A model generated the notes under the pieces. It worked only from the letters and a program-made list of their open reading frames with translations, was not told the DNA's origin and ran no database searches. A stretch of DNA of 64,000 nt from Lentisphaera profundi. GTDB taxonomy: Bacteria > Verrucomicrobiota > Lentisphaeria > Lentisphaerales > Lentisphaeraceae. Below are positions 1-64,000 of the stretch, one piece after another. Where the stretch lies: assembly GCF_028728065.1 (NCBI RefSeq), contig NZ_CP117811.1, forward strand, positions 1,240,001-1,304,000, given 5' to 3'. The position numbers and the translations under genes were made by a program. The stretch's first letter is position 1; every line of letters begins with the position of its first letter.

Positions 1-847
1 TGATTTGTTGGAAACCTTTTGGCCAATGAACAATCAGAGGTACTTTTGTTCCTTCATCATAAAGATGCTGCTTGGCTCTAGGCATCTGGCAACCGTGATC
101 AGTAAAGAAAAATACAATGGTATTATCCCATAACTCATATTCTTTCAAAGCTTTAATAATTGATCCAACTTGGCTATCGCAAAAGGCGACCTGTTCGTAA
201 TGGCGTGCTATGGCATTGCGCATAACAGCATTATCGGGATACTGAGGAGGCACATTTACTTCACGCTCTTTTACACGACTGTAAGCAGGATATTTACTGC
301 CCGCTTCCCCCTGATACTTGCCTCCCGAAAGCTGTATTTGACCAAAGAACTTTTTCCCTTTAAGCTGCTCAAGCCAGCTCAGATCATGGGCCTTTAGGTG
401 ACTGGAAACAATTTTTTTAGAAGGCCGTTTGAACTCAGGAGAATACAAATCACTCAGTTTATAAGAAAAGTTATAATCCGTTTTTTCTTCATTAAAGGTA
501 AGGTAAGCCGCTTGGCGAAATAGTTGCGGAATTGTCGTAATGCCTTTAGGAAGGGGCTTCTTTATCATAGTGCGGTGCTCATGCAGACCATGGCTTGTCT
601 GCATGGTTCCAGTAATTAAGGCAGAGCGACTTGTCGAACAAACTGGCGCCGGCATATAGACACGTTCAAACTTAACTCCATTTTTCGCCAGCATGTCGAT
701 ATTGGGCGTGGCTACCGTCTTATCTCCATAACAGCCCATCCAGTCACTCATATCATCAACGTATATCCACAAAACGTTTGGAGCTTCTCGCGAAAAAACT
801 GCATGACTTAAGGTGAAAAGAGCAAGTATTGCTACTATTTTGTTCAT
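1..847 (-). CDS. Sulfatase (arylsulfatase family), 3' end outside window
   Basis: This is the first 282 codons of an exported sulfatase; the gene continues past base 1. The start ATG (845-847) is followed by a hydrophobic signal peptide (residues 1-19), the metal-binding Asp pair D31-D32 in a YVDDM context, and the active-site signature CSTSR at 70-74, where C70 would be converted to formylglycine. A second conserved block, FFFTDHG, is visible near residue 250. Family knowledge: such enzymes hydrolyse sulfate esters, usually of polysaccharides, in the periplasm. One oddity is Thr at the third position of the signature, where Pro or Ala is usual. Its upstream region is related to that of the broken sulfatase at 8105 and is interrupted by a small mobile element. 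The substrate cannot be told from sequence. Confidence 0.9.
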   Translation of the reverse strand, partial: MNKIVAILALFTLSHAVFSREAPNVLWIYVDDMSDWMGCYGDKTVATPNIDMLAKNGVKFERVYMPAPVCSTSRSALITGTMQTSHGLHEHRTMIKKPLPKGITTIPQLFRQAAYLTFNEEKTDYNFSYKLSDLYSPEFKRPSKKIVSSHLKAHDLSWLEQLKGKKFFGQIQLSGGKYQGEAGSKYPAYSRVKEREVNVPPQYPDNAVMRNAIARHYEQVAFCDSQVGSIIKALKEYELWDNTIVFFFTDHGCQMPRAKQHLYDEGTKVPLIVHWPKGFQQI

Positions 848-882
848 GAAAATAAGGCCTCTGTTAAATGCTTTCTATAATA

Positions 883-1050
883 TGATTACCCATAAAGCGG
901 GACAAAGCCCCTAATCGCCTGGTCAAGGATCTTGCCAGACAGGCAAACAAAAAGTATATGCCCGTGCGGCGAGCACCTTGCAGGGGAGCTCGAGGGGACA
1001 GCGTCCATCTCGTATGGGTCGCATCATGCCCTTTATTGTGGGTAATCGTG
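883..1050. mobile_element. 168-bp MITE-like element with 10-bp target duplication
   Basis: The sequence TTCTATAATA occurs perfectly on both sides (873-882 and 1051-1060). The element between has imperfect inverted ends: GATTACCCATAAAG on the left and, on the opposite strand at the right, GATTACCCACAATAAAG. It encodes no protein. The related upstream region at 7980-8103 lacks the insert and has one copy of the target, so it acts as an empty site. A REP-like hairpin (931-973) lies inside. The likely mover is an unlinked DDE transposase (inference). Confidence 0.7.
931..973. repeat. REP-like hairpin, family 2
   Basis: The arms GCCAGACAGGCA and TGCCCGTGCGGC face each other across an A-rich loop. 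Related copies lie at 8353, 8499, 15253, 52730 and 54323. This copy is carried inside the MITE-like element. Confidence 0.5.
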
Positions 1051-1060
1051 TTCTATAATA

Positions 1061-1165
1061 GAATTGTCTCGAATAATGCAATTGACACAATTGTTTCAAA
1101 TTCTCATTCATTTGCGATCAAAATCTTACTATGGCAAGAAGTACGATTGGCTTCTTTCTTTGTCT
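1061..1165 (-). promoter_or_regulatory. Sulfatase upstream region shared with 7980-8103
   Basis: Read on the minus strand, this stretch matches 7980-8103 closely over about 85 bases, starting at CCAATCGTACTTCTTGCCAT. It includes CAATTGTGTCAATTG, two CAATTG palindromes three bases apart, a plausible operator. Both copies lie upstream of sulfatase genes whose proteins differ, so the shared DNA is probably a promoter or leader rather than coding sequence. In this copy the distance to the sulfatase start has been lengthened by the MITE-like insertion. Confidence 0.45.
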
Positions 1166-1655
1166 TTCTGTTGATTAAAAATGGCAATGAGTTTTTTAGC
1201 AATTCAGGGTGCTGACCGGTACCTTTGTGACCATCGTGCATTCCGGTGAGCAAAGTATAACGAGCGGGAGCACAATAGGCGCTGCCATAGTAGCGTTTAA
1301 ACTCCATGCCCTGTTGAGCTATAGAGTCGATATTTGGCGTTGTCAGGTGTTTTTGTCCATAGTGACTTAACATTCCTTTGCCGAGGTCATCGGCATAAAT
1401 CAAAATGATATTGGTTTTCTTTTGCATCAAATTCATGCATTTGAAACGGATAATTGTTTTTCCCCAGGGGAAAAAGCCTTCTTCGCCATCGAGTTGATCG
1501 AGTTTTTCCCACATCACGATGCTAGCCTCCTGTAAAACATCGTCGACATTTCTCCAGCTCGGCAAGATGCTCCTAGCAAAGACGCGCAGGGCATTTTCGT
1601 GCTTTAAAAAAAGCTTCAAAAAATCAGCCTCTTTAAGTTCTGTGTTCTGGTCCAT
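1104..1655 (-). pseudogene. Fossil chimera: ECF sigma N-terminus joined to sulfatase fragment
   Basis: This 183-codon reading frame is a composite of three unrelated parts. Residues 1-79 are region 2 of a Rhodopirellula/Verrucomicrobium-type ECF sigma factor (VDDVLQEASIVMWEKLDQLD at 37-56, then FFPWGKTIIRF). From about residue 80 it changes abruptly into a sulfatase N-terminus, with IYADD at 86-90 and the complete signature CAPAR at 128-132. From about residue 162 it reads through the sulfatase upstream repeat at 1104-1165. Sigma region 4 and about 80% of the sulfatase are missing. The simplest reading is that deletions fused neighbouring genes in frame. No function is expected for the product. 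Confidence 0.8.
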
Positions 1656-2185
1656 AATAAAATTCTCTTAGCTTGCTTTCTTATATACTAATTTGCTTAA
1701 AATAAAAACCTGCCACCCTTTTTTAATAAAAGTCAATAATAAGTCCTTTTTTTGTAAAATAGCTTCTCTAGTCTTAAGACAAAAAACAAGAAGATTAACT
1801 TTATTTTACTCATGGATGTAGGAATAAGACGGAAACTAAAGAATAACCTGAATCCGTGAGCTACATTAAGTTAATCCTCTTGATCTTTCGCCTTCATTGA
1901 CTTACAACTTTTTTCAAAAGACCTACGGGTATTCCTGCAAAAAGTTGTAAAGTTCTGAAACCAAAATCCCTACGAGATTATTACAAAGCCAGCTCACGGA
2001 TTCAGGAATAAGTCAAAAAATTAAATTTTGCTGTAAGATTTTCTTAGTTCCAGATAATACAGAGCTAAGAATTAAATGCACAGAGAAGTTTATGAATTAA
2101 GAAGGTCCTTGGCCAAGACTAAGGTCTGTCTTCAAAGAGCTCATAAATTCTTTATTTTTATTGATTAGAATTAAAAGGAATCACT
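1656..2185. other. 530-bp intergenic region with nested inverted repeats
   Basis: No gene is visible. A 16-base perfect inverted repeat (CCTGAATCCGTGAGCT at 1847-1862, its complement at 1991-2006) encloses a second perfect 12-base one (1902-1913 and 1939-1950). A third near-perfect pair lies at about 1788-1803 and 1865-1880. Closer to the oxidoreductase, TTTATGA (2089-2095) and TCATAAA (2141-2147) bracket a further small hairpin. The element at 1788-2016 resembles a degenerate palindromic mobile repeat. The AAGGAA at about 2174 serves as ribosome site for the next gene. Confidence 0.55.
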
Positions 2186-4045
2186 ATGGATCGTCGTCAA
2201 TTTTTCAAAGCTCAAATTGCAGGTACTGCAATTCTCGCATCGTCTGGCTTAGTATTTAAAGCGGAGGCTAAAAATCTTCCCACTCCCAGTGCAGAAAGTC
2301 CGGATATGCTGGATGTGGATGTATTAGTTGTCGGCGGTGGTTCAGCCGGTCATGTAGCGGCTATTCAAGCAGGGCGCATGGGTGCTAAAACAGTTCTACT
2401 TGAGCGTGGTCCACAACTGGGTGGGACGACCACGACTGGTGGCGTTTGCTTCCCCGGACTTTTCCACGCTTGGGGTAAGCAAGTCATTTCCGGTATTGGC
2501 TGGGAACTCATAAAAAAATCGCGGGAAATAGATTGTAAGCCACTTCAAGATTTCTCTGTGGCCAATAAAAGTCATGTTTATTATCATGTAGATATCAATG
2601 CTCAGCTCTATTCACTTTTAGCCGAAGAAGCCTGCCTCGATGCAGGTGTGTCCTTGGCTTATTATCAATTCCCCGAAAAAGTTACTCAAACAAGCGATGG
2701 TTGGCTAGTTGACGTAGTAGGTCAGGGGGTGCGTTACCAATTGCGCTGTAAGCAAATTATCGATTGTACTGGTGGTGCAACGGTGGCGGGAATGCTCGGT
2801 ATGGAACGCATGCGTGGTGAGGAACGTCAGCCGGGGACTCATGTTGTTATCTACAAGGGCTTTGACCGAGCTGTGGTCAACAAGAATAAATCAAAGATTC
2901 AGCAGATGTATAAGCAAGCGATTAAGGAAGGTCGACTTAAAAAAGGTGACACCTGGAGCGGTAATGCTTTTCAAGCCATCAATAGTACGCGTGGAAATGT
3001 CAATCATATCTTTGGTGCGGATTCATCTACTGCAGCAACGCAAACGCAAACCAACCTTGCGGGGAGAAAGTCGATTTTGCGCATGCTCAAGTTTCTAAAA
3101 ACAATTCCGGGTGGTGAAAAGGCCAGTATCGATCGCATGATGACCGAGACGGCTAGTCGAGAAACTTACCGTATTAAAGGGGAAAGAGTTCTCACAGTCA
3201 ATGATTATACCAGTGGACGTGTCTTTAAAGACTCACTCTGTTATTCATTCTATCCCATTGACCTGCATGATGCACATGGCGTCAAACCCAAAAAATTAAA
3301 GCCCGGTGTATTTCCCACCATTCCTAGATCATGCCTAATTCCCAAAGGCTCCAAAAATATCATGGTGGCAGGGCGTTCAGTTTCTAGTGATCGTTTAGCT
3401 AATTCTGCTGCTCGTGTACAGGCGACATGCATGGCCATGGGGCAAGCGACTGCAGTCACTGCGGTACTTGCTGCTAGACAGGGTAAGAGTCCAGGTGAAG
3501 TTGATTTGGATGAAACTCGCAAAGAACTCATTAAGCATAATGCGATTGTGATCGGTGAACTCAAAAGTGCTAAAGCTGAACCTAAAGAAGCTAAAGCTAA
3601 GGAACAAGAAGCCAAAACGCAGACCTTAAATGGCAATAGACTTTTAGTGGATGCGGGGGCAGCTCATGCGATAGGTTCTTGGAAAAAAAGCAGTAATTCT
3701 ACTCCTGCCATTGGTTCGAGCTACCTGCATGACAACAATCAGGCCAAGGGTGAAAATTCTTTAAGTTTCAATATTAAAGTTGATAAGCCCGGTAAATATT
3801 CCATTAAACTCTTTTATAGTGCGCACGAGACCCGCGCCAATAATGTACCAGTGAACGTAAGCATTGGCGATCAAATTAAAGAGCTCCAAGTCAATCAACA
3901 AAAGAGTGATGATGGTGGCTATGTACTTGGTCAATTTGATATCCAAGATGCGGCGAAAGTTGTGATCTCCAATGCAGGAACTGAAGGCTTTGTCATTGTA
4001 GATGGTTTGGAAGTTTCTCCTATTAAAGAAAAAATTAAGATTTAA
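2186..4045 (+). CDS. Exported FAD-dependent oxidoreductase with C-terminal sugar-binding-like domain
   Basis: A 619-residue flavoprotein of the FAD_oxidored (PF12831) type. The N-terminus starts MDRRQFFK, which resembles a twin-arginine (Tat) signal and suggests export of a folded, cofactor-loaded enzyme. The dinucleotide-binding site is VVGGGSAG (48-55) with the ribose-binding Glu at E74, followed by a GGTTTTGG block (79-86). Residues 455-475 are a Lys/Ala/Glu-rich linker. From about 480 there is a beta-rich module similar to the golvesin/xanthan-lyase C-terminal domain found in PVC enzymes. It lies 27 bp ahead of a membrane protein with candidate heme ligands, so the two may form an electron-transfer pair (inference). 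The substrate is unknown. Confidence 0.85.
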   Translation: MDRRQFFKAQIAGTAILASSGLVFKAEAKNLPTPSAESPDMLDVDVLVVGGGSAGHVAAIQAGRMGAKTVLLERGPQLGGTTTTGGVCFPGLFHAWGKQVISGIGWELIKKSREIDCKPLQDFSVANKSHVYYHVDINAQLYSLLAEEACLDAGVSLAYYQFPEKVTQTSDGWLVDVVGQGVRYQLRCKQIIDCTGGATVAGMLGMERMRGEERQPGTHVVIYKGFDRAVVNKNKSKIQQMYKQAIKEGRLKKGDTWSGNAFQAINSTRGNVNHIFGADSSTAATQTQTNLAGRKSILRMLKFLKTIPGGEKASIDRMMTETASRETYRIKGERVLTVNDYTSGRVFKDSLCYSFYPIDLHDAHGVKPKKLKPGVFPTIPRSCLIPKGSKNIMVAGRSVSSDRLANSAARVQATCMAMGQATAVTAVLAARQGKSPGEVDLDETRKELIKHNAIVIGELKSAKAEPKEAKAKEQEAKTQTLNGNRLLVDAGAAHAIGSWKKSSNSTPAIGSSYLHDNNQAKGENSLSFNIKVDKPGKYSIKLFYSAHETRANNVPVNVSIGDQIKELQVNQQKSDDGGYVLGQFDIQDAAKVVISNAGTEGFVIVDGLEVSPIKEKIKI

Positions 4046-4072
4046 GCTAGTAGCTCAAAATAGGATCCATAT

Positions 4073-4978
4073 TTGAAAAATAAAAAACAGCTCGTCAATC
4101 TCTTGGTAGCCAGTACTTTTCTCGTGATGGTGATTTCGGGATTGATGGCTTATTTTAGGCCCTTTTCACTCAAAACTACTGGCCTGCATTCATTGATGGG
4201 CTTCTTCTTTATCCTGCTCATATACCTGCATGTGAAGCATAATTTTAAGGGCTTGAAGAAAAGCTTCCAGGGGAAAAACTTAGCCCTGACTTTTGGCATC
4301 ACAGCGCTTCTTACAAGCCTGTTTATTTGGCAACCTAAGCCAGTGCAGGCAATTCTTGGCTTAAGTAATAATTTGGGAGCAGCTCAAGATCGCTTTGCGA
4401 TGAATGATAATGGCATGATTTATCATTATACCCCGACTCCTAAGTTTAAGCTTAAATTGGAAGTGAGAGCCGGCAAAGGCTATCAAACTCAGGCCCCTCC
4501 TGAAATGGCCATTTGGTTACAGAATCAATCGTCTTATCATATCAAAACTTTGCATAGTACGCAAAAAACTGAAGAGTTGCCATACTGGTCCTGGAAAGTG
4601 AAGGAGTACGAGAAAGCCAAAAAAGAAGCAGACGAAAACGATGGAGAAGTTTTGGCTGTCAGCGGGGCGACTCCCAATAGCTCCTTCGATGCCCGTGATT
4701 ATATCTTACCCGAAAGAAATAAAGAAGCCTTTTATTTAGTGATAGAAGTCAACCAGCCAGGGGATGGCAATAAGTCTTACAAGGATCAACCCAGCCTCAT
4801 CTATAAAGTCGAGATCGATAACAAATACCCCACGGCTTTTCAAGTGCTCGAACTCATGGGCTACTCAAAATACGATGAGCAAGAAGAACGCTGGGAAGCC
4901 TATTACCCCGATGAAACTATAACAAGTGCACTCAAGCTCATTGATAGTGCCTTGCTAACTATTGAGAGAGACAAATGA
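4073..4978 (+). CDS. DUF4405-like membrane protein with DUF2271-like periplasmic domain
   Basis: A 301-residue protein. The start is taken as TTG at 4073 because AGGA (4062-4065) lies seven bases upstream and no ATG gives the membrane segment at the right distance. Three hydrophobic helices (about 8-28, 40-56 and 70-86) match the cytochrome b-like DUF4405 pattern, with His at 39, 53 and 56 as possible heme ligands. Residues 100-300 form a soluble domain resembling DUF2271. It is sandwiched between the FAD oxidoreductase and a sulfatase, overlapping the latter by 4 bp (ATGA), so the three are probably co-translated. A role in passing electrons across the membrane to or from the flavoprotein is an inference. 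Confidence 0.65.
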   Translation: MKNKKQLVNLLVASTFLVMVISGLMAYFRPFSLKTTGLHSLMGFFFILLIYLHVKHNFKGLKKSFQGKNLALTFGITALLTSLFIWQPKPVQAILGLSNNLGAAQDRFAMNDNGMIYHYTPTPKFKLKLEVRAGKGYQTQAPPEMAIWLQNQSSYHIKTLHSTQKTEELPYWSWKVKEYEKAKKEADENDGEVLAVSGATPNSSFDARDYILPERNKEAFYLVIEVNQPGDGNKSYKDQPSLIYKVEIDNKYPTAFQVLELMGYSKYDEQEERWEAYYPDETITSALKLIDSALLTIERDK

Positions 4979-7065
4979 AAAAACGAGTATATTGGACTCT
5001 GTTATTCTTTACGAATCTGTATTTGTTGGCTGCCGAGAAACCCAGTGTCTTGCTGATTAATGTGGATGACTGGAATGATTGGAACGAAGTCTTAAAAGGG
5101 CATCCGCAAGCTATCACTCCCAATATTAAGCGCCTAGCAGAGCGGGGGCTAACTTTTAGTAAGGCCATTTGCGCCTCACCGTCCTGTGTGCCCTCGCGTC
5201 CGGCATTTTTTACCGGTATTGCCCCCTGGCGTTCCGGCAATATTTCCAATGATAATGGTCGTCGGCCTTGGCGTTTTTATTCGGGGTCGAAAGCTGTCAC
5301 TATTCCTAAGCTCTTTTCACAAAATGGCTGGAAAAGCATTGGCATAGCCAAGAATTTCCACAAAGGAGATAAACCCGAGTTTGATACCTACATTCCATCC
5401 ACCAAAAAGGTGACCAAAGTTAAAGGCGTCGGCATCAAACTCAATTCCTCGGCCATTTGGGATGTGGCCGATGTACCTCTTACTGAAATGGCGGACTACC
5501 GAGCGGCGAGTGCAGGCATTGAAAAAATCCAATCGAATGACGACCCGCTATTGCTTTCGGTGGGCATTTATCGTCCCCACGTTCCGTGGATTGTACCGCA
5601 GCAGTATTTCGATAAATACCCGCTTGAAAGTTTACAGCTACCAGAAGCACGTAGTGATGACCTAGATGATCTGCCGGAACGCTTCAAGTTGCTCGCTGGA
5701 TTTGAGGCCAAGTTTGGTAAAGGATACCACGAAAATCTGGTAGAAAAGGGCTATGATAAACAGTTCGTGCGCGCCTATTTGGCTAGTGTAACTTTTGCCG
5801 ACGAGCAGGTCGGACGCCTACTAGATGCCTGGTACGCTAGTCCCCATGCAGAGACGGGTTATGTGGTGCTGTGGAGTGACCACGGTTATATGCTTGGCGA
5901 GAAAAATGCTTGGTCTAAAATTAAACCCTGGTATGATTCCTCACGTAGTAACTTTATTATTGCGGGGCCTGATTTACCAAAAGGCGTGATGTGCAATAAA
6001 GCGGTTTCGCTCTTAGACCTCTACCCAACTCTAATTGACTTGCTTGGCCTACCGAATCCACCCCAAAAGCTCGATGGCAATAGTTTACTAGCATTGCTCA
6101 AGAATCCAGCAATGGACTGGGATAAGCCGGTACAAATGACTTGTCAGATGGACGGCGTGTTTTTCGAATCAATTCTCTCAAATGACTACCGCATGACCCG
6201 ACTGGCTACAGGTGAAACGGAATTGTATAAGCTGTCTTCTGATCCACACGAATTTAAGAACCTTGCCGCCAATCCGGAATATTTGCCTCTTATAAAAAAG
6301 ATGGAAAAACACCTGTCATTTTCTTATCCGGAAATCCCCCAAGACGGCTGGATTGAAGCGGAAGCAATTCCGGCGCAGACTTCGGCTGATTATAAACTCC
6401 GTGGTAATTGTCATTACTCCAGAACGGATGCCCATGCTTCCGGCGGTAAAATGATTTATGCAGACCTCTACGCGGGAAAGGGCAGCTATATAGATTTTGT
6501 TTTAGACCTGCAAATACCCGGGACCTATCGCCTCGAAACTGATATGGCCGCTAGTGGTAGTTTTTTAGTACAGGTAGATGATGTCAAGAACGAAGCGACT
6601 CAATCTGATAAAGGCTATCCAATGAAAAAATTAGCTCAATTTGAAGCGTCAAAATCAATAAAAACACAAGCGCTTGGCGTCATTCGTTTCGACGAGTCTG
6701 GACTCAAAATTATTCGTTTCGTTTCAAAAGTACCGAAACAGCAAATAAAATTTGATCGTCTTCGTCTTCGTCTTCTTCATGATGATCAAGCTAAAGTAAC
6801 TGAACTTGAGTTCGAAGCGCCCAAGAAACAAATTAAGGAGTCCAAGGCTAAGTCTAAAGGGAATATAAAAAAGAATACCTGGGCTTCCCAAGCGCAATGG
6901 AACAAAGAACGACCGGGCTTAGAATGGGTCTTTACTTTTATGGATAAAAATGGCGATGGTATGGTAGATTCAAGTGAGTACAAAGCTCTACAAGAATTCA
7001 AAAAGAAATATGGTAAAAAGTGGCAAGTTCAAGCTCGCAAAGAACTTGAGTCCAAAGCTCTGTAG
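4975..7065 (+). CDS. Exported sulfatase (iduronate-2-sulfatase-like) with EF-hand
   Basis: A 696-residue enzyme with signal peptide 1-20, metal-binding D31-D32 in NVDDW, and the formylglycine signature CVPSR at 71-75. A second metal block, WSDHGYMLGEK, lies near residue 300. This order and wording match the iduronate-2-sulfatase-like branch. The catalytic domain ends near residue 450. A beta-rich module (about 460-605) and a Lys-rich linker follow, then an EF-hand calcium loop (DKNGDGMVDSSE, 657-668), common in Lentisphaera and planctomycete sulfatases. Family role: removal of sulfate from polysaccharides in the periplasm. Its start overlaps the stop of the DUF4405-like gene by 4 bp. Confidence 0.9.
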   Translation: MKKRVYWTLLFFTNLYLLAAEKPSVLLINVDDWNDWNEVLKGHPQAITPNIKRLAERGLTFSKAICASPSCVPSRPAFFTGIAPWRSGNISNDNGRRPWRFYSGSKAVTIPKLFSQNGWKSIGIAKNFHKGDKPEFDTYIPSTKKVTKVKGVGIKLNSSAIWDVADVPLTEMADYRAASAGIEKIQSNDDPLLLSVGIYRPHVPWIVPQQYFDKYPLESLQLPEARSDDLDDLPERFKLLAGFEAKFGKGYHENLVEKGYDKQFVRAYLASVTFADEQVGRLLDAWYASPHAETGYVVLWSDHGYMLGEKNAWSKIKPWYDSSRSNFIIAGPDLPKGVMCNKAVSLLDLYPTLIDLLGLPNPPQKLDGNSLLALLKNPAMDWDKPVQMTCQMDGVFFESILSNDYRMTRLATGETELYKLSSDPHEFKNLAANPEYLPLIKKMEKHLSFSYPEIPQDGWIEAEAIPAQTSADYKLRGNCHYSRTDAHASGGKMIYADLYAGKGSYIDFVLDLQIPGTYRLETDMAASGSFLVQVDDVKNEATQSDKGYPMKKLAQFEASKSIKTQALGVIRFDESGLKIIRFVSKVPKQQIKFDRLRLRLLHDDQAKVTELEFEAPKKQIKESKAKSKGNIKKNTWASQAQWNKERPGLEWVFTFMDKNGDGMVDSSEYKALQEFKKKYGKKWQVQARKELESKAL

Positions 7066-7083
7066 ACAAAAAGGGTGAAAATA

Positions 7084-7967
7084 ATGAACTATAAATTTAT
7101 AAAAGTCACAGTACTTGCTCTTCTATGTGCAGTAAGTTTTGAACATCTATTTGCGCAAGGCTCACAAGGTGGAGCTAAACAACAACCTTTAAATGAAGTT
7201 GATTTCTCTGTCTTTTCTAAAGATGAAAGCATGGATATTTTTCTACTTGTGGGGCAATCTAATATGAAGGGGCGCGGTGCTATAGAGATGAAGCCAGAAA
7301 CGAATAATAGGAATGTGTTTTTTCATTCAAAACAGCGCTCCTGGTACATAAGTCGCGATCCTTTGCATGCTCAGGGAGTTCCAGACCTGCTTGATGGTAA
7401 AGATAAGGCAGGAACTGGCCCGGCCATGAGCTTTGCCAAAACCTTGTTTGAAAAGATCCAAATTTTTCCGCGGCTTTTGTTCCTGCGGCCGTAGGTGGTG
7501 CAGGAATTAATCTCTACAAAGAAGAGGGGAGAGTGTATACTCGCTCCTTGGAGCTTTTATCCGATGCGCAAAAAAAGTCACCGCTTAAAACAGAAATCAA
7601 AGCCATCTTATGGCTGCAGGGTGAATCTGATGCAAGAGATGATGGCCGTTACTTATCTTATGAAAAAAACCTGCTGAGTTTAGTTGATCGTTACAGGAAA
7701 GATTTAAATAATCCTGAATTACCATTTATTGCTTGTACAATTGGCAGCTTTCTCGATAAGAAAAGGTTTGCTCGTACTGAAGAGATTAATAAAATACTCC
7801 TAAGTCTTCCTTCCAAAAGGAAGAATACTGCATGTGTTGACGCTCGTGATATTACAGAGACCATTGGTGATCAGGTGCACTTTAGTAAGGAAGCACAGAA
7901 AGAGATCGGCAAACGCTTTACTGCAGCTTATTTAAAACTACAAGCATCTGAAAATCAGGGTAAATAG
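7084..7967 (+). pseudogene. SASA-family acetylesterase, frameshifted
   Basis: Two overlapping frames together encode one sialate-O-acetylesterase-like (SASA, SGNH fold) protein. ATG 7084 is preferred over GTG 7075 because AAAGGG lies at a suitable distance and a signal peptide follows. The first part carries LVGQSNMKGRG with the catalytic Ser. The second part carries the WLQGESDARD block and DQVHFS with the catalytic His. The frames would join if the run of five T at 7463-7467 had one more T; as it stands, translation stops at TAG 7492-7494. This is either a recent inactivation or a sequencing/assembly indel, because the rest of the second half is undamaged. An intact relative follows at 9795. 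Confidence 0.8.
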
Positions 7968-7979
7968 AGGAAGTCAGAG

Positions 7980-8103
7980 GCCAATCGTACTTCTTGCCAT
8001 AGCGAACTTATGATCGCAAATAAATGAAAATTTGAAACAATTATGTCAATTGCATCATTCGAAACAAGTCCATGGTAAGAAACATTTAATAGAGGCCTTT
8101 TTT
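7980..8103 (+). promoter_or_regulatory. Sulfatase upstream region, MITE-free copy
   Basis: This stretch is the plus-strand relative of 1061-1165, continuing to the AGAGGCCTT block that also lies just upstream of the start at 847. It shows the uninterrupted arrangement, with no 168-bp insert. The conserved part contains TTGAAACAATTATGTCAATT, a possible regulator site. It now precedes a dead sulfatase stub. Confidence 0.45.
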
Positions 8104-8104
8104 T

Positions 8105-8307
8105 ATGAAAGTAGTTATTGCAGCATTAATATTTTTTCTTTAAACTTTTCCGCATTATTTTCTAGGGAGCGACCTGATTTTGTCATTGTTATGGTTGATG
8201 ATATGGGGTACTCGGACATTGGCTGCTACGGGGCTGATGTGATTGAGACGCCTCAGCTTGATCGGATTGCTATGAACGGGAACTTAAGCTTTTTTAAGCT
8301 CAAATAA
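8105..8307 (+). pseudogene. Sulfatase N-terminal stub
   Basis: An ATG at 8105 begins [12 protein letters not shown] and meets a stop. In the neighbouring frame, sulfatase sequence follows: [21 protein letters not shown], with the metal-binding Asp pair, then [11 protein letters not shown]. Homology ends at about 8280, before the formylglycine signature, and the frame runs into repeat-rich DNA. The gene is therefore both frameshifted and cut short, leaving under 60 recognisable residues. Its upstream region is shared with the sulfatase at 1-847. Confidence 0.8.
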
Positions 8308-8352
8308 GATGCTTTAGTATGCCCGCGGGGCCTCCCCGAACACCGAAGGGGC

Positions 8353-8393
8353 TACCACACAGGCAAAAAAGTTATTGCCCGTCTGGCGAAGAC
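8353..8393. repeat. REP-like hairpin, family 2
   Basis: ACCACACAGGCA faces TGCCCGTCTGGC across AAAAAGTTAT, a member of the same hairpin family as the copy at 54323. Confidence 0.5.
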
Positions 8394-8498
8394 CACCCTT
8401 AGGAATCCCAACGCTAGTCACTTCGCGCCCGCGCTTAATTTTAACCTTAGATTTGCTTAAGTTCCCTACCATTACGGGCTCCCCGACCACCGGAGGGT

Positions 8499-8530
8499 GT
8501 TGCCACACAGGAAAAAAAGGTACGGGCAAA
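8499..8530. repeat. REP-like hairpin, family 2, shortened
   Basis: TTGCCACACAGG, an A run and TACGGGCAA match the family pattern but the right arm is truncated. Confidence 0.4.
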
Positions 8531-8622
8531 GATTTTTCAGTATATTCCACCAAAGGTGGAGGATAATGCAGAGAGTCAGAAAGATCATCTCGACCTCGAT
8601 TCGAAACTAATATGAAAAATCA

Positions 8623-8652
8623 TTGGACTTTGCCGAGAGCCGCGGGTATATA
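8623..8652 (+). promoter_or_regulatory. Possible sigma-70-type promoter of the RhuM-like gene
   Basis: TTGGAC (8623-8628) and TATATA (8647-8652) are separated by 18 bases, about 60 bases before the RhuM start. The small hairpin GGCATTCTTAATGCC lies in the presumed leader. The call is from pattern only. Confidence 0.35.
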
Positions 8653-8714
8653 ATAGAGATACAATGGCATTCTTAATGCCAAATAAGCATGTTTGAATGT
8701 GAAGGAGTGGACTC

Positions 8715-9746
8715 ATGGATGGGAAAAAGAAAAAGTTTATTCGTAATAGTACGGCAGAGTTTTTAACTTTTAGTCAGCAGAGTGGCGAAGAGCATATTGA
8801 GGCACGTTACGAAGATGAGACAATTTGGTTATCGCAAAAGTTAATGTCTCAGCTCTTTGAAGTTGATGTGCGCACGGTGAATGAACACTTAAAAAATATT
8901 TATTTACAAGAAGAGCTGAGCTCAGAGTCAACTATCCGGAAATTCCGGATAGCTCAATTAGAGGGCACTCGTGAGGTTTCTCGCAATATAGAGTTTTATA
9001 ACTTAGATGCGATAATTTCGGTGGGATATCGAGTCAATTCAGTACGAGCAACTCAATTTCGCCAATGGGCAACACAAGTATTAAGAGATTTTGCTATTAA
9101 GGGTTATGTGATTGATAAAAAGCGGATGGAGAATGGATCGTTTTTAGGAGATGATTATTTTGAAGAACTCTTAGAAGAAATCCGAGAGATTCGTCTTAGT
9201 GAACGCCGCTTTTATCAGAAAATCACCGATATATACACAACGAGTATGGATTATAACAAAGAGGCTCCCACGACACGTGAGTTTTTCGCAAAAGTTCAGA
9301 ATAAACTTCATTATGCGATTCACGGCTATACCGCAGCTGAATTGATTATAGGTCGCGCCGATAGTGAAAAAGATTTCATGGGGCTGAATAGTTGGAAAAA
9401 GGCACCGGAGGGAAAAATTTTAAAATCTGATGTTTCAGTTGCTAAAAATTATTTACTTAAAGATGAGTTAGACTCATTGGGTCGCATTGTTAATGCCTAT
9501 TTAGAATTGGCTGAAGACCGGGCTAAGAGAAAGATTCCTATGACCATGGAGGATTGGGCTAAACGTTTAGATCTATTTTTAGAATTTGACGATCGTGATG
9601 TGCTTTTGGATAGTGGTAAGATATCGACTGCTATAGCGAAAGGCCATGCGGAAACAGAGTTTGAGAAATACCGTATTGTTCAAGATCGTTTATTTAAAAA
9701 TGATTTTGATAAAATTCTTCAAAATCTTGAGCATAAAGATTCATGA
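8715..9746 (+). CDS. RhuM-family protein
   Basis: A 343-residue cytoplasmic protein of the RhuM (virulence protein) family. The start is supported by AAGGAG seven bases upstream. The N-terminal part (about 30-125) has the family layout: the block TIWLSQKLMSQLFEVDVRTV, with a helix-turn-helix look, then FYNLDAIISVGYRVNS and FRQWATQVLR. The C-terminal half is charged and helical, with TTREFFAKVQNKLHYAIHG and LGRIVNAYLELAEDRA. The family occurs on mobile and genomic islands; its biochemical role is not established. There is no signal peptide, unlike nearly all neighbours, and repeat-rich DNA sits just upstream, which fits arrival by transfer (inference). Confidence 0.8.
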   Translation: MDGKKKKFIRNSTAEFLTFSQQSGEEHIEARYEDETIWLSQKLMSQLFEVDVRTVNEHLKNIYLQEELSSESTIRKFRIAQLEGTREVSRNIEFYNLDAIISVGYRVNSVRATQFRQWATQVLRDFAIKGYVIDKKRMENGSFLGDDYFEELLEEIREIRLSERRFYQKITDIYTTSMDYNKEAPTTREFFAKVQNKLHYAIHGYTAAELIIGRADSEKDFMGLNSWKKAPEGKILKSDVSVAKNYLLKDELDSLGRIVNAYLELAEDRAKRKIPMTMEDWAKRLDLFLEFDDRDVLLDSGKISTAIAKGHAETEFEKYRIVQDRLFKNDFDKILQNLEHKDS

Positions 9747-9794
9747 AATTCACTCAAATATGATTGAATTAATAACTCAAAAATAGGGAGCGCT

Positions 9795-11000
9795 ATGAAA
9801 AAAATATTTGTATTGTTGAGTTTATTTTTAGTGACTTGGGGGCTTCAAGCCAAGCCACTTAAAGTTTATATTTTGGCGGGGCAATCCAATATGCAGGGCC
9901 ATGCCAAAGTTTCGGTTCTTGATTACATGAAAGAAGATCCCAAGTCTATGGGTCTCTATAAAAGCATGCATGATAAGCAAGGTAAAATCAAAGTATGTGA
10001 AGATGTTTATATTTCTAACTTCACGGGAACTAACGAAAATAATGCTAAATCCTTTGGTTCTTTGACGGCAGGTTATGGCGCTAGAAGGAATCCGCTTGTA
10101 TCCGAGGATAAGATTGGCCCCGAATTCACTTTTGGCATCACCATGCATAAGCTCTTGAATGAACCAGTGCTCATTATTAAAACTGCTTGGGGCGGTAAAT
10201 CTCTATTCAAAGATTTTCGTTCACCGAGTGCTGGGCCCTATGTTCCTAACGAAATGGACATCAAAAAAAAGCGTTATGCCACGAGCGAACAGCAGAAACA
10301 ATTGGAGAAAGAAACAGGTCATTACTACAGATTGATGATCAGTCATGTGAATGAAGTCTTAAAGGATATTAAGCGAGTTTACCCCCAGTACAATTCAAAG
10401 CAGGGCTATGAACTAGCGGGCTTTGTGTGGTTTCAGGGCTGGAATGATATGGTAACGCGCGATGTTTACCCCTACCTCAAAAAAGGAGGACAGGGCAATC
10501 GCTTTGATTCCTATAGTGAGAATTTAACCCACTTGATTCGCGATATTCGCAAAGATTTAAATGTACCTCAATTGCCTGTTTGTATTGGTGTGATGGGCGT
10601 GGGTGGTATAAGTAATTCAAAGCAGGCAGATTTTAGGCAAGCGATGATAGCGCCGTCAAGCTATCCGGAATTTAAAGGCAATGTCACCGCAGTAGAAACC
10701 GCGGCCTTCTGGGATGATAAGCTGGGTGCTATAGATGAGAAGCGCAGCAAAATTCGCCAAATGGCTTATTTGCTGAGAACAAAGAATAAAAACCATGCTA
10801 ATAAAGAGGGCAAGATGAGCACTCAAGAACAAAAGCAGTTCTTAGTGGATTATCGAGCTAAACTCATTTCAAAAGAAGAAGATGCACTCTTTGCTCGTGG
10901 AGCGTCTAATGCGGGCTATCATTACCTAGGTTGCGCTAAGACAATGGCCTTGATTGGTGAGGCTTTTGCTCAAAAACTGTATTCGATACAAGATAAGTAA
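9795..11000 (+). CDS. Exported SASA-family carbohydrate acetylesterase
   Basis: A 401-residue intact member of the sialate-O-acetylesterase-like SGNH family. The signal peptide covers residues 1-19. The nucleophile block is LAGQSNMQG (28-36, Ser31). The oxyanion block is VWFQGWNDM (about residue 213). A candidate catalytic His is in AGYHYLG near residue 374. Such enzymes remove acetyl groups from carbohydrates, and the setting among sulfatases suggests polysaccharide side-group removal. It is followed after 14 bp by a DUF6288 gene, so they are probably one transcript. Confidence 0.85.
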   Translation: MKKIFVLLSLFLVTWGLQAKPLKVYILAGQSNMQGHAKVSVLDYMKEDPKSMGLYKSMHDKQGKIKVCEDVYISNFTGTNENNAKSFGSLTAGYGARRNPLVSEDKIGPEFTFGITMHKLLNEPVLIIKTAWGGKSLFKDFRSPSAGPYVPNEMDIKKKRYATSEQQKQLEKETGHYYRLMISHVNEVLKDIKRVYPQYNSKQGYELAGFVWFQGWNDMVTRDVYPYLKKGGQGNRFDSYSENLTHLIRDIRKDLNVPQLPVCIGVMGVGGISNSKQADFRQAMIAPSSYPEFKGNVTAVETAAFWDDKLGAIDEKRSKIRQMAYLLRTKNKNHANKEGKMSTQEQKQFLVDYRAKLISKEEDALFARGASNAGYHYLGCAKTMALIGEAFAQKLYSIQDK

Positions 11001-11014
11001 GGGAGTCTGAACTT

Positions 11015-13381
11015 ATGAAAAAATTATTATTACTCTTGTTTATACCGATTTTACTTGATGCGGCTATTCCCGATTTAACTCAAGGAGGAGCAGTACCTGC
11101 ACGTGATGCCAAAGACTGGAACTTGGGGCCGACGGGGGCGCGAGGCTGGATCTATAGTGATAAGTATTCGACTTCTGAAGCTCGACAGATTTATGTTACA
11201 TCTGTCGAGAAATCTTCTCCAGCTTATAAAATTTTACTTGTCGGTGATGTAATTATCGGTATAGGGAAAAGCAAATTTCAGGATGACCCCAGAAGAACTT
11301 TGGGCCGAGCCATCACTCAGGCAGAAGCTAGAAATGGAATCCTAGCTTTATTAATCTGGAGGCAAAATAAAATTGCGAGTATCAACTTAAAACTTAAAGT
11401 TTTGGGTAAGTATTCAGCGACGAGCCCTTTTACTTGTACAAAGTCAGAGATGATTTTTAAACAAGCTTGTGAGAACATTGCTAAAAATTTAAAGAAAAAT
11501 AAGAATAGATCGAATTGGATCGTTCGTTCCGCTAATACTTTGGCGCTGCTTGCTAGTGGTGATCGTCGTTATTTATCCCTGATAAAAAAAGAAGTTGCGG
11601 AAGCCGCAAAATATCAGGGGATACGTACGAATAGTTATTACTCATGGTTTTATGGACCGGTCACTAGTTTGATTGCCGAATATACGTTGGCCACAGGAGA
11701 CAAACGCTACCTCAAAGATCTTAAACGAATTGCTTTGGAGATAGTTAATGGGCAGAGTCCTGTGGGTTCTTGGGGACATCGCTTTGTGGATCCTAATGGT
11801 CGACTACGGGGTTACGGCATGATGAATGCTCCTGGCCTGCCTTTAACGCTCTCACTTGTCTTGGCTAGAAAGGCGGGGGTGAAAGATGCCAAGTTCGATC
11901 AAGCGATTGAAAAAAGTACTAAACTCTTGCGATTCTATGTGGGTAAGGGAGCGATTCCCTATGGTGATCATCATCCCTGGACTCAAACGCATGATGATAA
12001 TGGGAAAAATGGCATGGCAGCGGTGTTGTTTAATCTTTTGGGTGATAAAGAAGCCGCGGGATATTTTTCTCGTATGAGTGTGGCAACACACTCAGATGAG
12101 AGAGAAATGGGTCATACGGGTAATTTCTTTAATATTCAGTGGGCGCTGCCGGGCGTGGCACTCTCGGGACCTCAAGCAAGTGGGGCGTGGATGCGTGAGT
12201 ATTCTTGGTATTATGATTTAGCACGTCGTTGGGATGGTAGTTTTATTCATCAAGGAGCCCCCCAAGATAAAAAAGATTCCTATCGAAATTGGGACACAAG
12301 CGGTGTCATGGTCTTAGCCTATGCACAGGGAAATCGCAATATTTACTTAACAGGAAAAAAAAGCGATCTTGTCGAGCAAATATCAACTGCGAATGCAGAA
12401 GCAATAGTGGCACTTGGGCGTGGATGGACTTTGAAAAATAAACATGAGTATCTCAATGGGCGAAGTGATAAGGCTCTCGTTTTAGCATTGAGCAATTGGT
12501 CACCAGTGATGCGAATCCGTGCAGCGGAAGCATTAGCCAAAAGAAAGCCAAAAGATTTAAAGCCTTACTTTGAACTCTTGGATTCAAATGATCTTTATTC
12601 TGCTTTAGGAGCCTGTGAACTGATCATCCAAATGAAAGGCCAGGCAAAAGACGCGGTGCCTCAGCTCATTAAATGGCTCGATTATCCAGATTTGTGGTTA
12701 AGGATTAAAGCAGCGGATGCATTAGCCGCTATTGGTCAGCCCTCGATGAAAGCGGTGCCACGGATGCTAGAAATGTTTGCTGAGCAATCCTCCGGTGACC
12801 CGCGTGGAATGCTTCAGCGCTACCTCTGTTTTGCCTTGTTTAATAAGCGAGGTGGCTTGTTGGGAAAATTCCTTGATGGTGTGGATAAAAAAGATCTTCT
12901 TGAAGCCGTTAAAATAGGACTGAAAAATGATGATGGTCGTGCACGAGGTGCAATTAGTAGCGTTTACGAAAACTTAGAATTCGAGGAACTCGAACCCTTA
13001 CTGCCAGCTATTCTCGATGCTATAGAAGAGCCCGCACCGAGTGGGATCATGTTTGCCGATGGTATTCGTACGGCGGGCTTGAAGCTACTAGTGACTCATA
13101 AAGTTGCTGATGGACTGCCATTAACAGTGGACTACATCAAAAATCAAAAAAAGCATGGCAGTCAAAAACGCATCCTTGTTTTGATTAAATATGTTGAATC
13201 CTATGGGGCTCATGCACAAAAAGAAATCGCTAAAATGAATGATATTATTGACTACTTTGAAAAACAAGAAGAAGGTTTTCCCAAAAAGCTCAGTATGCAA
13301 AAAGCTCAATACCTGCGCGAATCAATTGAACGCATCCAAAAAACAAATCTTAGGCCGCAGTTAAAATTTATAGAGAAGTAA
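11015..13381 (+). CDS. DUF6288 family exported protein with PDZ and HEAT-like regions
   Basis: A 788-residue exported protein (signal peptide about 1-16). Residues 35-130 resemble a PDZ domain (RGWIYSDKYSTSEARQIYVT, later GDVIIGIGKSKFQDDPRRT). Residues 140-480 form the helical, barrel-like DUF6288 core typical of Lentisphaera and planctomycetes, with conserved-looking GYGMMNAPGL and HTGNFFN. Residues 490-780 are alpha-helical repeats of HEAT type (MRIRAAEALAKR; WLRIKAADALAAIG). No catalytic residues can be assigned. Co-location with SASA and sulfatase genes suggests a role in polysaccharide use. Spacing of 14 bp to the upstream esterase suggests an operon. Confidence 0.75.
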   Translation: MKKLLLLLFIPILLDAAIPDLTQGGAVPARDAKDWNLGPTGARGWIYSDKYSTSEARQIYVTSVEKSSPAYKILLVGDVIIGIGKSKFQDDPRRTLGRAITQAEARNGILALLIWRQNKIASINLKLKVLGKYSATSPFTCTKSEMIFKQACENIAKNLKKNKNRSNWIVRSANTLALLASGDRRYLSLIKKEVAEAAKYQGIRTNSYYSWFYGPVTSLIAEYTLATGDKRYLKDLKRIALEIVNGQSPVGSWGHRFVDPNGRLRGYGMMNAPGLPLTLSLVLARKAGVKDAKFDQAIEKSTKLLRFYVGKGAIPYGDHHPWTQTHDDNGKNGMAAVLFNLLGDKEAAGYFSRMSVATHSDEREMGHTGNFFNIQWALPGVALSGPQASGAWMREYSWYYDLARRWDGSFIHQGAPQDKKDSYRNWDTSGVMVLAYAQGNRNIYLTGKKSDLVEQISTANAEAIVALGRGWTLKNKHEYLNGRSDKALVLALSNWSPVMRIRAAEALAKRKPKDLKPYFELLDSNDLYSALGACELIIQMKGQAKDAVPQLIKWLDYPDLWLRIKAADALAAIGQPSMKAVPRMLEMFAEQSSGDPRGMLQRYLCFALFNKRGGLLGKFLDGVDKKDLLEAVKIGLKNDDGRARGAISSVYENLEFEELEPLLPAILDAIEEPAPSGIMFADGIRTAGLKLLVTHKVADGLPLTVDYIKNQKKHGSQKRILVLIKYVESYGAHAQKEIAKMNDIIDYFEKQEEGFPKKLSMQKAQYLRESIERIQKTNLRPQLKFIEK

Positions 13382-13488
13382 AGGCGGTGAAACTTATTTC
13401 TAGAATGGAATCAGAGCTATATAAAAGCTCTATATACAGTTCCAGATTCTTGTATGAAAGAAGCGGTCGCCTTAGTATATTTTAAAGT

Positions 13489-13515
13489 CTGGGAGCGCCA
13501 ATTTGCAATCGGCAT
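13489..13515. repeat. REP-like palindrome, family 1
   Basis: CTGGGAGCGCC followed by AATTTGCAATCGGCAT: the GGGAGC-flanked CGATTTGCAATCG palindrome, here with one mismatch. It sits 30 bases ahead of the transposase remnant. Confidence 0.6.
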
Positions 13516-13692
13516 TAATCAAGAGCCCTTTAAAAGAGAAATAAATGCGTGAGGGATTTAACAATAGTGAAGCTTGGCATAGTCGAGGTTATTTGCCCCA
13601 TTACGATGTAGAAGGCAAGTATCAGATGATTAGCTATCGTCTTGCGGATAGCTTGCCCCAAGAAGTTCTTTTAAACTTAGAAAATGACCTTG

Positions 13693-13718
13693 CTGGGAGC
13701 GCCGATTTGCAATCGCAT
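13693..13718. repeat. REP-like palindrome inside the transposase
   Basis: CTGGGAGCGCC then GATTTGCAATCGCAT, a family-1 copy located where the transposase reading frame is broken, so its insertion may be the cause of the shift. Confidence 0.6.
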
Positions 13719-13995
13719 TATCAAAAGATGATAAAAGGGCAATGGACAAACGCAAAATCATCGAAAAGTACCTAGATAGTGGATACGGTTCATGCTTATT
13801 AAAAGATTCTCGTACAGCCGCAATTCTTGTCGAAGGCTGGAGGTTTTTTGATACAGAACGTTATGATCTTATTGCCTATGTGGTGATGCCGAATCATGTA
13901 CATCTCTTGATTAAAACTTACGAAGGCTGGAGTATGGGAGATTTAGTAAAATCGTGGAAGAGGGCGTCGACCAAGTCCATAAGACATTTATATAG

Positions 13996-14023
13996 AGCCG
14001 ATTGCAAATCGGAGCTCCCAGCA
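13996..14023. repeat. REP-like palindrome inside the transposase, inverted
   Basis: GCCGATTGCAAATCGG followed by AGCTCCCAGCAG, in opposite orientation to the copy at 13693. It keeps the reading frame open. Confidence 0.6.
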
Positions 14024-14214
14024 GGATTCCACCCAGGGCTATTAAAAGAAGGCAAGTCTTTTTGGCAGCGGGAGTATTGGGATCGTTTTATTCGCGATGA
14101 AAGGCATTATTATGCTACAATAGATTATATTCACCATAATACCGTAAAAGCAAATTTAGTGAATAAGGCCGTGGATTGGGCGTATTCATCTTGTGGAAAA
14201 GAAGGAGAAATAAA

Positions 14215-15114
14215 ATGAAAAGAACACTTATGATTATTGGCGGCTCGGGCTGTGTAGGTGAAGAGACAGCCAAGGCTTTGCTGAGAGATGAAGATGTAAA
14301 AGTGATTTCCGTTGCACGGGGTAAATCGCCGGTTAATGCCATTGATGGGGTGATTTATGAACAGGGAGATATTTTAGATAGCGAATCAATCCTTAAGTTA
14401 TTAGAAAAATATTCAGTGAGTCATGTTTTACATACCGCCGCTTTGCGAACCTCGCAATGCAAAGATCAGCCCAGACAAGCAGTAGAAATCAATATCAATG
14501 GTACGACTAATGTCTTGGAGGCCGTCCGCGAATATGGCAAAGTAGAACACTTTGTATTCATCAGTACTGCGGCGGTTTATAAAGTGCCTGAAGATGACAG
14601 TTTTCCCGATGAAAATTCGCCTAGCGAAGCCTTGAACCTCTATACGGCAACAAAACTCGCAGGTGAAGTCCTAGTTGAATCTTATGCTCATAGCTATGGC
14701 ATCAAAGCCACGGTGCTGCGACCGCAAATTATTTATGGACCGACTCGAGGCAGCGAAGGCTCCACGGCTGGTTTAAGCACAGCCTTGAAGGAGGCGGGGG
14801 CAGGGCACTCATTCTGTATCCCTTTTAGCGGCACGTACGCTTTTACCTATAGCGGTGATGTGGGCAAGTTTTGCAAAGTCGTTCTTTTAGAGCCGAGTGA
14901 TAAGTTTGAGATATATAATGTCCCAGGTGAGTCACTCTCGATCAAAGATGTGGTTCAAGAAATCAACTCTCTTTGCGGGCAAGATTTGATCTCTTTTAAG
15001 CAAGAAGATTACCCCTTTGCCAAGGGCGTTTCGTCGAGCAAGTTTTTCAAAGATTTTCCGCAAAGCCAAGTAAGTCCCATGAGTGAAATCTTGCATGATC
15101 ACCTATTGAGCTAA
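14215..15114 (+). CDS. NAD-dependent epimerase/dehydratase (extended SDR)
   Basis: A 299-residue cytoplasmic Rossmann protein. ATG 14215 is chosen because GGAG lies just upstream and the cofactor loop GGSGCVG (9-15) then falls at the N-terminus. Ser118 in FISTAA and the Tyr143/Lys147 pair of YTATK form the usual catalytic set. Extended SDRs of this kind act on nucleotide sugars or related alcohols; the substrate is not recognisable. The start overlaps the transposase stop (ATGA), so expression may now depend on the damaged upstream frame or on a promoter within it. No signal peptide is present. Confidence 0.8.
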   Translation: MKRTLMIIGGSGCVGEETAKALLRDEDVKVISVARGKSPVNAIDGVIYEQGDILDSESILKLLEKYSVSHVLHTAALRTSQCKDQPRQAVEININGTTNVLEAVREYGKVEHFVFISTAAVYKVPEDDSFPDENSPSEALNLYTATKLAGEVLVESYAHSYGIKATVLRPQIIYGPTRGSEGSTAGLSTALKEAGAGHSFCIPFSGTYAFTYSGDVGKFCKVVLLEPSDKFEIYNVPGESLSIKDVVQEINSLCGQDLISFKQEDYPFAKGVSSSKFFKDFPQSQVSPMSEILHDHLLS

Positions 15115-15252
15115 AAAGAGGTTTGGAACTTAAGTGCTACTACCTTTTTTAGTAGGGCCCCGAGGGCTCCTCGGCCACCGGAGGTGTTTATACTGGGGCG
15201 GAGCCCCAAGTTTGACTAAATGAGGGACGAGTCGCTCACACTCCCACCAAGA

Positions 15253-15296
15253 TACTGCCGTATGGGCAAATGCTTTTTATCCGCCTGTATGGCAGC
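15253..15296. repeat. REP-like hairpin, family 2
   Basis: TGCCGTATGGGCAAATGC faces ATCCGCCTGTATGGCA, read in opposite orientation to the copy at 54323. Confidence 0.5.
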
Positions 15297-15383
15297 AGCC
15301 CTTGACCCGGCGACTGGTGCGGAGCCCCCTATATTTTTATCCGCCCGCCGGAGGCATTAAAATCATAAACTAATATTCATCAT

Positions 15384-15408
15384 CCGCATTGGAATGCGGA
15401 GCTCCCAG
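15384..15408. repeat. REP-like palindrome, family 1 variant
   Basis: CCGCATTGGAATGCGG followed by AGCTCCCAG. The stem bases differ from other copies but change in compensating pairs, and the GCTCCCAG flank is kept. Confidence 0.5.
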
Positions 15409-15693
15409 GTTTTGCCACACTTTATAGTTTATCGTAAAAAATATTTTCACATGTCAACTTGCTTGTTTGGGAAGCGTATTACAATTAGGCCATGATCTAT
15501 GGATTGGTTTTTTGTGAAAGGCAGAAAATTAAAATAGCTATTGTTGAACAAAATTGTTTTTTCTTATAACAAATACATTTTCAATTCGTTAATAGTCTAC
15601 ACTACTTAGCCCATAAAAAGAACTCACTGTATGGGCGAGCACTTTTTGTTATATCTAAGGCCTATAATTGTGTAATGAACCTAAGGAATCTGA

Positions 15694-17127
15694 ATGAAAC
15701 AAGTCATAGTAATAATGTATTTTATCTGTAGCTACAGCCTTCTTGCTGAAGTTAAACTTTTCGATATGGCCGCCATGAGGGATGCGAGTACGCTAGAAGT
15801 TGAGGTGCTGAAGGATTGGTATGTGGTGCCAGGCAAGATTAAGACTCGACAAAAATTAATTACGATCAAGGTTGGGGAATTTATCCCAGGTAAAGATTAT
15901 CGCGTACCGGTACGCTTTATCGTTCCAGTGGGGCAAAAGGCGAAGGGCTTTCATTTAACAGGGGGGAATAATTTAAAATCGATCAATAATGATGCACGCT
16001 TACGTGGAGTAGAAGCCGACTTGATCCAGGGTGGTGTGGGCTTGGTCTATACGATTGTTCAAAAATTAGATTCTTGGGGTCAGCGTGAATTATCCCAGCA
16101 GAGTGAGGCCTTGTTTAGCAAGACACTCAATTCACATTACTCGGTGCAGTACTGGGCTTGGCCAGCTAGTCTCATGCGAAGTATTACCGCGGCTTATGCT
16201 GAAGAAGATTATTTTGAAAAGGGTCAGGTGGCTTGCTCTGGAGGATCTAAGAATGGAGCGACTCCTTCTGTAGCCGTGATACATGATGAGCGTATTAGCG
16301 CGGTACATGCTACGGTGTCACCCATATCAGAATCCCCGTTGCGCTTATGCGATGAAAAAGCATGGGCAGATTTACGGGAGTATAATAAACATCACCCCAG
16401 TCAAACTAATAAGAGAAGTAAGCAATCGGGGATGCATCCCTTTTTGGGAGGAACTCATGGGCCTCGTTATAACGAAGCAGCCTTAGCCGCAGGAGCCACT
16501 TGGCAAGACTTAAAGTCACTAGCAAATGAGCTTGCGGATCAGATTTTTCCTGCGAAGCATTTCGAAATACTTAAGAAACGTGGAGTGGAACTCAGTTTTC
16601 ATCCAGGGACACATGATTTTGTGGCCTATGATATGGCATATGTCGGCAAGAATTATCCTCAACTCCCTATTTACTTGAAGGCTAATACCGGACACGGCAA
16701 GGGTGGAGATAAATCACAATTTCGTGGGCAAGCTAATAAAACGGCTTTTCTACTCCGTCATTTTTTTGCGTCTGAAATTGAGAGCTTGTTAGAGTCACCA
16801 CAAGTCACAACTAAGAAAGAGGGCGCTTACCTACAAATTGAAGTCCAATTTCCCGAAGGATCTAAGGTGGAAACAGGGGAGGTATTTTGGATGTATAATA
16901 GGGCGCCCGATGGAAGTGAAGCGTACTTGAGTGAAGCCTTCCCTAGTGAAAATCAAGTGGTGATGGAATATAATGATCAAAAGGGTATTTGGTTAGCCAA
17001 GATCAAAATCACTGAAGGATCGCAGCAAATAGATTTCTTTAGTACGCACAAGAAAAGCTTGAGCTTTAAGGGGCGTAAATTAGAGACTTACCTATCGAGT
17101 CCTTATACTCGTATCGACTTAAAGTGA
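15694..17127 (+). CDS. Exported alpha/beta-hydrolase-fold protein
   Basis: A 477-residue secreted protein with signal peptide 1-18. The nucleophile elbow is CSGGSKNGA (Ser185), preceded by strand-like GGVGLVYTIVQKL. A candidate acid residue is in HPGTHDFVAYD and a candidate His in NTGHGKGG, giving a full Ser-Asp-His set in the expected order. The layout resembles PhoPQ-activated-pathogenicity-related and similar PVC hydrolases, but the exact family is uncertain. The beta-rich C-terminus (about 365-477) may bind substrate. Transcription appears independent, with repeat-rich DNA upstream. A perfect 7-base stem (AAGTGAT...ATCACTT, 17122-17141) overlaps the stop, without a T run. Confidence 0.65.
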   Translation: MKQVIVIMYFICSYSLLAEVKLFDMAAMRDASTLEVEVLKDWYVVPGKIKTRQKLITIKVGEFIPGKDYRVPVRFIVPVGQKAKGFHLTGGNNLKSINNDARLRGVEADLIQGGVGLVYTIVQKLDSWGQRELSQQSEALFSKTLNSHYSVQYWAWPASLMRSITAAYAEEDYFEKGQVACSGGSKNGATPSVAVIHDERISAVHATVSPISESPLRLCDEKAWADLREYNKHHPSQTNKRSKQSGMHPFLGGTHGPRYNEAALAAGATWQDLKSLANELADQIFPAKHFEILKKRGVELSFHPGTHDFVAYDMAYVGKNYPQLPIYLKANTGHGKGGDKSQFRGQANKTAFLLRHFFASEIESLLESPQVTTKKEGAYLQIEVQFPEGSKVETGEVFWMYNRAPDGSEAYLSEAFPSENQVVMEYNDQKGIWLAKIKITEGSQQIDFFSTHKKSLSFKGRKLETYLSSPYTRIDLK

Positions 17128-17365
17128 TTTCATGATCACTTGCTCGCAAACTTAAAAATGGTTAATAGGGCGGAAACATAGATTGAATCTAAGAGTCAAA
17201 TTAAAGGTATTTATCTCATATATAATTCCTTGCCGGATTATAGTCATAAGCATGTGAATTTCAGACGAAATTCAATACATAAACCTTGCTATCACAGTCA
17301 AACTTTATTAAAGTATTAGCATCTGAGTACGGCTTAGGTTCTCTATAAAATCACTGAAAAATATC
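17128..17365. other. AT-rich intergenic DNA before the first cytochrome module
   Basis: No gene or repeat is recognised in this stretch apart from the small stem overlapping the preceding stop. Composition is AT-rich. It leads into the conserved upstream block at 17366. Confidence 0.4.
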
Positions 17366-17463
17366 ATAAAACAATATTTTCTGACGAAATAGCACAAGAT
17401 TTTAGATTAAAAGAGGAATTACTTAGTTAAGTATTTTCAATGAATGAAATTTAAGGGTTTTCA
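17366..17463 (+). promoter_or_regulatory. Upstream block shared by one intact and two relic cytochrome genes
   Basis: AAACAATATTTTC, then about eight bases, then AGCACAAGATTTTAGAT, and finally TTTTCAATGAATGAA just before the start. The same order recurs at 22398-22475 and 29491-29571 ahead of relics of the same gene type. Conservation outside coding sequence suggests a promoter or regulator site. No clear -35/-10 pair stands out. Confidence 0.45.
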
Positions 17464-20142
17464 ATGAATCGTTTTTTATTAATAAGCTTTTGTTTACTCA
17501 CTCTTGCTCAAGCAAAAGAGATTAACTTTAATCAGGATATACGGCCGATTTTATCGGATCGCTGTTTTCATTGTCATGGGCCGGATAAGCACGACCGTAA
17601 GAAAGATTTGCGTTTGGATATAGCTGAGGGGGATGATGGTGCCTACCGCTTGAGAAAAAAACGTTATGGTATTGTACCTGGTGATTTAGAAAAAAGTTCA
17701 GTTTGGCAACGTATTATTACTGATGATGAGGATGACGTCATGCCGCCTTTGGACTCCCATAAAAAGCAGCTTAGTAAAGATGAAAAGGCGCTTATTAAGC
17801 AATGGATCGAAGAGGGCGCTAAATACGAAGATTTTTGGGCCTTCTCACCCGCGGAAAAAGTCGCTCCGGCGAAGACTAAAACTAATTGGGGAAAGAGCGA
17901 GATTGATCAATATATTTTAGCGATCTTAGAAAAAAATAATCACGGGCCCTCGCAAGAAGCAGATAAAAGAACTTTGATTCGACGCCTTAGTTTTGACCTT
18001 ACGGGACTTCCTCCCACACCAGAAGAAATCAAGCAATTCCTGAACGATTCTAGTACTCAGGCCTATGAAAAATTAGTCGATCGTTTGATTGCAAAACCGC
18101 AATATGGCGAGCACATGACTAAGTACTGGCTCGACTTGGTGCGTTTTGCCGATACCAATGGCCGCCATCACGATCACTACCGCGACATGACTCCTTATCG
18201 CGATTGGGTGATCAAGTCCTTCAATGAAAATTTGAACTACGATGATTTTGTTCGTTATCAAGTAGCCGGGGATCTTTATAAAAAGCCGACACAAGATCAA
18301 CTCGTGGCCTCGGGTTTCAATCGCTTACACCTCATCATTGATGCGGGTACGGCTCCTCCGGAAGAGAGTCTGACGCGCAATGTGATTGACCGGGTAACTG
18401 CGGTGGGAACTGCCTTTATGGGACTTACAGTTCAGTGTGCGGTGTGCCATGATCACAAATACGATCCCATTACTCAAAAAGATTTCTTTGCCCTCTATGC
18501 CTTTTTTAATAACTTCGATGGTGGAGCTGAAACAGGAGGAAGAAAAGGCGGCGACTTTAAAAAGGGCTTACAAAAACCCTACATCTTTTTAGAAGATAAG
18601 AGTGCTAAAGTTAATGAAAAAGAAACTGAGCTAAATCCCTATTGGATCTGGAAACAAGGAAAAATTGGTACAGAAAAAGCCAATTTCAAAAGAACTTTTA
18701 CAATTAATGAAAAGCCTAAAAAAGCCTTCTTACAGGCGACTTGCGATAATAGCTTTAAACTTATGATTAATGGCCAAGAAGTCGCCAAGTCAGACCAATG
18801 GAATAAACCAGCTCAAAAGGATGTGGCAAAGTATCTCAAAGTTGGTCAAAATGAGATCACAGTTGAAGCCGCCAATATTGGTGAACTAGGTGGTTTTATT
18901 TTTGCTCTTAAAGCAGGAGACTTCTTTTTGGTGAGTGATAAAACATGGAAGGCTCAGCAAGTTGGTGGTAAATGGCAGGCTGCAGTAGAACTCAAGCCCC
19001 ATGGTGCAGAGCCTTGGAATAAGATTCTTACCACCAACAAATCAGAAGATAATCGTCGTGGCGCCATGGTCATGAAAGAGCGCAAGGATATTCGACCAGC
19101 ACATATTTTACTCCGCGGTGAATACGATCAACTCGGTGAAGTGGTAGAGCGTAATACACCGGGCTTTTTACCCCCCTTAAAAAAGCAGGGTGATATTGCC
19201 TCGAGAATGGATCTTGCGAATTGGTTAATTGATTCTCATCCGCTAACGGCAAGAATTGCAGTGAATCGTTTTTGGCAACAGCTCTTTGGCGTGGGTCTCG
19301 TGAAAACCTCCGAAGACTTTGGTGCTCAAGGTGAAGTTCCTAGCCATCCTAAGTTATTGGATTACTTAAGCGTGTCATTTATGGAATCGGGCTGGGATGT
19401 AAAAGCCTTGATGAAAGAAATGGTTTTATCAAAGGCCTATCGTCAGTCATCTAAAGCAAAACCTGAAGCTTTTCAGGCTGATGCGGAGAATCGACTATTG
19501 GCACGTGGTTCGCGCTTCCGTATGGATTCAGAAATGATTCGCGATCAAATCCTCGTCAATAGTGGCTTACTTTCACAGCAAATGTATGGGGCCAGTGTGA
19601 AACCCCCTCAGCCAGCGGGTTTATGGAAAGCGGTTTCAATGCCTTATTCCTATCCAAAAGTGTATGCCGCGGATTCGGGTGATGCCATCTATCGCCGTAG
19701 CATGTATACTTTTTGGAAGCGTGGTATGCCACCTCCCCAAATGAGTATCCTCAATGCACCTGAACGAGAAGCCTGTATTGCTCGTCGCGAACGTACCAAT
19801 ACACCTTTGCAGGCCTTGCTCTTGATGAATGAACCTGAATTCCTTAAATCTCAGCGTCATCTCGCTCAAGCCATGATGAGTAAAAAGAACTTAAGTGATC
19901 AGCAAAAGATCCAAGCTATTTATGAGCGTTTGACTTCTAAGCTCGCGAATAAATCCGAGCAAAAAATCCTTCAAGACTTAGTGAATAAGATGAGAAGGAC
20001 TTATACGCGTCAGCCACAGCAAGCGAATAAAATATGCCAGGATTTAAAACTTAAAAATCAACAAGAGCGCATCGAACTGGCTTCTTGGACGATGCTTATC
20101 AATACGCTATATAGTCTTGATATAATGAAGACGAGGGAGTAG
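17464..20142 (+). CDS. Planctomycete-type cytochrome c (PSCyt1-DUF1549-DUF1553), module 1
   Basis: An 892-residue exported protein with signal peptide 1-17. The PSCyt1 domain has the heme site CFHCH (34-38), then the DEDDVMPP block. DUF1549 (about 150-370) ends with a second heme site, CAVCH (325-329), and DUF1553 fills about 570-880 ([38 protein letters not shown]). Residues 392-520 are an extra beta-rich domain beginning [10 protein letters not shown] that modules 2 and 3 lack but that recurs at 42,500 and 61,760. The family always accompanies DUF1501; its reaction is unproven, and a periplasmic oxidoreductase is the common suggestion. Its N-terminal 130 residues closely match module 3. Four bases separate it from the DUF1501 gene. 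Confidence 0.9.
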
Positions 20143-20146
20143 AGCT

Positions 20147-21580
20147 ATGAACTTTTTTGAAAATAATAATATTTTATCACGCCGTAGTTTTTTGAAACAA
20201 AGTGGCATGGGACTCGGCGCTGCTGGACTCGCCTCTCTAATGTCGCCAAACGCTCATGCGGGACAAAAGGGTTTACATCATAAAGCCAAAGCTAAACGCG
20301 TCATTTTCCTCTTTATGGCCGGCGGCCAAAGTCAATTGGATCTCTTTGATCACAAGCCTGGCTTGAACAAATTATTCAATACGAAACTTCCTGCATCAGT
20401 GAGCAATGGTCAGCGCGTGACGCAAATGACTAAAGGCAAGGAACAGTTGATCCAGCCCTCTAAGTTCAAATTTTCTCAGCATGGACAAAGCGGTACTTGG
20501 ATGAGCGAACTTATGCCTCATCTCGCAAATTCAGTTGATGACCTGTGCATGATCAAATCAATGCATACCAAATCTATCAATCACGATCCAGGAAAAACTA
20601 TGTTTTGTACCGGCAGTGAATTGCCAGGGAAACCGAGTATGGGCTCATGGTTGAGTTATGGTATGGGCTCAATGAATAAAGATCTTCCAGAATTCGTGGT
20701 CATGCCCTCAGCTTTTTGGTCGGGTGGTACCGGCAATGTACAGGCACTCTATAGTCGTCTATGGGGCAATGGTTTCTTGCCTTCAAAGCACCAAGGTACT
20801 GCCTTGCAAGCAGCGGGTGATCCCGTATTGTTCCTCTCGAACCCTCCTGGAGTGACCGCAGGTATTCGCCGTAGTTCACTTGATGCCGTAGGACAACTCA
20901 ATAATGGTCAGTTTGCTGCCATTGGTGACCCGGAAATTCAAGCAACGGTGGCCCAGCAGGAATTGGCTTATCGTATGCAATCTTCTGTTCCCGAATTAAC
21001 CGACCTCTCTCATGAATCAAAAGCCACCTTGGAGATGTATGGACCTGAAGTTCATAAGCAAGGTTCTTTTGCGCGCAATTGTCTTTTGGCACGACGCATG
21101 GCGGAACGTGATGTGCGTTTTATCCAACTCTTTCATCGCGGTTGGGATCATCACTCGGGCTTACCCGGGAAAATCAAGGGTCAATGCTATGATGTGGATC
21201 AGCCCGCCGCCGCCTTAATCAAAGATTTAAAGCAGCGTGGCATGCTAGAAGACACCCTCATTGTCTGTGCAGGTGAATTTGGTCGTACCGTCTATGGGCA
21301 AGGTAAACTCAATCGCGATAACTATGGTCGTGATCATCACCCACGTTGCTTCTCCGCTTGGATGGCTGGTGGTGGCGTTAAAGCCGGTATTTCTTATGGT
21401 CAAACAGATGAGTTTTCTTATAACGTGGTCGATAAACCCGTTTCGGTTTCGGATCTTCATGCCACGATGTTATGGCAACTCGGCCTCGATCATTCACGAC
21501 TCAGCTTCCCCTTCCAGGGACTCGATCAAAAACTCACGGGAGTCGACCCCTGCAAAGTTGTCCAGGGCCTTATTTCTTGA
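20147..21580 (+). CDS. DUF1501 protein with Tat signal, module 1
   Basis: A 477-residue member of DUF1501 (PF07394), a family of the alkaline-phosphatase/sulfatase fold clan. The N-terminus has SRRSFLKQ, a Tat signal, followed by a hydrophobic stretch and AHAG. Metal-site-like blocks are [37 protein letters not shown] and GRDHHPRCF. No sulfatase-type Cys signature is present. It starts 4 bp after the cytochrome gene and ends overlapping the deacetylase start, so the three form an operon. The substrate is unknown; the constant pairing with PSCyt proteins suggests they act together outside the cytoplasm. Confidence 0.9.
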
Positions 21581-22308
21581 GGAAAAATAAACTCAAGATC
21601 AGTGTTTTTATGATGACGGTGCTAAGCTTAGTTCTTCCAGCGGAAGATAGTGAAAAAACCGTGGTGCTTACTTTTGATGATTCGGTCAAGAGTCAGGCGG
21701 AATTTGTCGCACCACTTCTAAAAAAACACGGTTTTAATGCCACTTTCTTTATCACTGAGGGCTTTTCCTTCCACAAGAGAAAAGACCTCTACATGACTTG
21801 GGCGCAGATTAAACAACTCCATGATCAGGGCTTTGAGATCGGCAATCATACCAAGAGTCACCGCAGTGTAAAAAAAATGAGTGCAGAACAATTGCGCAAA
21901 TCGCTTGAGCATATAGAAAATCAATGTAAAAAGCATGGCATTCCTAAGCCCATTTCCTTTTGTTACCCTGGATATGCCACCGCGCCCAAGGCCTTAAAAG
22001 TCTTGCAAGAAAAGGGCTATCGCTTTGCTCGTGCGGGTGGAGATAAGGCTAGCGAAGTGGCAAAAGATAATTTATTGCTCTTGCCGCAGGCCTTTGATGC
22101 CAAACCCAAAAGTACTTTGGAGCAATTTAAAAAGGCCGTGGATCAAGCCGATGCCAAACATATTCCCATTTTAACTTTTCACGGGGTTCCCGACTTAGAA
22201 CACCCCTGGGTGACTACAAGTCCAGAAAAATTTAAAGCCTACATGAAGTACTTAAAAGATAATGATTTTAAGGTAATTTCTCTAAGGGATTACCCTCTTA
22301 AGAATTAG
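21577..22308 (+). CDS. Exported polysaccharide deacetylase (NodB-like), module 1
   Basis: A NodB-homology (CE4-type) enzyme. The preferred start is TTG 21577, overlapping the DUF1501 stop (TTGA), because it gives a good signal peptide (positively charged MRKNKLK, hydrophobic core, then PAE); ATG 21610 is the alternative. Motifs: LTFDDS (metal Asp pair), IGNHTKSH (two metal His), FCYPGYA in place of the usual RxPY block, and LTFHG near the end. It probably removes acetyl groups from a polysaccharide or peptidoglycan-like substrate. From LTFDD onward it is nearly identical to the copy at 28682; the signal peptides differ. Confidence 0.85.
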
Positions 22309-22397
22309 TGTTTTAGAATGTTTTTTTTAGAGCTTCCATTGTTTAAGCGCTCGTATTTATTTTCCCTTTTCATAATCAATTAGCGGAATAAAGTATA

Positions 22398-22475
22398 AAA
22401 AAACAATAATTTTCGCATATTTAGTACAAGAATTAGATGCCTTATGAAAATACCTTTGTTAGGATATTTCAATGA
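22398..22475 (+). promoter_or_regulatory. Upstream block of relic cytochrome gene, copy A
   Basis: AAAACAATAATTTTC, AGTACAAGAATTAGAT and TTTCAATGAATGAA appear in the same order as before the intact gene at 17464, which shows that the following relic descends from the same type of gene. Confidence 0.45.
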
Positions 22476-22676
22476 ATGAATTTTTTTCCTTTTTTGAGTG
22501 ATTTTTTTCATTATTCTCCTATCTTATCTGGTCGGTATTTTCATTGCACGGACCTGATAAACACAATCGCAAGAAAAAATTTCGTCTCAATATGGCTGAA
22601 TGTGATGATGGCGCGTATCGCAAGCGCAAGGGAAAGTTCATTAAAAGTAGTGAAACATCTATATTTTTAAAATTTT
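22476..22676 (+). pseudogene. Relic of a PSCyt cytochrome gene, copy A
   Basis: The start of a PSCyt1 domain survives: SPILSGRYFHC in one frame, then GPDKHNRKKKFRLNMAECDD and GAYRKRKGKF in another, matching ILSDRCFHC and GPDKHDRKK...AEGDDGAY of intact neighbours. The first heme Cys is Tyr and the frame is broken inside the heme site. The rest of the gene is gone. The sigma gene starts 80 bp later. The relic is duplicated at 29572. Confidence 0.8.
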
Positions 22677-22757
22677 GATGGGAAAAGCTTTTAAAATACA
22701 GGAATATTTAATTGGAAGCTTTATAATCAAATTAATGAAAAACCAGAGAATTGTTTT

Positions 22758-23276
22758 ATGAACAAGCAACATGACAAATTTGCACTGCTACTGGGGCAAA
22801 ATAAGTCAGATTTAAGGCAGTATATTTATTCGCTTTGTCATAACAATGCTGATACGGAAGATATTCTTCAGGAAACTTCTTCAGCTCTTTGGCGGAAATT
22901 TGAGAGCTACGACCCCAAACAGGCCTTTATTTACTGGGCGCTTCGCTTTGCTTATTTCGAGGTGATGAAATTTCGCGATCGCCAAAAAAAATCTGACCGC
23001 CTTTGTAAGACGACACTCAAAGTCATTGCTAAAGAATGTGAAGATAAGTTAAGTGAGAATAATGATCAGAAGTACTTTCTTAAATTTTGTACAAATCAGC
23101 TCGAACTTAATGAAAAAGAGCTGGTCGATATGCACTATAATCAAAAGATGACCATTAAAAGTATTAACGATCACTTTGGAGAAAGAGGAAAAAAAATCTA
23201 TCGTGCTTTTGAGCGTATTCGCTTTAAGCTCTTCAAATGTATGGAAAAAACTCGTGAGGATGAGGCTGGAATATGA
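22758..23276 (+). CDS. ECF RNA polymerase sigma factor, copy A
   Basis: A 172-residue sigma-70-family factor of the Rhodopirellula/Verrucomicrobium type. Region 2 (about 17-85) contains NADTEDILQETSSALWRKF and YWALRFAYFEVMKFRDR. Region 4 (about 110-165) contains LVDMHYNQKMTIKSINDHFG, with a helix-turn-helix layout. Only a weak ribosome site is seen; TATAAT at 22722-22727 may be a -10 element. The start of the FecR/LamG gene overlaps its stop (ATGA), as expected for a sigma factor translated with its membrane regulator. The likely targets are the cytochrome/DUF1501/deacetylase genes downstream (inference). It differs at a handful of positions from copy B at 29854. Confidence 0.9.
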   Translation: MNKQHDKFALLLGQNKSDLRQYIYSLCHNNADTEDILQETSSALWRKFESYDPKQAFIYWALRFAYFEVMKFRDRQKKSDRLCKTTLKVIAKECEDKLSENNDQKYFLKFCTNQLELNEKELVDMHYNQKMTIKSINDHFGERGKKIYRAFERIRFKLFKCMEKTREDEAGI

Positions 23277-24859
23277 GAAAATTTGACGAAACACGTACTC
23301 AGCATCTTATCTCTGCTTTGATTGATGAAAATATCTCAGCCGAAGAAATGAAGGAACTTAATGAACTGCTTCAAGATTCACCCGAAGCTCTTAATATGTA
23401 CCTCAGTATGACTCAAGTTGATATGGAGATGCATCAGGATACGAGCTTGTTAAGTCATTATTCTGATTTAAAACCACAAGTCAAAGAAGATCTGCCTGAG
23501 ACGCTTGATCGTCTCAAAAAGAGCTTAAGACTCTTTCAGCTTGTTGCGGCTTTTCTTCTTGCTTTTATCGCTATAAATTACCTAGTGCTCCGTAACCAGC
23601 CAATGAAGGAAGAGGTGAATGGTAGTTCACCTGGTGTTCTTGCGCATATTTTAAAGCTTTCAGAGGATATAAAATGGAGTAAAGCAAAGGCTAAGGTAGG
23701 TGACCCAATAGGTGAAGAAGTATTGATCATCCAGAAAGGATCGATAAACCTAAAATATGAGAATGGCGCAGAAATTAAACTTGTTGGCCCCGCAGAATAT
23801 AAATTGCACGACCAGGATTCTGCCACTCTAAGTTATGGTCAGTTGGCAGCTCGTATTCCGGAAGCCGCACAGGGTTTTACGATTGATGCACCCAAAGCCC
23901 TTATTACAGATTTAGGTACTGAGTTTGCCCTTAATGTTAATAAGCAGGGAGAAAGTAAAATATTTGTTTACGAAGGCGAAGTCGTAGGGGCCTTGTTGGG
24001 GCCGGATGGCAACACTTTAAAACATAGCAACCTCTATGCTAAAGATGCTGTAAGCATAGATTCAAGGAGTGGTACACTTAAAACTCTTAAAGATACAAAA
24101 AACTTTATTCGTATTGCGGAAAGCCCAGAAGCTTCGCTGCATATAAATCAGTCTTATGTTGATGCCGTACATAATTCAGACCCTATTGCGTACTGGCGCT
24201 TTAATACTGAAGATACAGAACTCATTACAAACGAAATGAGCACATCTTATTCAGGGGCACTCACGGGAAAAGCAAAAATAGAAAATGGTTTCTTAGTTTT
24301 CGATAAAGGTACAAAGGGGGCTTTTGTTGTTGATGAACCCATTCAAAACATCAATAGCCAAGGACATTCTATTGAGATGTGGGTCAAGCCGCTAGAGCGC
24401 TCTAAAGATATGATGGCACTGGCATCGCTCGTGGCCCTAGGGAAACCTAAAAATAATGAAACAGTTAAGCACCTGGCCTATTTTGGGCTTACTCCTCAAA
24501 AGTCATTCAATCGTCACAGTCCTTTTAATTTCTGGTTTGCTTCACGTTTTCCTGCGAGATCGGGAAATTATGGAGTCAACTGTTATGCCAATCAGGATTA
24601 CAAAGGGCAGCATTGGTACCATCTCGTTTGCATTAAAAATAAAAATAGTTTGGATATTTATGTCAATGGCCAATTGGCCAACAGTGTTCAACATGAACTA
24701 GGAAGTGGAGATAAGGCTTATCAGTTTTTTGTTGGTCAAATGGATTTTCATAAAAACTCCTGGCAATTACACGGTAGTATTGACGAAGTCGCACTCTATG
24801 ACCGTCCTTTAAGCGCCCGTGAAATAGAGACTCATTACCAAAGCATGTTAGAAAAATAA
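23273..24859 (+). CDS. FecR/LamG membrane regulator of the sigma factor, copy A
   Basis: A 528-residue single-pass membrane protein. Residues 1-80 are cytoplasmic, charged and helical, starting RKFDETRTQHLISALIDENI, the expected sigma-binding part. A membrane helix covers about 85-105. Residues 140-255 are a FecR domain (AEYKLHDQDSATLSYGQLAA; ALITDLGTEFALNV). Residues 305-525 are a LamG/concanavalin-like domain (PIAYWRFNTED; HSIEMWVKPLERS; GSIDEVALYDRPLSAREIE). Family knowledge and operon position point to an anti-sigma-like sensor that perceives a polysaccharide signal outside. The LamG half is almost identical to copy B, while the cytoplasmic part has diverged more, like the partner sigma. 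Confidence 0.88.
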   Translation: MRKFDETRTQHLISALIDENISAEEMKELNELLQDSPEALNMYLSMTQVDMEMHQDTSLLSHYSDLKPQVKEDLPETLDRLKKSLRLFQLVAAFLLAFIAINYLVLRNQPMKEEVNGSSPGVLAHILKLSEDIKWSKAKAKVGDPIGEEVLIIQKGSINLKYENGAEIKLVGPAEYKLHDQDSATLSYGQLAARIPEAAQGFTIDAPKALITDLGTEFALNVNKQGESKIFVYEGEVVGALLGPDGNTLKHSNLYAKDAVSIDSRSGTLKTLKDTKNFIRIAESPEASLHINQSYVDAVHNSDPIAYWRFNTEDTELITNEMSTSYSGALTGKAKIENGFLVFDKGTKGAFVVDEPIQNINSQGHSIEMWVKPLERSKDMMALASLVALGKPKNNETVKHLAYFGLTPQKSFNRHSPFNFWFASRFPARSGNYGVNCYANQDYKGQHWYHLVCIKNKNSLDIYVNGQLANSVQHELGSGDKAYQFFVGQMDFHKNSWQLHGSIDEVALYDRPLSAREIETHYQSMLEK

Positions 24860-24953
24860 TATTTTTTTAGCCGCTAGGTGGGAATCGCTCTTAAAAACAC
24901 GGGATATATAACAAAGAGATTTTAAATAACCTTATAGTCGGAGCCCAAAATCT
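24860..24953 (+). promoter_or_regulatory. Conserved leader before module 2 cytochrome gene
   Basis: This 94-bp gap is identical to 31956-32049. It contains GGGATATATAAC and GTCGGAGCCC, the latter giving GGAG about 10 bases before the start. It may hold the promoter recognised by the upstream sigma factor, or simply be kept by the recent duplication. Confidence 0.4.
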
Positions 24954-27239
24954 ATGTTTACAAGACTCATGTTTGTTGCTGCATTATCCTGTAGTAATCT
25001 AATAGCCAAAGAAATAAATTTTAATCGTGATATACTCCCGATTTTATCTGATCGCTGCTTTGCCTGTCATGGTCCAGATGGCGGTGAATTTGGTGAGAAA
25101 TGGAAAGCTGGCCTACGCCTCGATACTCCCGAAGGGGCCTTGGCAAACTTGAGAGAAGTGAAGTACCAAGTTCAAACAGCAAAGCGCTTGAGCCAAGGTT
25201 TAAAAGCCAAAGAGAAGCCAAGCTCAAAGCGCTATGCAATGATTCCAGGCAATGCGGAAGAATCCTCTTTAATTGAACGGATAATGACCGATGATGAGGA
25301 TGATATTATGCCTCCTTTGGATTCTCATCTAAAGCTTTCTTTACAGGAAAAAGACTTGCTCCGTCAATGGATTGCGGAAGGCGCAAAATATGATATTCAT
25401 TGGTCATTCAAAGCTCCCGAAAAAGCGGCCTTGCCTGAGATTGAAAATACTTCTTGGCCTAGGAATGAAATTGATACTCACGTACTCGCCCAATTAGAAA
25501 AACGAGAATTAAAGCCTGCGCCAGAAGCAGAGAAACGCACTTGGTTACGCCGAGTTTCACAAGATATAAGTGGCTTGCCACCAACAATCTCACAAATAAA
25601 AGACTTCCTTGAAGATCAGTCGCCCAAGGCCTATGAAAAAGTGGTCGATCGCTTGCTTAAGAGTTCTGACTACGCGGAACGAATGACCAATATTTGGATG
25701 GATAATGCGCGTTATGCCGATAGCAATGGCTACCAATTTGATAATGCTCGAACGATGTGGCCCTGGCGCGATTGGGTGATTAAAGCCTTTGCCGAGAATA
25801 AAGCTTGGGATGAATTTGTTAGTGAGCAAGTCGCAGGAGATTTATTTCCTAAAGCAAGCCAAGATCAAGTCATAGCCACGGGTTTTAACCGCAATCACGG
25901 CTATTCCATTGAAGGAGGGATTATTGATGAAGAGTACCGCGTTGATTATGCCAAGGACAAAACGCATACCTTTGGCACCTTGTTTCTCGGCCTCACCATG
26001 GAGTGCACCAGTTGCCACGATCATAAATATGATCCCCTCACCATGAAAGATTATTATTCACTCTATGCCTTTTTTAACCAATCCAGTGAAAAGGGTGCGC
26101 CGGGAGAATCAGGGCGTAAGCAAAAATCTGCGGCACCATTTATCTCCATAAAAACAAAAGATGGCGAAAAGAACTCCTTACGAGTCATGATCATGAAGGA
26201 TGAAAAACGTGATACCTTCATTCTGCAGCAAGGCCTCTATGATAAACCGGGTGAAAAAGTAAGTGCGGAAACTCCCGCGGTCTTAGCTTCATTTAAAGGC
26301 TACGAAAAAAATCGTTTAGGTCTCGCAAAGTGGTTAAAGTCACCAGAAAATCCTCTTTTTGCTCGCGTCACCGTGAATCGTATTTGGCACCAATTTTTTG
26401 GTCGCGGCATTGTTAAGAGTGTCGATAATTTTGGTCTTCAGGGCGATACTCCCACTCATCCAGCTTTACTCGATAGCTTAGCGGTAGATTTCCGCGAAAA
26501 TAATTGGGACCTACATCAGCTCATTCGAAAAATTGTTTTATCCGCCACTTATCGCCAAGATTCTAGCTTTCGTAAAAATATCGAGGACCCTGAAAATCGC
26601 TTATTGGCAAGGGGCCCAAGCTTTCGTTTAGCGGCTGAACTGATCCGTGATCAAGCCCTCGCCGTGAGTGGACTGATGAATAAAAAAGTGGGCGGCCCTA
26701 GTGTGATGCCTTATCAAGCTGCTGGTGTTTGGGAGGACTTAAATGCGCCAAAATCACATGCTGAAACTTATAAGCAGGCTAATGGAGATGATCTCTATCG
26801 CAAGAGCTTATACACTTATTGGCGTCGAGCAGCGCTACACCCTGTGATGGCGGTTTTTGATGCCCCGAGTCGCGATGTTTGCGCAGTCTCAAGAGAATTA
26901 ACCAATACTCCTTTGCAGGCCTTAGTTAGTCTACATGATCCCACTTTTATTGAGGCGGCACGTTGTTTGGCCGAGCAATCCATTGTCAGTCCAAAGCCCA
27001 TAGACTTAGCTTTTCAAAGCGTCTTATCACGCACGGCCAGTCCAAAAGAGCTCAGGCTTTTAAAACAATATTATGCTGTGCGCTTAAAGCATTATCAAAA
27101 TAATCAGGCTGCACTGGAGCGTTTGCTCAAAGTAGGGAAGAAAGAAGTCAAGTACCAAGGGGATCTGGCGCCTTTAGCAGCACTTACAGATTGTTGTCAT
27201 GCCATTTTTAATTTGAGCGAAACGATCACGAGGAATTAG
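24954..27239 (+). CDS. Planctomycete-type cytochrome c (PSCyt1-DUF1549-DUF1553), module 2
   Basis: A 761-residue exported protein. The signal peptide (1-18) is identical to that of module 3, but the mature protein diverges immediately after KEINFNRDI. The first heme site is CFACH (35-39) and the second is CTSCH in DUF1549. PSCyt1 is longer than in modules 1 and 3 (extra residues around 45-80, KAGLRLDTPEGALANLREVK). DUF1553 carries RIWHQFFGRGIVKSVDNFG and [20 protein letters not shown]. The WIWK domain is absent. It is followed at 1 bp by its DUF1501 partner. It likely belongs to a separate subfamily from modules 1 and 3, so substrate or partner specificity may differ. Confidence 0.9.
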   Translation: MFTRLMFVAALSCSNLIAKEINFNRDILPILSDRCFACHGPDGGEFGEKWKAGLRLDTPEGALANLREVKYQVQTAKRLSQGLKAKEKPSSKRYAMIPGNAEESSLIERIMTDDEDDIMPPLDSHLKLSLQEKDLLRQWIAEGAKYDIHWSFKAPEKAALPEIENTSWPRNEIDTHVLAQLEKRELKPAPEAEKRTWLRRVSQDISGLPPTISQIKDFLEDQSPKAYEKVVDRLLKSSDYAERMTNIWMDNARYADSNGYQFDNARTMWPWRDWVIKAFAENKAWDEFVSEQVAGDLFPKASQDQVIATGFNRNHGYSIEGGIIDEEYRVDYAKDKTHTFGTLFLGLTMECTSCHDHKYDPLTMKDYYSLYAFFNQSSEKGAPGESGRKQKSAAPFISIKTKDGEKNSLRVMIMKDEKRDTFILQQGLYDKPGEKVSAETPAVLASFKGYEKNRLGLAKWLKSPENPLFARVTVNRIWHQFFGRGIVKSVDNFGLQGDTPTHPALLDSLAVDFRENNWDLHQLIRKIVLSATYRQDSSFRKNIEDPENRLLARGPSFRLAAELIRDQALAVSGLMNKKVGGPSVMPYQAAGVWEDLNAPKSHAETYKQANGDDLYRKSLYTYWRRAALHPVMAVFDAPSRDVCAVSRELTNTPLQALVSLHDPTFIEAARCLAEQSIVSPKPIDLAFQSVLSRTASPKELRLLKQYYAVRLKHYQNNQAALERLLKVGKKEVKYQGDLAPLAALTDCCHAIFNLSETITRN

Positions 27240-27240
27240 C

Positions 27241-28665
27241 ATGAAAGAACTTGAAGCTACATTACACAAAATGAATCGTCGTCAAGCCTTAAAAATGTCT
27301 GCGGGTGGCTTGGGTTATATGGCCTTGGGGGATTTATTGGCCAAAGAAAGTCCAAGCGCACTGCAAGCTCATCACAAGCCTAAAGCGAAGCGAGTGATTT
27401 ACCTCTTTCAATCAGGAGGTCCCTCACAGATCGATATGTTTGATCCAAAACCCATGCTCAATAAATTTCATGGCCAGGATATCTTTAAATTTGTGAAGCA
27501 GAATGGTCGCCTCACTGGTTTTAACGATAAGCATAAAGTGCACCCGCTCATTAAGAGTAAGTATAGCTTCAAGAAATATGGTCAGTCGGGTTCCTGGGTG
27601 AGTGAATTACTCCCTCACATGAGTGGAGTGATGGATGATGTCTGTACGATTCGTAGTGTTAGTACCAAGCCCGTGAATCACGACCCCGCCATGACCTTTA
27701 TGCAAACGGGGCACAACCTCCCCGGACGCCCGAGTATTGGTTCGTGGTTGAGTTATGGCTTGGGCTCTATGAATAAAAATTTACCTGATTATGTCGTCTT
27801 GGTTTCCAAGGGTGATTTAGGCAATATGCAGCCTTTAAATTCTCGCCTTTGGGGCAATGGGTTTTTGCCTGGTCGTTATCAAGGCGTACGACTGCGTTCG
27901 GGAAAGGATCCCGTTTTATACCTCAAGGATCCTGCGGGCAAAACGCTCAAAGACGAGCGTCAATTACTCGATGTCATTAATGAGCTCAATGAAGAGGAAT
28001 TCCAACGTCATGCCAACCCTGCAGTAGAAACGCGAATCTCGCAATATGAGATGGCATTTCGCATGCAGAGCTCGGTTCCCGACTTAAGTGATCTCTCGGA
28101 TGAGCCAGCATCGACTTTTAAACTCTATGGTGAAGAGGCCCGCAAGCCCGGAACTTATGCCTTTAATTGCCTGATGGCGAGAAGATTAGCCGAGCGCGAT
28201 GTACGCTTTGTACAGCTCTATCATTCGGGTTGGGATCATCACTTTAATTTACCTGCACATTTACCCAAGCGCTGTCGCGAAACAGATCAAGCCACGGCGG
28301 CACTAATAACTGACCTCAAGCAACGTGGCTTACTCGACGATACCATAGTCGTTTGGGGCGGTGAGTTTGGCCGGACGGCCTTTAGTCAGGATGGTAAAAC
28401 CCCCGTTTCTTATGGTCGTGATCATCATGCCAATTGTTTTACAAAAATTGTTGCTGGCGGAGGTTTTAAAGCAGGCTTAAACTATGGCCAAACTGATGAG
28501 TTTGGCTATAATGTAGTCAAGGATGAAGTTCCCGTACACGACCTTCATGCCACGATCCTACATCAATTGGGACTCGATCATGAACGTCTCACTTATTTAT
28601 CGCAAGGACGTCGCTACCGCCTTACCGATGTCCATGGCCATGTAGTCAAAGATTTACTAATTTGA
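27241..28665 (+). CDS. DUF1501 protein, module 2
   Basis: A 474-residue DUF1501 protein. The Tat-like signal is MNRRQALKMSAGG, preceded by a ten-residue extension. Metal-site-like blocks are FQSGGPSQIDMFDPKP, PVNHDPAMTF, SGWDHHFN, GGEFGRT and GRDHHANCF. The FQSGGPSQ version is closer to the protein at 39533 (CQSGGPSH) than to its neighbours in modules 1 and 3 (FMAGGQSQ), so module 2 seems to have a different origin. It starts 1 bp after the cytochrome gene and is followed by a deacetylase after 16 bp. Confidence 0.9.
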   Translation: MKELEATLHKMNRRQALKMSAGGLGYMALGDLLAKESPSALQAHHKPKAKRVIYLFQSGGPSQIDMFDPKPMLNKFHGQDIFKFVKQNGRLTGFNDKHKVHPLIKSKYSFKKYGQSGSWVSELLPHMSGVMDDVCTIRSVSTKPVNHDPAMTFMQTGHNLPGRPSIGSWLSYGLGSMNKNLPDYVVLVSKGDLGNMQPLNSRLWGNGFLPGRYQGVRLRSGKDPVLYLKDPAGKTLKDERQLLDVINELNEEEFQRHANPAVETRISQYEMAFRMQSSVPDLSDLSDEPASTFKLYGEEARKPGTYAFNCLMARRLAERDVRFVQLYHSGWDHHFNLPAHLPKRCRETDQATAALITDLKQRGLLDDTIVVWGGEFGRTAFSQDGKTPVSYGRDHHANCFTKIVAGGGFKAGLNYGQTDEFGYNVVKDEVPVHDLHATILHQLGLDHERLTYLSQGRRYRLTDVHGHVVKDLLI

Positions 28666-28681
28666 ATAAAAAGGCTGTTAA

Positions 28682-29401
28682 ATGAAATTTTTATCTCTCT
28701 ATTTTTTACTGAGCCTCATGATCGGCTCATTGCTTCAAGCGGAGCAAAAAACCGTCGTGCTTACTTTTGATGATTCGGTCAAGAGTCAGGCGGAATTTGT
28801 CGCACCACTTCTAAAAAAACACGGTTTTAATGCCACTTTCTTTATCACTGAGGGCTTTTCCTTCCACAAGAGAAAAGACCTCTACATGACTTGGGCGCAG
28901 ATTAAACAACTCCATGATCAGGGCTTTGAGATCGGCAATCATACCAAGAGTCACCGCAGTGTAAAAAAAATGAGTGCAGAACAATTGCGCAAATCACTTG
29001 AGCATATAGAAAATCAATGTAAAAAGCATGGCATTCCTAAGCCCATTTCCTTTTGTTACCCTGGATATGCCACCGCGCCCAAGGCCTTAAAAATCTTGCA
29101 GGAAAAGGGCTATCGCTTTGCTCGTGCGGGTGGTGCCAAAGCTAGCGAGCCCGACACAGATCATCACTTGCTCTTGCCTCAGGCCTTTGACGGCAAGCCA
29201 GCAAGTACTTTGGAGCAATTTAAAAAGGCAGTGGATCAAGCCGATTCCAAGCATATTCCCATTTTAACTTTTCACGGGGTTCCCGACTTAGAACACCCCT
29301 GGGTGACTACAAGTCCAGAAAAATTCAAAGCCTACATGAAGTACTTAAAGGATAATGATTTTAAGGTGATTTCTCTTAGGGATTACCCTCTTAAGAATTA
29401 G
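28682..29401 (+). CDS. Exported polysaccharide deacetylase (NodB-like), module 2
   Basis: A 239-residue NodB-homology enzyme with signal peptide 1-20 (MKFLSLYFLLSLMIGSLLQA). Motifs are the same as in the module 1 copy: [26 protein letters not shown]. The mature domain differs from module 1 mainly around residues 150-180 ([20 protein letters not shown]). The sequence swap between signal peptide and catalytic domain marks the left boundary of the long repeat. Probably secreted to act on an acetylated polymer together with the DUF1501/cytochrome pair. Confidence 0.88.
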   Translation: MKFLSLYFLLSLMIGSLLQAEQKTVVLTFDDSVKSQAEFVAPLLKKHGFNATFFITEGFSFHKRKDLYMTWAQIKQLHDQGFEIGNHTKSHRSVKKMSAEQLRKSLEHIENQCKKHGIPKPISFCYPGYATAPKALKILQEKGYRFARAGGAKASEPDTDHHLLLPQAFDGKPASTLEQFKKAVDQADSKHIPILTFHGVPDLEHPWVTTSPEKFKAYMKYLKDNDFKVISLRDYPLKN

Positions 29402-29490
29402 TGTTTTAGAATGTCTTTTTTTAGAGCTTCCATTGTTTAAACTCTCGTATTTAGTTTCCCTTATTCATAATCAATTAGCGGAATAAAGTA

Positions 29491-29571
29491 TAAAAAAACA
29501 ATAATTTTCGCATATTCAGTACAAGAATTAGATGCCTTATGAAAATACCTTTGTTAGGATATTTCAATGAA
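29491..29571 (+). promoter_or_regulatory. Upstream block of relic cytochrome gene, copy B
   Basis: It repeats the arrangement at 22398 (AACAATAATTTTC, AGTACAAGAATTAGAT, TTTCAATGAATGAA) with one base change in between. Confidence 0.4.
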
Positions 29572-29774
29572 TGAATTTTTTTTGCTTTTTTGAGTGATTT
29601 TTTTCATTATTCTCCTATCTTATCTGGTCGGTATTTTCATTGCACAGACCTGACAAACACAATCGCAAGAAAAAATTTCGTCTCAATATGGCTGAATGTG
29701 ATGATGGCGCGTAGCGCAAGCGCAAGGGAAAGTTCATTAAAAGTAGTGAAACATCTATATTTTTAAAATTTTGA
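29572..29774 (+). pseudogene. Relic of a PSCyt cytochrome gene, copy B
   Basis: This is the same broken PSCyt1 start as at 22476, with the same damage in the heme site. An additional stop is present (GCGTAGCGC instead of GCGTATCGC at about 29710). The shared lesions show that the gene was already dead before the 7.1-kb duplication. Confidence 0.8.
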
Positions 29775-29853
29775 TGGGAAAAGCTTTTAAAATACAGGGA
29801 TATTTAATTGGAAGCTTTATAATCAAATTAATGAAAAATCAGAGAATTGTTTT

Positions 29854-30366
29854 ATGAACAAGCAACATGACAAATTTGCACTGCTACTGGGGCAAAATAA
29901 GTCAGATTTAAGGCAGTATATTTATTCGCTTTGTCATAACAATACTGATACGGAAGATATTCTACAGGAAACTTCTTCAGCTCTGTGGCGGAAATTTGAT
30001 AGCTATGACCCTAAACAGGCCTTTATTTACTGGGCGCTTCGCTTTGCTTATTTCGAAGTTATGAAATTTCGCGATCGCCAAAAGAAATCTGATCGCCTTT
30101 GTAAGACAACACTCAAAGTCATTGCTAAAGAATGTGAAGATAAGTTGTGCGAAAATGATGATCAGAAGTACTTTCTTAAATTTTGTATCAATCAGCTCGA
30201 AATGAATGAAAAAGAGCTAGTAGATATGCACTATAATCAAAAGCTAAGCATTAAAAGTATTAACGATCACTTTGGGGAAAAAGGAAAAAAGATCTATCGT
30301 GCTTTTGAGCGCATTCGCTTTAAGCTCTTCAAATGTATTCAAAAAAATCGTCAAGAGGAGGCTTAA
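29854..30366 (+). CDS. ECF RNA polymerase sigma factor, copy B
   Basis: A 170-residue sigma factor nearly identical to copy A. Region 2 includes NTDTEDILQETSSALWRKF, and region 4 includes LVDMHYNQKLSIKSINDHFG. Differences cluster in region 4 and at the C-terminus (KCIQKNRQEEA against KCMEKTREDEAGI), so promoter choice or partner binding could have begun to separate. The stop lies 2 bp before the FecR/LamG start rather than overlapping it. It probably controls module 3. Confidence 0.9.
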   Translation: MNKQHDKFALLLGQNKSDLRQYIYSLCHNNTDTEDILQETSSALWRKFDSYDPKQAFIYWALRFAYFEVMKFRDRQKKSDRLCKTTLKVIAKECEDKLCENDDQKYFLKFCINQLEMNEKELVDMHYNQKLSIKSINDHFGEKGKKIYRAFERIRFKLFKCIQKNRQEEA

Positions 30367-30368
30367 AT

Positions 30369-31955
30369 ATGAAGAAATTTGATGAAACACGTACGCAGCA
30401 GCTCATCTCTTCTTTGATTGATGAAAATATCTCAGCCGAAGAAATGAACGAGCTTAATGAACTGCTTCAAGACTCGCCCGAAGCTCTTGATATGTACCTC
30501 AGTATGACTAAAATTGATATGGAGATGCATCAGGATACGAGTTTATTAAGTCATTATTCTGATATAAAGCCACAAGTCAAAGAAGATCTGCCTGAGACAG
30601 TTGAGCATCTCAAAAAATGCTTAAGGCTCTTTCAGCTTGTTGCCGCTTTTCTTGTGGCTTTTATAGCTATCAATTACGTCTTGCCCCGTAACCAGCCAAT
30701 CAAGGAAGAGGTGAATGGTAGTTCACCTGGTGTTCTTGCACATATTTTAAAGCTTTCAGAGGATATAAAATGGAGTAAAGCAAAGGCTAAGGTAGGTGAC
30801 CCAATAGGTGAAGAAGTATTGATCATCCAGAAAGGATCGATAAACCTAAAATATGAGAATGGCGCAGAAATTAAACTTGTTGGCCCCGCAGAATATAAAT
30901 TGCACGACCAGGATTCTGCCACTCTAAGTTATGGCCGCTTGGCAGCTCGTATTCCGGAAGCCGCACAGGGTTTTACTATTGATGCACCCAAAGCGCTTAT
31001 TACAGATTTAGGTACTGAGTTCGCCCTTAATGTTAATAAGCAGGGAGAAAGTAAAATATTTGTTTACGAAGGCGAAGTCGTAGGGGCCTTGTTGGGGCCG
31101 GATGGCAACACTCTAAAGCATAGCAACCTCTATGCTAAAGATGCTGTAAGCATAGATTCAAGGAGCGGTACACTTAAAACTCTTAAAGATACAAAAAACT
31201 TTATTCGTATTGCGGAAAGCCCAGAAGCTTCGCTGCATATAAATCAGGCTTATGTTAATGCAGTACATAATTCAGACCCTATTGCGTACTGGCGCTTTAA
31301 TACTGAAGATACAGAACTCATTACAAACGAAATGAGCACATCTTATTCAGGGGCACTCACGGGAAAAGCAAAAATAGAAAATGGTTTCTTAGTTTTCGAG
31401 AAAGGTACAAAGGGGGCTTTTGTTGTTGATGAACCCATTCAAAACATCAATAGCCAAGGACATTCTATTGAGATGTGGGTCAAGCCGCTAGAGCGCTCTA
31501 AAGATATGATGGCACTGGCATCGCTCGTGGCCCTAGGGAAACCTAAAAATAATGAAACAGTTAAGCACCTGGCCTATTTTGGGCTTACTCCTCAAAAGTC
31601 ATTCAATCGTCACAGTCCTTTTAATTTCTGGTTTGCTTCACGTTTTCCTGCGAGATCGGGAAATTATGGAGTCAATTGTTATGCCAATCAGGATTACAAA
31701 GGGCAGCATTGGTACCATCTCGTTTGCATTAAAAATAAAAATAGTTTGGATATTTATGTCAATGGCCAATTGGCCAACAGTGTTCAACATGAACTAGGAA
31801 GTGGAGATAAGGCGTATCAGTTTTTTGTGGGTCAGATGGATTTTCATAGACAGCCGTGGCAATTACACGGTAGTATTGACGAAGTCGCACTCTATGACCG
31901 TCCTTTAAGCGCCCGTGAAATAGAGACTCATTACCAAAGCATGTTAGAAAAATAA
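30369..31955 (+). CDS. FecR/LamG membrane regulator of the sigma factor, copy B
   Basis: A 528-residue copy of the protein at 23273. ATG 30369 is chosen over the in-frame ATG 30333 because it follows GAGGAGG and matches the start of copy A. Cytoplasmic residues 1-80, one membrane helix (about 85-105), FecR (140-255) and LamG (305-525) domains are as in copy A. Substitutions fall mostly in the first 110 residues, matching those in its sigma factor, whereas the outer LamG domain is practically unchanged. This pattern suggests the two pairs sense the same signal but are becoming insulated from each other inside the cell (inference). Confidence 0.88.
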   Translation: MKKFDETRTQQLISSLIDENISAEEMNELNELLQDSPEALDMYLSMTKIDMEMHQDTSLLSHYSDIKPQVKEDLPETVEHLKKCLRLFQLVAAFLVAFIAINYVLPRNQPIKEEVNGSSPGVLAHILKLSEDIKWSKAKAKVGDPIGEEVLIIQKGSINLKYENGAEIKLVGPAEYKLHDQDSATLSYGRLAARIPEAAQGFTIDAPKALITDLGTEFALNVNKQGESKIFVYEGEVVGALLGPDGNTLKHSNLYAKDAVSIDSRSGTLKTLKDTKNFIRIAESPEASLHINQAYVNAVHNSDPIAYWRFNTEDTELITNEMSTSYSGALTGKAKIENGFLVFEKGTKGAFVVDEPIQNINSQGHSIEMWVKPLERSKDMMALASLVALGKPKNNETVKHLAYFGLTPQKSFNRHSPFNFWFASRFPARSGNYGVNCYANQDYKGQHWYHLVCIKNKNSLDIYVNGQLANSVQHELGSGDKAYQFFVGQMDFHRQPWQLHGSIDEVALYDRPLSAREIETHYQSMLEK

Positions 31956-32049
31956 TATTTTTTTAGCCGCTAGGTGGGAATCGCTCTTAAAAACACGGGA
32001 TATATAACAAAGAGATTTTAAATAACCTTATAGTCGGAGCCCAAAATCT
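31956..32049 (+). promoter_or_regulatory. Conserved leader before module 3 cytochrome gene
   Basis: This is identical to 24860-24953, including GGGATATATAAC and the GGAG ribosome site. Both modules would therefore respond to the same upstream signals. Confidence 0.4.
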
Positions 32050-34437
32050 ATGTTTACAAGACTCATGTTTGTTGCTGCATTATCCTGTAGTAATCTAATA
32101 GCCAAAGAAATAAATTTTAATCGGGATATCCGTCCCATTTTATCGGATCGATGTTTTCATTGTCATGGGCCCGATAAACACGACCGTAAGAAAAAGTTGC
32201 GTTTGGATATTGCCGAAGGTGATGATGGTGCCTACCGTTTAAGAAAAAAACGTTATGGAATTGTACCAGGTGATTTAGAAAAGAGTAGTGTATGGCAGCG
32301 CATCATTACCGATGACGAAGATGACATTATGCCTCCACTAGATTCCCATAAGAAGCCACTGACTGATAAAGAAAAAGCACTCATTAAGCAATGGATCGAA
32401 GAGGGCGCAAAATACGAGAAATTTTGGGCTTTTGAACTTCCGAAGAAATCAGCCGCGGAAAAAACAAAACTGGACTGGGGCCATTCAGGAATTGATAAAT
32501 ACGTGCTTGCAGAATTAGAAAGAAATAATTTAGAGCCAAAAGATAAAGCAGAGAAACGAACCTTGATTCGACGTTTGAGCTTTGACTTGACCGGGCTACC
32601 ACCCACACTGAGTGAAGTAGAGAGTTTTATTAATGATAAAGATTCACAAGCCTACGAAAAACTAGTGGAGCGCTTCTTGGCTAAATCCAGTTATGGCGAA
32701 CATATGACTCGCTATTGGTTGGATTTGGTAAGAGCGGCAGATACCAACGGTATGCACAAAGATTTCTACCGAAGTATTTACGCTTATCGCGATTGGCTTA
32801 TAAGAGCATTTAATACAAACCTCCCTTATAGCGACTTCTTAAAGTACCAACTTGCGGGAGATCTTTATGAAAAGCCAACAGAGGATCAACTCATTGGTTC
32901 AGGTTTTAATCGTCTCCATCTTATCATTGATAAAGGTACGGCATTACCCGAAGAGAGTTATACGAAAAATGTCATTGACCGCGTCACGGCAGTCAGTACG
33001 GCTTTTATGGGGCTCACCATGCAGTGCGCTCGTTGTCACGATCACAAATTCGATGCTATCAAACAAAAAGATTTTTATGCGATGTTCGCATTCTTTAACA
33101 ACATCGATGGTAATCCTGAAACAATTGGTGGACCTAAGAATGGTCTGCAGCCACCTTATATCACTTTAGGCACAGATGAAGAAAAGAAAAAATTGGCAGG
33201 ATTAAAGAAAGCTTACAATATTGTTGCGCCTGAGCTCAATAAATTACGCCGTTCAGTCAGGAAAGAAAAAGATGCGGCTAAGAAAACAGCAATGCAGAAT
33301 AAGATTAAAGAATTGCAAAAAGCGGAACATCAATACAATGTGCTTTTTAATTCTCTAGATGCAGCAATGGTCATGAAAGAAAGTAAAAAGGTAAAACCAT
33401 CCTATATGTTAAATCGCGGTGAGTACGATCAAAAAGGAGAAGTGGTCGAGAGGGATATACCTGTGTTTTTTGGTTCCATCAAAAAAGAGGAGGGCCTTAC
33501 AACAAGGATGGATTTAGCGAATTGGTTTATTTCGGAAGAAAATCCGCTGACGGCTCGTGTGGCAGTGAATCGCTTTTGGCAACAGTTCTTCGGTGTGGGC
33601 CTAGTGAAGACTTCAGAAGACTTTGGTGCCCAAGGGGAAACGCCTAGTCATCCACAATTACTGGATTACTTAACAGTTGAGTTTATTGAGTCGGGCTGGG
33701 ATGTGAAGCAATTGATGAAAAAGATTGTGATGTCAGCAACTTACCAGCAGAGTTCATTAGCTCAAAAAGAGGCCTATGAAGCTGATCCAGAAAATAGACT
33801 CTTGGCTCGTGGCTCACGTTATCGTATGGATGCCGAAATGATTCGCGATAATATTTTGGCGAGTAGTGGTCTCCTAAAAACTCAAATGTATGGCAAGAGT
33901 GTTAAGCCACCACAACCTGAGGGTTTGTGGGCTGCCGTCAGTATGCGTAACGAACGTTTTAAGCCTGATGCAGGAGATGCTATCTATCGCCGCAGTATTT
34001 ATACTTACTGGCGTCGAGGTATGCCACCACCCCAAATGACAATCATGAATGCTCCCAGCCGTGAATATTGCGTTGCTCGCAGAGAACGCACAAATACATC
34101 TCTACAGGCATTGCTATTACTTAATGAACCCGAATACCTCAAGGCGGCCGCTAACTTAGCTAAGAATACTTTAAGTAGCGACTTAAAAAATGGTGCGGAA
34201 AAAATTTCATACGCTTATGAAAGAATAACTGGCAAGATTCCAGATAGTGAGGAAATACAGGCTTTAGAGACCTTAATCAGTGACCTTACAAAATCTTATA
34301 ATAGCGATGTTCAATCAACAAAAGAAATGGCTGAGAGTCTTGGTTTTACTAAGGCGAAAAATAAAGCTGAAGTTGCAGCTTGGACCATGATGCTTAATAG
34401 CATTTATAACTTAGATATTACGAAAAATAGGGAGTAG
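32050..34437 (+). CDS. Planctomycete-type cytochrome c (PSCyt1-DUF1549-DUF1553), module 3
   Basis: A 795-residue exported protein. Signal peptide and first mature residues are those of module 2. From DIRPIL onward it follows module 1, with heme site CFHCH (35-39), [20 protein letters not shown] and [10 protein letters not shown]. The second heme site in DUF1549 is CARCH. A Lys-rich coiled-coil-like stretch (about 375-435) stands where module 1 has the WIWK domain. DUF1553 has [18 protein letters not shown] and [20 protein letters not shown]. It looks like a recombinant gene: module 2 N-terminus on a module 1-type body. The DUF1501 gene follows 3 bp later. Confidence 0.9.
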
Positions 34438-34440
34438 CAC

Positions 34441-35850
34441 ATGTCTGACTTTAATTTATCACGTCGCTCCTTTTTGAGCTCTATGAGTTTAGGTGCCCTA
34501 GGTACTATGGTTCCTCAACAGTTATCTGTAGCCGGAGGCAAAGGTCTCCACCACAAACCCAAAGCTAAACGTGTTATCATGCTCTTTATGGCGGGTGGCC
34601 AGAGTCAGCTCGATCTTTTTGATCACAAACCCGATTTACATAAACTTTATCGCCAAGAATTACCTCCTTCAGTGATCGGGAATCAGCGCTTTACGGCCAT
34701 GACCAAGAATGCCCAAAAACTTGTGGCACCTTCGAAGTTTAAATTTAAGCGCTATGGCTCTAATGGCATAGAGATGAGTGAGCTACTTCCGAACCTGGGT
34801 TCAGTCATGGATGATCTTTGTTTGGTGAAATCTATGTACACAGAGTCAATTAATCACGACCCAGGTAAAACACTCTTTTGTACGGGAACTGAATTGCCAG
34901 GTAACCCTAGTATGGGATCTTGGTTGAGTTATGGTCTCGGAACGATGAATAAAGATTTGCCTGACTTTGTTGTTTTACCTTCGGCTTACTGGAGTGGAAA
35001 GACCAATGTTCAGGCATTGTATTCACGTTTGTGGGGTAGTGGTTGTTTGCCGTCCAAACACCAAGGGACGTCTTTTCAGAGTAAAGGTGATCCGGTTTTA
35101 TTTCTTTCTAATCCTAAAGGTGTGAGTGCATCAGTTCGCCGACGTATGCTCGATACTTTGGGATCTTTGAATAAAAAACACCTTAATGAACTTCACGATC
35201 CAGAAATTCAGACCACAATGGCTCAGCAAGAAATGGCTTATCGGATGCAGAGTTCTGTTCCAGAACTTACTGATATCAGTAATGAATCGAAAGCGACTTT
35301 AGATCTCTATGGTCCAGAAGTGATGAATAAGGGCTCATATGCCCGTAACTGCCTCTTAGCTCGCCGTATGGCTGAGCGCGATGTGCGCTTTATTCAGCTC
35401 TTTCACCGTGGTTGGGATCATCACAGTAATCTACCAACTCATTTAACTGGACAATGTCGCGATGTCGATCATCCGACAGCAGGCTTGATTAAAGACTTAA
35501 AACAACGTGGTCTCTTAGAAGATACCCTCATTGTTATGGTTGGCGAATTTGGTCGAACGGCTTATGGGCAAGGCAACTTTAAGGCAGATAATTATGGTCG
35601 AGATCATCACCCACGCTGTTTCTCAGCTTTATTAGCCGGCGGTGGTATACAGGGTGGTATTAGTTATGGTCAAACCGATGATTTCAGCTATAATGTCGTA
35701 GATAAACCAGTACATGTTCGGGATCTACATGCGACAATGCTATGGCAACTTGGTTTGGATCATCAGCAGTTATCCTTCCCTTTTCAGGGGCTAGATGTGA
35801 AGCTTACGGGAGTTAATCCGGCATCTGTGGTTCAAGGAATATTGAGCTAG
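34441..35850 (+). CDS. DUF1501 protein with Tat signal, module 3
   Basis: A 469-residue DUF1501 protein, very similar along its length to module 1 ([63 protein letters not shown]). The Tat signal is SRRSFLSS with a hydrophobic stretch after it. With the preceding cytochrome it forms a closely related pair to that of module 1, so cytochrome and DUF1501 appear to travel together as one unit. The deacetylase that should follow is broken. Confidence 0.9.
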   Translation: MSDFNLSRRSFLSSMSLGALGTMVPQQLSVAGGKGLHHKPKAKRVIMLFMAGGQSQLDLFDHKPDLHKLYRQELPPSVIGNQRFTAMTKNAQKLVAPSKFKFKRYGSNGIEMSELLPNLGSVMDDLCLVKSMYTESINHDPGKTLFCTGTELPGNPSMGSWLSYGLGTMNKDLPDFVVLPSAYWSGKTNVQALYSRLWGSGCLPSKHQGTSFQSKGDPVLFLSNPKGVSASVRRRMLDTLGSLNKKHLNELHDPEIQTTMAQQEMAYRMQSSVPELTDISNESKATLDLYGPEVMNKGSYARNCLLARRMAERDVRFIQLFHRGWDHHSNLPTHLTGQCRDVDHPTAGLIKDLKQRGLLEDTLIVMVGEFGRTAYGQGNFKADNYGRDHHPRCFSALLAGGGIQGGISYGQTDDFSYNVVDKPVHVRDLHATMLWQLGLDHQQLSFPFQGLDVKLTGVNPASVVQGILS

Positions 35851-35886
35851 TAGATAAAGATACTTAAGTCTCATATTTTATGTACT

Positions 35887-36090
35887 TTGATTTTTTTCAG
35901 CTTTTTACTACACGCAGAGAAAACTCAAAAAACTGTGATACTTACTTTTGATGATTCGGTCAAGAGTAAGGCGGAGTTTGTCGCACCACTTCTAAAAAAA
36001 CACGGTTTTAATGCTACTTTCTTTATCACTGAGGGCTTTTCCTTAAGGCAGGTAATACAAGCTTCCGCTTGCGTAGGATGCAAATTTTGA
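35887..36090 (+). pseudogene. Polysaccharide deacetylase, truncated by repeat insertion (module 3)
   Basis: A TTG-initiated frame reads a signal peptide (MIFFSFLLHAEK) and the NodB start [18 protein letters not shown] up to FITEGFSL. At about 36040 the match to the other two deacetylases ends and a hairpin-rich tandem repeat begins. Immediately after the repeat, CTAGGGATTA...CCCT (about 36415-36450) resembles the 3' end of the intact genes (CTTAGGGATTACCCTCTT). Most of the catalytic domain, including the metal His motif, is gone. Confidence 0.8.
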
Positions 36091-36416
36091 TCCCGTTTTT
36101 TCTGCAATTCGGCACTCTAAAGAGTGGACTACGTACCTAAATCGTAGGAGGCAAATCTCGGGTCCCTCTTTCTCCTACCTAAATGGAGGCAGGTAGTTCA
36201 AGCTTCAGCTTGCGAAGGATGCAAATTTTTGGTCCCGTTTTTCCTTAAGGCAGGTAATACAAGTTTCAGCTTGCGTAGGATGCAAATTTTTGGTCCCGTT
36301 TTTTTAGTCATTCGGCACTCTAAAGAGTGTACTACGTACCTAAATCGAAGGAGGTAAAATTTTGGTCCCTCTTTCTCCTACCTAAAGCGAGGCAGGTAGT
36401 TCAGTTTCAGCTTGCC
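36039..36416. repeat. Tandem 202-bp hairpin-rich repeat
   Basis: Two copies (36039-36240 and 36241-36416, the second slightly shorter) begin with TTCCTTAAGGCAGGTAATAC. Each contains perfect mini-hairpins such as CAAGCTTCCGCTTG, CAAGCTTCAGCTTG and CACTCTAAAGAGTG, mostly with four-base loops, and TCCCGTTTTT or GTCCCTCTTT segments. The array interrupts the third deacetylase. No protein is encoded. Confidence 0.75.
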
Positions 36417-36568
36417 TAGGGATTAAAATCACCCTGTAATCTTTTCCCTGTCGGGGACATTTTTTTTCGTTTTTTGCGCAATATCGATATTTTTTGCGTG
36501 TTATGAATCCTTATATCTCCTGTATTCATGTTATGCTTTTAAACAAATTAATAAATGGAGTTTAAGCA

Positions 36569-37306
36569 ATGAAATTACTAAGTGTCTTATTCATAGCCTT
36601 ATCTTTTGGTCTTTTGGCCGAAGATAAAAAGCCTTTGAAGATTATCCAGATTGCCGGTGGTTGCTGTCACGAATATAAAGAACAAATGAAATTAACTTCC
36701 GAAGCTTTTAAAAAGAGCTTTAACTGTACGGTCGATACTTTTGTGGATGGTAGCGATAGAACGAGTCATCATGCCAAACTGAAAGAAAAGAATTGGTCCA
36801 AAGCTTATGATGCAGTTGTTTTTAGCCTGTGCGCTGGCCACGTCAAAGATGATGAATTCATTTTAAGTATTGTCGAAGAAGCGTCTAAAAATAAAAAAGG
36901 TCTCGTCTTTCTGCATTGCTCGCTACATAATTTTCGTTCAACAAAAATTGGTACCGATGCCTGGAGAAAGCTCATGGGCTTGACTAGCATAGGGCATGAG
37001 CATAAAGGCGATCTCATTTGTGAAAATACCGATGCGACTCATCCCGTGATGAAAAACTTTCCTCCGGATTATACCTTTAAAGAAGAAGAGGTTTACATCA
37101 TTACTAAAAAAGGCGCGAATGTCAAAGAATTGGCTCGAGCTTATGGCAAGAGAACAAAAAAATGGCACCCAGTCATCTGGACCAGTGAATATGAGCAAAG
37201 TAAAATATTTGGGACTAGTATCGGCCATACGACTGCTACTTATGAAGATAAAGTCTATACAGATTTACTTTGTCGCGGCTTATTGTGGAGTGTTGGAAAA
37301 CTCTAA
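36569..37306 (+). CDS. ThuA-domain exported protein
   Basis: A 245-residue protein with signal peptide 1-17. The body is a ThuA-like, class-I-amidotransferase-fold domain: LKIIQIAGGCCHEYKEQMKL at the start, DAVVFSLCAGHVKDDE, GLVFLHCSLHNFR in the middle and HPVIWTSEYEQSKIFGTSIGH at the end. Family members in PVC bacteria sit beside sugar-oxidising dehydrogenases and are linked by name to trehalose use; the reaction is unknown. GGAG eight bases before ATG supports the start. It converges with the beta-propeller gene, their stops being 2 bp apart. The shared gap has CTAAAGTTATTTCTTTAG, a perfect 6-base stem, but no T run. Confidence 0.85.
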   Translation: MKLLSVLFIALSFGLLAEDKKPLKIIQIAGGCCHEYKEQMKLTSEAFKKSFNCTVDTFVDGSDRTSHHAKLKEKNWSKAYDAVVFSLCAGHVKDDEFILSIVEEASKNKKGLVFLHCSLHNFRSTKIGTDAWRKLMGLTSIGHEHKGDLICENTDATHPVMKNFPPDYTFKEEEVYIITKKGANVKELARAYGKRTKKWHPVIWTSEYEQSKIFGTSIGHTTATYEDKVYTDLLCRGLLWSVGKL

Positions 37307-37308
37307 AG

Positions 37309-38235
37309 TTATTTCTTTAGTGCTTCTAATTGCTTGCGGACTTGAGTAGCTTTTTTACCTTCAAGGACTTCCCAACAAGCCAGACCATTGCCTACTAAAT
37401 CAAAGTTATTGAATTCCCAGATGACTTTTTTGTTCTTATCAACTTCAAAAATTTGTGGGTTATTGGGACCTGCATGGCAGTTACCAACAATATAGTTTCC
37501 TGCTTCACTCTCTTGGATACAGGTCATCCACCCAAGCTCAATATTGCTGTTAGGAACCTTTTTGTTGATTTCCCAGATGACTTCTTTAGCTGCTGAGACT
37601 TCGAGGATTCTATTGGCCCCTCCAGCACAAATAAATGTATTGCCATTCTTTAATTTTCGTGCACCATAAACGCGACCTTTGATGGCATACTCCCAGAGGA
37701 TTTTTCCCTCAGCATCATATTCAACTACACCAAAATCTTCCGAGGCCACTACATAACCACCTGTTTTGGTCATTCGTGCCCAACGAGTATTGTGTGCACC
37801 TCTCTTTAGGGGGAATTCTTTAAGAAGTTTACCTTCTTTGTCTACATGAATAATTCTGCCAATACCACTCTCTACAATCATTGTATTGCCATTAGCTAGA
37901 CGAGAAAAGGCATGAACTTGTACATGACCTTTATTATTCTGTTTGCTTGAATCGTATTCCCAGACAATTTTATTGTCGAGAGTCACTTCCAGGATATGAG
38001 TCCAAGAGTCGTGAAAAAGTATATTTCCATTCGCTAACATTTGTACATCATGATGACCATCATGACCGGCCTTTTGACCCTTTGTCTTATACTGCCAAAT
38101 AGCTTTTCCGTCTTTATCACAGATGGCAACAATATTTTTGCCATAAGAAGCACTGACAAGAACTAAACGCTCCGCGTGAAGATTGAAAGTGACAAGACAA
38201 AATAGCGCTATTAATACTTTTGATAAATGATTCAT
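37309..38235 (-). CDS. Exported beta-propeller protein (PQQ/NHL-like)
   Basis: A 308-residue protein with signal peptide 1-21. It contains repeated short sheets with Trp motifs: KDGKAIWQYKTKG, LDNKIVWEYDSSK, AEGKILWEYAIKG, AAKEVIWEINKKV and KNKKVIWEFNNFD, about 40-45 residues apart. This is the usual layout of a PQQ-like/NHL beta-propeller with about six blades. No catalytic residues are recognised. It may bind a ligand or partner in the periplasm. It is transcribed towards the ThuA gene and probably independently. Confidence 0.8.
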   Translation of the reverse strand: MNHLSKVLIALFCLVTFNLHAERLVLVSASYGKNIVAICDKDGKAIWQYKTKGQKAGHDGHHDVQMLANGNILFHDSWTHILEVTLDNKIVWEYDSSKQNNKGHVQVHAFSRLANGNTMIVESGIGRIIHVDKEGKLLKEFPLKRGAHNTRWARMTKTGGYVVASEDFGVVEYDAEGKILWEYAIKGRVYGARKLKNGNTFICAGGANRILEVSAAKEVIWEINKKVPNSNIELGWMTCIQESEAGNYIVGNCHAGPNNPQIFEVDKNKKVIWEFNNFDLVGNGLACWEVLEGKKATQVRKQLEALKK

Positions 38236-38480
38236 AGGAGTCCAATTATTTGTTATATAGAATTATATTTATATATAGATTATTCGAAAAAATACAAGTC
38301 TTGGAGATGAGATAATCTCTGAGCACTTTAATATTGAACGAAAAAAAATGATCCAAACAATGGTTCTTTAGCGGTGATTTAGACTTTGTGAATGGAGTAC
38401 AGTATTTATGCTGCCAATCCTTTGACAAGGTCATTATCTCTTTCATATTTAGTTTGCTTAATAAATATATGGAGAAGGAA

Positions 38481-39002
38481 ATGGAAGCAAACCTATACGC
38501 ATCACCTACAGCTGATTTACAAGATGATAGCAATGCGGGTGAATTTGAACAGATACGAAATACTTACCTCAAGCATGAAGCCTCGGTTCAGTCAGTTGGA
38601 AGCCTTTATACACTGGGAGCCTTATTCTTAGGATTTGCCGCAATCGCTAGTTTCTTTTCGGGAGAAACGGAAGTTCTCATAGGAGGTGTTTTACTCGCTT
38701 TAGCAGCGCTCTATGGCTGGCTTGGAATGAGTGTTCGCAAACTTAAAAGAGGATCCAAAATAGCCGTTGGTATTCTCTCTGGTATTGGGCTTCTCGGTTT
38801 TCCGATAGGTACCATTATCAATGCCTATATACTCTATCTCGTATTTTCTGAAAAGGGAAAAATTGTTTTTTCGGATGAGTACAGAGATGCAATAGCAGCA
38901 ACCCCACATATCAAACATAAGACTTCGACGATTCTCAAAGTCTTCTTGGGTCTTTTATTGCTTGTTTTGGCTTTTGCCGTGGCGTCAACTTTCATGAACT
39001 AA
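38481..39002 (+). CDS. Small four-helix membrane protein
   Basis: About 173 residues. ATG 38481 is preferred to upstream ATGs because GGAGAAGGAA precedes it directly and it gives the start MEANLYASPTADLQDD, a pattern (N-x-YASP or YAAP) typical of small membrane proteins of PVC and proteobacterial genomes. Four hydrophobic segments follow (about 45-65, 70-88, 98-125 and 150-170). No enzymatic motif is visible. It has no obvious operon partner. Function unknown. Confidence 0.6.
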   Translation: MEANLYASPTADLQDDSNAGEFEQIRNTYLKHEASVQSVGSLYTLGALFLGFAAIASFFSGETEVLIGGVLLALAALYGWLGMSVRKLKRGSKIAVGILSGIGLLGFPIGTIINAYILYLVFSEKGKIVFSDEYRDAIAATPHIKHKTSTILKVFLGLLLLVLAFAVASTFMN

Positions 39003-39013
39003 TTTTTGACTTG

Positions 39014-39071
39014 CTTAGATCTTGAATGAATGTTCAACGCCAGTGAGTTTGAAATCTAGCCCTTGGAAGGG
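39014..39071 (-). pseudogene. 3' fragment of a DUF1501 gene
   Basis: On the minus strand this reads FQGLDFKLTGVEHSFKI in effect, matching [19 protein letters not shown] at the end of the intact gene that terminates at 39533. A few bases are missing near its end. Probably the leftover of a duplication or an earlier gene copy. Confidence 0.65.
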
Positions 39072-39135
39072 CTAAGTGAATTAAACTGATGGTGCCCCTA
39101 AATAATGGTGATTTAGCGGTAATTTAGATCTAATT

Positions 39136-39208
39136 CTATGGAACTTAAGAGATATTTGAGCTCGAAGAGCTTAGGAATGTAGCCATGGACCTAAGTCCGT
39201 GGTGTTTG
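39136..39208. repeat. 73-bp exact direct repeat, copy 1
   Basis: Identical to 39373-39445. It contains CCATGGACCTAAGTCCGTGG, an 8-base stem with four-base loop and one wobble pair, and GAGCTCGAAGAGCTT. Confidence 0.8.
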
Positions 39209-39372
39209 CATAAGAGTATCGTGCGTGCTGAAGGTACGCTGCAGGGATTTGCCTTCATACCTTCGGCATGAATATCATTTTTAATAATACCCACCGGATA
39301 AATCCGGTGGCTACCATGCTACATACCTTCGGCATGTGCTTAAATTCGCTAAGGTTTGATTTAGAGCTAATG

Positions 39373-39445
39373 CTATGGAACTTAAGAGATATTTGAGCTC
39401 GAAGAGCTTAGGAATGTAGCCATGGACCTAAGTCCGTGGTGTTTG
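39373..39445. repeat. 73-bp exact direct repeat, copy 2
   Basis: Identical to 39136-39208; similarity resumes after a short gap (AGTATCGTGCGTGC) and then meets a family-1 palindrome. Confidence 0.8.
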
Positions 39446-39462
39446 AAAACAGTATCGTGCGT

Positions 39463-39487
39463 GCCGATTAAAAATCGGCGCTCCCAG
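39463..39487. repeat. REP-like palindrome, family 1
   Basis: GCCGATTAAAAATCGGC followed by GCTCCCAG: a perfect stem with the family's flanking sequence. Confidence 0.6.
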
Positions 39488-39532
39488 TAAATATAAAATC
39501 TAACTCAAGAAGGGGAACACAGTCAGTAAGTC

Positions 39533-40933
39533 TTACTTGATTAAATCTTGAATGACTGAGGCATGTTCGACGCCGGTTAGTTTATTATCTAAACCTTGGA
39601 AGGGAAAGGTAAACCTTTCGTGATCGATACCAAGATTATGTAAAATCGTGGCATTGAGATCGTGAACACTGACGGGGTTTTCGGCGATATTATAGGCAAA
39701 CTCATCTGTAAGACCATGTGAATGACCCGCTTTGAAGCCACCACCGGCAGTCCACATCGAGAAGCATTTACCGTGATGATCGCGTCCCGCACCAAGTTTT
39801 CCTTGGGAATAAACACTGCGACCAAATTCTCCACCCCAAACCACCATGGTCTCATCCAAAAGCCCACGTTGTTTCAGATCAGTGACTAAGGCAGCGGAAG
39901 CTTGATCGGTATCATGGCATTGAGCTGTTAAATCTTTTTCTAGTTTACTATGCTGATCCCAACCACGATGCAAGAGCTGAACCATACGAATGCCACGTTC
40001 AATCATACGTCTCGCCATGAGGCAGTTATAAGCATAAGTTCCTGGCTGGCGAGCTTGTTCGCCATAAAGCTGAAAAGTACTTTCAGGCTCCTCAGAAATA
40101 TCCGCAATTTCAGGGGCTGTTTCCTGCATGCGATAAGCCATTTCATATTGCTCTATGCGAGTTTTGACTTCTGGATCACCCGCTTTATCATAATAATAAT
40201 TATTAAGTGATTTAAGTGAATCCAACATCGAGCGACGACTCGACCGACTCACGCCTTGAGGGTTTTGTAAATAGAGTATGGGATCACCTGTGCTACGCAA
40301 TTGCACTCCTTGATGAACAGAGGGTAAAAATCCGCTGCCCCACAAACGAGAAAAAATCGGCTGGCCAGGTTTTTTCCCCGTTCCTTGTGAGATCAGGATA
40401 TTGTAGGCAGGCATATTTTTATTTCGACTTCCCAGACCATGGCTTAACCAAGCGCCGAGGCTAGGGTGGCCGGGAATTTGTGAGCCGGTATTGAGGAAGG
40501 TAATTCCTGGGTCGTGATTAATCGCCTCGGTATGCATGGATTTTATGACCGTGATGTCATCGACAATTTTTGAGGTGTAGGGGAGTAGATCACTCATCCA
40601 AGTCCCGGATTGGCCGTGTTGTTTAAATTCTTTGATGGGAGCACAGACGGGAAAGCTACTCTGTCTGGAAGTCATGCCCGTTACTCGTTGCCCACCTCTT
40701 ACGGAATCGGGCAACTCAGTACCATGAAGTTTCTTTAACTCGGGGTGATAATCAAAGAGATCAATATGTGATGGACCACCCGACTGACAGAGATAAATAA
40801 TTGATTTTGCTTTGGGCGCAAAATGCGGTAAGGCTGGCTGACTTTCATTAGCCATTGATTTTAGATTTAAAGAACCAAGACCTAGAGCTGCTGATTTTAA
40901 AAAATTTCTTCGATGTAATTTCATGTCATTCAC
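39533..40933 (-). CDS. DUF1501 protein with Tat signal
   Basis: A 466-residue DUF1501 protein. The Tat signal is [16 protein letters not shown]. Blocks are [55 protein letters not shown] and GRDHHGKCF. In the fourth region WDQH replaces the WDHH of the three tandem-module proteins. It lies 2 bp downstream of a PSCyt gene, both reading leftwards, and there is no linked deacetylase or sigma gene. A fragment of its 3' end is repeated just downstream. Confidence 0.9.
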
Positions 40934-40935
40934 CC

Positions 40936-43728
40936 TTAATTCCTTGTCATGCTTTCGCTGAGATTTAACAAGAGAGATGCACTAATAATCAAGGCTCCCA
41001 TCTTTTTATCGCCGTGGGCACCTGATAATTTCATCAAGTGATCAAGTTCTTTTTTGTAATACTCAAGCTGCTTATCATAAGCTTTGAGTAAAGCCTGTAA
41101 CTCTTTACCATTAGGCTCTCGACCTGTGCTCAAAATAAAGCCATGCTGGAGTTGTTCCTTAAGACTATTTGAGTGCTTTTTCATACGTATGGCCAAAGCT
41201 TCTGCGGCTTGCGTGAATTGAGGGTCATTGAGCATCACTAATGATTGTAGCGGAGTATTTGTTTGCTGACGACGCACCGTGCAAGTTTCTCGACTCGGAG
41301 CATCAAAAGCAGCCATGGCGGGGTGAGCACCCGTACGTTTAATGACCGAATACATACTTCTACGCATCATTTTACCATCAAAATAAGCCTGAGCAGTGAA
41401 AGAACCATGGCCAAAATGACTAATCTGTGCCCATAGGCCTAAGGGTTGAACGGGGTAAACGCTAGGACCACCTACATTCTCATCCAACAAGCCCGAAATC
41501 ATCAAAGCATTATCTCGTACGAATTCAGCCGTTAAACGAAAACTTGGTGCCCGATGATGCAAACGGTTGTAGGGGTCAATTTTTGCGGCCTCAGCATTAT
41601 GACGAGAGGATTGCTGATAGGTGGCCGACATGACTATGTTTTTGATTAAGCGACGAATATCCCAATCATGTTGACGCAAATCTATCGCTAAGGAATCCAG
41701 TAAATCCAGGTGTGATGGGTACTCACCCTGGGAGCCAAAATCTTCCGCTGTTTTTACAATTCCCGTTCCAAAAATCAACTGCCAGTAACGGTTAACCGCC
41801 ACGCGAGCCGTCAAAGGATTGTCCTCTGCAAGAATCCACTGTGCCAAGCCCAAGCGGTTTTTTGGGTATTTATCGTCAAATGCCAGGATTTGTCCGAGTG
41901 CTGCTGGACTCACTTCTTCACCTAATTGATCGTACTGACCGCGAATTCTCACATGGGTCTTTTTCTCTTTCCAGTCCATAATCATTACTGAAGTCTGTCC
42001 CTTATCTATTTGACTCTGTAGCGCCCGTATTTCGATTTCAATGTTGCCCACACCCTTATCGGAAGTAAAACCTAAATAATCTTTTTTCTTTTTAATTTCA
42101 GCTTGGCGCTCTCTAAGCTCTGCAATACGCTTTTTATGTGCTCCAATCATTTTACCCTTAGGCGTCAATAATGAATTCACTTTCAAGACAGGATTAGAAT
42201 TCCCCCCTTTACCAGCTCCCATGCCACTCTCAGATGAATTGTTAAAGAAAGCATACATGGAGTAGAAATCTTTTTGTGCAATAGGATCAAACTTATGATC
42301 ATGGCATTGCGCACATTTAGTGGTTAAGCCCATGAAGGTCGTAGAAACTGTATCTACCTTATCATTGTGATAAAAAGTTATGTACTCCTCGGGCAGAGTT
42401 CCACCCTCGTGAGTATTCATACCATTTCTAAGAAAACCTGTGGCAATGACTTTCTGTACTTCCTCTTCAGTCAGCTTTTGTTTTTGTTCAAGTTTAAGAA
42501 CTTCGGCCCAAGGTCCTTTTCCATAGGCATCTCGCTCCACGGCTTTTGCCCAAGGCTTATTGGGTAGTTGAGCCTGCCAAGTTTTATCTGTTACGATATA
42601 ATCATCATCCAGTGTAAGCACTGCAACAAAGCCGCCTATGGAGGCTTGGTTTTCCGCGTGGACAAAAATATCATTGTGACCTTTTTTAAGGTATTTGGCA
42701 ATATCCACTGATAAGGGTTTATTCCAATGCTCCGAACTGCCCACGAGCTGGCCATTGATTTTGAAGGTGAAATTGTCGTCACAAGTCGCCTTTAAAAGGG
42801 CTTCTTTAGGCAAACTATCTATATGAAAGCGTTTTTTTAAGTTGATCTTTTCATTAGCTTGCAGATCTTTTTTCCATATCCAAAAAGTTTCAGGTCTATC
42901 TTGTATGGGCTTAGTTACCAACAAATCTCCTGCCACTTGTTCAGTCACAAACTGATCATAAGGCTTGTTATCCATAAAAGATTTGATCACCCAATCACGC
43001 CAGGCCCACATGTCGCGGTGGTCATCAATTGAATAGCCATTGGTATCGGAATAACGCGCTGTGTCTAACCAATCTAATGCTAAGCGTTCGGCATGTGCAT
43101 CTTTAGTCAAAATTTGATCGACAAGTTTTTCATAAGCTTGTGCTGATTCATCTGCCAAAAAATCATTGACTTCTTTAAGCGTGGGAGACATGCCGGTTAA
43201 ATCTAAATAAAGTCGGCGAATCAAAGTTCTTTTATCAGCTTTATCAGAAGGACTTAAGCCCTTTTTCTCCAGCTCAGATAAAATAAAGTAATCAATCTCA
43301 TTTTGCGTCCAATCGCGCTTCTTGACCACGGGTAAAGATTTTTTCTTTGGTTTTTCAAATGCCCAGTGACCCCTGTATTCAGCGCCTTCTTCAATCCACT
43401 CTTTTATGAGGGCGATTTCCGCCGCGTTCATTTCCTTTTTGCTCTCAGGTGGCGGCATGATCTTGTCTTCATTATCACTAATGATACGCAAGTATACATG
43501 GCTTTTTAAGGCATCACCCGGTTTGATAGCCGTCTTGTCACGCCTGGTTCGATAAGCGCCCATTTCTCCTGTGGAAATATCCAAGCGCAGCTTCTTTTCA
43601 CGGCTTTCATCATCTGGACCATGGCAATGGAAACAGTATTTGGATAAGATAGGGCGGATATCTTTATTAAAGCTGACTTCAGCAAAAAGTGAGGTGCTTA
43701 AAAATAGACTGAGTAAAAATGTTTTCAT
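40936..43728 (-). CDS. Planctomycete-type cytochrome c with domain inserted into DUF1549
   Basis: A 930-residue exported protein with signal peptide 1-16. The first heme site is CFHCH (32-36). DUF1549 starts near 150 and is split: after [13 protein letters not shown] (about 275) comes a beta-rich domain, [13 protein letters not shown] (from 283) to GPWAEVL (about 406), after which DUF1549 resumes with [15 protein letters not shown] and the second heme site CAQCH. A charged helical spacer and DUF1553 ([39 protein letters not shown]) follow. In module 1 the same domain sits in a different place. A PAS-AraC regulator diverges from it 104 bp upstream, a likely controller. Confidence 0.9.
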
Positions 43729-43780
43729 AATATAATTCCCGATTAACTTAATTGACTTGATAGCCTAAGAATAAATTCTC

Positions 43781-43810
43781 TTGGACAAAGTGGCCCAAAG
43801 ATTGTATATT
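43781..43810 (+). promoter_or_regulatory. Possible promoter of the PAS-AraC regulator
   Basis: TTGGAC (43781-43786), an 18-base spacer and TATATT (43805-43810) lie 22 bases before the regulator's start. TTGG...CCAA flanks an interior that could serve as an operator between the divergent genes. The call is from pattern only. Confidence 0.35.
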
Positions 43811-43832
43811 TTCGGCATATAAGGAGTTTTTT

Positions 43833-44561
43833 ATGAATTTAGATTTTTTCCAGGACCTCTCTCTCGATAACTTCATCCAAAGTTTCTTTGATCAATCAGA
43901 AGATTTATTTGCCTTTGCTAAGGATTGTGATTTTCGTTTCACTATGGTCAATAGACCTTTGCTAAAAAGCCTGAATCTAAGCTCAGAAAGTGAGGTTTTA
44001 GGAAAGACGGATTACGACTTTTTTAGCCCTGGCCAAGCTGATTTATTTCGCCTTGAAGACCGAGAAGTTTTTAATACGGAAAAAATGGTGCTTAATAGGA
44101 CCTGGGGTATAGCAAACCCAAAGGGAGGAATGAACTGGTATATTTCCAGTAAATATCCTCTTAGAAATAAATCAGGGGAATTAAAAGGCCTGATTGGGAT
44201 TATGCGCAATAGTAGTAAAGTGGGCAGCTATCTAGAACCCTATGCCGAGTTGAGCCCGATCTTTAATTTTATACGAAGCAATATAGCGCGTCAAATTGAA
44301 GTGGATGAACTCGCCAAAATCATGTGCCTCTCGCTCAGTCAATTTGAACGTAAATTCAAAAAGATGATGGCGATCACACCCTTAAAATTCATCAATAAGA
44401 TGCGTATTGATTATGCTTGTGAACGACTCATAAAAAGTCACGATACACTTTCCAATATTGCCTTTGATTGTGGTTTTTTTGACCATAGCCATTTCAGCAA
44501 AATATTTAAGAGAATAAAAGGTATGAACCCAAGCGACTACCGCAAAAAATATCACGATTGA
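43833..44561 (+). CDS. PAS-domain AraC-family transcriptional regulator
   Basis: A 242-residue cytoplasmic regulator; AAGGAG before ATG supports the start. Residues 15-130 form a PAS sensor domain (DLFAFAKDCDFRFTMVNRPL; LGKTDYDFF; YPLRNKSGELKGLIGIMRN). Residues 140-242 form the double helix-turn-helix of AraC proteins (IEVDELAKIMCLSLSQFERK; LSNIAFDCGFFDHSHFSKIF; GMNPSDYRKKY). It is divergent from the PSCyt/DUF1501 operon with a 104-bp shared promoter region, so it probably controls that operon and itself. The PAS ligand is unknown. Confidence 0.88.
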   Translation: MNLDFFQDLSLDNFIQSFFDQSEDLFAFAKDCDFRFTMVNRPLLKSLNLSSESEVLGKTDYDFFSPGQADLFRLEDREVFNTEKMVLNRTWGIANPKGGMNWYISSKYPLRNKSGELKGLIGIMRNSSKVGSYLEPYAELSPIFNFIRSNIARQIEVDELAKIMCLSLSQFERKFKKMMAITPLKFINKMRIDYACERLIKSHDTLSNIAFDCGFFDHSHFSKIFKRIKGMNPSDYRKKYHD

Positions 44562-44614
44562 TTATAATTTGTTTATAACAAGTACTTATTACTATATAAG
44601 CCCTTTTGTAAAGC

Positions 44615-45283
44615 TTAGTTCCAGATTTTGTGGATGAGTGCGTAGCCCTTTGGGTCATGTTTTTTGAGCTCTGATTTTATGAATGGGAAAAAGTCATTTT
44701 TTCCAAAATAAGCTTCCGTTAATTCGGCGAAATATTCTTTTTCATTATTCATGGCATAAGCACGTTTTTTACCACCGCTAATATAATTGACCGAATCATA
44801 GATGCCTGTGTTTTTGGCATTATTATAAGCGCTGAGAATGCCCTTGTGATTATAGCTTAGAACTTGATGGTGATAGGCATGGGAAAGTTCATGTAAGATA
44901 ATCATCGGTTGATACTGAAGCCAATCTATATAGTTTTGGGCATTCTGAATTTCTATGGCCTTGGCCATTTTTGGATAGCGGCCATTTTCTCGTAACCAGC
45001 GCTCAGAAGGATGGTAGGCTGCACCAGGCTGAGAATTAAAACTAATCCAGATCTTGACTTTCTTGAGCTTCCCTAAGTGTTTTTTAGGGACTAGTTTTTC
45101 TATTTGTGCTAAGTCAATTTTGAGCTGCTCAAAAGCTTTTTTTATCGTTACTTTTTTTGTTTCATCGTCAGTTTTTTGAAGATAGACTTCCCAAGATAAG
45201 ATTTTTTCTTTGCGATAATCCGCAGCGAATAAATTCAATTGGGAAATAAAAAAAATCATTAGTATGATTGACGATTTACGCAT
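44615..45283 (-). CDS. Exported zinc metallopeptidase (HExxH)
   Basis: A 222-residue protein with signal peptide 1-21. The zinc site is HELSH (131-135) in the context IILHELSHAYHHQVL. The third ligand is probably a Glu in NEKEYFAELTEAYFG (E183 or E187), giving a gluzincin-like arrangement as in the anthrax-lethal-factor-type peptidase group. The substrate cannot be told. It stands between two PSCyt operons, 44 bp from the next gene on the same strand, and might be co-transcribed with them. Confidence 0.7.
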   Translation of the reverse strand: MRKSSIILMIFFISQLNLFAADYRKEKILSWEVYLQKTDDETKKVTIKKAFEQLKIDLAQIEKLVPKKHLGKLKKVKIWISFNSQPGAAYHPSERWLRENGRYPKMAKAIEIQNAQNYIDWLQYQPMIILHELSHAYHHQVLSYNHKGILSAYNNAKNTGIYDSVNYISGGKKRAYAMNNEKEYFAELTEAYFGKNDFFPFIKSELKKHDPKGYALIHKIWN

Positions 45284-45327
45284 TTGAGTAGGCTCTTTAA
45301 ATTATCGCTTCTATAAATTGAAATAGG

Positions 45328-47457
45328 TCATTTAGGATAGGCGGCGAAACTTCTATTTGTCTTAGTCGTATTTAATTTGATTTCAGAAATTTGAAACATA
45401 TCATTGCCATGAACTTTGTGAAAACTAAAACGATAAAACTTAAACTCAGGCGAGGACTCACTCAGTTCGTATGAACGTTTCATAAGACGCTTTTCAAAAA
45501 TTGATTGATTAGATTTTGTATCAAGTGGAATCCAAGTTATTCCATCATTTGAAGCTTCGAGAACCCAATCTTTTGGATCTCGCTCGGGAACGTCTCCACC
45601 AGAAATAAATTCGTAAGAAACTATGCCTACAGGTCGATCGTATTCAGCCTGCCAAGTGACGACTTTGTTCTTATGGAATAAGCACCACTTACTAGCTGCC
45701 TTATTATCGACACTCTGCTCAACCATTTGATTTGCACTTCCTATGGTACCACTAATAGCGAACTTATGGGCTGTGAAATTCAAATCTAATTGACTAATAC
45801 TCCCGTTAAAACCCGCTGTGATAATTTGGCCATTTTTAATATCTAGTGACATGAGGTAATCATCTTGGAGCTGAGCAGTAAAAGTTTCAGCAGCTTTGTC
45901 AGGGTCAAATTTTCCATCTGTGGGGATAGCAAATTGTTTAATGGAACCATCATCAGCTACCGCCCAAAGAGAGTTTCCTTCTTGCTTGAGCTTAAAGATG
46001 TTTTTATTTTTAAAGTCATGTTTGAGGAAGATAGCAGAGCCTTCTTTAGCAAAGCGAGCTTCCATATCGCCTGCAGTACCATCTTCGTCTCGAATTAAGA
46101 CAGGATCCCAGCCGTGGAGATGTTTACCACCACCAGCAGACCAAGCGAGTAGGCTATCTTTCTGGGCGACTACAGAGTAGACTTTGAAGTAACCATTGAC
46201 TTTGCCATAAACTTTGGAATGTCCCTTGTAGGTAGTGAAAAGCAAACCCGTTTTAAGATTAAATACTTTAAGAGTTTTATCAAAAGATGAGCTTATAAGG
46301 AAGGGTTGAGCATCGACTTTTGATCCCCAAGTCTTACTGAGTCCACGTAAATACTCTACCACCTTTTGGTGCTTCACAATATCTGTAGACTTGTAGACAG
46401 TCGTTTTGACTTCGCGGGTTTTTCCAATACCCGTTTCGCGAATATCTGATAAGTTAATATTTTTATCAGGAGTGAATTCGAGTTGCCAATTAGCTTCGCG
46501 AATGATAGTGCGATTAGTGAATTTCCAGATCTGACGATTGTGCTCACCGCCTTTCTTTTCGAATACCGTATAAACGAGAAAATCGGGAAGTCCTTGATTT
46601 TTTGCCTGTGCTTCGAAAAAGCTATAATCCGTCACGGCGATACCTGTTACCCAGTGAGCATGCTGCTTGTTACGCCAAAGTAATTTATTATTCTTTAGGT
46701 CGAAAACACGAATATTACTATCCGCACCACCAGAAATTAATTTACTCCCATCGGGCGAAATCTTTATATCCAAAACCACATCTTCGCACATGGCGATATT
46801 AGTGATTTGTTTTGTTTTCAAATTAACTTGGCTAATCTCACCATATTCACCTGGAGCCCCACCACCCACATAGATTGATTTGCCATCATTTGAAAAGACA
46901 ATGGCATTAATGGTTTGTGGGAGACCATCGATACGGTCTAATAATTTCCCCTTTTTATTCCAGATGAGAATTTCGTTATATGCGGCGGAGAAAATTGTTT
47001 TTCCATCTGGTGAAAATATAGAAGTGAAAACTGGCAGCTTCGTAGGGTAGATTTTGGGTGGCTTAGGGTGAACGGGCGGGGGCAACATAGTGATGAGCTT
47101 GTCGTCTGGCGAATCGCCATCGAATTTTGCGCCTTCCGCAATCCATTGTTTAAAGAGTTTGATTTCCGCTTGACTGAGAGCGTCATCTTTTTGGGGCATG
47201 CGATCGTCTTCATCATCAGTAATGAGTAATTCGTAGAGATAACTTTCATCTGGTGAATTGGCAACAATGGCTTCATCACCACTCTTGCCTGCTTTCATGA
47301 ATTTACTGAAAGTATCGACGCCATAACCGCCTTTCTTTTTTTGTGCTCCATGACAGGATTCACATTTCTGTTTCAGAATGGGCGCAAGGTGCTTTTTAAA
47401 GCTCACTTCGGCATTAATACTGAGAGCGAGTAAAGTACTAAGTAAAATCTTTTTCAT
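45328..47457 (-). CDS. PSCyt1 cytochrome with WD40-type propeller and discoidin-like C-terminus
   Basis: A 709-residue exported protein with signal peptide 1-16. The PSCyt1 heme site is CESCH (32-36), with DEDDRMPQKD after it. From about 140 a beta-propeller of WD40 type follows (FTSIFSPDGKTIFSAAYNEI; LDIKISPDGSKLISGGADSN; PFLISSSFDKTLKVFNLKTG). Residues 560-700 resemble an F5/8 (discoidin) carbohydrate-binding domain (CLFHKNKVVTWQAEYDRP; PKDWVLEASNDGITW; FKFYRFSFHKV). Such proteins occur beside DUF1501/DUF1549 pairs in PVC genomes, as here. It is the last gene of a three-gene minus-strand operon, 9 bp after the preceding stop. Confidence 0.8.
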   Translation of the reverse strand: MKKILLSTLLALSINAEVSFKKHLAPILKQKCESCHGAQKKKGGYGVDTFSKFMKAGKSGDEAIVANSPDESYLYELLITDDEDDRMPQKDDALSQAEIKLFKQWIAEGAKFDGDSPDDKLITMLPPPVHPKPPKIYPTKLPVFTSIFSPDGKTIFSAAYNEILIWNKKGKLLDRIDGLPQTINAIVFSNDGKSIYVGGGAPGEYGEISQVNLKTKQITNIAMCEDVVLDIKISPDGSKLISGGADSNIRVFDLKNNKLLWRNKQHAHWVTGIAVTDYSFFEAQAKNQGLPDFLVYTVFEKKGGEHNRQIWKFTNRTIIREANWQLEFTPDKNINLSDIRETGIGKTREVKTTVYKSTDIVKHQKVVEYLRGLSKTWGSKVDAQPFLISSSFDKTLKVFNLKTGLLFTTYKGHSKVYGKVNGYFKVYSVVAQKDSLLAWSAGGGKHLHGWDPVLIRDEDGTAGDMEARFAKEGSAIFLKHDFKNKNIFKLKQEGNSLWAVADDGSIKQFAIPTDGKFDPDKAAETFTAQLQDDYLMSLDIKNGQIITAGFNGSISQLDLNFTAHKFAISGTIGSANQMVEQSVDNKAASKWCLFHKNKVVTWQAEYDRPVGIVSYEFISGGDVPERDPKDWVLEASNDGITWIPLDTKSNQSIFEKRLMKRSYELSESSPEFKFYRFSFHKVHGNDMFQISEIKLNTTKTNRSFAAYPK

Positions 47458-47466
47458 GATGAGCTC

Positions 47467-50400
47467 CTAATGCTGAAAGATAAATTCATTTGAGTTAATA
47501 ACGACCCAGTAGAGGTCGCGCATGGCCTCGTCTTTATTGCTAGACTTTTTGAGATGGTCCGTAGCGATTTGTAGTTCATTTGATTTTGGGTTTCGTGAAT
47601 AAGCACTGAGGTAGAGCTGCTTAATATTTTCAGCATCACCAAGCTTGCTATTATATTTTACATTCTGGAGTTTTTCTTTGACATATTCACCATTCATGAG
47701 CTGCAAGCTCTGGTCTAAAGCCACTGACTCGGGCCTTTCACAAGCACAAACAGTTTTTCGCTCAGGTTGACCAAATGCAGTGAGGAACTTGGAGTTTTCT
47801 GGATAGAGTTTTTGAGTGGCAAAGACTTTATCTAGTTTCGCTTGTCGTTTCTCCCAGTCTTGTTTTAAAGCTTTGTATTCAGGGGATAATTGGTAATAGC
47901 TATATTTCACCAGTTCACGTTTCCAGTCATCTGACTCAGTATAGTTACGAGCCATTTTTAGAGTATCAAAATCAAGAGATACTTGAGCATGAGCACTGGG
48001 ACTACCATTCATTTGTACTTTGTATTTGGCTATGAGTCCTTCATTTTTATCGAGGTGATGATGTTCGATAACAAGACTTTGTCCATTGTGACTTTTAAAA
48101 GGTTTGAAAGTGAATGACAAATGAGGTTCATTATTACCATTGATTGGAGTCCATTTTCCATCGAGGCTTACTTTTTTACCGACTGATTTTTCACCGTCAT
48201 CTTCCCAGTAGTGAAATCCTTTTATGTCGATTTTTTTAACGACTGGAAGTGCCGTCGTAAAGAGATTAAATCGTCCCTTACGATTGACTTTTACTTGATG
48301 AATCACTTTGGCATTTTTATCAAAAAACTTAATAGTGGCTTGGTTATAGCGATGTAGTGTGAGGAATTGAACAGGCGTTTCTTGGGGGAATTCAATTTTG
48401 ATGTGATTGGCACTCTTAGCAGGATTCAGTTTCCCATCACTAAGACTCGTGAGCACTTTAGCAGATTTAGCTTGTGTGATTTTTGCCTTATTGATGATAT
48501 TTTTACCATCCATAAGAACTTCAACTTCAGCAATATTACTATCGCTATTAGCAGTGATTTCGATAGATTTAACCATGCTACCTTTATTCTGACTAATAAG
48601 CCAAGCATTTAGCAGACTGATACCTAGTTTACTATCGAGTCCATTACCGTATTGACCCAAGTCATTTTTAGCAAATTTATAATTGATAGCACTTATATTC
48701 CCCGCAGTTAAAGGGTGGTAAGTTCGACTAAGTCCGAGACGATCTTTCTTAGAGTTTTTTGGTTCTTTATTTTTTGGACTAAGAATGAAACCCTTTGGCT
48801 TAGATTCAGATAGACCTTCACTCTTAATAGCATAAGTCACTTGGCTAGTTTTAAGTTCCGTCCAATTGATGGGCTCTTTACTTTGCTTAAGCCATGCGGG
48901 GAATTTTTTATTGAGTTCATCTTTAAGCTTTATGATCTCACTTCGTTTTTTATTCGCCGCCATTTTATCACTTTGAAATTTTTCAGGCTTTGGAGCATCA
49001 CACAAGAGCAGGATGGCATCCTTCACTTGCTCAGCACCCAGGAGGCGAGGGCGTGCGTGGGAGAAAAGCTCGCTGTCATTTTTGTTAAAATCATTTGTTT
49101 CAGTTGTACGCTGATAGGTTTGAGAATTAAGGATCTGTCTAAAAATATGCTTGCGATTATAGTTAGAATCACTAAAATCTCTGGCTAGTGCAGCTAAGAG
49201 TTCTTTATTAGTAGCTGGATTTGAAGGACGGAAGTCATCCACTGGCATCACAATTCCACGACCTAATAGGTAAGACCAAATCCGGTTAACTTCAGTATTT
49301 GCAAAGTAGGGGTTGTCTTTAGCCGTGAGCCATTGAACAAAAGCTTTACGTGGGTCATCTTTGGAATCACGTTGAACATCAATCGGCCAAGGGTCTTGTG
49401 TGATTTTTGTGCGTGGATTCGCCGTATTACGAACAGAATTGGCATAGATGAGAATTGTTTTGCGATTGGGCTCATTGCCTTTTTCTTGAGCCAGAGTCTT
49501 GCGATCAATATTATTAAAAGCCGAAGTTATTTGATAATAATTATCCTGTGTCCAACTTTCGTAAGGGTGATTATGGCATTGAGCACAAGTGAGTCGTGAA
49601 CCCATAAAGAGTTGAGTCACAGATTCGGTGACCATCTTACTATCTTTAGTCGTACGGAAAAAATTCGCTTTTGGATTTACATCTGTGTGCCCTTGTGACA
49701 TCAGTAATTCTTCAGTGAATTTATCGAAGGGCATGTTGGCTTTAGTAGCTTCATAAATCCAACGACTATAATTGGCGGCATTTTCAGCCTTGAGTTCGTG
49801 TGTATTGATCTTTAGCAGGTCAGCAGTTTTCATGGCGTAGAAGCGTGCAAACTCATCAGAATCCAAGAATTTATCTATTAGTTGAGAACGTTTCTTTGGG
49901 TTTTTATTGCTAACGAATTGATTAACTTCTTCAATTTTAGGAACCTGACCACGTAAATCTAGCGAAAGACGGCGAATAAAAGTTGAGTCATCAATAGTGC
50001 CTGCAGGAAGATACTGAAGTTGACGAAGTTTATTGTTAACTAGTGTATCGATATAATTATTTTCTTTTGGGGCTTTCCATTTGAAACCATCAATCTTTTT
50101 GACCATGGTAAAATTCACCGTGACAACATCATCAATATATCTTACCGAGATAGCAGATTGGCCGCGATCTAATCCACTAACGAGACCCTTATCATTTACT
50201 ATGGCTACTCGTTTATGTGATGTGGTATAAGTAGCGATTCTTGTGACATCTCTAAAAGTTCCATCTTCAAAAAAGGCCCAAACCGAGAGTTGCTGGTCTT
50301 GATTGGGGAATTCGAGGGCACGATCGCGAGGGAAGACTTTTAGTGTTTTGAGTTTCTTTTCTCCCTTATCCGATTTGGCTCCTTCTTTAATCCATTGTAA

Positions 50401-51000
50401 AAGAAGCTCATATTGTAAAGAACCAACTTCAAGACGTTTACCCCCGACGTGACCAACTTGCATACTGGGTTTTTTTAGCAAAAGACTTTGTTCGGGTGCA
50501 ATAGGCTGGAGAAAGCGACCCATGGCTCCACGAATCATATTTTTTTCATCAAAATCGGGGTCAAAGGCGTTGAGCGAGAGTTCAAGAGCACCGCGACCAT
50601 TGGGTTTGCCATGACAACCACCGCCATTACATCCTTGTTTGGTAAGTATAGCTAAGGTTTCCCAGTTGAAAGATACAGGATCATTTTTGTCAGTGGAACT
50701 GACTGTGAAAGGGATTGTTTGTTGTAACTTACCATAATTCACTGTGATTTGGCTATTGCCATTAGCCAAGGGAGTCACATAGGCATTTTCGACTTTAACA
50801 AAATGATTGTGGGTGAATTTGGCCTTGCGACTGAGGTCAATAGTTTTGCCATCTTTGGTATAACCTGTCACAAGAACTTGGGCACAGGATCGGGCACTCG
50901 TCAGTTTAATCTTTGTAGGGAGAACAGAGATTTTGACAATATCTTCTGCGAAACTCGCAAAGGAAGAAAATAATAAAAATGTACTTAGTAATTTAATCAT
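47467..51000 (-). CDS. Large PSCyt protein with Ig-like domains (DUF1549-DUF1553)
   Basis: A 1,177-residue exported protein with signal peptide 1-18. Two bacterial Ig-like (Big_2-type) domains (about 20-100 and 220-310) surround an unusual heme-type motif, CNGGGCH (124-130), with four rather than two residues between the Cys. DUF1549 (about 325-500) ends with a normal site, CAQCH (472-476). DUF1553 starts near 545 (EVNRIWSYLLGRGIVMPVDDF). An inserted beta-rich discoidin-like region occupies about 770-960. The final part has CERPESVALDQSLQLMNGEY. It overlaps the DUF1501 stop by 4 bp (ATGA) and is probably translated with it. It represents a separate PSCyt subfamily from those of the tandem modules. 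Confidence 0.88.
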   Translation of the reverse strand: MIKLLSTFLLFSSFASFAEDIVKISVLPTKIKLTSARSCAQVLVTGYTKDGKTIDLSRKAKFTHNHFVKVENAYVTPLANGNSQITVNYGKLQQTIPFTVSSTDKNDPVSFNWETLAILTKQGCNGGGCHGKPNGRGALELSLNAFDPDFDEKNMIRGAMGRFLQPIAPEQSLLLKKPSMQVGHVGGKRLEVGSLQYELLLQWIKEGAKSDKGEKKLKTLKVFPRDRALEFPNQDQQLSVWAFFEDGTFRDVTRIATYTTSHKRVAIVNDKGLVSGLDRGQSAISVRYIDDVVTVNFTMVKKIDGFKWKAPKENNYIDTLVNNKLRQLQYLPAGTIDDSTFIRRLSLDLRGQVPKIEEVNQFVSNKNPKKRSQLIDKFLDSDEFARFYAMKTADLLKINTHELKAENAANYSRWIYEATKANMPFDKFTEELLMSQGHTDVNPKANFFRTTKDSKMVTESVTQLFMGSRLTCAQCHNHPYESWTQDNYYQITSAFNNIDRKTLAQEKGNEPNRKTILIYANSVRNTANPRTKITQDPWPIDVQRDSKDDPRKAFVQWLTAKDNPYFANTEVNRIWSYLLGRGIVMPVDDFRPSNPATNKELLAALARDFSDSNYNRKHIFRQILNSQTYQRTTETNDFNKNDSELFSHARPRLLGAEQVKDAILLLCDAPKPEKFQSDKMAANKKRSEIIKLKDELNKKFPAWLKQSKEPINWTELKTSQVTYAIKSEGLSESKPKGFILSPKNKEPKNSKKDRLGLSRTYHPLTAGNISAINYKFAKNDLGQYGNGLDSKLGISLLNAWLISQNKGSMVKSIEITANSDSNIAEVEVLMDGKNIINKAKITQAKSAKVLTSLSDGKLNPAKSANHIKIEFPQETPVQFLTLHRYNQATIKFFDKNAKVIHQVKVNRKGRFNLFTTALPVVKKIDIKGFHYWEDDGEKSVGKKVSLDGKWTPINGNNEPHLSFTFKPFKSHNGQSLVIEHHHLDKNEGLIAKYKVQMNGSPSAHAQVSLDFDTLKMARNYTESDDWKRELVKYSYYQLSPEYKALKQDWEKRQAKLDKVFATQKLYPENSKFLTAFGQPERKTVCACERPESVALDQSLQLMNGEYVKEKLQNVKYNSKLGDAENIKQLYLSAYSRNPKSNELQIATDHLKKSSNKDEAMRDLYWVVINSNEFIFQH

Positions 51001-52367
51001 GCGAAAAGCTCCGGAATAGCGTGACCACCTTTGGCGACAAACATCGGACGCCCTGCAGGTGTATGGATGGGGGATTCATTATCAATACCCATTTTTTCTA
51101 GAATAGTGGCACCAAAATCTTCGATTGTGTAACCTCGTGAGCTAGTGATGTAATAGCCATCTTTATCAGTTTCTCCGACGACATGACCGCGGGGAACTCC
51201 TGCACCAGCAAAGGCATAACTAAAGGCATGAGTCCAGTGATCGCGACCTTGGCGTTCATTTATTTTTGGTGTGCGACCCAACTCAGTAACAAAACAAACG
51301 AGTGTATCCTCTAAAAGACCGCGCTGATCCATATCTTGGATAAGACCAGAAAGGGCCCAATCAGTACTCCCCATCATCGGCCAAGTTCCAATACCATAAC
51401 GTCCGCCACCGGCGCCACCGCCAGGTATATTAGTATGTGATTTTGAATAGATGGCATCGTGATGATCCCAGTTCATATTGCCACCACCGCTATAACGATT
51501 ATCGATATTGCGAAATTTTGTATCAATACAAACATAGCGAACACCCGATTCAATCAGTTTGCGACCTAGCATGTAGAGGTCGGCACGTTGACGAAGTTCT
51601 TTTTGTTCCGGGCCATAAAGTTTTTTGATGTGCGCGGGCTCATTAGAAAGATCGAAGGCCGCCACGGTATTGGGGTTAATAAGCATTTCTTCTGCTTGTT
51701 GTGAGAAAGTTTGCATGGCGAGGATTTGCTCAGAAGTATTTTTTCCCATTCCGGAATTGAGCTTAGATAGTAGTTTTCGACGCTCTAATAATTGTTCAAT
51801 CGCGTCTTTGCTTAAACCGAGTCCATTAACTTCGCCATATTTAATGGCAAAAGCTTTGTCTTTGGCCGCGAGAAAGCCGAGGCGAGAAGCAAATTTTGAT
51901 TGCTCTCCAGTTGCTTCGTGGACGTAAGCAGGAAGGTAGGGGGCTAAACGACCTTTATGGTGGGCAATAACTGAGCCAATATCTGGGAGCTCAACGGGGC
52001 CAGTAGGATCACCTGCAGACATGATATACTGCGAACCTAAGGGGTGGGAGTTGCCAATAGAAGCTTTCTTTTGGAACATCGAGCGCACCACAGTCATGCG
52101 GTCAGCAACTTTTGCCGTTTTCTCCATGAGCTCAGTAAAATGTATTCCAGGAACATTAGTTTTAATTGATTTAAAAGGACTACGATGAATAATATTGGCC
52201 ATAGGCTTCGGATCAAAAGTATCTATCTGAGAGACACCCCCTTGTTCGAAAATGACTAAAACTTGCTTGGCTTGTGCTTTAATTCGTCTTCCAGAACTGG
52301 CCATGAGTGATGGTGCTAAAGCTCCAGCACCAAGACTTTTCATAAAGTTTCGTCTATTAAAATTCAT
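50997..52367 (-). CDS. DUF1501 protein with Tat signal (divergent subfamily)
   Basis: A 456-residue DUF1501 protein and first gene of a minus-strand operon. The Tat signal is NRRNFMKSLGAGALAPS. Its metal-site-like blocks differ from the other four: FEQGGVSQIDTFDPKP, NMNWDHHD, TELGRTPKINE and GRDHWTHAF, where His-Trp replaces His-His. It therefore forms its own subfamily matched to the large Ig-like PSCyt protein next to it. AAGGA upstream of the ATG supports the start. Confidence 0.9.
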   Translation of the reverse strand: MNFNRRNFMKSLGAGALAPSLMASSGRRIKAQAKQVLVIFEQGGVSQIDTFDPKPMANIIHRSPFKSIKTNVPGIHFTELMEKTAKVADRMTVVRSMFQKKASIGNSHPLGSQYIMSAGDPTGPVELPDIGSVIAHHKGRLAPYLPAYVHEATGEQSKFASRLGFLAAKDKAFAIKYGEVNGLGLSKDAIEQLLERRKLLSKLNSGMGKNTSEQILAMQTFSQQAEEMLINPNTVAAFDLSNEPAHIKKLYGPEQKELRQRADLYMLGRKLIESGVRYVCIDTKFRNIDNRYSGGGNMNWDHHDAIYSKSHTNIPGGGAGGGRYGIGTWPMMGSTDWALSGLIQDMDQRGLLEDTLVCFVTELGRTPKINERQGRDHWTHAFSYAFAGAGVPRGHVVGETDKDGYYITSSRGYTIEDFGATILEKMGIDNESPIHTPAGRPMFVAKGGHAIPELFA

Positions 52368-52729
52368 CTCAATCCTTATAATTTCATTGATTGTATTTAT
52401 GTTAGCTATTATGTAACATACATTCTAAGATAATGCTAAGTTCTTTTAGTAATTACTTATCAAGTGAAGGTCGTTTCTTAACATTTTTATTGTCTTAACT
52501 TGATAAAATCCTCCGATTTACACTATCCGTTCAGCGAATAATATAAGTCACAGGATCTCCTTAATATTTAGATACAAGTCTGTATATAATATTTATCGCA
52601 AATTCATCTATAGATATGAAACTAAGAGCGGCAAGAAAGCAGGGGGAGGCTTTTGTAATCAAATACAGCTAGTTTTTGGGCAGAGATAGAAATATGTTAA
52701 ACGCTATCAATATCTCTGGCAGGCAGATA

Positions 52730-52762
52730 GCCTCTGCAGGCGGATAAAAAAAACTATTCGCA
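52730..52762. repeat. REP-like hairpin, family 2
   Basis: GCAGGCGGATAAAAAAAACTATTCGCAA, the left arm and the start of the right arm of the family pattern. Confidence 0.45.
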
Positions 52763-52770
52763 ATTTTAAT

Positions 52771-52795
52771 GCCGATTCCAAATCGGCGCTCCCAG
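52771..52795. repeat. REP-like palindrome, family 1
   Basis: GCCGATTCCAAATCGGC followed by GCTCCCAG. Confidence 0.6.
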
Positions 52796-52827
52796 CTGCT
52801 AAGATCCTCAGGCCAAGGGCCGTTTAC

Positions 52828-54186
52828 TCAAGATTTCTTTTTCTTAGCTTTCTTGATTTTGGCTTTGGGGCGACCAAAGAGAGATTTTTGCTTGGCCATT
52901 TCGTCGATGACTTGCTTTAAGTTAGTGAAAGTAGCTTGATCTCTTTCACTAGAAGAAGCGAACTGAAGTTCTTTGGTCTCGAAGTGACTGGGGAACTTTT
53001 GGTAAGTCGTGCCACTTTTTCCCAAAAGCACTCCATGACTGATATTGCGGGCCCAAAAACTGCCTTTGTAATACCATATATAGATTTGTTTTTTATCGCG
53101 CGTCCCCTTTGCCAAAAGTGTCGGCCATAAGCTCAGGCCATCGCCGGGGTAATTATCGGGTAGGGGAGCATCCGCAATCTCACAAAGAGTGGGCATAATA
53201 TCGGAAAACTCCACCAATTCAGTTTTTTGTACTGCGGGCGCAATCTTGCCCGGCCAATTGACGATAAAAGGCACACGCGTTCCAGCATTCACTAACTGGC
53301 CTTTTTTGCCAATGACTTCTTGTCCCTGCCACTGAGTCTTGATCGGGGCATCGGTACCATTATCACCCGTAAAAATAACTAGGGTATTTTCACGTAAGTC
53401 CAAGTCATCTAACTTAGCTATGATTTTCCCGACAATTTTATCGGCGTACTGAACCATATCGCGAAAGTGGATTTTCTTTTGCTTGTCATCCCCGGGACCT
53501 TTATAAGTCTTGGAACCAGGAGACTTTGGGTCCCAAGTCAAGGAATCTGGTGTGGCATCAAAAGGACAATGAGTAAGGATCATCGGGTAATAAACAAAAA
53601 AGGGCTTCTCTTTATTTGTTTCCATAAAGTCACAAATGAAATCTGCACAGACGTCTGGACCGTATTCACCATTTTTGTAGTCCACTACCTCACCATTGAT
53701 CTCCAGTTGTGGATTGGGAAAACGACTATCAAAAGTCGTGCCTTTTTTTGCTTTCGGACGAAAGTGTTGCCAAAGGCAAGCTTGATCAAAACCAAAATGC
53801 TGCGGAGCATCTTTCTCTTTGCCAAGCTGCCATTTACCGGCAATGGCAGTCACGTAGCCCGCTTTTTTGAGCTGGTGGGCAAAAGTCGTCTGTGAACGAT
53901 CTAAGACCCCAAATTTAGTGAAATTGCGTTTATTATACAATCCGGTCATGATCTTTACTCGGGACGGAGTGCAAATAGGGTTGGCGAAACATTGCTCAAA
54001 GCGCATGCCTTCGGCGGCTAGCTTATCAATGGCGGGGGTCTTATAATCTTCACTACCATTCGAACTAATACATTCATAGCCCATATCATCGGCCATAATT
54101 AAAACGATATTTGGTTTATCTTTAGCCGCCTGACTTAGCATGCCGATGGCCATTAGTGCCATGAAAAAATTTAGTGTTATTTTCAT
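52828..54186 (-). CDS. Exported sulfatase (arylsulfatase A-like)
   Basis: A 452-residue enzyme with signal peptide 1-21. Metal-binding D33-D34 lie in LIMADDMGYE. The formylglycine signature is CTPSR (72-76). FVYYPMILTHCPFDATP and VIFTGDNGTDAP match further active-site blocks of the arylsulfatase A-like branch. The C-terminus is very Lys-rich (KAKIKKAKKKKS). It hydrolyses sulfate esters of an unknown substrate. It stands alone, with repeat-containing DNA on both sides. Confidence 0.9.
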   Translation of the reverse strand: MKITLNFFMALMAIGMLSQAAKDKPNIVLIMADDMGYECISSNGSEDYKTPAIDKLAAEGMRFEQCFANPICTPSRVKIMTGLYNKRNFTKFGVLDRSQTTFAHQLKKAGYVTAIAGKWQLGKEKDAPQHFGFDQACLWQHFRPKAKKGTTFDSRFPNPQLEINGEVVDYKNGEYGPDVCADFICDFMETNKEKPFFVYYPMILTHCPFDATPDSLTWDPKSPGSKTYKGPGDDKQKKIHFRDMVQYADKIVGKIIAKLDDLDLRENTLVIFTGDNGTDAPIKTQWQGQEVIGKKGQLVNAGTRVPFIVNWPGKIAPAVQKTELVEFSDIMPTLCEIADAPLPDNYPGDGLSLWPTLLAKGTRDKKQIYIWYYKGSFWARNISHGVLLGKSGTTYQKFPSHFETKELQFASSSERDQATFTNLKQVIDEMAKQKSLFGRPKAKIKKAKKKKS

Positions 54187-54476
54187 TTATCTTCTCACTC
54201 AAGGTTAATTATTATAAAGACTACACCCACAATAGTCCTAAGATTACATCAAATGATTGATTAATTAATATTCTTTGTGACTTATACGTAAAATTTTTAC
54301 CCTTGGGATTCTTAAGGAGTGTTGTCACACAGGCGGATAAAAAAAAAAGTATTCGCCCGTATGGCAATACCCCGTATGACTAAAAACATGACAATGCTAT
54401 TGATATTTCCTTGTTTACCAAGGATATTAAAGACTTTTAAACTTATTGAGTAAGTTCTTGCTGCTGGGAGGCTTCG
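54187..54476. other. Intergenic region between divergent genes
   Basis: It contains a full family-2 hairpin (54323-54368) and, just before 54477, GGGAGG (54466-54471) as a strong ribosome site for the TTG start. No other structure is recognised. Confidence 0.5.
54323..54368. repeat. REP-like hairpin, family 2, best copy
   Basis: The 18-base arms starting TTGTCACACAGGCGGATA and ending TATTCGCCCGTATGGCAA pair at 16 of 18 positions (wobble pairs included) around an A-rich loop. This copy shows the family pattern most fully. Confidence 0.6.
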
Positions 54477-57400
54477 TTGGGAGAGGAACAAAATAATCAG
54501 GAACTATTGCAGAGTCTTCTTTATCTCTTGTTGTCAGAGAAAGTTTCTGCAGAGGATTTAAAGCCAGCATTACAAAGTTTTACTCGTGACTCAATTGAAG
54601 TTGACGAGATTCTGCGCTTACTGAAAACGAGGCCAGAAGAACGTTTTCAATCACTAGCTCATATTATTGAGGACAAACGTTTAAATGATGCTGGAAAATT
54701 CTATTATCAAAATCAAGAAGGCTGTCTTGATGAAAGTTATTTTAGAGAAAACCTCAAGGGCCTGCCCTTACATATCCCCAAGAACAACTCTGATGAAGGC
54801 GTATTTAGTGAGCTCAACGAAGCCTGTGATTTACTTAATGATTATTTCTATCTCTTAAAAAAGCAGCAAGTCCTCCCCGAGATTTTTGCGAGTGTCGAAA
54901 AAAAATGCTTAAGTAAAATTGATTTGTTTTCTCAGCACAGGGATTTTTTATCGATTTTGAATGCCGAAAAATTGGTGGAAAACTCTTGGCATCGGGTGAA
55001 TGATGAGCTAAGAAGTGAGTTTCGGCAATTTAAGCAAGAGCTAAAAAAGTCTTATGAGACTTCTTTTGATGAATCCGCCAGAGCTTTGGCTCAAGCGAAA
55101 GTTCCTTTGAAAGTTAAGCATCGCGATGCTTTGTTAGCGGCGCTAGAAGACTTAGTTTCGCAGCAAGATGAAGTCCCTGATTTTTTATTATTTTTGATAT
55201 TTCAATGGCCGGATTTAGCTGTTGTACGAATCATTAGAAAGCTTTGGGAAAAAGAAGCTGACCGAGATCAGCTCGTCTTATTATTAATTATGCGCTTTGG
55301 GCAACTTTCGATTTACAAAGTGGCTAATTGGTCTTTGACGCTAGATAAAATCGAAGGCGCTTATCTAAGTTCTCGTGATCGCATCAATCATCTCAGTAAA
55401 CAATATCCCATAAGCCTCTTGTATATGTGGTGCATGGATCACGGAGAAATGAGTGAGAGCCTCTTTAATCATTTAAAAGAAAGTTGTTTTGAGGAAGCAC
55501 AGAAAACCAATAAAGAGCTTTTTCTGGAGCGCTGGCAAGACGAGATTTCGGAAAATGAAAGGAACAAAATACTAGGTATTACAAAACTTTCTGCTCAGGC
55601 GATTTCTCCAGAAGAAAAGCCTAGCTTAGTGCTTACAGCCACACAAGTCACCACACAGATCGTTAAAGCTCCCATACTAGGCTCAGAAAAAGTCCTTCCG
55701 GTCAGTGAGGAAAGAGAAGATAAGTCGCTTGCGCCAGTAGCCTCTTTAGTCAGTCGGGATGAAGCTCCGACCGTGAGTCGTGCCCCGCGAGTCAAAAGCA
55801 ATAAACATTCAATTTGGCAAGAACACATGAAACCTTTTATCAATGATAATTGGTTTATGATTGCAGGCTTAATGTTATTTATAGGCGGAAGTTCAATTTT
55901 GTCTTATTTCACATGGGATAAACATTGGGTTTTTCGATATACGCTCATGCCCAGTTTATTAGCGTCATTCACCCTCGGTTTAGCCTATTTAGGTAAATGG
56001 ATAGAGAGCAAGGGCAAAGAATTTGTGAGTTCAGCCACGATCCTACGTGGTGCGGCCATTCAGTTACTGCCGATAAATTTCATGGCGGTCGCCTTGATGT
56101 CATCAGACGATATTGTGAGTCACAAGAATTTAATCATCCCCCTAATGTCATCAATTTACTTAGGCTTAACTTGGCTAGGCTTAAAAAAGTGGTGTGGGGC
56201 AGTGTCCAAACAACTAACTGTACTACTTCCTAGAACGCTGTTAGTCATCAATAGCTTGGTGGTCTTAGCGCCTTTAGCCGAAATGATCGGCCTCAAGAAA
56301 GAGGATGGTTTATTAGTGATTTTAGGCTGTGGTTTCTATTTTGGTTTTGCTCTAGTAGCCTATTCCTTTTATTCTTTTAGCCGCGGAATAAAAGAAATAA
56401 AAGGCGCTGTAGACAAGAGGATTATATGGTTTTTTACCTTGATGGTTGTGGGTAGTTTCTTACAGGTATTCCTCTGGGTTCATAGTCATATTCGTACGAT
56501 TCCGGAGATTTATACTTATGCACCGCTCTTGGTTATTAGTGGCGGATTAGTTTTGATGTTAGAGCGTAGTAGTGCTGAATTTATAAAGCTTAAGAAATCC
56601 CAGCAAGATGATGAATCATTTATTGGTTATGCGCTCATTGTCATTGCTTTAGTGATGGGCTTTGCTGATCCTAACTTTCGCGTGATCTGCCTCTTGCTGG
56701 CGGCATTTACTTGGTATTTACAGTCGCTGAAGAGAGCCAGGAATGTTCATTATTATATCACGCTAAGTTTATTGAGTAGTGGCATCTTTGCCATCAGTGG
56801 ACTGAGCTTTTTTGATACTCAATACATGCCTGTATTAGGGATCATCAATGTTATTATCCTAGCTGGCTTGAATTATAAATTTCGTCAGGCAAAAAACTAT
56901 AGTTTGGCACATGCCTGCACGAGTACTCAGCTGGTGGTTTTATTGGCAATTGTCTTATTGGCAATGGTGAATCAATTGCAGTTCAAAAGTTCTTTAATTT
57001 TAACGACTCTCTATCTCGTTTTTAGTGCCTTGATGTTTATTTATCGATCCTACCGCGATGAACAAATTAAGTGGCTCCATATCGGCATGTTTATTTTTGC
57101 TTTGTGTCTTCCTTATGGTGGCTGCGTCGATATGCTTCAAGGGACCTTGAGGGGCAATACACTTATTTTCGGCTTAGCGCTTCTTTCCATTTTGTGGCTC
57201 TTAGTAGTCCGCTTTATTCCCTTCAGTTTATTCAAAGAAGCGCGCTCAACGGTTTTGTGGTTTTACGGATGTTTAGCCGTGGTAACGATGATAATAAGGG
57301 TTTTTCTTGAACGAAATGTTGCAGTCGACCCTGAGTGGTACAAAGCCTTTATGGATTATTCGGGGCCCTTGTTAATGACGGGCATCTTGATTCTGACAAG

Positions 57401-60400
57401 TTATTATTCTAGATCTTTGATTCCCGCACTGATGGCATCCATTATTGCAGTGATTTTATTCCCGGAACTCAAAGCAAATTTCAGAGCTACTTTTGACACC
57501 CTTGGTTTTGGTTCTGGTCTGGGAAGTGCTTGTTCGGCATTTGTTATGATTGGCCTATCATTTTACCTAAGAAGAAGTCCCAAGTTAAAGGATTTAGCTG
57601 AGGGCGATAAATTTATGATGACATCCTATTTTCCGATGCGCCGTTATGATCATAGCTTATTCACTTTGCCCCTGATTTGTTCGGCCTCTTTTTTACTGAT
57701 TAAAACCGCGAGTTTTAATTTAATTAGGCAAATGATGAGCCGACCAGGAATTTCTATAAAAGCAGCTATTGCACTCATTATTTGTTCTTTATCGGCCTAT
57801 GCCCTCTATCTTTACTTCCGTAAAACTAAGCTCAAATTCTTATTTCATCTGGCTTGGATTTATCTCGGTATAGGGATTTTCTTACTCTTTATTGAAAGCG
57901 ATCCCCACGTCCAATGGGGAGAACCTTATTTATGCACACTGATCAGTTTACAGGCCCTTTATTTTCTCGCCTATAGCTCCAAAAAGAACTATGATTTTTT
58001 AGAGCTATTATTTGTTCAGCCAATGAGCCAAGTATTAGCAGCTTTGAGTCATGTGGCGAGCCTGCTATTAATTCTGACCTTTATGAGTGATAGCGCCGAT
58101 ACTTCGACTCCTTATCTCGTCTTATTTGTTATTGGTCAATTTTTATGGCATCTGAAATCCAAGCAGAAAATTCATTATGGCATTAGTCTTTATCTCCTAA
58201 TTTGGGCACAGTTAAGCGATTGGAGTGCCGACACGATAAATGAGCTGATTATGCCTGGTGTTTACTTAGCACTCAGTACTTTGGTGATCCATGCAGTATG
58301 CAGTCGATTGAATGCTTATTACGACTCTTATAAAGCCTTGTTCAAATCATTTTTGTTAATGGCCAGTTTATCGAGCGTTCTTTTTGCTATCTTTAGTCTG
58401 CCTTACTTGGCACAGGACCTTCACTTGAGTTCAGGCTTTATGACTTTGAGCATCTTGGTACTTATTTTGGCTTACCTAGAAAACCAATCGAAATTTTTAC
58501 TCTTGCTGGCCTTTTCGAGTCTTTATTCATACATTCATTATGACCAGCTCGATGATTTACTGAATGTCACCCATCTATCCTTAGCCGCTTTAGTGATGAG
58601 TGTAATGAGCTATGGCCTTGTAGCTTTAGAGAAAGCTAAAGAGACTTGGATGGAGACCGGCAAAGCTTTAGTACTGTTCAAATCTAGGGATAGTACTTTA
58701 CTCTACCTACCCGCAATTTTTCTCTGTATATTTGCGGCCTTATTGCACCTTATCTACTGGCGAAAAAGCTCTGAATACTTAGTGTCGACTTATATCGCTT
58801 TTCTGGCGCTGTGTTTTATTTCTTGGGCATGGAAGAAAGCTGAAGTCAGAATCATTGCCTTGATCAGCTTAAGTCTAGCAAATATTCATTTAATTGTTTG
58901 TTTCGGTGAAGCCTACCTCATACAAGAAGGCCTTTCGGAGCTTCACTTATGGTGTTTAGGTCTTGGGCTCACACTGATTATGTCAGCGGCTTACAGGAGA
59001 TTCACCAAGGATGATACCATCAAATCACTATTGGCACATGGGGGCTTAGTCCTATCTATTTTAGTCTTGGTATTGTTAGTGGGAAATTATATAAGTCATC
59101 CGAATTTAGACTCTGTGAGCCCACTGCGGTTTTTTGTATCTGGCTTAATGGCTTTATTAGCCTCACTTTATTTTAGGTCTGCTTCACGAAAGCCCCAGGA
59201 TGGTGAAGAAAAGTATGCCGATATTTTTGAAGGAATATATCATTTTGGCTTGAGCATGAGTTTTTGGTGCTTCACCCTAATGATCCCCTTTATGCGCAGT
59301 CCGCAAACGGCGATTTTGGCTTTTGGTCTTCCGGCGATTTATTTTTATTATATGGCCGAACTCTATTATGCTCGTGGTGAAGCGCATAAAATATATCGCA
59401 ATTCCTCATCGCTTTTATTGTACGTACTTTTATTGCTGTATCTCTTTAAGGGGATTGTGCACATGACTTTCTATCCAGAAGTTGCGATGGATAATAGTTA
59501 TTATCATAGCAATGCACCGATTCTGATTGTTTATGGTTTACTCTTGTTTAGAATGCATGCTTTGGGTGCGAAGATTCAATCAGCTTTTTATGGTGGCTTA
59601 GCTATGGTATTTGGAGTCTTCTTTAGCTTGTCGGCCATACCTTCTTTAAGTCCTTTTGATTACCCAATTAAGGCCTCATTTTTAGCCGTGATCAATGCAC
59701 ATATTTGGATTTTGATCAATCACCAAAAATCACCTATCCGCTCATTTTTCATGGACTTTTCAAAAATCAATGAAGATCAATGGTTCTCCTTAAGGAAAAA
59801 TTGGGGTGTATGTCTCTTGTTTTTAACCCAAGTATTAGGATTGATAGCTTTAGTTAATACCCAATATGAACCCTATATGTTTGCTCCGGTATTATTTTTG
59901 TCTGCCAGTGTTGCGGTCCATCTTTGTATTATCAGAAAATCTAAGTTCTATGGTTTATTAGCGCTGCTTGAGCTCGTGTTTGCGATGCATGCAGGTTTCT
60001 TGATGGAGAGCTATATAAAAGCAGATGATGTCATTTGGTTGATATTGGGACTATGGGTGATTTTTACTTTCATCAATCTCTATAAATATAATAATATTCC
60101 CAGTCGACGCTCTTGGTCGATTGCAGCCTTCTTTATCATTTTGCTGATTCCGCAAATTGTCTATCATGAGCTCTATACCTTGAAATCTTTATGTGCGCTT
60201 ATCTTGATGATTCCGCTCAGTTTATTCACGGCCTACCCACGTGAAATCGTCAAAAATCCAATAGAGCGATTCCTCGCTTTTGCTTACTTGTGTCTACCAG
60301 CTTATCTCGCTTATTTTATCACTTATGATGAAAGCTTATTTGTTCATACGCTTTATCAGCAAGATGCTTTACCGGCAAGTTTATTTGCTATCTTCATGAC

Positions 60401-61541
60401 TTTGTTAGCGTTGCGTCAATTAGATAAATGTCCACCTAAACTCATCGAGAGCTTCTTAGGCCTGCGCTATAAGGTATTGAATTTAGTCTATAGTTGGTGG
60501 AAACAAAAGGCTCTTGTCCTGACACGCAATATCTCATTTGTTGTTAGTGGTGGCTGTTCCTTATTACTTATCATCTATATGAACGAAGCCTTTAGCAGGG
60601 GCCAGTTTATGGTATTGCTCTTTACCTTTGTAGGGATGACGATTATCTGGTTTTGGGACGGAAGAAAAAATCGCAGTCAAGTAGCCTATTATATGATGGC
60701 TTATTCGGTGCTTATACTGATGGCTTTTTTGCGTCATCAATTAGTGAGTGCCACGAGCTTATGGCGAGATGAATATGATATCTGGTCGAGCTTATTGGTA
60801 TCCCTACTGGTGGCGGGAGTTAAACCTCTGATTGATGATGATCAAAAAGAAATGCGTAAACCGCTTTTAGGGCTGCTCTTATTAATGCCTATAATTGCCC
60901 TTTCAAAATCCATTTATTATGATCTAGGAAGCCAATATACACTAATGATTATTGGCGTGAATAGTTTAATTTTTTCTTTTCTTGGTAAAGATGATAGAGA
61001 GTCGCCTTATCACCTCATCTCGATGCTTGGTTATGTCGCTTTTAGTTCGATGACACTGTGGACACAGCTCGGCTTAAGGACTTTGCATGTCTATGTCATT
61101 CCTGCAGGAGTAGGGGTCTTAATTGTTTTGCAATTAATGAAGAATTCAATTTCGCTTGAGCGCAGAAACCTTATTCGCCTGATTACTTTACTGCTTATGG
61201 TGTCGACTTCACTTTATTATGCGCTTGTGGATCAGCCCCATTCTCTAGGCTTTAATCTGACGGTGATTATTTTATCTCTCTTGGCAATGGCCTTCGGCAG
61301 TCTATATAAAATTCGTTTGTATGTAATATTGGGCTTCTTGGGCTTATTTATTGATTTATGCTCAATTTTCACTCGCATGCTCATTAGTCTCGAAAAGGGA
61401 ACTCGCATGGCAATTCTCGGTAGCTGTATTTTGATTATTGGCAGCCTTTTAGTCTTTGCTAATCTTTATTATAAAACTCATCAAGAGACGATTAAAAATA
61501 TCTTAGATAAGTGGCGCTCAAAATTAAAGAGCTGGGAGTAG
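54477..61541 (+). CDS. Giant polytopic membrane protein of unknown function
   Basis: 2,354 residues. The TTG start is supported by GGGAGG six bases upstream. Residues 1-455 are soluble, charged and helical (EEQNNQELLQSLLYLLLSEK; later a Ser/Ala/Val-rich linker about 380-445). From KPFINDNWFMIAGLMLFIGG (about 460) to near the C-terminus the protein consists of hydrophobic helices, several dozen of them, separated by short charged loops; the last residues (KNILDKWRSKLKSWE) are basic. The layout recalls DUF2339-type membrane proteins but is far longer and I do not recognise the family. No catalytic motif is visible. It is monocistronic, with repeat DNA upstream and a 167-bp gap downstream. Confidence 0.8.
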   Translation: MGEEQNNQELLQSLLYLLLSEKVSAEDLKPALQSFTRDSIEVDEILRLLKTRPEERFQSLAHIIEDKRLNDAGKFYYQNQEGCLDESYFRENLKGLPLHIPKNNSDEGVFSELNEACDLLNDYFYLLKKQQVLPEIFASVEKKCLSKIDLFSQHRDFLSILNAEKLVENSWHRVNDELRSEFRQFKQELKKSYETSFDESARALAQAKVPLKVKHRDALLAALEDLVSQQDEVPDFLLFLIFQWPDLAVVRIIRKLWEKEADRDQLVLLLIMRFGQLSIYKVANWSLTLDKIEGAYLSSRDRINHLSKQYPISLLYMWCMDHGEMSESLFNHLKESCFEEAQKTNKELFLERWQDEISENERNKILGITKLSAQAISPEEKPSLVLTATQVTTQIVKAPILGSEKVLPVSEEREDKSLAPVASLVSRDEAPTVSRAPRVKSNKHSIWQEHMKPFINDNWFMIAGLMLFIGGSSILSYFTWDKHWVFRYTLMPSLLASFTLGLAYLGKWIESKGKEFVSSATILRGAAIQLLPINFMAVALMSSDDIVSHKNLIIPLMSSIYLGLTWLGLKKWCGAVSKQLTVLLPRTLLVINSLVVLAPLAEMIGLKKEDGLLVILGCGFYFGFALVAYSFYSFSRGIKEIKGAVDKRIIWFFTLMVVGSFLQVFLWVHSHIRTIPEIYTYAPLLVISGGLVLMLERSSAEFIKLKKSQQDDESFIGYALIVIALVMGFADPNFRVICLLLAAFTWYLQSLKRARNVHYYITLSLLSSGIFAISGLSFFDTQYMPVLGIINVIILAGLNYKFRQAKNYSLAHACTSTQLVVLLAIVLLAMVNQLQFKSSLILTTLYLVFSALMFIYRSYRDEQIKWLHIGMFIFALCLPYGGCVDMLQGTLRGNTLIFGLALLSILWLLVVRFIPFSLFKEARSTVLWFYGCLAVVTMIIRVFLERNVAVDPEWYKAFMDYSGPLLMTGILILTSYYSRSLIPALMASIIAVILFPELKANFRATFDTLGFGSGLGSACSAFVMIGLSFYLRRSPKLKDLAEGDKFMMTSYFPMRRYDHSLFTLPLICSASFLLIKTASFNLIRQMMSRPGISIKAAIALIICSLSAYALYLYFRKTKLKFLFHLAWIYLGIGIFLLFIESDPHVQWGEPYLCTLISLQALYFLAYSSKKNYDFLELLFVQPMSQVLAALSHVASLLLILTFMSDSADTSTPYLVLFVIGQFLWHLKSKQKIHYGISLYLLIWAQLSDWSADTINELIMPGVYLALSTLVIHAVCSRLNAYYDSYKALFKSFLLMASLSSVLFAIFSLPYLAQDLHLSSGFMTLSILVLILAYLENQSKFLLLLAFSSLYSYIHYDQLDDLLNVTHLSLAALVMSVMSYGLVALEKAKETWMETGKALVLFKSRDSTLLYLPAIFLCIFAALLHLIYWRKSSEYLVSTYIAFLALCFISWAWKKAEVRIIALISLSLANIHLIVCFGEAYLIQEGLSELHLWCLGLGLTLIMSAAYRRFTKDDTIKSLLAHGGLVLSILVLVLLVGNYISHPNLDSVSPLRFFVSGLMALLASLYFRSASRKPQDGEEKYADIFEGIYHFGLSMSFWCFTLMIPFMRSPQTAILAFGLPAIYFYYMAELYYARGEAHKIYRNSSSLLLYVLLLLYLFKGIVHMTFYPEVAMDNSYYHSNAPILIVYGLLLFRMHALGAKIQSAFYGGLAMVFGVFFSLSAIPSLSPFDYPIKASFLAVINAHIWILINHQKSPIRSFFMDFSKINEDQWFSLRKNWGVCLLFLTQVLGLIALVNTQYEPYMFAPVLFLSASVAVHLCIIRKSKFYGLLALLELVFAMHAGFLMESYIKADDVIWLILGLWVIFTFINLYKYNNIPSRRSWSIAAFFIILLIPQIVYHELYTLKSLCALILMIPLSLFTAYPREIVKNPIERFLAFAYLCLPAYLAYFITYDESLFVHTLYQQDALPASLFAIFMTLLALRQLDKCPPKLIESFLGLRYKVLNLVYSWWKQKALVLTRNISFVVSGGCSLLLIIYMNEAFSRGQFMVLLFTFVGMTIIWFWDGRKNRSQVAYYMMAYSVLILMAFLRHQLVSATSLWRDEYDIWSSLLVSLLVAGVKPLIDDDQKEMRKPLLGLLLLMPIIALSKSIYYDLGSQYTLMIIGVNSLIFSFLGKDDRESPYHLISMLGYVAFSSMTLWTQLGLRTLHVYVIPAGVGVLIVLQLMKNSISLERRNLIRLITLLLMVSTSLYYALVDQPHSLGFNLTVIILSLLAMAFGSLYKIRLYVILGFLGLFIDLCSIFTRMLISLEKGTRMAILGSCILIIGSLLVFANLYYKTHQETIKNILDKWRSKLKSWE

Positions 61542-61708
61542 GGCGGAATCTTTATTTTGAATAAAATGGGATTTTTTAGTAAAACTTGTAACAGCGGGGT
61601 ATTTGCCGATTTTATTATACTTTTAGCTATTATTTTCATATATAAATCTACTCTGACTGAGTAGCTTGAAGCATATTTTAACACAAAACTTACCCAAGGA
61701 TGATTTAT

Positions 61709-64000
61709 ATGAAGTACTTAATGCTTATTCTTTTTTGCTCAGTCTTACCAGCAGCGGAGCCCATGTGGATTTGGAAGTCGGGAAAAATTACTACTGAGAA
61801 AGCCGAGTTTCGTCGTGTTATAGATTTAGCGAAAGCTCCAAAGAAAGCTAAAATCATGATCACTTGTGATAATGGTTTTACTTTAATCCTCAATGGCAAA
61901 GAATTGGCGAAGTCAAAGAATTGGCAAGCACCCGTTAAATTGGACATAGCGAAAAAACTTAAAAAGGGTAAGAATACTTTTGAAGTTAAAGCTGATAATG
62001 AAGGCACCATGGGTGGCTTGGTTATGGATTTAAGCATCAATGGCAAAAAATACTCTTCTGATAAAAGCTGGCAGGCTAGAGCACCCAAAGGTGATTGGAC
62101 TGCGGCTGTCGAAATAAAGAAGTATGGTGCAAGTCCTTGGGGCAAAATTTTTGAAAAGAATAAAGCGGCTAAAGCGCTTAAAGCGGCTCCATCACCCACG
62201 ACGCAAGCGGTGACAACGCTGCCAGGATTCAAAGCAGAAAAGATTTATACTGTTGATAAAAAGACTCAGGGTTCTTGGGTTGGACTTACTTCAGACGACA
62301 AAGGCCGCCTCATTGCCTGTGATCAATACGGTGGAATCTACCGTCTTACACTAGGAGCTAAAGAACCCAAAGTTGAGAAGCTCAATGTAAAAGTCAGTCA
62401 CGCACATGGAGTACTCCATGCTTTTGGTAGTCTTTATGTGATCAATAACGAAAAAGATCCTAAAGGCCTCTACCGCCTAACAGATACCAATGGTGATGAC
62501 CAATACGACAAAGAAGAATTTTTGATCCAATTCAAAACACGTGGTGAGCACGGTATTCATAGTGCGGTACTTTCGCCCGATAAAAAATCTATCTACCTCA
62601 TTGGTGGTAACAATACTGATCAACCTGATTATATCAATAAATACCGTATGGCGAAAAACTGGAGTGAAGATCACATTCTACCGCGTATGGCCGATGGCCG
62701 TGGTCACAATCGTGGACGCCTAGCTCCCGGTGGTCTCATCCTTAAAGTTTCTCCTGACGCTAAAGATCGCGAACTCATTGCCCATGGTTTTCGCAATCAA
62801 TTCGATGCCGGTTTTACACTCGAAGGCGAACTCTTCACTTACGATGCTGATATGGAATACGATATTGGTTCACCTTGGTACCGTCCATGCCGTGTTAATC
62901 ACGTTGTTTCAGGAGCAGATTACGGCTGGCGCAACGGCTCAGGTAAATGGCCTGAGTACTACACCGACACGGTCTCAACAACAATTGATATTGGCCCTGG
63001 TAGTCCTACTGGAACAGTTATGGGCACAGGCGCAAAATTCCCTGAAAAATACCAACGCTCTTATTTTATTAATGACTGGACTTACGGAACCATGTACGCT
63101 ATTCACCTCAAACAAGAAGGTGCTACTTATACAGCTACAAAAGAACAATTTATTTCGGGCAAGCCCCTTCCACTTACAGATGTTATCATTCATACAGATG
63201 GAAATATGTACTTTGCTGTTGGTGGTCGTCGTACGGATTCTGCACTTTATAAAGTTACTTATGTTGGTAAAGAATCCACCAAGCCTGCAAAAGCTCATCA
63301 ACTTAATAAAGATATGTTAGTTCGTAGAGAACTCGAGGTACTTCATACCCTTCCTGCTTCAAAAGCCATAGCGGATAAAGCTTGGCCTTACCTCAGTAAC
63401 TCAGATCGCTTCATTCGCCATGCGGCTCGTGTAGCAGTAGAGAGACAAAATACTGCTGATTGGAAAAATAAATTCAGCTCAGAAAGTAATACTTGGGCCA
63501 TCATTGAAGGTGCCTGCGCCTTAGCTCGCATGGGTCAGCAAGCTGATCAAAGTCTTATTCTTAAAAAGCTCAACTCATTAGATTATAAAAGTTTGGTCGA
63601 AAATCAAAAACTCGCCGCGATTCGCTCTTATCAACTCGCATTTACCCGCCTCGGTAAGCCCAGTGAGTCTGATGCTCAGCTTGTTATTAAAAAGCTTAAC
63701 GGAGAATATCCCTCAAAGAGTAACTTTGAGAATCGTGAACTCGTTCAAGTCTTACTTTACCTCGATGCTCCCAATATCATTACTCGCGCCGTTCGCGAAA
63801 TGGTGAGTGCTACTGAAGAACAAAAGAAAATTCTTTCTGATGAAATTTTGCAACGTAATGATCGTTATGCGGCTGCGGCGAAACGTACTGAGCAGTTCCG
63901 CCCCAATACCCAACAAGTATCCTTAGCCTTCTCGCTGCGTTCGATCAAGAATGGTTGGACTGATGCTGATTACGCCACGTATTTCTCTTGGTTCCCAAAA
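61709..64000 (+). CDS. PVC-type heme-binding dehydrogenase, 3' end outside window
   Basis: 764 codons are open to the window edge. Signal peptide about 1-16. Residues 18-150 are a beta-rich domain beginning MWIWKSGKITTEKAEF, with CDNGFTLILNGKELAKSKNW and YGASPWGKIF, homologous to domains in the cytochromes at 17464 and 43728. From about 185 a six-bladed propeller of the PVC membrane-bound dehydrogenase type follows (GSWVGLTSDDKGRLIACDQY; VLSPDKKSIYLIGGNN; NQFDAGFTLEGELFTYDADM; SGADYGWRNGSGKWPEY). From about 540 helical repeats begin (SDRFIRHAARVAVERQ). A C-terminal heme domain is expected beyond the window. Role: probably oxidation of a sugar or alcohol in the periplasm. Confidence 0.85.
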   Translation, partial: MKYLMLILFCSVLPAAEPMWIWKSGKITTEKAEFRRVIDLAKAPKKAKIMITCDNGFTLILNGKELAKSKNWQAPVKLDIAKKLKKGKNTFEVKADNEGTMGGLVMDLSINGKKYSSDKSWQARAPKGDWTAAVEIKKYGASPWGKIFEKNKAAKALKAAPSPTTQAVTTLPGFKAEKIYTVDKKTQGSWVGLTSDDKGRLIACDQYGGIYRLTLGAKEPKVEKLNVKVSHAHGVLHAFGSLYVINNEKDPKGLYRLTDTNGDDQYDKEEFLIQFKTRGEHGIHSAVLSPDKKSIYLIGGNNTDQPDYINKYRMAKNWSEDHILPRMADGRGHNRGRLAPGGLILKVSPDAKDRELIAHGFRNQFDAGFTLEGELFTYDADMEYDIGSPWYRPCRVNHVVSGADYGWRNGSGKWPEYYTDTVSTTIDIGPGSPTGTVMGTGAKFPEKYQRSYFINDWTYGTMYAIHLKQEGATYTATKEQFISGKPLPLTDVIIHTDGNMYFAVGGRRTDSALYKVTYVGKESTKPAKAHQLNKDMLVRRELEVLHTLPASKAIADKAWPYLSNSDRFIRHAARVAVERQNTADWKNKFSSESNTWAIIEGACALARMGQQADQSLILKKLNSLDYKSLVENQKLAAIRSYQLAFTRLGKPSESDAQLVIKKLNGEYPSKSNFENRELVQVLLYLDAPNIITRAVREMVSATEEQKKILSDEILQRNDRYAAAAKRTEQFRPNTQQVSLAFSLRSIKNGWTDADYATYFSWFPK

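Follow-up and report, generated by a model that had tools for sequence, protein, structure and literature searches.

A frame-broken RAYT gene of Lentisphaera profundi and copies of its own REP family at two recurring sites within the gene

The DNA analysed here (the window) is a stretch of 64,000 nucleotides from contig NZ_CP117811.1 of Lentisphaera profundi, and positions are counted from its first letter. A transposase gene on the forward strand, split into two open reading frames, is flanked by a DUF6288 gene (11015-13381) and an epimerase gene. The N-terminal frame (13545-13775) contains the first beta strand and the stretch RLADSLP. The main frame (13742-14218) matches PF01797 and scores above the cut-off of NF047646, the NCBI model for REP-associated tyrosine transposase (RAYT). 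Within the main frame are the HUH motif NHVH (13892-13903) and the Y motif YIHHNT (14126-14143), whose presumed catalytic Tyr is assigned by family resemblance; in this motif NP is present in the 13 relatives examined. The best match of the RAYT by profile was 4er8, a TnpA_REP with its REP hairpin, and 4er8 was also the best fold match of a protein model of the related RAYT L046. Judged from its sequence, the gene is a RAYT (TnpA_REP) with a Y1 HUH transposase domain and with HUH and Tyr motifs present, as the preliminary description had held, and it is frame-broken. In this assembly RLADSLP and the following YLD stretch are read in different frames. This is the only break, and the frame 3' of it is open and conserved. 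In the sequence ATGA (14215-14218) the stop codon of the RAYT gene shares bases with the epimerase start codon, so the two genes may be translationally coupled.

Three copies of one palindrome were found in or next to the gene, as previously described. The first, CTGGGAGCGCCAATTTGCAATCGG, lies 5' of the gene (13489-13512, + strand) and was recognised by repeat search and hairpin folding as a REP with a degraded hairpin. The second, CTGGGAGCGCCGATTTGCAATCG (13693-13715, + strand), was placed by repeat search and alignment at the frame break, between the RLADSLP and YLD frames; this position is called site A below. The third (13998-14021, - strand), identified in the same way, is read in frame on the + strand within RADCKSELPA and occupies site B. 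The REP consists of CT, the foot GGGAGC and a short hairpin with a three-base loop, and the foot of these REPs is CTGGGAGC or near it. Two distant copies with loop variants (39464-39485 and 52772-52793, both - strand) were found by genome search and folding. Single-stranded DNA hairpin z values were +0.1 and +0.4 for the two degraded + copies and -1.6 for the copy at site B, while the distant copies fold well (-2.8 for 39464 and -3.2 for 52772).

The 15-mer core gave 9 matches in the window with up to 3 mismatches, some of them one palindrome counted on both strands, against 1.8 expected, and 0 of 100 shuffles reached 9. In the whole 5.46 Mb genome the exact 21-mer GGGAGCKCCRATTTGCAATCG occurs only at the three places at the RAYT gene; with up to 3 mismatches it occurs at 8 places, against 1 for the reversed control pattern. 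The window shuffles and the genome-wide control counts thus rule out chance palindromes. The genome-wide count proposed in the preliminary description gave 8 clear copies including loop variants, all on the contig of the window gene (C1): three at the RAYT gene, on which the family is centred, and five in other places. Three of the five outside copies lie within 87 kb of the gene (chance about 3e-4, the distance having been picked after the places were known). The cognate REPs expected of a RAYT, both adjoining its gene and in other parts of the genome, are present here, in a number that stays below the more than 100 that would be called 'abundant'. Two flanking REPs in inverted orientation are also expected of a RAYT; here there is a + REP 5' of the gene, but the - copy lies inside it.

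Other RAYTs of the same genome have REPs built on the same plan. The GCATTCCAATGC type (GCATT family) gave 29 matches, of which 4 are in or beside its RAYT on contig C2, 10 elsewhere on C2 and 15 on C1; all 10 outside copies on C2 are within 138 kb of that RAYT, a distance likewise picked after the places were known. REPs of the GGGCG type gave 76 matches with up to 2 mismatches. The reversed patterns used as controls in these REP-family searches matched at most once. Of 89 REPs collected from the window and from 40 stretches around REP copies, 75 have CT directly before the foot, compared with 24 of 132 GGGAGC sites in a genome sample. Within this set, which leaves out the RAYT genes L010, L014 and L015, 17 REPs lie inside frames of at least 120 aa: one in the window RAYT, three in one ABC-type frame of 612 aa, one in a frame of 800 aa and 12 in spurious-looking frames of 124-241 aa. 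The ABC-transporter-like frame (L237:99-1937) is open throughout and carries its three REPs, which belong to another family with a GAATTC core, at C1:2345926, 2346121 and 2346337. The long frame (L235, at least 800 aa) carries one GGGCG-type REP at C2:1616487.

Aligned homologues and the DNA between conserved codons define the two sites within the gene. Site A lies between RLADSLP and the YLD.GYGSC stretch, 5' of the HUH core, and site B between SWKS and WQREYWD, that is, between HUH and the catalytic Tyr. REPs occupy the same places in seven genes of the same genus and family (L010, L014, L018, L021, L033, L077 and L081) and in L090 from another family of the same class; L014 has two REPs at A, and L081 has two at A and several in tandem at B. 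Seven relatives (L010, L014, L018, L021, L033, L081 and L090) are open from end to end with in-frame REPs at both sites. The peptides AGSAGVSPA, LGAPHSNAD, NAGGSPALP and ADCKSELPA are different palindromes translated in different frames, and the REP-bearing relatives differ in residues at A and B because each carries a different palindrome. Relatives without REPs there (L036, L012 and L024) have other residues at these positions. Both in-gene palindromes are insertions relative to such homologues, in agreement with the earlier proposal, and the same residues were not found without palindromic DNA. Among more distant RAYTs, both orientations occur at site B in L080, L100, L106, L046 and L049 (the records of the last two are titled Limisphaerales and Verrucomicrobia), and L107 has a both-orientation pair at A. 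In the low-confidence protein model of L046 (mean pLDDT 62, pTM 0.60) most of the site B insert is under pLDDT 50, and site A falls at two helices and the turn between them. We take A and B to be stretches that tolerate in-frame insertion, where own-family REPs may persist and be rewritten together with the family. The epimerase gene was matched in 3 of 5 genomes, and no RAYT frame lies directly in front of it in the two checked (L238 and L239); the upstream neighbour differs there too, so this is not a clean empty site.

The wider survey comprised 145 RAYT loci, 130 of them with all anchors, and took in 30 loci (less duplicates) and 80 among the matches listed. The duplicates L091, L092, L103 and L131 were dropped. 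L121, at the same place as L114, was skipped in the counts of unit density, lesions and orientation, and L114, whose two tandem RAYTs mix anchors, was also left out of the orientation count. Automated calls whose feet looked chance-like, among them those in L045, L047, L051, L127 and L157 and a distant upstream - call in L019, were not accepted as REPs. In 130 genes the density of foot-plus-hairpin units was 4.1 per kb at B and 2.2 at A; it was 1.5-1.6 in the flanks, 1.0 in the first strand, 0.5 in the Y part and 0.3 in the core. These densities include weak calls, and some of the A calls in GC-rich genes look chance-like. When a similar second unit was required in the locus (131 genes), site A held + units in 7 genes, both orientations in 1 and - in 0, and site B held - units in 15, both in 5 and + in 1. 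Genes with a single orientation are thus + at A in 7 of 7 cases and - at B in 15 of 16. Under the same rule the core or Y part yielded 2 units, one of them the site A copy of the damaged L015. None of the genes with A or B units in this 131-gene count has the common spans (A 129 and B 57). Avoidance of stop codons was rejected as the cause of the orientation, seven REP types having been tested and found to lack a stop in any of six frames. Outward-pointing feet of flanking REPs, suggested by several loci, failed in the automated count of 131 genes: by a crude foot rule the nearest upstream REP was + in 37, - in 31 and absent in 63, and the nearest downstream REP was + in 36, - in 31 and absent in 64. 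At locus L114 (G237:C76:60015-61056) four similar palindromes lie inside its two tandem RAYT-like genes or in the DNA separating them.

In a tree of 55 RAYTs, computed with the A and B columns left out and with A/B labels set by hand, all 12 genes labelled A+ fall into a single 14-member clade (support 99/92) drawn from six genomes. Eleven of the 14 are A+B-, one has A only (L043), one B only (L034) and one neither (L036). The motif NHVH is present in all 14, WQ in 12 and YIxNNP in 4. The fewest changes on the tree are 3 for A+ and 6 for B-. A simple reading would be that A was gained once, long ago, and lost twice; by the same tree B- must have been gained or lost several times. The foot phase at A falls into two classes, which implies that the REP there shifted or was re-inserted at least once. 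The orientation counts for A in the clade are not independent trials, since a single inherited event may lie behind them.

The REPs at A and B of the same gene resemble each other. For 12 A/B hairpin pairs from the clade, set by hand, mean agreement was 0.91 within a gene and 0.55 between genes, and 0 of 4000 shuffles reached the observed value. With one gene per family (eight families), only the true A/B pairing among 40320 reached it. Agreement was weaker in L090 (0.82) and L043 (0.71). Since the match is to the gene's own partner while the sequence differs from gene to gene, the sites appear to be old and their sequence to have kept pace with the REP family of each RAYT.

Damage was recorded for the clade and its fragments in 18 loci (L009, L010, L013, L014, L015, L018, L019, L020, L021, L033, L034, L036, L043, L077, L081, L082, L083 and L090). 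Eight of these are damaged, and seven of the eight are affected at A or B. The window gene (L009) and L020 have a frame change between RLADSLP and YLD, within which the exact point of the lesion is not fixable; L020 has an additional stop in the core. In L019 the N-terminal part is absent as far as the site A REP, and in L015 a loss begins shortly 3' of it. L013 is a core piece that starts just after the site A REPs and apparently ends in the first bases of the site B REP, and L082 and L083 are C-terminal pieces starting in a remnant of the site B REP; the short remnants at the ends of L013 and L083 were judged by eye. L077 has a frame change in the Y part, near the contig end. Outside the clade, L161 is broken between the same anchors as the window gene and L020, in a gene without a REP.

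The preliminary description had also suggested that the enzyme was disrupted by its own substrate. The break does lie at a REP. The part that is not supported is insertion as such as the cause: the seven open relatives with in-frame REPs at both sites indicate that the presence of a palindrome alone does not break the gene, and that the occupancy is most likely older than the break in the window. Later damage at a REP site would fit the break better than the insertion itself.

The explanation that we consider probable is as follows. The RAYT gene would have its own small REP family and a protein with two stretches that tolerate in-frame insertions. REPs of that family would have settled in both, with + orientation at A, where the clade ancestor probably already had them, and - orientation at B. 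There they would have remained, their sequence following the changes in the REP family of each RAYT. The most likely cause is that the enzyme, which would cut REPs in single-stranded DNA, acts most on those near its own gene and so rewrites or replaces them, possibly helped by recombination among copies. The cost would be that the sites are cut and joined, so that genes of the clade often fail there; the window copy would be such a failed gene, its frame lost at A. That RAYT activity does both the rewriting and the breaking is what we infer from the sequences. The explanation is supported by the identity of the RAYT, the same two sites in relatives, the unit densities, the A/B match, the clade support, the CT before the foot, the REPs near their RAYTs and the lesions. 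Weighing against it are the 15 GCATT copies on the other contig, far from that RAYT, the core stop of L020, the lesions of L077 and L161, the weaker agreement in L090 and L043, and the absence of in-gene REPs from L036.

A bolder version, put forward here only tentatively and with considerable doubt, is that the A(+)/B(-) pair is a maintained, built-in pair of substrates that encloses the HUH core with the feet facing out, as in a REPIN, and is rewritten with every change in the specificity of the enzyme. The core segment could then be cut out along the pair, as the two ends of the L013 fragment suggest. If this were true, the transposase gene would carry the current key to its own lock.

It is unlikely that the in-gene REPs are selected, their hairpins regulating or restraining the gene through feedback of the enzyme on its own DNA or mRNA. 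The A/B match would then reflect selection for recognition by the current enzyme; the matched turnover is consistent with this, as is the constant orientation in single-orientation genes even though seven REP types are free of stops in six frames. However, L036 has no in-gene REP, L034 and L043 have each lost one, and the larger lineage in the survey, which apparently thrives, lacks REPs at both sites; the orientation at A, moreover, may go back to a single inherited event.

Slightly less probable is a functional gene whose frame break arose from faulty sequencing or assembly, or is overcome by frameshifting. Such a reading is in line with a single break, known from the assembly alone, and with the open, conserved frame 3' of it, whereas the decay of both + hairpins, YIHHNT where relatives have NP, and the clear losses at the same sites in other members of the clade argue against it. 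It is improbable that a RAYT gene, ordinary in other respects, was broken by the recent insertion of a REP: the break is located at a copy of the gene's own REP, but open relatives have REPs at the same site, occupancy of A is a trait of the whole clade on the tree, and the REP at the break is degraded as a hairpin and not fresh.

In-frame REPs in RAYT genes are known. According to the main text of PMC6006769 (Quentin et al. 2018), TnpA_REP genes of subclass 2.4 (Bertels group 4) have REPs flanking and inside the transposase gene with the frame undisrupted, those inside lying generally between HuH and Y, which corresponds to site B. The window gene resembles them in its in-frame REP at site B, and its relatives do so at both sites. 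The feet of that subclass are GT[AG]G, in contrast to GGGAGC or near it here; its motifs are NH[IFV]H, WQ and YIxNNP, compared with NHVH and YIHHNT in the window gene, and it is spread over Cyanobacteria, Bacteroidetes and various phyla. The clade is likened to subclass 2.4 by these features and not by its place in the published phylogeny, and is not filed under it. Occupancy of site A, the opposite orientation of the paired sites, their matched turnover and lesions at the sites are absent from the main-text parts of PMC6006769; its supplementary figures, which show insertions, lie outside this comparison.

For Gammaproteobacteria, parts of PMC2817692 (Nunvar et al. 2010) describe one REP family per RAYT, with REPs adjoining the gene, RAYT and REP changing together and, in some genomes, REPs never farther than 200 kb from the RAYT gene. 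The P. putida REP given there (TGTGGGAGCGGGC...) resembles the units found here. REPs flank the gene in inverted orientation in those units, whereas here they also lie inside it and the nearest flanking REPs follow no orientation rule. Palindromes read in frame within genes are described, in sections of PMC3733652, as intragenic REPs and Rickettsia palindromic elements, including cases in the verrucomicrobium O. terrae; the hosts there are repair, replication and other genes, and here the host is a transposase. As stated in sections of PMC8266576, the TnpA_REP of E. coli recognises the REP as single-stranded DNA, but not the complementary strand, and its cut falls at a CT on the 5' or 3' side of the REP; CT is the cut dinucleotide of both the E. 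coli and the Stenotrophomonas enzymes.

Genes with two internal REPs at fixed codon positions allow turnover to be followed in place, and thereby bear on the joint change of specificity in a RAYT and its REPs. The clade also offers natural pairs of enzyme and substrate for assays. It also presents in-frame palindromes in such genes as old features of tolerant stretches and not as signs of a dead gene, although the same spots are the most frequent points of failure.

Further repeats were observed beside RAYT genes. Just 3' of the epimerase gene, at 15383-15406, is a REP of the GCATT family, the RAYT of which belongs to the other contig. Short direct repeats, ACTGGGGCGGAGCCCC and TTTTTATCCGCC, are found at 15192-15345 as another palindromic unit. 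In L027 the RAYT is followed on its 3' side by long open frames in which short peptides recur, as a tandem repeat in the DNA would produce.
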